This document shows, piece by piece, positions 1 to 23,825 of a stretch of 23,825 nucleotides of DNA; the stretch's first letter is position 1; every line of letters begins with the position of its first letter. The notes under the pieces were generated by a model. It had not been told where the DNA came from and made no database searches. It saw only the letters and a list, made by a program, of their open reading frames with translations. The translations under genes were made by a program, and so were the position numbers. This DNA comes from a virus: positions 1 to 23,825 of IMG/VR virus record IMGVR_UViG_3300049215_000818; one strand, given 5' to 3'.

Positions 1-1167
1 CGACGGTATTGCGCCGACAGGGGGTGCGGGGGCTTTAAATTTAAAAAAACGACCAGGGGTGCGGCGTCCTGGTGTTTCCGTTTCCGAGATCCGACCACGA
101 GAAAACTCCAACGGTTCACGATCGGCACCTATCCAGACGTACCATTGGCCAAGGCAAGATCAATCGCGGACACACTACGGAAACAGGTGGCAGAAGGGCA
201 GAATCCCACGGTAAGCAAAAAACAAGGAAAGCATGACGCCGAGACCAGGACGTTCAATTCCCTGGCGATGCGTTATCTATCACGGCACCTGAAACGGAAT
301 GGGGAAAGGAAAAAGTCCCTTGTCCAAGATGAAGGCATCCTGAAACTCCACATTCTTCCGAAATGGGGCACTCGCAGATTCGATACCATCACCAGAAAGG
401 ACGTTATCGAACTCCTAGATTCGTTGGTGGATGCAGGGAAACCACGAATGGCCAATCGCGTCCATTCCTTGATTTCGGTCATTTTCTCATTTGCCTTGGA
501 TGAGGATCTGATTGGCGCTCATCCGTGTGCTCGACTGAGAAAGAGGGGAATGGAAAAGCCAGGGACACGGGTCTTGACCGACGCTGAGATGATCCGTTTG
601 TTCTGGCATGGAATCGTCCAACCACCCGTCACCCGCTCCATGGGTCTGGCTTTGCGATTATGTTTGATGACCGGCCTGCGCATTTCCGAGGCTGCCGGGA
701 TCTCAATGGCGGAAATCAATCAAGCTCAGGCGATGATCTCTATCCCAGGCAGCCGAATCAAAAACGGACGTGACCACCTTGTCCCCTTGGCACCCCTGGC
801 ATGGGAAATCGTCAGGGAAGCCTTGGGGACCCGACGCAACGGATATTTGTTTCCGTCCCCCGTAAATCTAGGCCCATACCGTTCAACGTCACTGTCGATT
901 GCCATGGGAAGGTTTACCCGATCTCTCAAGGGGAACACGGCCGCTGAGAAGTCATGGATTGCAGACCCCCCTTCCCCGCATGATCTCCGCCGTACTTTCC
1001 GAACACGTCTAGGTGCGCTGGGGGTCGGTAGCGAAGACCGGGACGCACTCACCAATCATGTCCGATCAGATGTCGGTTCCAGGCACTATGACAGGTATGA
1101 TCGCCTGCCAGAGAAACGGAAAGCCCTGGAAATCCTTTCGGCCCACATAGCCAAAATCGTCGAGTAA
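1..1167 (+). CDS. Tyrosine integrase, 5' end outside window
   Basis: This site-specific recombinase would integrate and excise the mobile element whose left end is seen here. The frame is open to position 1. Translated upstream of the first possible start (TTG at 145) it still reads as family sequence: a GGFKFK strand, a SWCFRFRD strand and FTIGTYPDVPLAKAR, the N-terminal arm-binding domain of P4-type integrases. The gene is therefore cut by the window edge and does not start at 145. In the visible 388 residues the catalytic set is complete: Arg227 (TGLRISE), His327 and Arg330 (HDLRR), His353 (NHV) and the nucleophile Tyr363 or Tyr366 (HYDRYDR). It reads into the element, as expected for an integrase next to an attachment site, so that site should lie shortly left of the window. 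Family assignment is secure; the target site is unknown. Confidence 0.93.
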   Translation, partial: RRYCADRGCGGFKFKKTTRGAASWCFRFRDPTTRKLQRFTIGTYPDVPLAKARSIADTLRKQVAEGQNPTVSKKQGKHDAETRTFNSLAMRYLSRHLKRNGERKKSLVQDEGILKLHILPKWGTRRFDTITRKDVIELLDSLVDAGKPRMANRVHSLISVIFSFALDEDLIGAHPCARLRKRGMEKPGTRVLTDAEMIRLFWHGIVQPPVTRSMGLALRLCLMTGLRISEAAGISMAEINQAQAMISIPGSRIKNGRDHLVPLAPLAWEIVREALGTRRNGYLFPSPVNLGPYRSTSLSIAMGRFTRSLKGNTAAEKSWIADPPSPHDLRRTFRTRLGALGVGSEDRDALTNHVRSDVGSRHYDRYDRLPEKRKALEILSAHIAKIVE

Positions 1168-1267
1168 GCCCCCAGGACCCCCCTTCTGGCTGCCCATCCC
1201 CGCCTGGACACTTTCCCACTTTTGGCTTATTCTCGGGAAAGTCTAAGTAGCGGAAGGCAGCAAAACT

Positions 1268-1930
1268 ATGGCAAAATCACACCTGAAACTCGTGACACCA
1301 AAACCTGAAAATGGGAAAGTCATCCCACCGCAGCCCGAGAAAGCCCCCCGCAGCACCCCCAGCCGCCGCGCCAACGACCAACTTCGAGGCCGGGAACACC
1401 TAACCGAGAACGAAGTCAGCCGCCTGGAGAAGGCTGCCATAGGCCACAGCCGCTATGGTCACCGGGACGCCACCATGATCATGCTGGCGTTTAGGCACGG
1501 GCTACGGGTGTCGGAATTGTGCGATCTGCGATGGGACCAAGCGGATCTAGAAGGCGGCAAGCTCCATGTCCGTAGGCTCAAGAACTCGTCCCCGTCCACT
1601 CATGTCCTGGACGGAAAGGAAATTCGGGCATTGCGGCGACTCAAACGCGAACAGGACCCCCCATCGTCCTTTGTGTTCACAACCGAACGGAAGGGACCAT
1701 GCACCGCCGCTGGATTCCGAAAAACCCTGGCGAAACTGGGCGATTTGGCAGAGATAGGATTCCCAGTTCACCCCCATATGCTGCGACATGGGACCGGGTT
1801 CAAACTCGCAAATGACGGAATCGACACCCGCGCAATCCAGGACTATTTGGGGCACAAAAATATCAGCAATACAGTCCGGTATTCGCGTTTGAGCCCTGAG
1901 AGATTCAAGGCTTTTCGGTGGAAGGATTGA
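1268..1930 (+). CDS. Short tyrosine recombinase (FimB/XerD-like)
   Basis: A second tyrosine recombinase of 220 aa, with almost no N-terminal arm-binding domain, so it is closer to FimB/FimE-size invertases than to the integrase before it. Catalytic residues are all present: Arg80 (HGLRVSEL), Lys105 in the beta-hairpin, His170 and Arg173 (HMLR), His196 (LGH) and Tyr205 (VRYSRL). The first 45 residues are low-complexity and proline-rich. The ATG at 1268 has a GGAAGG ribosome site at 1252-1257. It follows the integrase by 100 bp on the same strand. It may invert a segment, resolve multimers, or assist excision; the sequence does not say which. Chemistry is confident, role is not. Confidence 0.9.
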   Translation: MAKSHLKLVTPKPENGKVIPPQPEKAPRSTPSRRANDQLRGREHLTENEVSRLEKAAIGHSRYGHRDATMIMLAFRHGLRVSELCDLRWDQADLEGGKLHVRRLKNSSPSTHVLDGKEIRALRRLKREQDPPSSFVFTTERKGPCTAAGFRKTLAKLGDLAEIGFPVHPHMLRHGTGFKLANDGIDTRAIQDYLGHKNISNTVRYSRLSPERFKAFRWKD

Positions 1931-1950
1931 ATCGGGTTCCGGGAGCACGG

Positions 1951-1985
1951 GGGGATGGCAGATAAACTTGGGCATCCCCTTTTTT
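1951..1985 (+). terminator. Rho-independent terminator after recombinase 2
   Basis: The arms GGGGATG (1951-1957) and CATCCCC (1973-1979) pair perfectly across a 15-nt loop and are followed at once by six T. It lies 20 bp past the recombinase stop. The ATG inside the left arm (1955) is also a possible start of the next gene, so either the terminator or that start may be fortuitous. Confidence 0.55.
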
Positions 1986-3029
1986 CATTTGTAAATATCT
2001 TCATGCCCAGTTCCCCAGCACTTTCCGTCGCCCAAATCACCAATCGATCACCCACCACCATCAACTATGCCGATTATTTCTCTGGGGTGGCTCCGCAGCA
2101 GAATTTCACCACCGACCAGATATCTTCGACGGGAGTTTCCAATCTCTCATTTCCGTCCGATTTGCCGATCTACTACATTACATTGAAATATGGCGACCTG
2201 GACCGCACAAACATCAACCAACCCCTGGTCAAAAACACCATCGGGCAAATCGTCCTTCCCCTGCCCCAAAACCTACTCGACTCCCAGCATGTCATATTCG
2301 AGGCGCAACCAGTCGGGCTTGGTGGGGCTATAGCGGCACAAGCGGCAACTGGGGGTGGACTGTCTGGGGCACTCTCCTCGTCCCTGACTGCCGCCACCGC
2401 CCAGGCAGCCCAAAACGCCCTGAAAACGATCAACACGATATCCAGTCTATCCCAGGGAACTCTTGCGGGGCTGGGTCTGACGTTGAACCAGTGGCTGATC
2501 CAAATCCTGAAATCCCCAGATTACAAGTCCTGGGAAATGACATGGCGACTGTCCCCCAAGAACGAAACCGAGGCCGCCACACTCAATCAGATAATCAGGG
2601 TTCTCAATGATGGCGCCGCTCCACAACTTCCATCTGGTGGCGCGAGCTTGTATTCAGGATTCTTCGGTTTCCCTTGTGTGTGGGACGTAGCGATACAGTA
2701 TGCCCTGGGTCAATTCAACAGTAGCCCGACAAATGGTTGCACTCAGAACTGGTTGGGGACTCTCTTTCCCATGAAAACGTCAATCATAGATCAGATAAGC
2801 GTGAATTACTCCCCCGCAGGACTCCCTTCCTTCAACGCCCCTAAGAACTCCATGCCACCATCCCCCATCAATTGTCGATATCACCATCCGCTTTACCTGT
2901 TTGAGTTTCTACACCCGGGGGGATTTTGGGTCTGGTATGGGAATCACGGGAAATCTCATTGCGTATCAGAACTTCATAAACTCCATCCAAACCAACTTCA
3001 ACAATGGCGGGGTGGGGAACTTGTTCTGA
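1955..3029 (+). pseudogene. T4-like baseplate tail-tube cap (gp48/gp54), frameshifted
   Basis: This resembles the T4 gp48/gp54 family, which caps or starts the tail tube on a myovirus baseplate. Family-like stretches are the IVLPLPQNL segment, then SWEMTWRLSPKNETEAATLN with a following helix, then FPMKTSIIDQISVNYSPAGLPSF. The expected last strands (IVDITIRFTCLSFYTRGDFG) are found only in the +1 frame. Taking one C out of the five-C run at 2862-2866 restores them and gives a stop at 3027-3029, for about 342 aa, the usual length. As sequenced, the frame runs on into the next gene and ends at 3535 (526 aa). ATG 1955 has GGGAG upstream; ATG 2003 is the alternative and has no clear ribosome site. 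Family call from memory; the frameshift may be real or a read error. Confidence 0.55.
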
Positions 3030-3535
3030 TGGGCTTCACGGTGGAAGATTGCAGGAAAATCTCGATCCAGACCCTATGGCGCGAGCAAATATTCCGATTG
3101 GGGCATTCAGTTGGGATAGTCCACGGGGTAAAATTCACAACGGTCACGTCTCCCCATGGTTCCTATATTCACATCAACGGCAAATCCTGGAAACTAGACA
3201 TCGAGATCCTGAAAAGAAGCCAGAAATCCCCCACTTCAAAGGGACGGGAAATAGAAGGTTTCCGCTGGTATGTCCTAGATGGGAACGGCAAACGACATAC
3301 CGATTTGCTCTTGACTCCGGATGGGCAAGTCGGCTGTCGATCAGAGCTTGGAATTGGTTACAGGTCCCAGAGAGAAATACCCAGGAAAAGGGACGTGCGG
3401 AGAAAACAGAAAATCATGAAGCGTTTGATGGCGACTGGAACTATCGGAGAACCGCCACCAAGGAAACCGGGAATGCACAGGAAGACCTACCAAAAGCTTA
3501 ATGGCGATCTACAAACCAGGGCAACGAGCAACTGA
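3029..3535 (+). CDS. Zinc-ribbon-type phage/plasmid protein with lost cysteines
   Basis: A 169-aa protein whose ATG (3029-3031) overlaps the repaired stop of the previous gene (TGATG). It resembles a hypothetical family common on alphaproteobacterial plasmids and phages: N-terminal VEDCRKISIQTL, central W-[YF]-x-C-P-x-C-G-R-R, then F-x-C-R-x-C-x-x-L-x-Y-x-S-Q, and a C-terminal KPKGMHWRTY-like end. Here the same layout is clear (FRWYVL, CRSELGIGYRSQRE, a basic RKRDVRRKQK helix, then KPGMHRKTYQKL). Only one of the four metal-binding cysteines remains, so zinc binding is probably lost. Function unknown; nucleic-acid binding is a guess from the basic C-terminal part. Family recalled from memory. 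Confidence 0.6.
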   Translation: MGFTVEDCRKISIQTLWREQIFRLGHSVGIVHGVKFTTVTSPHGSYIHINGKSWKLDIEILKRSQKSPTSKGREIEGFRWYVLDGNGKRHTDLLLTPDGQVGCRSELGIGYRSQREIPRKRDVRRKQKIMKRLMATGTIGEPPPRKPGMHRKTYQKLNGDLQTRATSN

Positions 3536-3968
3536 TCCCCTTGACCCTGATGTTTTCACAAATGGATATCGCGTCAATGTGGAGAAACCGGCAGGGCGAC
3601 AAAGCCATCACCTTGACCTTCAACAGGAACTCCAGAACTTCATCTCGAATATCGTCAGGGCATACAATGGACGCTTTGAGATTTTGAGCTTTGCCAAGGT
3701 GGGATTTGTTTGTTCAGTTTCCGTTCCAAGTGCAAATTACATGCTGTTGAGTCCAGACGCCGTTGATGCCCTGGTCCAGGATCTTCGATTCCAATTGCGG
3801 AAGAATTATCCCGAAGTTGACATGACTGAGATAACCAGGATGTGCTCGGGGGAGACGCCTGTTGATAGATATGCCACGTCCTATTTGCGGGTCCTTTTCT
3901 CAAGAGTGACCGGGCTGGGCAACGATCAATTTCGAGACCCCCCGCGAGATATCAAACCACAGACATAA
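3501..3968 (+). CDS. Hypothetical protein, 155 aa
   Basis: I do not recognise this protein. The ATG at 3501 overlaps the last 35 bp of the previous gene, and the gene ends 10 bp before the scaffold-like gene, so it sits in a tight plus-strand operon. The middle looks like a mixed alpha/beta domain: a predicted helix (LQQELQNFISNIVRAY), a beta-rich stretch (FEILSFAKVGFVCSVSV) and a helical end (DAVDALVQDLRFQLRKNY). No signal peptide, membrane segment or known catalytic motif is visible. No strong ribosome site precedes it, in keeping with translational coupling. Position between tail and head genes suggests a phage morphogenesis role, but that is context only. Confidence 0.6.
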   Translation: MAIYKPGQRATDPLDPDVFTNGYRVNVEKPAGRQSHHLDLQQELQNFISNIVRAYNGRFEILSFAKVGFVCSVSVPSANYMLLSPDAVDALVQDLRFQLRKNYPEVDMTEITRMCSGETPVDRYATSYLRVLFSRVTGLGNDQFRDPPRDIKPQT

Positions 3969-3978
3969 AGGAAAGAAA

Positions 3979-4605
3979 ATGACTGAAAAGATCCCACTGT
4001 TTGACGATGATGACCTGACGGAGGAGGCAAAGGAAAAGCTGGAGACGATGTTCTCAAATGCCGTGGATGTGAGAGTACAGCAGACTTTGCGCGAGGAGTT
4101 CGAGATGATTGTAGACAACCTAACCTATCTCGAAGGTAGACACGACGGGTTGGCGAAAGATGTAAGCAGTCTAGAATCGCGGATGGAACTCATGGCTGAA
4201 TGGGCGGAGGAGGAAATCGGGAACACCCTGGCTGCCAGATTGGAGAAACTCAAGGGATATCACGAGCAGCTAAGGCAAGCCATGTTTTCCCTGGCTGATG
4301 AACTCAATCCAGAAGCCAGAGAGCGGTTTTATCAAAAGGTCGGAAAGCTGGCGCGGGATTCTTCCACGTCAAGATATTCTGGTGATAATTGGGATGGTGG
4401 TATCGAGCCCAAACAGGCGGCGGCAAACCGAGAGTCCATAAAGGCATCCGCACATTTCGAGACTGGTAAACCGCAATTCGCGGCGGGCTTGAAGAAATCG
4501 AATCTTGATCTGAAGGAGGGGCTGTCAACTGAAACCAAGGTCGATCGGTATGCGCAAGCCCTGAGTGAACTTGTGCGAAAGGCGAGGGCTAATCCGCTTT
4601 CGTAA
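3979..4605 (+). CDS. T4 gp22-like prohead core scaffold
   Basis: In T4-type phages gp22 forms the inner core on which the prohead shell assembles and is later proteolysed. This 208-aa acidic, helical protein opens with DDLTEEAKEKLETMFSNAV followed by DVRV, which closely follows the conserved start of cyanophage-type gp22 proteins (an L-T-E-E-F-K-E-K-x-x-x-I-F-E-A-A-V-N-x-R-V pattern). A long coiled-coil-like region (about residues 30-115) comes next. The C-terminal end (VDRYAQALSELVRK) matches the R-Y-x-x-A-[LI]-S-R-type tail of that family. AGGAAAG lies just before ATG 3979. No prohead protease or T4-type capsid gene is in view. Judged from motif memory; a generic coiled-coil protein is the alternative. 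Confidence 0.55.
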   Translation: MTEKIPLFDDDDLTEEAKEKLETMFSNAVDVRVQQTLREEFEMIVDNLTYLEGRHDGLAKDVSSLESRMELMAEWAEEEIGNTLAARLEKLKGYHEQLRQAMFSLADELNPEARERFYQKVGKLARDSSTSRYSGDNWDGGIEPKQAAANRESIKASAHFETGKPQFAAGLKKSNLDLKEGLSTETKVDRYAQALSELVRKARANPLS

Positions 4606-4654
4606 AGTGTCATGGGAACGAGGAAGGTATAAAACACTTCGACACTCGTTCTCA

Positions 4655-4726
4655 GGTGAATGGGGAGATGGCTTTTTGTTTCTCATTTTCTCGGGTGTAT
4701 CCTATCCGTGCCATCTCCCTTTCACC
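4655..4726 (+). repeat. Long inverted repeat in 188-bp gap
   Basis: The arms 4655-4672 and 4710-4726 are complementary over 17 bp with one bulge and one mismatch, around a 37-nt T-rich loop. No T-tract follows, so it is not a standard terminator. A second short inverted repeat (GAACGAG near 4616 and CTCGTTC near 4645) lies just before it. The gap separates the scaffold-like gene from the DUF6433-like gene, so an RNA-level or operator role for the downstream gene is possible. Confidence 0.55.
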
Positions 4727-4793
4727 ACCCTTGCCCCGAGTATATGTGGATGTAACAGAACCGGGGCATTTCAGAAACAAAGAAGGAGATTGA

Positions 4794-5387
4794 ATGAGAA
4801 GTGACAAAATCCCCAAAACCAGACCCGCTACAATGTCCCAGTTGTTTGCATGGGTGGCAGGTCTAAAGCAGGAAGAAGATCAGGTTGAACTCCTCCGAAG
4901 GAACTGGCACCCATCCGTGGCCGTCCTGTTGCGGTCGATCCTGGACCCGAAGGTGACATGGCTTGTTTCGGAACCATTTGACTATGAACCATGCACCTGG
5001 AAGGAGTCAGAGAGTAACGCATATTTCGAATTCCGCCGGCTGTACCTATTTCAGGATGGTGGTGAGAGACCAAATCCAATCGCCCTGCAGCCCTTCAAAA
5101 TGCGGAAATTGTTTGGTGACTTGCTTTCGAGTTTGCCCCAGGATGATTGTCATCTATTGATCGACGCCACAAGGAAAGAACTCCCATTGGGCATATCGGC
5201 GGAACTGATCGTGAAGGCTTATCCTGAATTGCTGGTGACTGATCAACGGGAGGAAGTAAGGCGGAACTTACGGAAATTGACGGAGACTGCCCAGGCCATG
5301 AAATCAGTGGAATCGTCCCAGACATTCCGGAAGGCGCGTATGGAGGCCGAGGCTGTATTGGCGCAGTTGGAAAGGATCGGACGGTGA
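4794..5387 (+). CDS. DUF6433-like T4-type phage protein
   Basis: A 197-aa protein resembling DUF6433, a family of unknown function common in T4-like cyanophages and relatives. Matching features in order: an N-terminal helix pair ending in a run like VELLRRNWHPSVAVLLR; the LDPKVTWLVSE segment (family: F-D-P-x-I-x-F-x-L-P); a Y-x-P stretch; the FRRLYLFQDGG segment; KLFGDLLSSLPQDDCHLLID (family: F-x-x-L-L-E-x-x-P-D-D-A-x-L-L); and LPLGISAELIVKAYPELL (family: K-G-[IV]-T-x-x-x-[IV]-x-x-A-F-P-x-L). AAGGAG lies 6 bp before ATG 4794. It is the third T4-like gene here. Function unknown; identification from memory of the family pattern. Confidence 0.55.
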   Translation: MRSDKIPKTRPATMSQLFAWVAGLKQEEDQVELLRRNWHPSVAVLLRSILDPKVTWLVSEPFDYEPCTWKESESNAYFEFRRLYLFQDGGERPNPIALQPFKMRKLFGDLLSSLPQDDCHLLIDATRKELPLGISAELIVKAYPELLVTDQREEVRRNLRKLTETAQAMKSVESSQTFRKARMEAEAVLAQLERIGR

Positions 5388-5656
5388 CACGAGAACAGGC
5401 CAAGCGGGTTCTGAGGAACATCAAGTCAATCATCCGGCAAAAGTACTTTGGAGAAGATCTTGTGCCGGCAAATCACACGGGCATGGCGGTTTCATCTGAT
5501 CTACCCGTTCCCCTGGATCCCGCCGTGGAGAAGAGACGGAAAAGGAAAGTCGCTCGAAAGCAGGAAGTCGAGCCCGTTGCCGAGTGTGATGGGGTCTGGG
5601 ACATCGACCTTGTTACCCTGATCCAGTTATCTTCGATCTCCCCGACAATCCATTGA
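5384..5656 (+). CDS. Small basic hypothetical protein
   Basis: This 90-aa frame starts with GTG overlapping the stop of the DUF6433-like gene (GTGA), the usual sign of translational coupling. The N-terminal half is helical and basic (REQAKRVLRNIKSIIRQKYF); a lysine/arginine cluster (EKRRKRKVARKQE) follows at about residues 49-61. I do not recognise a family. It is the last gene of the plus-strand run and converges on the DUF3800 gene. The overlap supports a real gene, although composition alone would not. Confidence 0.5.
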   Translation: MTREQAKRVLRNIKSIIRQKYFGEDLVPANHTGMAVSSDLPVPLDPAVEKRRKRKVARKQEVEPVAECDGVWDIDLVTLIQLSSISPTIH

Positions 5657-5712
5657 AGTCTCCCCGACGGTCTTCCTGGGTCATATGAAAGCTCGGAGAT
5701 GGGGGCAATCCT

Positions 5713-6474
5713 TCAAAGGGATCGTCCCGACAAAATTGCTACGCTTTTGATCGTTTGGTCAGCAATCCTACTCAATTCTTTGCGGTCGATGTGAACGACT
5801 GTGTGGAAATGCTGCAATAGGCTTTCGCAATCCTTCCTGCGTGGACGCCCCTCAAGCTCATGTCGCCGATCTGTGTACCACTGCCAGGCAAGCAAGTCGG
5901 CGGCCTGGACCTGGGGACTTTTCTGCTTTTCCACGAATCGGTGCCCGGCATATCGTAAGTATCGCTTGTCCTCGGGCTGACTGACCATGGCTTCCATAAT
6001 TTTGTCCGCCTTGGTCGCACTCTTGTGTCCGGCTTCGAAAAAATATGTCATAGCCGCTATCATTGGGTTTCTGGATATGAATTCCGCAACCCCGGTCATA
6101 ATTACTTGTGCGCAAAAACCATAGGCGTCCTTTTCATACCAGTTTTCATCCATGGGAAGTCGAGGAAAGAAATCGGCATACTCGTCAGGATCGACAGTTA
6201 TGGCCAAGCCCTGCATGGAATGACGTTTGATAAGATCTATCAGCTTTGTCTGTACCGCAATTCTCTCCGATTTGGTCAGATTGGAGAACGGGCCATTACC
6301 ATGGGCGCAGTCTACCATATGGAAATAAGGCAATTTCTTCCAACGCAACACCCTGCGCCATTCGTGTCCGAGCTTGATCGCCTGACTCTTGCGAAAAATG
6401 TATCCGGCCAAACAAAAAATATGCGATCCATCGTGTGACCCGCTTTCGTCGAAGAAGGCTTGCGCCTGAATCAT
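5713..6474 (-). CDS. DUF3800 domain protein
   Basis: The protein starts with an FFDESG strand (residues 7-12 from ATG 6474), the signature acidic motif of DUF3800, and ends with the family's second conserved block QVQAADLLAW (Q-x-A-D-L-x-A). DUF3800 proteins are thought to have an RNase H-like fold and often travel on phages, islands and in defence loci, but no substrate is established. The ATG at 6474 puts the DESG motif near the N-terminus as usual and has GGTGG seven bases upstream. A GTG at 6534 would add 20 residues and lies seven bases after a TAATAA box, so a leaderless start there is possible. It stands alone in a long gap and is probably transcribed separately. Confidence 0.82.
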   Translation of the reverse strand: MIQAQAFFDESGSHDGSHIFCLAGYIFRKSQAIKLGHEWRRVLRWKKLPYFHMVDCAHGNGPFSNLTKSERIAVQTKLIDLIKRHSMQGLAITVDPDEYADFFPRLPMDENWYEKDAYGFCAQVIMTGVAEFISRNPMIAAMTYFFEAGHKSATKADKIMEAMVSQPEDKRYLRYAGHRFVEKQKSPQVQAADLLAWQWYTDRRHELEGRPRRKDCESLLQHFHTVVHIDRKELSRIADQTIKSVAILSGRSL

Positions 6475-6534
6475 GGCATATCCACCGTCTGGAACACGGT
6501 AGTAGCTGATCAAACAATCCTTGTCGATCTCCAC

Positions 6535-7001
6535 TAAGGGTTATTACCACATTCAGTGCACAACTCAGGATAACTGAACTCCCTAGGTCAGTAGCTCAGA
6601 CCCACTCCCCCCAATCGCATCATCGGTATAATCGTCCTGGGAATGGGGATCCTGGGGGTGTTCACGGGCGTAGGGGCTGTATGGGACGCGATCGGTAGCC
6701 CTGCCCGTTCACCGTCCCAGCCCGTAAAACTCACCAGGATCGATCTCTGGGGCTTGCAGGGGCGGTCTGGGGGGTGGTCTGGGGTGGCTGGGGACGTGGA
6801 CCAGGGCGGTTTCAAGGTGACGCTGGGTAATGATCGGGGAGAACTCGGCGGATTTGATACTACATCCTGAACCTGATGGGGATACGGTCGGCAGGCATGG
6901 GATGTGGAATTGTGGTATTGTGGTAATGCAAACGGGTATCAAACATACGATCAAACAAACTTCAAACAACGGCTATGCATTCCAAACAAACCAGCGTGAG
7001 T
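6535..7001. other. 467-bp gap between DUF3800 and DUF3223 genes
   Basis: No convincing gene. A 75-codon plus-strand frame (6643-6870) has no ribosome site and no recognisable content. The right half holds a tandem 8-bp repeat (ATTGTGGT twice, about 6909-6924) and a phased CAAAC array, listed separately. It is the upstream region of the DUF3800 gene. Confidence 0.5.
6929..6991. promoter_or_regulatory. Phased CAAAC array, candidate protein-binding region
   Basis: CAAAC occurs at 6929, 6940, 6952, 6956, 6963, 6983 and 6987. The main copies step by 11 or 12 bp, one helical turn, so they face the same side of the DNA. CAAACAAACC occurs again at about 7047 inside the next gene. GTTTG, the complement, is repeated upstream of the small gene at 10,113. 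A shared regulator is possible; no binding protein can be named. Confidence 0.35.
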
Positions 7002-7628
7002 TCATCCCTTCCTCGCCCTCCTCGATCCCTTCAGGTTGATCTCTGGGCAAACAAACCGGAACGTGGCTGCCTGATTGTGATAGGCCCTGAACTCTCTGGC
7101 CAATTCTGTATTCGCAAGTTTTGATCCAATGCGGCCGTCCTCACTGGGCTTGATCTGAATCTCGTCGATCTGGAGTGAGTTGGTTTCCAGAAAGTCCCTG
7201 ACGATGGACTCGAAGGTTTTTGGAAAGTGGTCCATATGCCCGTCCCCTGGTTTCAATCTCTTCCCGGTGACTGCACATGGAATGAGGCCGTCATCATCTT
7301 TCAGAAATGATCGCTGTAGCATGATATCGCCCCTCACCACCCAGCGGAGTGCGTCCGACAAGTTGGTCCTGGGTGATGCTGGGGGGTTGAGACATTTCAG
7401 GTAGGAAAAGTCAGTCTCGCTACCGTCCACCCTGACAATCCAGAATCCGGGATACTTCCAGAGTTGACGGACCTCGAAGTGATCTATGCCCGCCCCGACC
7501 TTTTCCAGATAACGTGGATGCCCCTTGAGAAGTTCGGCAAGCGCATCAACGTCAATCGGGTCTGAGACTTCGCTTCCCGGCTTGTACTTGTAGAGAATTG
7601 ACTGGAATTTGGAACGCCTATCCGACAA
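7002..7628 (-). CDS. DUF3223 (DCL-like) domain protein
   Basis: A 208-aa protein with the DUF3223 core: HPRYLEKVGAGIDHF (residues 37-51) followed by FWIVRVDGSETDFSYLKC (62-79). This domain also occurs in plant DCL proteins. After it come CAVTGKRL and HMDHFPKTFESIV (118-143), a Cys/His arrangement often seen after this domain and faintly like an HNH motif; nuclease activity is not established. The start is TTG 7628, which overlaps the stop of the upstream gene (7618-7620) and has GGAG about 11 bp before it, so the two are co-translated. It is last in a four-gene minus-strand operon headed by the replication initiator. Confidence 0.72.
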   Translation of the reverse strand: MSDRRSKFQSILYKYKPGSEVSDPIDVDALAELLKGHPRYLEKVGAGIDHFEVRQLWKYPGFWIVRVDGSETDFSYLKCLNPPASPRTNLSDALRWVVRGDIMLQRSFLKDDDGLIPCAVTGKRLKPGDGHMDHFPKTFESIVRDFLETNSLQIDEIQIKPSEDGRIGSKLANTELAREFRAYHNQAATFRFVCPEINLKGSRRARKG

Positions 7629-7974
7629 ACTTTCTCAACTCCGGCTTTATCTGGATGACCTTCATGGCGGAGATGACCTCTGGATCTGTGACCTTGCAAT
7701 TGTACCGAAGGCGGCGGGGATAGAGCATGGTGGGAAACCGATTTGCCTGAAATAGATAAGCTTTGCCGTCACGTGTGATGTCGAGAATCCCGTTGCAATT
7801 CTCCGAAATCAAACCATGGGCAAGAAGTTCATCAGCGGCCTTGTTCGAAAAGCAGTAACCCACGTCGTCCATGCTCCACTGCCATCCGGTTTTATCTCGG
7901 TTCCTGGCGAATTCATGATTGAAGGTCATGACCAACAATTTCATTAGCCTGGGCAGAAATTCGCGCGACTTCAA
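7618..7974 (-). CDS. Hypothetical protein, possible winged helix
   Basis: An unrecognised 118-aa protein. Residues about 40-75 (CFSNKAADELLAHGLI, then ILDITRDGKAYL) look like the recognition helix and wing of a winged-helix domain, so DNA binding is a reasonable guess. The start is awkward. The best ribosome site (GGAGG, 7989-7993) is seven bases from ATG 7981, but that ATG is in another frame and encodes only 22 codons. In this frame the first starts are TTG 7974, 14 bases from GGAGG, and ATG 7944 with a weak site. Either the TTG is used, or the 22-codon frame is a leader, or there is a frameshift near 7975-7980. The 3' end overlaps the DUF3223 start. Confidence 0.55.
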   Translation of the reverse strand: MKSREFLPRLMKLLVMTFNHEFARNRDKTGWQWSMDDVGYCFSNKAADELLAHGLISENCNGILDITRDGKAYLFQANRFPTMLYPRRLRYNCKVTDPEVISAMKVIQIKPELRKFVG

Positions 7975-8007
7975 ACAACATCTGATTTCCTCCGTAAGTA
8001 TGTATTA

Positions 8008-8577
8008 TTATATCTCATCTTGATCAGCAATCCAAGACTCTCTTTCAGCAAGATAAGACTTCCTGAGTTCCGTGACTTGAATAATTTTGCCCGGGAGATT
8101 TCTGGCGTGATATCTGGCGGTTTTCAACGTTTGTTCCATCTCGTGCAGCGTATCTAAGATTTCCTTGACCGATGGCATGAAGGCTGAATTCCTCATCAGA
8201 TGGACAAAGCTCATGTACAAGGCACCCGAACTGGGCAATGCGTCCACGACCATATCCGCCCTCGATTTTACCAACAATTTCTCGGTGGTCCTATCTTTCG
8301 AGGATCCTGGCCAACCAACCACCATCTGCTGGGCGAAAAGAAGTATGTGTTTCTTTTTGGCCGGCTGTAACGCTGCGTCCAGACTCTCCCTAATCATGTC
8401 GATCTGGAGCAAAAGAGACTCGGCATTTGCAATGGAACCTTCGAAATCATCGTCGCGGTAACCTGAGAGCCCGAGTGAGATGTCGCGCAGTGTTCCGGCC
8501 ATGATCTGGAGCTTCCGACCTGGGGATAGGTCATCCTGGGTTACGGTATCGTCCTTGACTGTTGTTATATCCTGCAT
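8008..8577 (-). CDS. Hypothetical protein, mostly helical, 189 aa
   Basis: I recognise no family. The ATG at 8577 has AGGAGG about 11 bases upstream, inside the 19-bp gap after the replication initiator stop, so the two genes are probably co-transcribed. The protein is predominantly helical (for example LSPGRKLQIMAGTLRDISLGL and the C-terminal ILDTLHEMEQTLKTARYHAR), with no signal peptide or membrane span and no catalytic motif. Its place straight after the initiator is where phages put helicase loaders or other replication accessory proteins. That is a context guess without sequence support. Confidence 0.6.
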   Translation of the reverse strand: MQDITTVKDDTVTQDDLSPGRKLQIMAGTLRDISLGLSGYRDDDFEGSIANAESLLLQIDMIRESLDAALQPAKKKHILLFAQQMVVGWPGSSKDRTTEKLLVKSRADMVVDALPSSGALYMSFVHLMRNSAFMPSVKEILDTLHEMEQTLKTARYHARNLPGKIIQVTELRKSYLAERESWIADQDEI

Positions 8578-8596
8578 TCTAGTGGTTTCCTCCTGT

Positions 8597-9718
8597 TTAT
8601 CTGTTGATCATTTCCCGGTATAGCTCACTCATATAATCGTCTGTGACATCTGTGTTGTTGTCCTCGACGGGGTTTCCTACCTCGTCGATCGTGACTCCAA
8701 CCAATTGCATTCTCCAGGTTCCTTCCTGTAGCCATCGCAAGGGATTCTTGAGATATTTGTTATCCCCGACCTTCTGACGATACCTATTAGCCGCAAACAA
8801 GATCGCGGCTGGGTCAGTCCCTTCCGATATCAGCTTGGAGAGTTCCCTGCGAATGGCGATCTCGTTCCAAGAATGGCGATAGTGGGAAAGGTAGACCTGG
8901 TGGAATTGGTGGAAGAAGGAATCCAGGGTGGGGGGCGGCACACCAGCAACGTCAGGTTTGTACGGGACCACATGTCGCGAACCAACTGAACTTGTGTTCG
9001 GGGCCGGTGGGATTCCTGGAGAACTGAAAAGGCGACCAGATGGATGACTGTGGAATGAGTCTCCAGCGGGAAGGTGATCAGATGGATGACTGTGGAATGA
9101 GTCTCCAGCGGGAAGGTGATCAGATGGATGACTGTGGAATGAGTCTCCAGAGTTCAGTTGGATGCAGTGTCGCTCCGGGTCAGAAACTTCGCCTTGGTGG
9201 TTCACACTCTCACTCCCCGGGGTCTGTTCTACTCTCCGGGTTCTTATATACGGATTCTTATATACGGTATTGCCCGGTGTATGGACCGGGGTCAACCCGG
9301 TGTGCAGACCGGGGTCAAATGTATCTCCACGCCGGGGTGATGATGGCGCACAGACCGGGGTCAAATGGACATGCACACCGGGGTCCATCCCGGCCTGCAC
9401 ACCGGGGTCAGAGTCCGCCGGCAATCTAATTCGATACGTGTTACTCCTGTTCCTATTCCCAGGCCCACGTTGTCTGAACAATTCCAGATATCCACATTTC
9501 TCCAGGAGCTCCCGTGCTCGTTCAACACTCCTCACGTTGGCCTTCAGGTCTCCCGCCAGGGTTTCCACCGATGGCCATGCACTTTGCTTTTCACTGTTGA
9601 GATAGTGGCACACAATCCTGGTGAGGAGCGCGAATGGTAATTTTCCGGTAATTCGTTCGTCAATCGAGATTCTATCCAGGACCTTGAACTTGAAGCTGGC
9701 AAATTGCTTGCTGTCCAT
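8597..9718 (-). CDS. Winged-helix replication initiator (lambda O-like)
   Basis: The N-terminal 95 residues form a helix-turn-helix domain typical of phage and plasmid initiators (SAWPSVETLAGDLKANVRSV followed by ERARELLEKCGYLEL). The C-terminal 90 residues (FFHQFHQVYLSHYRHSWNE to YLKNPLRWLQEGTWRM) resemble the DnaD/replisome-organiser tail that contacts the helicase loader. A long linker joins them, rich in PGV/TPV motifs and holding a perfect 14-residue tandem repeat (GDSFHSHPSDHLPA). This is the plan of lambda O and similar proteins, whose genes contain their own origin, and the linker DNA here has that look. ATG 9718 is preferred over ATG 9733 because GGGA lies 11 bases upstream of it. 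It heads an operon with the 189-aa gene. Confidence 0.75.
   Translation of the reverse strand: MDSKQFASFKFKVLDRISIDERITGKLPFALLTRIVCHYLNSEKQSAWPSVETLAGDLKANVRSVERARELLEKCGYLELFRQRGPGNRNRSNTYRIRLPADSDPGVQAGMDPGVHVHLTPVCAPSSPRRGDTFDPGLHTGLTPVHTPGNTVYKNPYIRTRRVEQTPGSESVNHQGEVSDPERHCIQLNSGDSFHSHPSDHLPAGDSFHSHPSDHLPAGDSFHSHPSGRLFSSPGIPPAPNTSSVGSRHVVPYKPDVAGVPPPTLDSFFHQFHQVYLSHYRHSWNEIAIRRELSKLISEGTDPAAILFAANRYRQKVGDNKYLKNPLRWLQEGTWRMQLVGVTIDEVGNPVEDNNTDVTDDYMSELYREMINR
9037..9150. repeat. 42-bp perfect tandem repeat, 2.7 copies
   Basis: Units run 9037-9078, 9079-9120 and 9121-9150 (partial) with no mismatches. The unit is a multiple of three and inserts 14 residues per copy into the initiator linker, so it is tolerated in frame. 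Perfect identity points to recent slippage or duplication, and copy number probably varies between relatives. Confidence 0.95.
9241..9409. other. Candidate replication origin: iterons plus AT-rich repeats
   Basis: ACCGGGGTC occurs at 9285, 9308, 9354, 9377 and 9401, with a two-mismatch copy (GCCGGGGTG) at 9331. Spacing is 23, 23, 23, 23 and 24 bp. A partly conserved TGCAC or TGCAG precedes most copies. Beside them at 9241-9254 and 9255-9268 lies a tandem AT-rich 14-mer, TTCTTATATACGG plus one variable base. Neither 23 nor 14 is a multiple of three, so the repeats are read in different codon frames and the conservation is in the DNA, not the protein. Iterons next to an AT-rich unwinding element inside the initiator gene is the layout of the phage lambda origin. 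Confidence 0.7.
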
Positions 9719-9812
9719 TCTCGTTATTCCCATCCTTTTTCAATAAATAATCGTGACACTAGACTTCTATCCTATCTGGGTTTGGTGTCTTGTTGTTCGC
9801 TTGGTTCGACAA

Positions 9813-9848
9813 GGCGGCATTCCCATCATCGGGGTGCCGCCTTTTTTT
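9813..9848 (+). terminator. Terminator hairpin with seven T
   Basis: GGCGGCA (9813-9819) pairs with TGCCGCC (9835-9841), with an inner CCC/GGGG pairing, followed by seven T at 9842-9848. It is read on the plus strand, although no plus-strand gene precedes it closely. It would stop transcription running from the left into the RHH gene. On the minus strand the hairpin directly follows the RHH stop but lacks a good T-tract. Confidence 0.65.
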
Positions 9849-10011
9849 ATTTCCCATTGTCCAATCGCAGGCACGGCTTCTCTGGCATCACCGTCTTCCT
9901 GATGATTTGCCTACAAAGTTCGGCGGCCGTGGTTCCGTACTTTTCCGCCAATTCAAACAATGCCTTCTTTTCCTGCTCGGTTATTCGTATGTTATATCTG
10001 ATATCGTCCAT
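9847..10011 (-). CDS. Ribbon-helix-helix (CopG/Arc-type) regulator
   Basis: A 54-aa protein, too short for many gene finders. It starts with an alternating strand (DIRYNIRIT) followed by two helices (EQEKKALFELAEKYG, then TTAAELCRQIIRKTV), the plan of CopG/Arc repressors, which bind DNA as dimers through the strand. ATG 10011 has AAGGAG seven bases upstream. It is divergent from the small gene at 10,113, and the 101 bp between them contains a palindrome, so it probably controls itself and its neighbour. The last residues overlap the T-tract of the hairpin behind it. It may control copy number or lysogeny; the sequence does not decide. Confidence 0.72.
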   Translation of the reverse strand: MDDIRYNIRITEQEKKALFELAEKYGTTAAELCRQIIRKTVMPEKPCLRLDNGK

Positions 10012-10042
10012 GTCTGTTCTCCTTCTGGATATTTATCGGGCA

Positions 10043-10051
10043 GACAGTGTC
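10043..10051. promoter_or_regulatory. Candidate operator GACAGTGTC
   Basis: A perfect 4-1-4 palindrome lies between the divergent RHH gene and the gene at 10,113, in the place where an RHH dimer would bind. It is short enough to occur by chance. Confidence 0.3.
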
Positions 10052-10077
10052 ATCTTCCAGGGAGACACATGAAATGT

Positions 10078-10106
10078 TTGTAATGTTTGTGTGATTCGGA
10101 TAAAAT
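10078..10106 (+). promoter_or_regulatory. Promoter for leaderless small gene
   Basis: TTGTAA (10078-10083), a 17-bp spacer, and TAAAAT (10101-10106). The ATG of the next gene lies six bases past the -10 box, so the start codon should coincide with the transcript start. There is no ribosome site between them. Two copies of ATGTTTGT overlap the -35 region. Confidence 0.5.
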
Positions 10107-10112
10107 ATCCTA

Positions 10113-10316
10113 ATGGCACCAAGACCCAGAAAGCCCCAAGACAAATCCCACACTGAAATTCGACGGGAGACCTTGAGCAGGAAATACCCAGGAGATATTT
10201 CAGAACTGATTATCCTGGCACGCAACGTAGACCCCAGCAAAATCGTCAAGCTCCCACCGGCCTCCTATGATCCAAGTCTGGGGCTGGATGAGAAGTCTGA
10301 TTACAAGTCGGGATAA
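10113..10316 (+). CDS. Small hypothetical protein, leaderless
   Basis: An unrecognised, highly charged 67-aa protein with a basic, proline-rich N-terminus (PRPRKPQDK). It has no ribosome binding site; its ATG sits where the transcript from the promoter at 10078-10106 should begin, so translation is probably leaderless. It is divergent from the RHH gene and convergent with the methyltransferase gene. Divergence from a repressor hints at a regulated small effector such as an antirepressor or toxin, but nothing in the protein itself supports a function. Existence of the gene is supported mainly by the promoter. Confidence 0.45.
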   Translation: MAPRPRKPQDKSHTEIRRETLSRKYPGDISELIILARNVDPSKIVKLPPASYDPSLGLDEKSDYKSG

Positions 10317-10379
10317 ACGGGCGAGATCCTTCCCCAGTCCCAGGAAATGCTTCACGATTTCAAACAGCGAAACAATCGT

Positions 10380-11498
10380 CTATCTGGAATTCCGAAACTC
10401 CTCGATTCTCTGTGATGCTCGTCTGGCAACTTTCCGGTCAATTTCAAACCCCACCCATTTCCTTCCCAGTTTTTCCGCCGCAACCAATGTCGTGCCACCC
10501 CCACAGAAGAAATCGACCACCGTCCCGCCTTTTCCAGTCAGATGCTTGATGAAATATTCTGCATCGCTCTGGGCTTTCCCGTAAGGGTGCCACTTCTTCT
10601 CGGCTTTCCTGCTAACAACGGCGGAATCAATCAACTTCTGAGGATCCCCACGGTGCCCCTTGACGTACCATAGCATGGGCAGGTGTTTGCAGACGACACC
10701 ATGTTTCCTCAGTATGGCATATCGTCCGGTTTCGAAGACCGTGGCGAGTGTCATGAAATACTGGAGGTGGGTTCCCATCATCTTGATCACATCGGGCAAT
10801 ATGACATGACCGACGTAGAACACCAGACTTCCCCCATCGACCAGGATTCGAGCTGATTCCTTCTCCAGGTCCAAAATTGATTGGAGTGATTCCATGTTAT
10901 AGAGCGGATCTGTCATGACCAAGGGGACGGAATTGGGGCGAATTATCTGGGGTGACAATTCCCGAAAATCCCCGACATGGATATGAGAATCGACCCTGAT
11001 CCCGTTCCCCCCGTACAAAGTTTCTTGCTTTTCCCTTCTCCGATGCTCACGTTCCCCACTCTTGTCTGCGTAAAGGATTTTGCTGATCACTGGCTCGACA
11101 ACTTTCTTCTGGAACTCCCCATCTGGCATTCTCCACCAATTTTGCCAGACGGATGAATTGTTTCGGCTGATTCCCAGATGCTTGAGCGTTTTCGATAATG
11201 TACTTTCATCGGACGTTTTTCGGGGGCGACCTCTCCTTGCCAGTGCACCCAGTCGCTTCAACCTGATAATCACTCCCCCGAACTCCCGTCTCATCCACGT
11301 CCTGGCTTTTGCGATTTCTACCAGTCGAGATGTATCCCCGAGACTTTTGGCGTACTTTTCCAATCGCGCAAGTTCGCTTTCAAATTCAACATGGAAATCT
11401 TTCAGGTCATCCAAATTCGTTATCCTGGAAATTTCCCGATGGAGAGAGTTCAGGGACGGGATGTTGTTCTGGGGAGATATGGCAGGCAGGGTTTCCAC
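10380..11498 (-). CDS. Orphan N4/N6 DNA methyltransferase, altered motif IV
   Basis: A 372-aa protein. The first 150 residues are helical with a GRPRK patch and a segment (LGISRNNSSVWQNWWRMPD) found before the catalytic domain in phage methyltransferases. The catalytic domain has motif IV at 196-200 and motif I (DFFCGGGTT, 329-337) after it, followed by KWVGFEID. That order is the beta class, which methylates adenine N6 or cytosine N4 using S-adenosylmethionine. Motif IV reads TDPLY, where the family has DPPY, so the second proline, next to the base-flipping aromatic residue, is replaced. Activity may be reduced or retained. No restriction enzyme is adjacent, so it is an orphan, usually used for self-protection. 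Confidence 0.82.
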   Translation of the reverse strand: METLPAISPQNNIPSLNSLHREISRITNLDDLKDFHVEFESELARLEKYAKSLGDTSRLVEIAKARTWMRREFGGVIIRLKRLGALARRGRPRKTSDESTLSKTLKHLGISRNNSSVWQNWWRMPDGEFQKKVVEPVISKILYADKSGEREHRRREKQETLYGGNGIRVDSHIHVGDFRELSPQIIRPNSVPLVMTDPLYNMESLQSILDLEKESARILVDGGSLVFYVGHVILPDVIKMMGTHLQYFMTLATVFETGRYAILRKHGVVCKHLPMLWYVKGHRGDPQKLIDSAVVSRKAEKKWHPYGKAQSDAEYFIKHLTGKGGTVVDFFCGGGTTLVAAEKLGRKWVGFEIDRKVARRASQRIEEFRNSR

Positions 11499-11658
11499 GG
11501 TCTAATTCCCAGGATTTTGATTGGTGGTTCGATGGCTGTAGCAACTGGTCAGGCTCCGGTCAAACTGAGGATAAGATCCCGTTCCAGCTTGCACTTTCAA
11601 TTCTGCCACCGGGGCATTAGATCTCCCCCGAACCATCCACGCACACACACGACTGACC

Positions 11659-11853
11659 ATGGACAACAATTCTGAAAACAAACTGGCCTACTCAATCAAG
11701 GAAGTGATGGAACTCACCGGGCTGGGACGTTCCACGATTTACAGGGCCATCGACCATGGACAACTGAAAGTCAGGAAATGCGGGCGACGGACACTTGTTC
11801 TCGCCACGGATCTCAACACGTTCCTGGACGGTTTGGAGTGTTCCAGCCCATAA
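11659..11853 (+). CDS. AlpA-like excisionase / MerR-type HTH
   Basis: A 64-aa protein with one winged helix-turn-helix: YSIKEVMELTGLGRSTIYRAI followed by VRKCGRRTLVLATDLNTFL. This is the size and pattern of AlpA/Xis-type excisionase-family proteins that bend attachment-site DNA and steer integrases toward excision. It is the last gene of the element, 60 bp before the broken capsid gene, where an excisionase would be found if the right attachment site is at about 11,860-11,940. No clear ribosome site precedes ATG 11659. It could also regulate transcription. Family confident, role inferred. Confidence 0.8.
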   Translation: MDNNSENKLAYSIKEVMELTGLGRSTIYRAIDHGQLKVRKCGRRTLVLATDLNTFLDGLECSSP

Positions 11854-11945
11854 TCCGTGTCCCCATCGTGTCCCGGACCCCGAGTCTTGTCCGCGCATGA
11901 CACAGTCAAGTCTATGAATAGGCTTCGATTTCCAGTTTTTGTGAG
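11854..11945. other. Right junction of element, candidate attachment site
   Basis: Gene content, strand and base composition all change here. CGTGTCCC is repeated at 11856-11863 and 11867-11874, 11 bp apart, like recombinase or excisionase arm sites. Capsid-family sequence on the minus strand is recognisable down to about 11,940 and then becomes unrelated residues ending in a stop at 11912-11914. The other attachment copy would be outside the window, so no core can be defined. A misassembly could give the same picture. Confidence 0.5.
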
Positions 11946-12280
11946 ATCTGACGGTTCATGACCTTGACCGTCGTCATCTGCATGATGCGGCGGCCGTCGC
12001 CTTGAGACCCGAAGATGTTGAACTCGGTGCGCTGGGGCTTGTCGTGCCACTCGACCAGGGTGGCGGGGACCTGGTTGAGGGAATCGACGCGGGACGGGAT
12101 CATGCCGTTCACGCCGCGCGTGACGGCCATGGCACCGCCCGATCCGGCGACCAGGAACATCGCCTGGTTGCCCTTGATCACCGCCTCGGTGGTCGCAACG
12201 GTCCGCAGCCAGGACTGGCCCTGCTCGAACGCCGCGACGAATTCCTGGCGGTACTGGATCATGAATGCCGTATCGGCCAT
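11912..12280 (-). pseudogene. Podovirus-type major capsid protein, C-terminus lost
   Basis: The 122-aa product begins like the major capsid proteins of Bradyrhizobium podovirus-type prophages: ADTAFMIQYRQEFVAAFEQG, TTEAVIKGNQA, AVTRGVNGMIP, EWHD, then a QMTTVKVMNRQ block. Family members are about 300 aa or longer, and this copy stops just after NRQISQ with eight unrelated residues. AAGGA lies before ATG 12280. The position, downstream of the scaffold gene, is right for a capsid gene. The rest of the gene would be left of the element, outside the window. Without it this prophage cannot build heads while the element is present. Confidence 0.72.
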
Positions 12281-12342
12281 GGCATTGTCCTTTCAGTTCT
12301 GGCCGGTGGGCGTTCTGGTCCATCCTTCGGTTGACGGACGCG

Positions 12343-12386
12343 ACGTCACTTGCGGGTTGACCTTGCTCGGGGGGCCGCAGTGACGT
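12343..12386 (-). repeat. Strong hairpin between scaffold and capsid genes
   Basis: 12343-12355 and 12375-12386 pair over 12 bp with one bulged T and an 18-19 nt loop. It lies in the 297-bp gap before the capsid gene; no T-tract follows on the minus strand. It may stabilise the capsid mRNA or trim the transcript. Confidence 0.5.
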
Positions 12387-12489
12387 AGGTCCGGGCGTTG
12401 GATTGGCGTTTGGTGATCGGGGCCGCTGAGCGGGTTGACCGATCTGAAATCGACGAGGGTTTCCGCTTTCGGTCACCCGCAACCCGTCA

Positions 12490-12507
12490 GCCGCACGCGC
12501 GTGCGGC
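12490..12507. repeat. 18-bp perfect palindrome
   Basis: GCCGCACGCGCGTGCGGC is fully self-complementary and lies 71 bp after the scaffold stop, in the same gap as the hairpin above. It could be the base of a transcript hairpin or a dimer-binding site. The gap holds no gene. Confidence 0.6.
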
Positions 12508-12577
12508 TTGCTTACTCAAGCGTTCAACATCCAGCCCTTATCAGCAAGGCTGTTTCTCCCGCCTTCGCCGGCATCGG

Positions 12578-13555
12578 TTACGCGGCCTGACGGCCGCGCA
12601 TCTTCTCCTGCGCCTCGACGAGGTCACGAAATTCCTTCTGCAGGTCGGCCGCCCTCGGTCCCTGCCAGTAGTCGGAGCGATAGTCGCCCATCATCTTCTG
12701 GATCTCGGCCATGCGGCCCTCGATGCCTTTGGCTGAGAGATCGCCGCCGGCGGGCAGCACGGTTGCGGCAGGGTTCAATTCGCGGGCCAGATGGACGAGC
12801 GCGCGCAGTACGCCCGGATTGTCCCCGATGCGGGAGCCATCGGCCATGCGCCCGGCGAGCAGGCTGTCCGCTACGCCCTGCGGGAACAGCGCCAGCATGT
12901 TCTGCATGGCGTTGAGGTTCGCCTGGAACTGCTGCGGGCCCCATTCCTTGCCCAGCTCGATGAGAGCCGTCTGCCTGAAAGCCTCGTCGCGCTCGATCTG
13001 CTGGGCCTGCCGCGCGTCCTGCTGCTCGTTATACCAGGCGACAGCCTGGTTGAACTGATCGCCGGTCCAATTGTTCTTGAACGCAGTGTCAGCGAATGCC
13101 TCGAGCATGTCCCGGTCGGCTTCGCCCGGCACCACGCCGTTCGGCAACGCCAGCCCCTTCACGAACGCCTCGGCACTATCGGGCAGCCCCTGCTCCTTGC
13201 GCCACGCGGCGGCCTGCTCGGGACTCGCCTCCTTGGCCAGCGGCTTGGGCGGAGCCTTGAGCTCGCCTGATGAGACACGTCGCTCGAGCTCGCGATACGA
13301 TTTGAACACGTCGGCCGGCGCCTGGAACCGCTCGAGCCGTTTGAGGGCATCGGCGTCATCACCGGCGAACCTGGCGCGCCAGTCCTGCGGCCAGTCCGAA
13401 GTCGGCATGCCAGCCTTACCCGGATCGACGGCACCGCCAGCGATGCCCCGATCAAGTCGGGGAACCGCAGACGGATCGGGCGCAGAAGGCGCCGACGCAG
13501 GCGGCGGAGCAGGATACGATGTCGGGACGGTCGACGGCGTAGAAGCTTCGGTCAT
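12578..13555 (-). CDS. Phage scaffold protein
   Basis: A 325-aa protein that would act as internal scaffold for prohead assembly. The order is typical of podovirus scaffolds: a proline/alanine-rich N-terminus (about 1-55), a WRARFAGDDADALKRLERF segment, FKSYRELERRVSSGEL, the PDSAEAFVKGLALPNG stretch, and a long helical charged C-terminal half. It sits between the portal block and the capsid gene, which supports the call. ATG 13555 has GAGG six bases upstream. It ends in glutamine/arginine-rich helix, as the capsid-binding ends of scaffolds do. No protease domain is visible. Confidence 0.75.
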   Translation of the reverse strand: MTEASTPSTVPTSYPAPPPASAPSAPDPSAVPRLDRGIAGGAVDPGKAGMPTSDWPQDWRARFAGDDADALKRLERFQAPADVFKSYRELERRVSSGELKAPPKPLAKEASPEQAAAWRKEQGLPDSAEAFVKGLALPNGVVPGEADRDMLEAFADTAFKNNWTGDQFNQAVAWYNEQQDARQAQQIERDEAFRQTALIELGKEWGPQQFQANLNAMQNMLALFPQGVADSLLAGRMADGSRIGDNPGVLRALVHLARELNPAATVLPAGGDLSAKGIEGRMAEIQKMMGDYRSDYWQGPRAADLQKEFRDLVEAQEKMRGRQAA

Positions 13556-13567
13556 GTGTACCTCGTC

Positions 13568-13777
13568 TCAGGACCGCTCGTCGATCCGGACCGCACAGGC
13601 GGCGACGATGCCGTGCGCGCCGTCCGCGCCTTCGACCTTCGACATGCCGCCGGCGATAAAAGCCTGCGCGTCTTCCCAACATTTCTCGATCGAGGCCTCG
13701 GGCATCGTGCGCTGCATGTTCGGCCGGTCAGGTGGCGTGATGATAGTGAGGATCAAGACTATGGCAGGAATGGTCAT
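13568..13777 (-). CDS. Small exported protein with two cysteines
   Basis: A 69-aa protein. The ATG at 13777 is chosen because GAGGGG lies six bases upstream; the frame is open farther upstream but without a good start. Residues 1-13 (TIPAIVLILTII) are hydrophobic like a short signal or membrane anchor. Two cysteines (residues 33 and 61) could form a disulphide, a layout common in small rhizobial prophage proteins. It lies 12 bp before the scaffold start, in the same operon. Function unknown. Confidence 0.55.
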   Translation of the reverse strand: MTIPAIVLILTIITPPDRPNMQRTMPEASIEKCWEDAQAFIAGGMSKVEGADGAHGIVAACAVRIDERS

Positions 13778-13931
13778 TGATTTCCCCTCGGTTGCCTTCA
13801 TTTGCGCGCTCGGCGCGCCAACTGACGCTTGACCCGATGACGGCGCCCGGCGCGCCACGGCAGGATCTTGCGAGATCGCCTGCTGGCCGCGTCGAGCTCG
13901 TGGCCGGTCCTGAGCGTCTCGCGATGGCCCA

Positions 13932-14240
13932 TCACTCCGATGGCTCCCTGACGATCGCAGCGCCGTCCGGACCACGCCTGACGAACTGCTCCGGCACCGG
14001 CAGCAGATAGTAGCCGATCTCGTTGCCGACCCAGCGCTTGCCCTCGGCGAACGCGGTCGCCCGGTCTCCACCGGGACCGGGCCAGAAGCTCATGCGACCG
14101 GTCTCGCAGATGTGCCGGATGATGAAATCGAGCGCATATTGCTGCTGGCCTTCGCTCGCGATGCCCTTGCGAAGAGCCTGCAGTGCATAGGCGGCCTGCG
14201 CATCATACGGACTCCGCTGCCACGGACCGGCGCGCTTCAC
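13932..14240 (-). CDS. Bbp19-like phage protein
   Basis: A 102-aa protein resembling Bbp19 of Bordetella phage BPP-1, found next to portal genes in many podoviruses. The family pattern of a short helical start, an aromatic turn, and TAFAEGKRWVGNEI (family: T-A-F-x-E-G-x-R-x-V-G) is visible at about residues 61-76. Its ATG overlaps the portal stop (TGATG at 14237-14240), so the two are co-translated. Its molecular role is not established. After it comes a 154-bp stretch without an obvious gene before the small exported protein. Confidence 0.65.
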   Translation of the reverse strand: MKRAGPWQRSPYDAQAAYALQALRKGIASEGQQQYALDFIIRHICETGRMSFWPGPGGDRATAFAEGKRWVGNEIGYYLLPVPEQFVRRGPDGAAIVREPSE

Positions 14241-15925
14241 AGCATCCCCGCATTCTGCAGCGATTGCGCCGCGTCGCCTACGTTCTTCGCGGCCGCGCCG
14301 ACCTTACCGCCGGCTTCGGCCACATGCGCCAGCTGCTGTGCCTGCAGCTGCGCCGCCTGGGCCTGCTGCATCGCCTGCTTGCTGGCCAGCGCCTGCTTCT
14401 CGTCGACCAACCAATCGGCCGGCGCGCCGGTGCCGGCGACCGCATCCCGAAACGCCTTGTCGATGTCGACATCGGCGCGCACATTGGGCTCGATCTCCAT
14501 CGCCGCGGCGAGGAGCTGCGAGACCTGGGTGAACGACGTGGTCTTCTGCTGGCCCTCGGCCTGCTCGATCGGCGAGCGGAATTTCCACTGCATGTCGGCC
14601 CCGCGCAGCGCCGGCGGCATGTCGAGCGGCGAGCCGAACGCACCCATGCGGAAGGCCCGGGCGAAGCTGAGCTCCAGCAGCGGCCAATTGTACTCGTCCT
14701 TGATCGGCTCGAACAGCGGCAGCGCCTGCTGCACGTACTGCTCCCACCGCTTCTGCACCTCGTAGGCGGTCATCTTTTCGCCGCCGGCGGTCGGGTCCGG
14801 CATGCGCAAGAGATCGAGATAGAAAGCCTTGCGGATCGCCTCGCCGATCATCTGCTCGCGCTCGCCGCCCCAGGGCAGCCCCGAGCGGTCGATCGTCATC
14901 GGGCGCAGCACCTCGCCGGTGCGCTCATCATAGTCGGCGTCGGTCCAGGTGACACCGCCCGCCTGCACGTTGATGCCACCGCCCTGGATCGCTTCGCCGA
15001 CAGCGATCAACGGCGGATCGACCGCCTTCTGACCGGCTTCGAGCAAAGTCAGCGTGATCTGCTGCAGCATGCGTGCGTCCGAGAGCGCGACGACGGTGGC
15101 CGGAGAATAGGCGTATTGCGACCAGCCACCGATCGTGACCCACCGCGGGACGACGTGGCCGAGGTCATGCTGCGGCACCTCCTCAAGGATCGTCTCGTTC
15201 ATCGTGTCCACCACGATGCGGATGAACGGCAGCCTGCGGCGGTATGCGCCCTCGAGCCGCGGCGAATCGTATTCGTCCGCCGGCATCACGATGACACGGC
15301 AATCGATCTCCGCCGCAGGATCGTTCTCGAGCCGCTGCCGCACCTTGGCGTCGACGGTCGACGGAAACAGCCGCACCAGCTGCCGCGCCTGCGGCTTCCA
15401 CGCGCGGTGCAGCGTGTCGATCGCGAGCTCCGGGTTCTCCTGCCAGGCGCAGTCGCGCAGATGCCAGGTGCGATAGAGCAGCCCTGTGCGGTCAGGAGTT
15501 TCGTCGATCCCGATCACCGCCTGGCCGAAGGCGATGTAGTCGCCATCGGCTTCCTTGGTTGCGCGCACGAACTGTGAGCGCCGGTCGTAGAGGATGCGCC
15601 GCATGGTGTCGGTAGCGGCATCGAGCCATTGCAGTGCGCCGGCGTTCTTGTTGATCCGCTCGTCGCCAGTGCGCGCCGCAAACCACGGCACGCTGCGCGG
15701 GCGCAGCATGGCGGCGATTTGGTTGGAGAGATCGCGGTGGGCCAAAAGCGGCGCGCCGGTCTGTAGATAGCGGGCGAACTCCTCGGAGATGTAGCGCTTG
15801 CGGGTAAAGTCCGCCCGCATCACGTGGAACTGCTCGGCGATCAGCTGCCACAACGTGTTCAATGGATATTTTTTGCTGAACAGCGTGTCGCCCTGGCGGA
15901 TCAGCTCTTGGACGCGCTCTTTCAT
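14237..15925 (-). CDS. Head-tail connector / portal (T7 gp8-like)
   Basis: A 562-aa portal protein forming the ring through which DNA enters and leaves the head. It has the podovirus connector pattern: an N-terminal RYISEEFARYLQTG region, WFAARTGD, RSQFVRATKEADGDYIAFGQ followed by a beta strand (AVIGIDE), the WHLRDCAWQENPE segment, and a long helical C-terminal part rich in alanine and glutamine (about 500-562). The length is normal for T7-like connectors. It follows the 151-aa gene by 52 bp and overlaps the Bbp19-like gene by four. Together with the terminase it defines the block as podovirus type. Confidence 0.87.
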   Translation of the reverse strand: MKERVQELIRQGDTLFSKKYPLNTLWQLIAEQFHVMRADFTRKRYISEEFARYLQTGAPLLAHRDLSNQIAAMLRPRSVPWFAARTGDERINKNAGALQWLDAATDTMRRILYDRRSQFVRATKEADGDYIAFGQAVIGIDETPDRTGLLYRTWHLRDCAWQENPELAIDTLHRAWKPQARQLVRLFPSTVDAKVRQRLENDPAAEIDCRVIVMPADEYDSPRLEGAYRRRLPFIRIVVDTMNETILEEVPQHDLGHVVPRWVTIGGWSQYAYSPATVVALSDARMLQQITLTLLEAGQKAVDPPLIAVGEAIQGGGINVQAGGVTWTDADYDERTGEVLRPMTIDRSGLPWGGEREQMIGEAIRKAFYLDLLRMPDPTAGGEKMTAYEVQKRWEQYVQQALPLFEPIKDEYNWPLLELSFARAFRMGAFGSPLDMPPALRGADMQWKFRSPIEQAEGQQKTTSFTQVSQLLAAAMEIEPNVRADVDIDKAFRDAVAGTGAPADWLVDEKQALASKQAMQQAQAAQLQAQQLAHVAEAGGKVGAAAKNVGDAAQSLQNAGML

Positions 15926-15977
15926 CGGACGACAGATGACTGAGGGCAGAAGAGGGATGAAGCCGGCAGGAGCAATC

Positions 15978-16433
15978 TCATTTGTCTTCCGCCCTCTGTC
16001 GTTGATCGTCCGCCCTCAGATTCACCAGCCCTGCGAGCGCGGCGGCTGGCCAAGTGCCATTCGCCCAGACAACCGTCGAGAGATCGCCTGCCCCGGAGGA
16101 CCGCAGGTCCCACAATGTCTCTCCGCGCGGAACGTCCTGCGCCACAATCTCTCGGCCGTCCGGACTGCGGGCAAATCCCTCGGCATCGACGTGGAAGATC
16201 AGGCCGCGGGCGGCAGAAGACTGACGATGGATGTCTACCTGCATCTGTCGTCCGTGCGTTGTCTCCGCCTGCACAGGGACCCGTTCTGCGCCGTAGGCCA
16301 TGTCGAGCGCGTGGCGCAGCAGCGTCATCCATGCTTCGCGTTGGGCGGCCGGAAAGCCCGCATCGTGCGCCGGCAACTTGGCGATAACTGCATCGAGCAG
16401 CGGATCGCGCTGCGTCCTGGGCTTGCGCGGCAT
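15978..16433 (-). CDS. Hypothetical phage protein, 151 aa
   Basis: An unrecognised protein in the terminase-portal interval. The ATG at 16433 lies two bases after the stop of the previous gene. It starts with a basic segment (PRKPRTQRD) and a helical region, followed by a beta-rich middle (GRQMQVDIHRQSSAARGLIFH). The C-terminal 20 residues and the DNA just after the stop are built from short purine-rich repeats, so the 3' end may have been extended or altered. Small proteins at this place in related prophages are of unknown function. Confidence 0.6.
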   Translation of the reverse strand: MPRKPRTQRDPLLDAVIAKLPAHDAGFPAAQREAWMTLLRHALDMAYGAERVPVQAETTHGRQMQVDIHRQSSAARGLIFHVDAEGFARSPDGREIVAQDVPRGETLWDLRSSGAGDLSTVVWANGTWPAAALAGLVNLRADDQRQRAEDK

Positions 16434-16435
16434 GA

Positions 16436-16654
16436 TCAGCCTCCGAGCGTCTTGGCCGAATAATCGCCAGCGGCCGATCCCCCGCGGTTGGCCGCGGTGG
16501 TAAGGATCGTCGATGTGCGGCCGCCCGCCGCCATCATCGCCGCGGCTTCCTTGCGCTTCGCTTCCTGGGTCGAGGCGCCGTAGGGGTCGGGCATCGGCGG
16601 CGGCGCTCCGGGACTGGGTGGGGTCGGGGTAGGTACCTTGAACAAACTGCTCAT
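16436..16654 (-). CDS. Small virion-type protein, proline-rich
   Basis: A 72-aa protein with a proline-rich first third (FKVPTPTPPSPGAPPPMPDP), a charged helix and GGRTSTILTT, ending in GDYSAKTLGG. This layout, and the RxSTILT...LG end in particular, is common in small proteins next to podovirus portal genes. ATG 16654 is preferred over 16690, which would extend into the previous gene (stop 16668); it has GAGGG about ten bases upstream. Function not established. Confidence 0.65.
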   Translation of the reverse strand: MSSLFKVPTPTPPSPGAPPPMPDPYGASTQEAKRKEAAAMMAAGGRTSTILTTAANRGGSAAGDYSAKTLGG

Positions 16655-16667
16655 GGCTCGATCGCCC

Positions 16668-16874
16668 TCAACGATAGTCCTCTTTGACATCGGTGTAGCC
16701 GCGGATCACGTGCGGCTGTGCTTGGGGGGCCGCTTCAGGAGCGACCAGATACAAGACCTCATGCGCAGGCCGCCCGAGTTCGCGCGCGATGTCGGCAATC
16801 GAGGCGCCTGCCGCCGCCATGTTTTGCGCGCGGACGATCTCATCGAGCGGAAGCGGAGGTACGCGTCGCTTCAT
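16668..16874 (-). CDS. Small HTH-like phage protein
   Basis: A 68-aa protein directly after the large terminase. Residues 11-42 (DEIVRAQNMAAAGASIADIA then RELGRPAHEVLYL) form a helix-turn-helix of the kind used to recognise DNA. The ATG at 16874 is chosen over the TTG at 16898 because GGGAG precedes it. As no ordinary small terminase gene is visible upstream of the large subunit, a packaging-recognition role could be imagined, though it is much smaller than usual. Confidence 0.55.
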   Translation of the reverse strand: MKRRVPPLPLDEIVRAQNMAAAGASIADIARELGRPAHEVLYLVAPEAAPQAQPHVIRGYTDVKEDYR

Positions 16875-16898
16875 GATTCCGGGACTCCCATCTCTCAA

Positions 16899-18461
16899 CT
16901 ATGTTCCGAAGCTTCGCTTGATCGCCTCGTAGCCGCGATTGACGGGCGGGGACGGCGCTTCGCGCTTTTGCTGCCGCGTCAGTGCTGCGTCTCCCTCTGA
17001 GAGTGCCATGACGATCGCATCGCCATCGTCGGGCGACCGCCCCAAGCGCTTTTTGATCGCTTCCTTCGGCTCGATCACGATCTCGCCTGAGCGCACTTCA
17101 AACGTCGGCGCGGCCAGATCGGCCTTGATCGTCGCGTCTGGCGGCAGCCCGATTGCCGATCCGCCTTCCTGCTCGGGATCAAGCGCTTCACGAAAGCGCC
17201 ACCAAGCCTCCGCGCGCTTGTTCTTGAACTTGAGCTGGCCGTTGCGGTCTTTGCGATTTGAGACTTTTTGTCCAAGGAAACCCACGACTTCAATCCCGTT
17301 GCGTCCGAGCACGCCGACCGCGTCGGCACCCCAGCCGCCGCCGACGTCAACGATGACCGGGCAGCAATCACGCCTCGCACGGATCACGAGAGCCGCGACA
17401 TCGTCGCCGGTGCGCGTCGTCGAACCCGGCGCACGGATCAGAGGCGCGTACCATCCCCCATAGCGGGTTGCGACCACGGTCTTGTCCTCGCCCCCCTGCG
17501 CAACGTCGACTCCCACCGCCGTCATCGCCCGGCCCCGCGGTCGTTCCGCTGTCCAGCGCGCTTGTGCCGCTTCGATCCACACGGTCGGAATGACCTGGAA
17601 TTCCTGATCGCTCAGCCCGGTCGAGAAATTGCCGTCGCGGTAGGCTCGACGCAGTTCCTCGGGCAACGCATCCAGCACGCTGGCGTAGTCGGTCCCGGCC
17701 AGATAAGGATTGTCCTCAAGCCTCGCCGGGATGTATGTGCGCGAACGAGCCCTGACAGTGCGGCCCCTGATGTCGAAAGGCCCCGGTCCGTCCACTTCCA
17801 GATCTTCGCCGCTCGGTCCTGTCGTGTACCAGCGCAGCTCGCCCGCCGTCGCCGGATGCGGATGCAGCGGGTCGAGCCAGGCCCGCCAGTGCGCAATCAC
17901 CCACATTCCCTCCGCCGTTGTCGGCGGGTTCGAGGTCACCACGACTCTGCACCTTTGCTGCGGATCAGCCGAGCGGTTCCAGCCAATGATGAATCGGTAC
18001 TGAGAGTAGCTGAAATCCGTTCCTTCATCGAAGCCGATCAGGTCATGAGGATCGCCCTTGTAACGTTGCTTGTCGTGTTCGAGCTCGCAACCGCCAAAGT
18101 CGATCTGCCGGCCGGGACCAAGCGCGCCGGCGGTCCACCGCTGCAGTTGACCATTGTATCCGTTGCGAGAGCCAAGGATCTCGACCATGCGCGGTACGAG
18201 CTTCTGGGCATCCTTGTTGATCCGCCGCAGGATCAGCGAGCGCTTGTGTGCGGTGAGCGCAAGGCCCAACAACAGGTCAGTCTTGCCGCCCCCCGCCTGG
18301 CCTCCGTACAGGGTCTCGTCGGCCGCCGTTGACAACGCTTCCGTCTGCGGCCCCGCATTGGGAATCCAGGACGGCTCCGCAACGTCTGCGTCGTCCGTGG
18401 CACGCGATGGCTCGCTCGCTGATGCCGCCGGAGACGCCGCGCGGTGGCCGCCGACTCCCAC
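16899..18461 (-). CDS. Terminase large subunit
   Basis: The ATP-driven DNA-packaging motor and nuclease. Numbered from GTG 18461, motifs are: Walker A GGQAGGGKT (53-61), Walker B LIGFDE (141-146), the coupling motif TSNPP (176-180), and the RNase H-like nuclease acids Asp319 (GVDVAQGGEDKT), Asp372 (VDVGGGWG) and the SPDDGDA cluster (477-482). Length, 520 aa, is normal. The first 30 residues are alanine-rich and may not be translated: the recognisable protein begins at about SWIPNAGPQTEAL, and no strong ribosome site fixes the start. It heads the podovirus head operon. Confidence 0.93.
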   Translation of the reverse strand: MGVGGHRAASPAASASEPSRATDDADVAEPSWIPNAGPQTEALSTAADETLYGGQAGGGKTDLLLGLALTAHKRSLILRRINKDAQKLVPRMVEILGSRNGYNGQLQRWTAGALGPGRQIDFGGCELEHDKQRYKGDPHDLIGFDEGTDFSYSQYRFIIGWNRSADPQQRCRVVVTSNPPTTAEGMWVIAHWRAWLDPLHPHPATAGELRWYTTGPSGEDLEVDGPGPFDIRGRTVRARSRTYIPARLEDNPYLAGTDYASVLDALPEELRRAYRDGNFSTGLSDQEFQVIPTVWIEAAQARWTAERPRGRAMTAVGVDVAQGGEDKTVVATRYGGWYAPLIRAPGSTTRTGDDVAALVIRARRDCCPVIVDVGGGWGADAVGVLGRNGIEVVGFLGQKVSNRKDRNGQLKFKNKRAEAWWRFREALDPEQEGGSAIGLPPDATIKADLAAPTFEVRSGEIVIEPKEAIKKRLGRSPDDGDAIVMALSEGDAALTRQQKREAPSPPVNRGYEAIKRSFGT

Positions 18462-18556
18462 GATTCACACCGGCTGACAAATTGGAACCGGCAATAGAGC
18501 GCATGACCCCAACACCGGGCGACCGCGAACGACCCGGGCGGGATACATCGTGGCCA

Positions 18557-18937
18557 TCAGCTTTGGGGCAGAACGACGGCCAGAAGCACGTGCCCGGCCG
18601 TTCCGGCGGCCGTCTGCTGGATCTGGCCGCCAACCGAGACCGTTCCATCGAACGATCCGGAAACGTCGGCCAGGCCGGACAGATCGGTCACGCTCACGAC
18701 CTTGTCGCCCGGCAGCGTGCCGGTGAGGACCACCGCGCCCGCCGAGGCAAGCATCGTCGCCGTATGAACGATGATGGCGCGGGACGTCGCAAGCGGAACG
18801 CCTTCAACCAGCAGCGTATAACCGGATCCTGCCGTCTGGGCGATCGCTTCCGGGTCGCCCGTATACCCGAAATGCCGGCCGACGATCCCTTTGTACGGGC
18901 CGCCCGACCCGCCGCTTTCCACTGTCGCTGCCGCCAT
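18557..18937 (-). CDS. Hypothetical beta-rich protein upstream of terminase
   Basis: A 126-aa protein rich in Gly, Ala, Thr and Val with alternating short strands (YTLLVEGVPL, AGAVVLTGTLPGDKVVSV, GHVLLAVVLPQS), as in decoration or fibre-type virion proteins. I do not recognise a family. AGGGAAATC precedes ATG 18937. It lies 95 bp upstream of the large terminase on the same strand, where a small terminase would be expected, but it has no HTH. A structural role is a guess from composition. Confidence 0.55.
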   Translation of the reverse strand: MAAATVESGGSGGPYKGIVGRHFGYTGDPEAIAQTAGSGYTLLVEGVPLATSRAIIVHTATMLASAGAVVLTGTLPGDKVVSVTDLSGLADVSGSFDGTVSVGGQIQQTAAGTAGHVLLAVVLPQS

Positions 18938-19056
18938 GATTTCCCTCCGATTGATTGAAACGAGACGATGATGCAGGCCCGGACCTCGGCATCAACGCCA
19001 ACCCCGCCGCCATCGGCGCAGCCCTATCGAAGCCCGACCGGCCCGATTTCCGGCGA

Positions 19057-19464
19057 TCAACTACGCGCGCATCGCAAGGGAGCCACCTCGTTGCGTCCCG
19101 GCCCGAGGCGCGGATTGAAAAGGTGCTCAACGCTCCGCCGGACATCCCCAGGCTCGCGGCTGACGACATTGAGCCGCCCGACCCTTCCCGCTCCGACTCT
19201 CATTGGCAAGGCATTGAATGCCCGTATGCGATCCTCGCGTATCTGCGCAGATGCCGTGTCCAGCATCGAAAAGACCATCTCGGCATATCCTTCATCCATG
19301 CCCCGTTCCCGGGGTCGAACACGGCAGCTTCCATGGAACCATCCGCTCGCGTCACGAAATGTGAGTCTGACGTGCCAACTCCCCAGACGGTCCCGAAACG
19401 CGGCCACCGGCACGTCGCGATAGTCCGCCCAGTCGAAAGCAGCTTCCAGAAAGTCCATCGTCAT
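19057..19464 (-). CDS. Conserved-type hypothetical protein
   Basis: A 135-aa protein that I do not recognise. The ATG at 19464 is chosen because AAGGA lies seven bases upstream; the frame is open to 19590. The first 60 residues are rich in aromatic and charged residues (DFLEAAFDWADYRDVPVAAF, then WHVRLTFRDASGWFHG), followed by a helix (DEGYAEMVFSMLDTASAQIRED). The C-terminal 40 residues are basic. A possible start of the phage transcription unit lies between it and the 126-aa gene, though no promoter is clear. Confidence 0.5.
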   Translation of the reverse strand: MTMDFLEAAFDWADYRDVPVAAFRDRLGSWHVRLTFRDASGWFHGSCRVRPRERGMDEGYAEMVFSMLDTASAQIREDRIRAFNALPMRVGAGRVGRLNVVSREPGDVRRSVEHLFNPRLGPGRNEVAPLRCARS

Positions 19465-19798
19465 CGCGTCATCCTTGAAACCGTACCTTGAATCCGGACA
19501 TTCCCTGCGCGTCATTGCGACACCATCACGCAAGATGGTTGAACTCCGAAGCTGCTCCGGACAACCCACAAGCGTCGCGGCCGCTCGCATGACTGTCCGC
19601 GCTTCGAAGACAAAATGTTCGGCCTTTCATCCAGGAAATCGCGCCTAAAGCCGTGTCATTCGAACAGCGCCCACGATCACCCGGCCGAGCAAATCGCGGC
19701 GCACACAGCTCGCTGCTCTACGATTCAGGATGCGGCACAAATGTTTGTGTTATTTCGCGACGGCAAGCATACTTGGTCGTCCACGCCGCCTGAGTGGT

Positions 19799-19852
19799 CG
19801 CACCATCGACCTTGTAGTTTCTTGATGATCAGCACTCCCGGACTTGTCAAGC
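19799..19852 (-). repeat. 54-bp repeat copy 1
   Basis: The first of four diverged copies of one 54-bp sequence. On the minus strand it begins with CTTGAC and reads through AGTGCTGATCATCA to a CTACAAGGTCGATGGTGCG end. A -35-like CTTGAC and a -10-like TCATCA are 17 bp apart. No strong hairpin follows this copy. Confidence 0.9.
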
Positions 19853-19975
19853 TGCATTTCGTTCGAAATCGCATTTTGAAGGCAATATTGCCGACGGATG
19901 GCGGACCAAACACAATTACGAAATAGCATGAGTCGGAGCGATACTGAAAACAAATCCGTGTCTATCGGCGCGACT

Positions 19976-20029
19976 CGCACCACCAACCTTGTAGGCCCTG
20001 GATAGTCAACACTCCCCATCTCGTCAAGC
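19976..20029 (-). repeat. 54-bp repeat copy 2
   Basis: The most diverged copy, but the CTTGAC, the 17-bp spacer and the CTACAAGG block are kept. Its -10-like box, CTATCC, is the closest of the four to the rhizobial CTATAT consensus. A six-base-pair hairpin (GGTGCG/CGCGCC) and a T-rich stretch follow on the minus strand. Confidence 0.85.
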
Positions 20030-20160
20030 ACCATCGATATTAGATCACCAACCAAAAGACTGTGAGCGATCTATTCATCACTGTCAGATCGACCAATCAT
20101 TACCAAAATGAAATGTTTTACATAAGAATGGCCGGCGCTTCGTCCGCTGGCCTCCGAGAT

Positions 20161-20214
20161 CGCACCATTGACCATGTAGTCTCCTGATGATCAGCACTCC
20201 CCGCCCTGTCAAGC
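20161..20214 (-). repeat. 54-bp repeat copy 3
   Basis: Nearly identical to copies 1 and 4 in the middle. An imperfect hairpin (GGCCAGCG with CGCCGGCC, one mismatch) lies 9 bp beyond its minus-strand 3' end, followed by ATTCTTATG. It contains AGGAG and an ATG, so a 34-codon minus-strand peptide is possible but unsupported. Confidence 0.9.
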
Positions 20215-20330
20215 GGATTTTCACCCAACATCGAATACAGAGAGACGCAAGACGGCGGTGCATGCCCCATCAGGCCCTTATGACAACACCTACAGTGCGT
20301 TCCGATCCAAATGACTCAGTCGCGCGGTCA

Positions 20331-20409
20331 CCCGCGGGCGACCCGCGGGTCCATCTTCTCTCGGGCAAAGATGGATCACCGTGTCAAGCACGGCGATGAC
20401 GCCCGAGAG
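20331..20409. repeat. Nested-hairpin intergenic repeat
   Basis: Three nested or adjacent inverted repeats: CCCGCGGG twice (20331-20338, 20342-20349), TCCATCTT with AAGATGGA (20350-20357, 20368-20375) and CTCTCGGGC with GCCCGAGAG (20358-20366, 20401-20409), plus CCGTG/CACGG inside. The GTCAAGCACGGCGATGAC core is like a palindromic repeat common in Bradyrhizobium-type intergenic DNA. Confidence 0.65.
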
Positions 20410-20466
20410 TGGGTCAACATGACTGGGACGCGCTGTAAGATGCTTTGTTGCTGTAACGACACATCG

Positions 20467-20500
20467 AAAATAACAAGGCCGGTGTCGTCGCCCACCGGCC
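20467..20500 (-). terminator. Terminator-like hairpin after repeat copy 4
   Basis: GGCCGGTG and CACCGGCC (20477-20484, 20493-20500) form a perfect 8-bp stem with an 8-nt loop. On the minus strand TTGTTATTTT follows immediately. Confidence 0.6.
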
Positions 20501-20505
20501 TCGCC

Positions 20506-20559
20506 CGCACCATTGACCTTGTTGTTTCTAGATGGTCAGCACTCCCGCCCCTGTCAAGC
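20506..20559 (-). repeat. 54-bp repeat copy 4
   Basis: Clearest copy: CTTGAC, 17-bp spacer, CCATCT, then the conserved CAACAAGGTCAATGGTGCG, followed within 6 bp by a terminator-like hairpin (20467-20500). Promoter and terminator together would give an RNA of about 70 nt on the minus strand. Confidence 0.9.
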
Positions 20560-21434
20560 GCAATTCGCACCGGATCACCCAAACACCGGACACGCCACGC
20601 CAATCGTCGATCCCGCCAGCCATTGGCACTTGCGGTTACCCGCCAACCCCCAAGCCGTCATTGATTGCCTTCAGCCATGCCCCCACGCGCCATTCGTTCT
20701 TCCATGAAAAAAGTGCAGCAAACAACTCGTGGCAGAGTGGAGCCATTGTTCGTCGATTCGGACCATCCGGACCCGGCAATTTGATCATGGTGCTGCTGGG
20801 TAGTGCCCCTCTCCGCCGGGCCGTGGGGGTACCACGGACAGGAGTGTCGGGAGGTCGCAACGATGCCCCGAGGGCCGACCGGGGGCATCGTCACGCAGGC
20901 GCGTCGCCGTTGTGGTCGCGACAGGCGAGGATGCTCCAATTACTGACGATGCGGAAATCGACAGCGGCCCAATGAAGTTCCTGCCGCGGCAGGCCGGGCG
21001 CCGTGACGCCACGCCGGCGTCGGACAGAGCAATGCCCCACCGCACGAACCGGGGCAGAATCCCACTCTCTTGTCATCCGCAGCCAAACTGGACGTCGAAT
21101 CGAAACGGCCCCGGGGGACGGTGAATAGCGTCTCGCTCTTGCCGCCACGCGGTCAACCGACCGCGTCACACCATAGCAGTCAAATTGACGCAGCCGACGG
21201 GCAAGAGCATCGACCTCGAAGTTCCCGTTGCCCCGCCAGCTGCGCCAGCCGCCGAAATCATCAAATGCGCGTCGCCTCAATCGGTTGGACATTGTCGCCG
21301 GCACTTTGCGTCGCAAGGAATTGTCGGTCGACGTAAGACGGCCGGCAATACGATTGCAAAGATGACAAAGTTTTTAGGTGCCGCGGCGCTCGCGCCAAGC
21401 TAACGTTCGCACACTCTCGTCCCCCAGAGAGCAA

Positions 21435-21486
21435 GGCCCCGATCCCCTCCCTTTTCCCCGAAGGGCCCCCCGAGGGGGTCGGGGCC
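21435..21486. terminator. GC-rich hairpin downstream of the 21,532 gene
   Basis: 21435-21449 and 21472-21486 pair over 14 of 15 positions. It lies about 45 bp past the stop of the minus-strand gene ending at 21532 and may end its transcript, although the T-tract is poor on both strands. Confidence 0.45.
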
Positions 21487-21531
21487 ACCCCGGATGGGCG
21501 ACTGAGACGTTTTCTTCCAACCGTGGCGACG

Positions 21532-22155
21532 TCAACGATCGCGGCGCAGCCGGAATCCGTTTTGCGCGTCGCTGGTCCAGGTTTGTGCGGTGCTCGGATC
21601 GACCCATCGAGCAAGCGCGGCGTAGTGACGAAGCGCTCTCACCACGGCGCCTGCGGCCGCACCATGCCGAATTCCAACATCGCGCTCGATTGCCGAGAAT
21701 GGCCTCTCTTCAACTACTGCCCGGATCACGATCTCGAGGGTTGGATCACCGCGCTTGGCGCGCTGGGACCAAAAATCGGAGAATTGCCGAAATCGCCGTT
21801 GAGCGAGCGCGAGGGCAGGACTTTCCGTTCCGAGCTGCGCGCTCGAGCCGCAGTCGACACGATCGAGATTGACGGGCTTGATCTGCAGTGCGCCGGTGAT
21901 GCTGTAGTAGGCGACGGCAATCTCGGAGGCGGCACGTAGTTCCTCGGCGCCGATCCTCCCTGAATCGACCAGTCGCCCGATCGGGTTGTTGGCAAGCTTC
22001 AGGATGGTGAACGGTGTCCCGCCTAGCTCGGTGCCGTCGCCTGCGCGCCGCCGGGTATCCGCCAGGAGCTTGGCCAGAGCCTTGACGCGTTTCTTCTCCT
22101 CACCCGCGACGTTGCGGGCCAGAAACTCGAGTTCGGTCGGCTCGGCAGCATTCAT
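21532..22155 (-). CDS. Hypothetical regulator-like protein
   Basis: A 207-aa protein from ATG 22155 (ATG 22203 would add 16 basic residues). The first 40 residues are helical and charged; a central part (NNPIGRLVDSGRIGAEELRAAS) and a C-terminal helix-turn-helix-like segment (EIVIRAVVEERPFSAIERDV then GIRHGAAAGAVVRALRHYAAL) resemble a hypothetical family next to prophage genes in Bradyrhizobium, where the end reads R-H-G-x-A-x-x-Y-L-R-x-A-L-x-x-Y-A. Likely a DNA-binding protein, possibly a late regulator or packaging recognition protein. It is in line with the GcrA-like gene. Recalled from memory. Confidence 0.55.
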   Translation of the reverse strand: MNAAEPTELEFLARNVAGEEKKRVKALAKLLADTRRRAGDGTELGGTPFTILKLANNPIGRLVDSGRIGAEELRAASEIAVAYYSITGALQIKPVNLDRVDCGSSAQLGTESPALALAQRRFRQFSDFWSQRAKRGDPTLEIVIRAVVEERPFSAIERDVGIRHGAAAGAVVRALRHYAALARWVDPSTAQTWTSDAQNGFRLRRDR

Positions 22156-22399
22156 CTCGATAACCCTTGCCCGGCAGTAAGAACGGCGCTTTCTTTCCGG
22201 CATGAAGCTCTCCCGATACGGGCAGAGCCAGTTCTCTCCAACGTTCGGCCTTTGAGGGGGCGAGCCCAGGACGATTGCGCCGCGGGCCGCGATCGTTCTG
22301 CGTGAGATGGATCACCGGAACACCCCAGGCCCTGCAAGACTCGACGATGCGGGTTCACGGCTGGGATGCGTAGCGGGTGAAGACGCGGGCAACCTGTAT

Positions 22400-22801
22400 T
22401 CAACGGTGACCCGCCCAAGTGGGAATCCCGGTAAATGGAATGCCAGGAGGGCATTTGGTGATCGCCACATCGCTGGCGCGTGCGAGCGCCGAGAGTTCGC
22501 TCACCGATGCGGGGAATCTCGTCCCTGCCTTTGCTCGAGCGACCCTCCTCCGAATGCGGGCGACTTTGGTTTGCTCCGTTGGCGGGAGGCGACGCGACGC
22601 ATTCGCAAAGCTGTCGTGTCGCGTCGCCCGGCTGTCGCCGAGCGCTCTCGCCCTCGCGACAATCCAGCCTACGGCGCTGCGAAACTCTCCGACCTGTTCG
22701 GCTATCTCGTCCTGCCCAAGCCCGGCCGCCCATAGATCAAGTATGCGCTCGCGGCGCACCGCTCTCAGGATGTTGTCGGTGGATTGCCAGTGTTCGTTCA
22801 T
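22400..22801 (-). CDS. GcrA-like HTH protein
   Basis: A 133-aa protein whose first 50 residues (RRERILDLWAAGLGQDEIAEQVGE followed by AVGWIVARARALG) follow the GcrA pattern (W-x-x-x-x-x-x-L-x-x-L-W-x-x-G-x-S-x-x-x-I-A-x-x-L-x-x-x-x-R-N-A-V-x-G-x-x-x-R), except that the usual RNAVIGK is SAVGWIV. GcrA-type proteins are alphaproteobacterial cofactors of the housekeeping sigma factor and are also carried by prophages. The C-terminal end (ASDVAITKCPPG) resembles a common rhizobial ending. It is divergent from the XRE repressor and shares its control region. Confidence 0.6.
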   Translation of the reverse strand: MNEHWQSTDNILRAVRRERILDLWAAGLGQDEIAEQVGEFRSAVGWIVARARALGDSRATRHDSFANASRRLPPTEQTKVARIRRRVARAKAGTRFPASVSELSALARASDVAITKCPPGIPFTGIPTWAGHR

Positions 22802-22894
22802 AGCGCGCCCCCAATCATGGAAGTGTCCGGCATCGCCTCGCCGCCGATCGGGCTCGGCGTCGCCCTTTCGGCTTCGGCATTTCGAATCATCTGG

Positions 22895-22934
22895 TGAAAA
22901 TGTAGCTGTGAGTGAAAATCACTGCAAGTGAAAA
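22895..22934. promoter_or_regulatory. Candidate operator for XRE repressor
   Basis: TGAAAA recurs at 22895, 22913 and 22929. The middle copy lies in a perfect palindrome, AGTGAAAATCACT (22911-22923), and the third is preceded by AAG as well. It lies in the 187-bp gap between the divergent GcrA-like and XRE genes, where a lysogeny-type repressor would bind. Confidence 0.45.
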
Positions 22935-22988
22935 AATACACTCTCAGCTTGTTGCGTTTTTGCCGTTCAGGAGGTATTGTGTGCAATC

Positions 22989-23303
22989 ATGATGCAGCGC
23001 CAACGAGCAAGGACCTACATCCGCGAGTGGCGCCGCCACCGCGGACTGACGCTCCAGCAGCTCGCAGGCCGTCTGGAGATGACAGCAAGTCATCTGTCGA
23101 TGCTTGAGCGCGGCAAGAGAGGCTACACCCAGGACATGCTCGAGGCGCTGGCCGAGGCGCTGGGGACCGATCCCGCTTCCCTGTTGATGCGGGATCCAAA
23201 TGACCCGGATGCCATATGGTCTATCTGGGACCAGGCGAAGCCGGGTGAGCGCCGGCAAATCGTTGAGGTTGCGCACGCTTTGCTTCGGAGCGGCACCAAG
23301 TAG
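22989..23303 (+). CDS. XRE-family transcriptional repressor
   Basis: A 104-aa protein with a Cro/CI-type helix-turn-helix: YIREWRRHRGLTLQQLAGRLE then TASHLSMLERGKRGYTQDML and EALAEALGTDPASLL. A helical tail (PGERRQIVEVAHALLRSG) of the kind that makes dimers follows. AGGAGGT (22969-22975) is 13 bases before ATG 22989; a TTG at 22977 is too close to it. A repressor of this kind would keep the prophage genes silent and regulate itself from the TGAAAA sites upstream. It could also be an unlinked host regulator. Confidence 0.82.
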   Translation: MMQRQRARTYIREWRRHRGLTLQQLAGRLEMTASHLSMLERGKRGYTQDMLEALAEALGTDPASLLMRDPNDPDAIWSIWDQAKPGERRQIVEVAHALLRSGTK

Positions 23304-23522
23304 CCGATACGCTTTCTCCGCGCGGCCACGAGCTGCTGCTGATTGACCGGGCCTTGCGCCTTGAATCTTGGCCTGTTTCCCACCGAGGCAGTGCGCCCTC
23401 AGGGCCGAAGCCGCGTCTTCCGCTGACTCCCCCGGGCCGTCAATAAATTGACCGTAAAGAAAAACTCATCGTCTTTACCATAGTCACCCATGGTGAAAAT
23501 TGCAGTCTGAGCCGCCGAACCG

Positions 23523-23825
23523 ATGGATGGCCGTATGCACGCCACAGTCCACCTCGTGCTGAATGATTTCGGCCGACTTGGGATCGCGCTCGTCGAGACC
23601 GACCCCATGCACGCGGACCAGGAAACAATCGTCTGCCAGATGATCGCAGGGCAGTACGATCGTCCGATCCGGGTTGATGCCTACAACATTCTTGTGGGCA
23701 GGGCTTGGGACGCATCGAGGGACATTGCTCGCCTCATTGCAAAGCGTTGCGAGCCGGGCTGCATGCCGCCCGGCGTGCGGGCCTTCTGCGAGCGCAATGG
23801 AGCCTTGCCCCGGCAAGCGGCGTAA
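23523..23825 (+). CDS. Rhizobial conserved hypothetical protein
   Basis: A 100-aa protein matching a common Bradyrhizobium-type pattern: LNDFGRLG, ETDPMHADQETIVCQMIAGQY, RVDAYN and SRDIARLI. The family is small, cytosolic and of unknown function. The start is ATG 23523, or ATG 23535 four codons later; neither has a strong ribosome site. The stop TAA is exactly at the window end, so the gene is complete. It is useful mainly as a marker that this side is Bradyrhizobium-like chromosome. Confidence 0.7.
   Translation: MDGRMHATVHLVLNDFGRLGIALVETDPMHADQETIVCQMIAGQYDRPIRVDAYNILVGRAWDASRDIARLIAKRCEPGCMPPGVRAFCERNGALPRQAA

What the first reader, a model, noticed from the sequence alone, without database searches (positions are those of the whole stretch)
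1955..5387. T4-type myovirus genes inside an integrated element
A tail-tube cap, a gp22-like core scaffold and a DUF6433-like protein are families of strictly lytic T4-like phages. Here they travel with integrases, an excisionase and a lambda-like origin. Either a temperate T4-like lineage exists or a satellite has taken selected T4-like head and tail genes, for example to steer assembly of a helper.
Basis: partly seen in the sequence, partly recalled or inferred. Interest (0 to 1): 0.75.

Follow-up and report, generated by a model that had tools for sequence, protein, structure and literature searches.

The report
Mobile element carrying selected T4-phage genes
One half of this contig is a piece of an integrating mobile element that carries a few genes of the normally lytic T4 phage family, perhaps to steer the assembly of such a phage; the other half belongs to an unrelated phage and is joined to it at a sharp, possibly artificial, seam.

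Summary
The T4-type genes are real. The product at 1955 is a T4-type tail-tube cap (PHROG_230, E 1e-19). The product at 4794 is a DUF6433 protein (PHROG_461, E 3e-12). The product at 3979 is weaker: it keeps the most conserved block of gp22 and a fitting C-terminal motif, but is short and lacks most of the profile. The window is not one element: at 11,945 it switches, inside a capsid gene, to an unrelated 65% GC podovirus whose 98.8%-identical relative reads straight through. A chimera is likely, and integration is not shown. The left 11.9 kb is uniform in composition and holds a P4-type integrase, a FimB-like recombinase, an AlpA-type excisionase and an iteron-bearing O-like initiator. Three T4-type genes that lie 6-125 kb apart in complete T4-type phages stand here within 3.4 kb, with no other recognised T4-type gene. 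Of 50 T4-type relatives, 0 carry an integrase. I favour a satellite-like element that borrowed T4-type assembly genes (0.42) over a temperate T4-type phage (0.25). By-product: DUF6433 models as the DNA-binding domain of DNA ligase and follows RNase H in 76 of 80 loci.

The parts
1..1167 (+). P4-type tyrosine integrase, N-terminus cut by the contig end
   Evidence: PHROG_1 E 1.2e-50; PRK09692 E 2.4e-16 over profile 36-386 of 413; open frame from base 1
1268..1930 (+). FimB/FimE-like small tyrosine recombinase
   Evidence: Pfam Phage_integrase 8.7e-38; PRK09870 3.3e-39; relatives up to 63% in many phyla
1955..3029 (+). T4-type baseplate tail-tube cap (gp48-like), one frameshift near 2,850-2,880
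   Evidence: PHROG_230 1e-19; cap profile 2.4e-18; phiM12 gp48 9e-8; frame analysis
3029..3535 (+). ORF of 168 aa, unknown; its ATG overlaps the cap's TGA
   Evidence: no PHROG, Pfam, NCBIfam or PADLOC match; best tblastn in phages E 0.8
3501..3968 (+). ORF of 155 aa, unknown
   Evidence: no match; single-sequence model pLDDT 37.5, unusable
3979..4605 (+). compact gp22-like (prohead core scaffold) protein, 208 aa
   Evidence: hhalign 43% over 37 columns; 0 of 10,000 and 0 of 9,989 shuffles; C-terminal motif VDRYAQALSE
4794..5387 (+). DUF6433 protein with ~50-aa C-terminal extension; ligase DNA-binding-domain fold
   Evidence: PHROG_461 3.4e-12; alignment A2; model pLDDT 81.5; T4 ligase domain 5wfy Z 12.2
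5384..5656 (+). small ORF overlapping DUF6433, unknown
   Evidence: no significant PHROG match
5713..6534 (-). DUF3800 protein
   Evidence: Pfam 1.2e-9
7002..7628 (-). DUF3223 protein, resembles PADLOC's HamC2 models
   Evidence: Pfam 5.1e-19; PADLOC 1.8e-37
8597..9733 (-). O-like replication initiator with HTH_36
   Evidence: PHROG_270/391 about 3e-10; Pfam HTH_36 2.3e-8
9265..9410 (.). six iteron-like repeats, 23-24 bp apart, inside the initiator gene (probable origin)
   Evidence: family D1
10380..11498 (-). DNA methyltransferase
   Evidence: Pfam N6_N4_Mtase 1e-16
11659..11853 (+). AlpA-type excisionase
   Evidence: TIGR01764 1.1e-8; HTH_17 8.4e-11 and Phage_AlpA 7.4e-5
11945..11950 (.). 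seam between the two genomes (shared GATCTG), inside the capsid gene of the right-hand phage
   Evidence: L096 and L097 both stop matching exactly here
11945..12280 (-). first 40% or so of a podovirus major capsid gene, cut at the seam (not part of the T4-gene element)
   Evidence: PHROG_3437 1e-20 over profile 6-117 of 294; intact in L096

Best explanation
Window 1 to about 11,945 is most of an integrating mobile element that is not itself a T4-type phage but has taken over a small set of T4-type genes; I think it is a satellite of a T4-type phage. Its P4-type integrase and AlpA-type excisionase would let it sit in, and leave, the host chromosome, and its O-like initiator with iterons would replicate it. 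When a T4-type helper infects, the compact gp22-like scaffold would enter the helper's prohead core and the extra gp48-like cap would enter the helper's tail start, altering head size or blocking full helper virions; the DUF6433 protein, a stand-alone ligase-type DNA-binding domain, would act on the helper's replicating or nicked DNA. Shown: gene identities, their clustering, compositional unity of the left piece, the composite contig. Inferred: integration, satellite status, helper dependence, every assembly step.
For: (1) T4-type identities. (2) gp48, gp22 and DUF6433 lie at least 6.2 kb and mostly 26-125 kb apart in Cr30, DLP6 and S-PM2 (gp48 and gp22 also in phiM12; linear record coordinates) but within 3.4 kb here, with no other T4-type gene recognised among the left-hand proteins searched. 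(3) Among 80 DUF6433 loci, RNase H lies just upstream in 76 and a cap or gp22 in 0; 0 of 50 such records have an integrase. (4) The scaffold-like protein (208 aa; 231 stop to stop) is shorter than all 81 gp22 ORFs compared (282-472 aa stop to stop), yet keeps their single most conserved 20-column block and a fitting C-terminal motif. (5) The integrase matches the P4-type model from profile position 36, so the contig begins just inside it; the AlpA-type gene ends 92 bp before the seam: about 12 kb, satellite-sized. (6) The T4-gene segment and the replication segments share GC (0.508-0.509) and tetranucleotide usage (r 0.42-0.49, against 0.10-0.23 of the T4-gene segment with four other T4-type phages).
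Against: Only one contig; no relative of the element was found in 8 viral and 2 genome scans, though most used narrow patterns. Both ends are missing, so size and integration are unproven. No packaging gene, capsid-size gene of known type or helper repressor was recognised. The cap has a frameshift, which may mean decay or a sequencing error. The gp22 match covers only about 37 residues plus a short motif, and gp22's second most conserved block was not found in it. The contig has one seam at 11,945, so a second hidden seam is possible. The integrase segment is less like the rest (r 0.23-0.39).
Confidence: 0.42

Rival explanations
1. A temperate phage with a T4-type virion: the window shows a rearranged corner of a far larger genome that also has gp23, gp20 and the rest.
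For: T4-type genes share composition with the integrase and replication genes; gp48 and gp22 are virion genes; the cap starts 24 bp after the recombinase gene, as in one operon.
Against: 0 of 50 DUF6433-bearing records have an integrase; 0 of 385 alpha- and 0 of 369 gammaproteobacterial genomes have a PHROG_230 cap (a sample only); the gene order is unlike the T4-type references seen here; the scaffold is shortened; an O-like initiator with iterons is not T4-type replication.
Confidence: 0.25
2. A second assembly seam inside the left piece joins a T4-type phage fragment to an unrelated mobile element.
For: The contig has one sharp seam already, beginning at a GATCTG shared by both sides.
Against: GC of 0.509, 0.509 and 0.508 in three successive segments; tetranucleotide correlations highest within the left piece; uniform GC3 of 0.52-0.64; overlapping or mostly closely spaced genes from the small recombinase to 5656.
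Confidence: 0.13
3. A decaying genomic island or prophage remnant that keeps T4-type genes picked up by chance.
For: Frameshift in the cap gene; genes of mixed origin; FimB-like recombinase of a family spread over many phyla.
Against: The other left-hand genes are open; one shift could be a sequencing error; tight gene packing.
Confidence: 0.12
4. The left element is truly inserted in the capsid gene of the right-hand podovirus or prophage (seam not an artefact). This concerns the seam and could be true together with any of the other readings.
For: The element has an integrase and an excisionase; the seam is exact against two relatives.
Against: The insertion would destroy an essential gene; only 6 bases are shared at the seam; two relatives are uninterrupted; the other edge is not in the window.
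Confidence: 0.08

Closest known systems
P4-type satellites and AlpA-bearing islands (recalled)
   Same: P4-type integrase, AlpA-type excisionase, own replication initiator, about 12 kb
   Different: no P4-type primase, Sid or Psu was recognised; assembly genes here are T4-type
Satellites that remodel the helper capsid, such as SaPI with CpmB and PLE (recalled); PICMIs (PMC10803314, passages read) are satellites of virulent phages without capsid remodelling
   Same: small scaffold-like protein that keeps conserved parts of the helper-type scaffold; a virulent helper is plausible
   Different: T4-type parts, a tail cap and a ligase-type DNA-binding protein; helper unknown; nothing tested at the bench
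T4-superfamily phages of Alpha- and Gammaproteobacteria (phiM12, Cr30, DLP6)
   Same: the gp48 and DUF6433 proteins are nearest to theirs; gp22 motif shared
   Different: those are 156-195 kb phages with these genes in separate places; DLP6's paper (PMC5349666, passages read) reports a transposase, and the word integrase does not occur in its main text

Membership tests
T4-type tail-tube cap (gp48, PHROG_230) | sequence profile match over most of the protein | tested here: met
   E 1e-19; own profile 7-262 of 290
T4-type tail-tube cap (gp48, PHROG_230) | intact open frame | tested here: not met
   frame changes near 2,850-2,880; sequencing error not excluded
T4-type tail-tube cap (gp48, PHROG_230) | gp53, gp2 or gp4 as neighbours | tested here: not met
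   neighbours are a recombinase and an unknown ORF; compare
T4-type prohead core scaffold (gp22, PHROG_237) | the most conserved block of the family | tested here: met
T4-type prohead core scaffold (gp22, PHROG_237) | conserved C-terminal motif at the C-terminus | tested here: met
   21 of 20,000 shuffles of the last 30 residues as good; 0 of 2,000 other ORF ends; motif chosen after inspection
T4-type prohead core scaffold (gp22, PHROG_237) | full-length profile match | tested here: not met
   about 36 of 308-364 profile positions matched
DUF6433 (PF20025, PHROG_461) | profile match | tested here: met
   PHROG_461 3.4e-12; profile of three phage members 3e-19; Pfam 28.0 bits, under its 38.9-bit cut-off
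DUF6433 (PF20025, PHROG_461) | RNase H gene just upstream | tested here: not met
   76 of 80 relatives have it; no RNase H profile hit in the window
phage satellite | integrase, excisionase and own replication genes | tested here: met
phage satellite | no complete virion gene set | tested here: inconclusive
   none in 11.9 kb, but both ends are missing
phage satellite | mobilised by a helper phage | not testable with these tools
   needs host and helper
temperate T4-type phage | gp23, gp20, gp17 and sheath genes with an integrase in one genome | tested here: inconclusive
   none in the left piece; fragment only

The most novel reading that the evidence does not exclude
A class of satellites that parasitises T4-type phages by carrying a stripped-down copy of the helper's own core scaffold, its tail-tube cap and a nick-binding ligase-like domain, so that helper heads, tails and DNA are diverted at three points.
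Probability: 0.33. Interest if true: 0.85.

Novelty: new variant of a known kind. Interest (0 to 1): 0.52.

Why it matters
T4-type phages are among the most abundant lytic phages (recalled), and I recall no satellite or temperate relative described for them; the paper searches run here listed none (an open-access library only). A satellite using pieces of T4's own scaffold and tail start would make the question of how T4 sets head size and starts its tail testable with natural variants. If it is instead a temperate T4-type phage, the rule that this superfamily is strictly lytic falls.

Tried and rejected
Single-protein scans of viral contigs with the cap, the 155-aa ORF, the methyltransferase and the DUF6433 protein gave no relatives. 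The integrase scan gave four distant integrases (26-29%), and none of the T4-type genes was found near them. The DUF6433 scan of genome contigs matched patterns but no relative; the second scan went to the small recombinase, whose relatives span many phyla and do not name a host, and their flanks held no other left-hand gene except distant integrases. The O-like initiator had no match in 369 gammaproteobacterial genomes at E 1e-8, and the DUF6433 profile none in 385 alphaproteobacterial genomes; neither search had a positive control. The hhalign of DUF6433 against alignment A2 was circular, because A2 contains the window protein; I do not use it. The structure of the 155-aa ORF was unusable. 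T4-type late promoter words (TATAAATA, recalled) are absent from the left piece; tRNA and Rfam searches were empty. The idea that DUF6433 is a structural protein was dropped.
Full report
What was checked. The window is a whole IMG/VR virus record of 23,825 bases. The three T4-type calls were tested with profiles, tblastn, profile-profile comparison, shuffles and relatives.

Tail cap. The ORF from 1955 hits PHROG_230 (baseplate tail tube cap) at E 1e-19 over residues 54-302, and a profile built from the caps of S-PM2, DLP6 and phiM12 without the window at E 2.4e-18. Tblastn finds eight phage records, seven of them Sinorhizobium T4-type phages at 25.7% identity, E 9e-8. Pfam's T4_tail_cap model is below its cut-off (14.4 against 20.2 bits). 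A profile made with the window protein included reaches the solved T4 gp48 chain 5iv5_U at E 4e-5. The reading frame changes near 2,850-2,880: frame 1 matches the cap profile to position 262, and the second frame continues at 264 and ends at 3027-3029, where the ATG of the next ORF overlaps the stop. The second piece is short and its score alone is weak (190 of 5,000 shuffles as good).

gp22. The ORF at 3979-4605 (208 aa) gives only E 0.055 to PHROG_237; as a whole-record search it is E 2.6e-4 at 14 bits, and the same family rang in 2 of 14 control genomes at the lax threshold. Tblastn in phages finds nothing. A four-member gp22 alignment aligns to it with 43% identity over 37 columns, hhalign E 1e-4 and probability 58. 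With that profile 0 of 10,000 shuffles reach its score; with an 81-member profile 0 of 9,989 scored shuffles do, and it is the best ORF outside the four gp22 references among 10,708. The matched block is the most conserved 20 columns of gp22. The C-terminus carries VDRYAQALSE, which fits the gp22 C-terminal motif: 98 of 20,000 full shuffles, 21 of 20,000 shuffles of the last 30 residues, and 0 of 2,000 other ORF ends score as well. The motif was chosen after looking at the gp22 ends, 79 of 81 of which fit the anchor, so these numbers are somewhat optimistic. The second most conserved gp22 block was not seen, and the protein is shorter than all 81 gp22 ORFs compared (282-472 aa stop to stop; the window's ORF is 231 stop to stop). 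I call it gp22-like, not gp22.

DUF6433. The 197-aa product at 4794 matches PHROG_461 at 3.4e-12 and Pfam DUF6433 at 28.0 bits, under the 38.9-bit cut-off. Its best phage relatives are DLP6 and Cr30 (36% identity to Cr30 in the alignment). A scan of viral contigs found 154 relatives, of which 80 were returned. In 76 of 80 the T4-type RNase H gene lies just upstream; a cap or gp22 was found in 0 of 80 loci, many of which are short. So it belongs to the replication neighbourhood. A 39-row model (pLDDT 81.5) resembles the DNA-binding domain of T4 DNA ligase: Foldseek's best six rows are all DNA ligases (best E 0.016), and VIA-align gives Z 12.2 over 129 residues, rmsd 3.3, with further phage, bacterial, human and archaeal ligases following. 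The tool warns that helical models can give high Z by chance, but here one family fills the top six rows. Pfam also gave a weak DNA_ligase_A_N hit (E 0.018), over a different part of the protein. No paper in the library mentions DUF6433.

The contig is composite. GC rises from about 0.51 to 0.65 near 12 kb. The right half is a podovirus: terminase, portal, and a capsid gene of which only profile positions 6-117 of 294 are present. A viral scan with the portal found 12 loci, among them L096 (99% in protein) and L097 (84%). L096 matches the window at 98.8% over 6,048 bases and stops at 11,945; L097 stops at the same base. L096 runs on through an intact capsid gene, and L097 has the same sequence as L096 beyond the break over the 60 bases shown, save one. 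The shared stretch begins GATCTG, with one mismatch at the seventh base. A join at a GATC is what ligation or microhomology joining would give, but it is one case. I think a chimera is likelier than an insertion into an essential gene; reads would decide.

The left piece. Apart from the three T4-type genes it has a P4-type integrase open from the first base, a FimB-like recombinase, DUF3800 and DUF3223 proteins, an O-like initiator with six repeats 23-24 bp apart inside its gene, a DNA methyltransferase and an AlpA-type excisionase. GC3 is 0.52-0.64 in all 13 left-hand genes measured, against 0.74-0.87 in three right-hand genes. Tetranucleotide usage of the T4-gene segment agrees best with the neighbouring left segments (0.39, 0.49, 0.45), less with the right half (0.21-0.28) and with four T4-type phages (0.10-0.23). 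So the T4-type genes look at home in this element. Of 50 DUF6433 records chosen from the 80, 0 have a Pfam integrase, and no PHROG_230 cap was found in 9, 385 and 369 bacterial genomes; none of the 14 control genomes rang either, but the same search rang in all four T4-type phages.

Reading. In complete T4-type genomes the three genes are far apart (linear record coordinates): S-PM2 gp22 at 78 kb, DUF6433 at 141 kb, gp48 at 148 kb; DLP6 at 15, 78 and 140 kb; Cr30 at 87, 154 and 127 kb. Here they sit within 3.4 kb with two unknown ORFs and no other recognised T4-type gene. A small integrating element with chosen T4-type genes is the simplest account, and a satellite that steers a T4-type helper is the mechanism I think most likely. 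PICMIs show that satellites of virulent phages exist, and the same paper says that many satellites encode capsid remodelling (PMC10803314, passages read); the roles of particular satellite scaffolds are recalled. That this element is mobilised by, or interferes with, a T4-type phage is inference. A temperate T4-type phage remains possible.

Limits. One contig, both element ends missing, no close relative found, host unknown, and one frameshift.

Noticed in passing
window 4794-5387 and loci L016-L095: DUF6433, a family without known function, models as the DNA-binding domain of DNA ligase (Z 12.2) and follows RNase H in 76 of 80 loci, which suggests a role in lagging-strand or nick processing in T4-type phages.
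   Followed up: partly
window 11945: Sharp seam between a 51% GC element and a 65% GC podovirus inside its capsid gene; two relatives read through.
   Followed up: yes
window 9029-9154: Three near-identical 42-bp repeats inside the initiator gene, near the 23-bp iterons.
   Followed up: no
window 7002-7628: DUF3223 protein resembling PADLOC's HamC2 models (1.8e-37) standing without a recognised partner gene.
   Followed up: no
window 1268-1930 and loci L108-L185: Small FimB-like recombinase whose relatives (38-63% identity) occur in proteobacterial, cyanobacterial and other genomes, a family that may itself travel widely.
   Followed up: no
window 9811-9843: Strong terminator-like hairpin (13 pairs, then a T run) upstream of the initiator gene.
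   Followed up: no
window 22977-23303: Cro/CI-type HTH protein at the far end of the right-hand podovirus segment, hinting that this phage may be temperate.
   Followed up: no

Follow-up and report, generated by a model that had tools for sequence, protein, structure and literature searches.

The window that we analysed is an entire IMG/VR virus record of 23,825 bp, in which two blocks of sequence meet at 11944/11945. To the right of 11,945, the DNA is 98.8% identical to L086 over 6 kb; to the left, there is no similarity, and the GC content changes at the junction from about 50% (left) to 65% (right). The junction cuts the gene of a major head protein, of which the first ~113 residues remain here, while the intact protein of L086 has 277 residues (PHROG 3437 at 4e-54). 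The left block codes for two tyrosine integrases, one of which (1..1167, + strand) is truncated on its 5' side where the contig stops, an N6/N4 DNA methyltransferase (10380..11498, - strand) encoded upstream of a predicted replication initiator with its putative origin, and an AlpA/excisionase-like protein, the gene of which (11659..11853, + strand) adjoins the junction. The same 50% GC block also harbours a baseplate tail-tube-cap-like match (1955-3535; PHROG 230, 1e-19), which adjoins the two integrases and is odd company for a small replicon, as well as DUF3223 and DUF3800 proteins of unknown function (7002-7628 and 5713-6534, respectively).

The initiator gene (8597..9733, - strand) codes for a protein of 378 residues, with a winged helix (aa ~30-104), a linker in the coding sequence of which the putative origin lies (aa ~105-270) and a helical C-terminal domain (aa ~270-345). 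HTH_36 is its only Pfam match (2.3e-8), and its PHROG matches, 270 at 2.9e-10 and 391 (O-like) at 3.5e-10, are both replication initiator families; its N-terminal domain thus belongs to the winged-helix (HTH_36) phage initiator group of PHROG 270/391. Residues 274-340 match PHROG 10293 (7e-5), the family of Mycobacterium phage Rey gp74, which itself aligns to the C-terminal part of PHROG 270. The C-terminal domain appears to resemble those of Rey gp74 and of the Rousseau initiator, and the genes of both adjoin DnaB-like helicase genes. An AlphaFold2 model, of low confidence (mean pLDDT 45), shows the winged helix, an unstructured segment at 105-271 and the helical C-terminal domain. Searches with the N-terminal domain yielded weak phage matches only, a PDB sequence search with both domains gave nothing convincing, and no close homologue of the initiator was found in phages, viral contigs or genomes, which counts against reading this segment as an origin. 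The gene next downstream of the initiator (8008..8577, - strand, 189 aa) has no family match. By its position only, its product is a candidate helicase-loading partner; as a helicase loader, it was set aside given the absence of a family match and its poor structural model.

A repeat and pattern search delineated an array of six iterons with 9-bp cores inside the initiator gene (9281..9409, not assigned to a strand). On the + strand, the cores start at 9285, 9308, 9331, 9354, 9377 and 9401, which bears out the six iterons at 23-23-23-23-24 bp of the initial annotation (24, 23, 23, 23, 23 in the reading direction of the gene). The core word on the coding strand is GACCCCGGT, exact in five of the six copies, and CACCCCGGC in the other; on the + strand these correspond to ACCGGGGTC and, at 9331, to GCCGGGGTG. 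The six cores are therefore alike as had been proposed, except that two positions are changed in one of them. They occupy all three codon phases, 0, 0, 2, 1, 0 and 2 along the gene, and are translated in that order as DPG, DPG, (L)TPV, (S)PR, DPG and (L)TPV. The same DNA word is indeed read as DPG, TPV or PR by turns. The array corresponds to nt 325-449 of the gene, with the last core at 440-449, and these out-of-register repeats are probably tolerated because they encode an unstructured linker.

Immediately beyond the last core lies a tandem AT-rich 14-mer, a candidate DNA unwinding element (9237..9267, not assigned to a strand). It had been reported before; it is present, repeated 2.2 times, but its array starts at 9237, and the word TTCTTATATACGG is found at 9241 and 9255 only. 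The 14-mer sits within the most AT-rich 30 nt of the initiator gene, which start at gene nt 462. The AT-rich element thus follows the iterons in the reading direction, as in a lambda-type origin, and both are contained in ORF 8597-9733 (-), in the part that codes for the linker predicted to be disordered. Past the AT-rich element but before the C-terminal domain, the linker also contains three in-register repeats of 42 bp, or 14 codons (GDSFHSHPSDHLPA; 9029..9154, - strand), which resemble a recent duplication. The GC-skew change predicted at about 9,250 does exist but is weak: after repeat masking, the difference amounts to about 0.11, much the same as the one at 5,490, and changes of similar size occur elsewhere. 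It decides nothing, and its weakness counts against an origin, as do the DnaA boxes, which are at chance level with none convincing.

We consider it likely, from sequence evidence, that this segment is a lambda-type replication origin nested in its initiator gene. The six iterons would be bound by the winged-helix domain, which probably acts as a dimer where the units are palindromic; the assembled initiator complex would strain and open the adjoining AT-rich 14-mer repeats, and the C-terminal domain would then recruit the replicative helicase, directly or via a loader. The analysis shows the repeats and where they lie, their surplus over the demands of the protein, the dyads, the order of the domains and the shared layout; that the initiator binds, that the DNA melts, that helicase is loaded and that the origin is active is what we infer.

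The initiator and the origin might also be an inactive relic that retains the right layout within a disrupted prophage region. The truncation of the neighbouring phage major-head gene at 11,945 and the mosaic nature of the contig agree with such decay. Nevertheless, the initiator gene runs through the array without a break in its frame, since domain matches flank it on both sides in one frame, and the iteron cores are nearly intact; we thus find a relic rather improbable. The sharp break in identity and GC content, the integrases and the AlpA-like gene indicate that the origin is probably part of an insertion of about 12 kb, or else that the contig is chimeric. No tRNA that could mark a tRNA-type attachment site was found in the window, nor were end repeats of the inserted block. 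A more specific proposal, which we put forward tentatively and regard as doubtful, is that an integrative, satellite-like element of ~12 kb, with an integrase at one end, the AlpA-like gene at the other and the methyltransferase, has the initiator and the origin inside it as its replicon, and that its insertion into a resident phage destroyed the major-head gene there. If so, a lambda-style origin would drive an element by which a structural gene of a phage is inactivated.

Another function that might be ascribed to the iterons of the putative origin is that of an operator by which the initiator controls its own transcription; replication would then start at another site, if it occurs. Many winged helices of this type act in regulation, and the fold search returned MarR/ArsR-type regulators; its matches were generic winged helices, with a DnaD N-domain and an 'initiator' among the weak hits and none at E < 0.001. 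Autoregulation could also coexist with origin function. However, an AT-rich tandem next to six evenly spaced sites deep in a gene is a typical feature of origins, and the families that the protein matches, also with its C-terminal part, are those of replication initiators. A role as an operator in place of an origin therefore seems very unlikely to us.

The repeats exceed what the protein sequence requires. We generated 5000 synonymous-codon shuffles within the initiator gene, preserving the protein and the codon usage. In the 210-nt segment, neither five copies of any exact 9-mer nor six copies of any 7-mer, the numbers observed, occurred in any of them (0/5000 each), and GACCCCGGT, present five times in the gene, reached at most four copies among the 5000 shuffles. 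With a less strict repeat-chain score, based on 8-mers with one mismatch, synonymous shuffles of the window gene equalled the observed value at least once (1/40), and therefore exact words and 5000 shuffles were used. Near-perfect palindromes of 18 bp, of the type CCCGGTNTGCANACCGGG, are also present in three of the six iteron units, none of them assigned to a strand, at 9273..9290 (7/9 pairs), 9296..9313 (8/9 pairs) and 9389..9406 (7/9 pairs). The summed dyad score was reached by 1/20000 spacer shuffles, and a set of three units with 7-8 pairs out of 9 by 0/20000. The remaining three units have dyad pairs at only 1-3 of 9 positions, which counts against the origin. The pairwise identity between iteron copies is 93% for the cores and 44% for the spacers, a contrast that is the one expected if the cores, not the protein, were conserved. 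Plain tandem duplication by slippage in a tolerant linker, devoid of DNA function, is scarcely credible even though the linker is predicted to be disordered and bears the recent in-register 42-bp duplication next to the array, as neutral decay would hit cores and spacers equally instead of keeping the cores with spacers down to 44% identity, the dyads are centred beside the core, and other iteron words are found at the corresponding place in distant relatives.

These relatives came from several searches. The exact iteron pattern was found at 50 loci in genomes, none of which encodes a tblastn relative of the initiator; on inspection, several of them have the appearance of plain tandem repeats, but one, L166, turned out to be an HTH_36 gene when its ORF was read. 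A DNA-only scan of viral contigs with a looser pattern gave 82 loci, three of which (L018, L056 and L037) have initiator relatives, a proportion that we take as suggestive support. All three code for winged-helix initiators with intragenic repeats just after the winged helix. Those of L037 are spaced by 23/22/23 bp and out of register, and those of L018 and L056 by 24 bp and in register. The latter are palindromic (ACCGGGGACAAAAATGTCCCCAGT; L018:6900-7050 and L056:7050-7260). The codon register is therefore respected in some phages and ignored in others.

A profile scan revealed DnaD-like initiators (L109-L125), several of which have 21/22/23-bp repeats followed by AT-rich DNA; the iterons of the L111 type, spaced by 21/22/23 bp, are out of register at the corresponding place in the gene. 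In Corynebacterium variabile, the HTH_36 gene of locus L166 contains 22/23/22-bp repeats out of register and shares the GACCCCGGT core. Like the window protein, those of L109-L125 and L166 have an HTH_36 domain followed directly by out-of-register repeats of 21-23 bp. In contrast, the proteins of L109-L125 are only about 25% identical to it in the winged helix, and L111 has a DnaB_2 C-terminal domain, whereas Pfam finds none in the window protein. As judged from these genes, the intragenic design is recurrent, with iteron words that differ among most of them. In a mini-survey, some winged-helix initiators had no repeats above the synonymous-shuffle background (e.g. Altadena, Eeyore and Prairie). 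The DNA-level function initially proposed for the repeats is thus supported by the synonymous shuffles, the core/spacer contrast, the dyads and the occurrence of the layout in lambda O and in distant relatives. An intragenic, lambda-style origin may be recognizable from its register-ignoring repeats even without a close relative. Distant winged-helix initiators bear this signature too, with iteron words that differ, so that it could help to locate origins in unannotated phages and satellites and to match the initiators there with their iterons.

The resemblance to lambda extends to several aspects of the layout. The ori-lambda is located within O, and O binding opens the neighbouring AT-rich region (PMC5043065). 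As annotated, the lambda iterons start at 39034, 39054, 39078 and 39101 in O; they were recovered by our repeat finder as a positive control. Their spacing is 20, 24 and 23 bp, and their codon phases are 0, 2, 2 and 1, i.e. they are also out of register. They occupy nt 349-433 of the gene, compared with 325-449 here, and the most AT-rich 30 nt start at nt 444, compared with 462. With lambda as a control, the claim that the locus copies the O/ori layout was upheld: in both, an N-terminal DNA-binding domain is followed mid-gene by multiple iterons, spaced by 20-24 bp and out of register, and then by an AT-rich element downstream.

The two systems differ in their components. Lambda O belongs to Phage_rep_O (PF04492, 5.7e-36), whereas the window initiator matches HTH_36 and not PF04492 in Pfam. 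The iteron word is another one, in six copies here and four in lambda, and the AT element here is a tandem 14-mer. The window also has a long linker with the 42-bp repeats and no recognizable P protein. The lambdoid Shiga-toxin phages (P27, 933W) likewise differ from the window in iteron sequence and initiator family; their O gene contains six iterons, and plasmid transformation was lost when the iterons were changed without altering the protein sequence (PMC7466680). A further known case is SPP1, the oriL of which lies within gene 38 and also combines initiator-bound direct repeats with an AT-rich unwinding element, both inside the initiator gene (PMC6316719). SPP1 differs by its host group and by a second, intergenic origin, oriR (PMC6316719). 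The rarity implied by the initial annotation finds no support, given the out-of-register iterons of lambda, the six iterons of the Stx phages (PMC7466680) and SPP1 oriL in gene 38 (PMC6316719). The layout described here is very probably that of the classic intragenic phage origin, carried by an HTH_36 initiator rather than by a Phage_rep_O protein, and the compact lambda arrangement, long known, would thus now be found in an unstudied mobile element.
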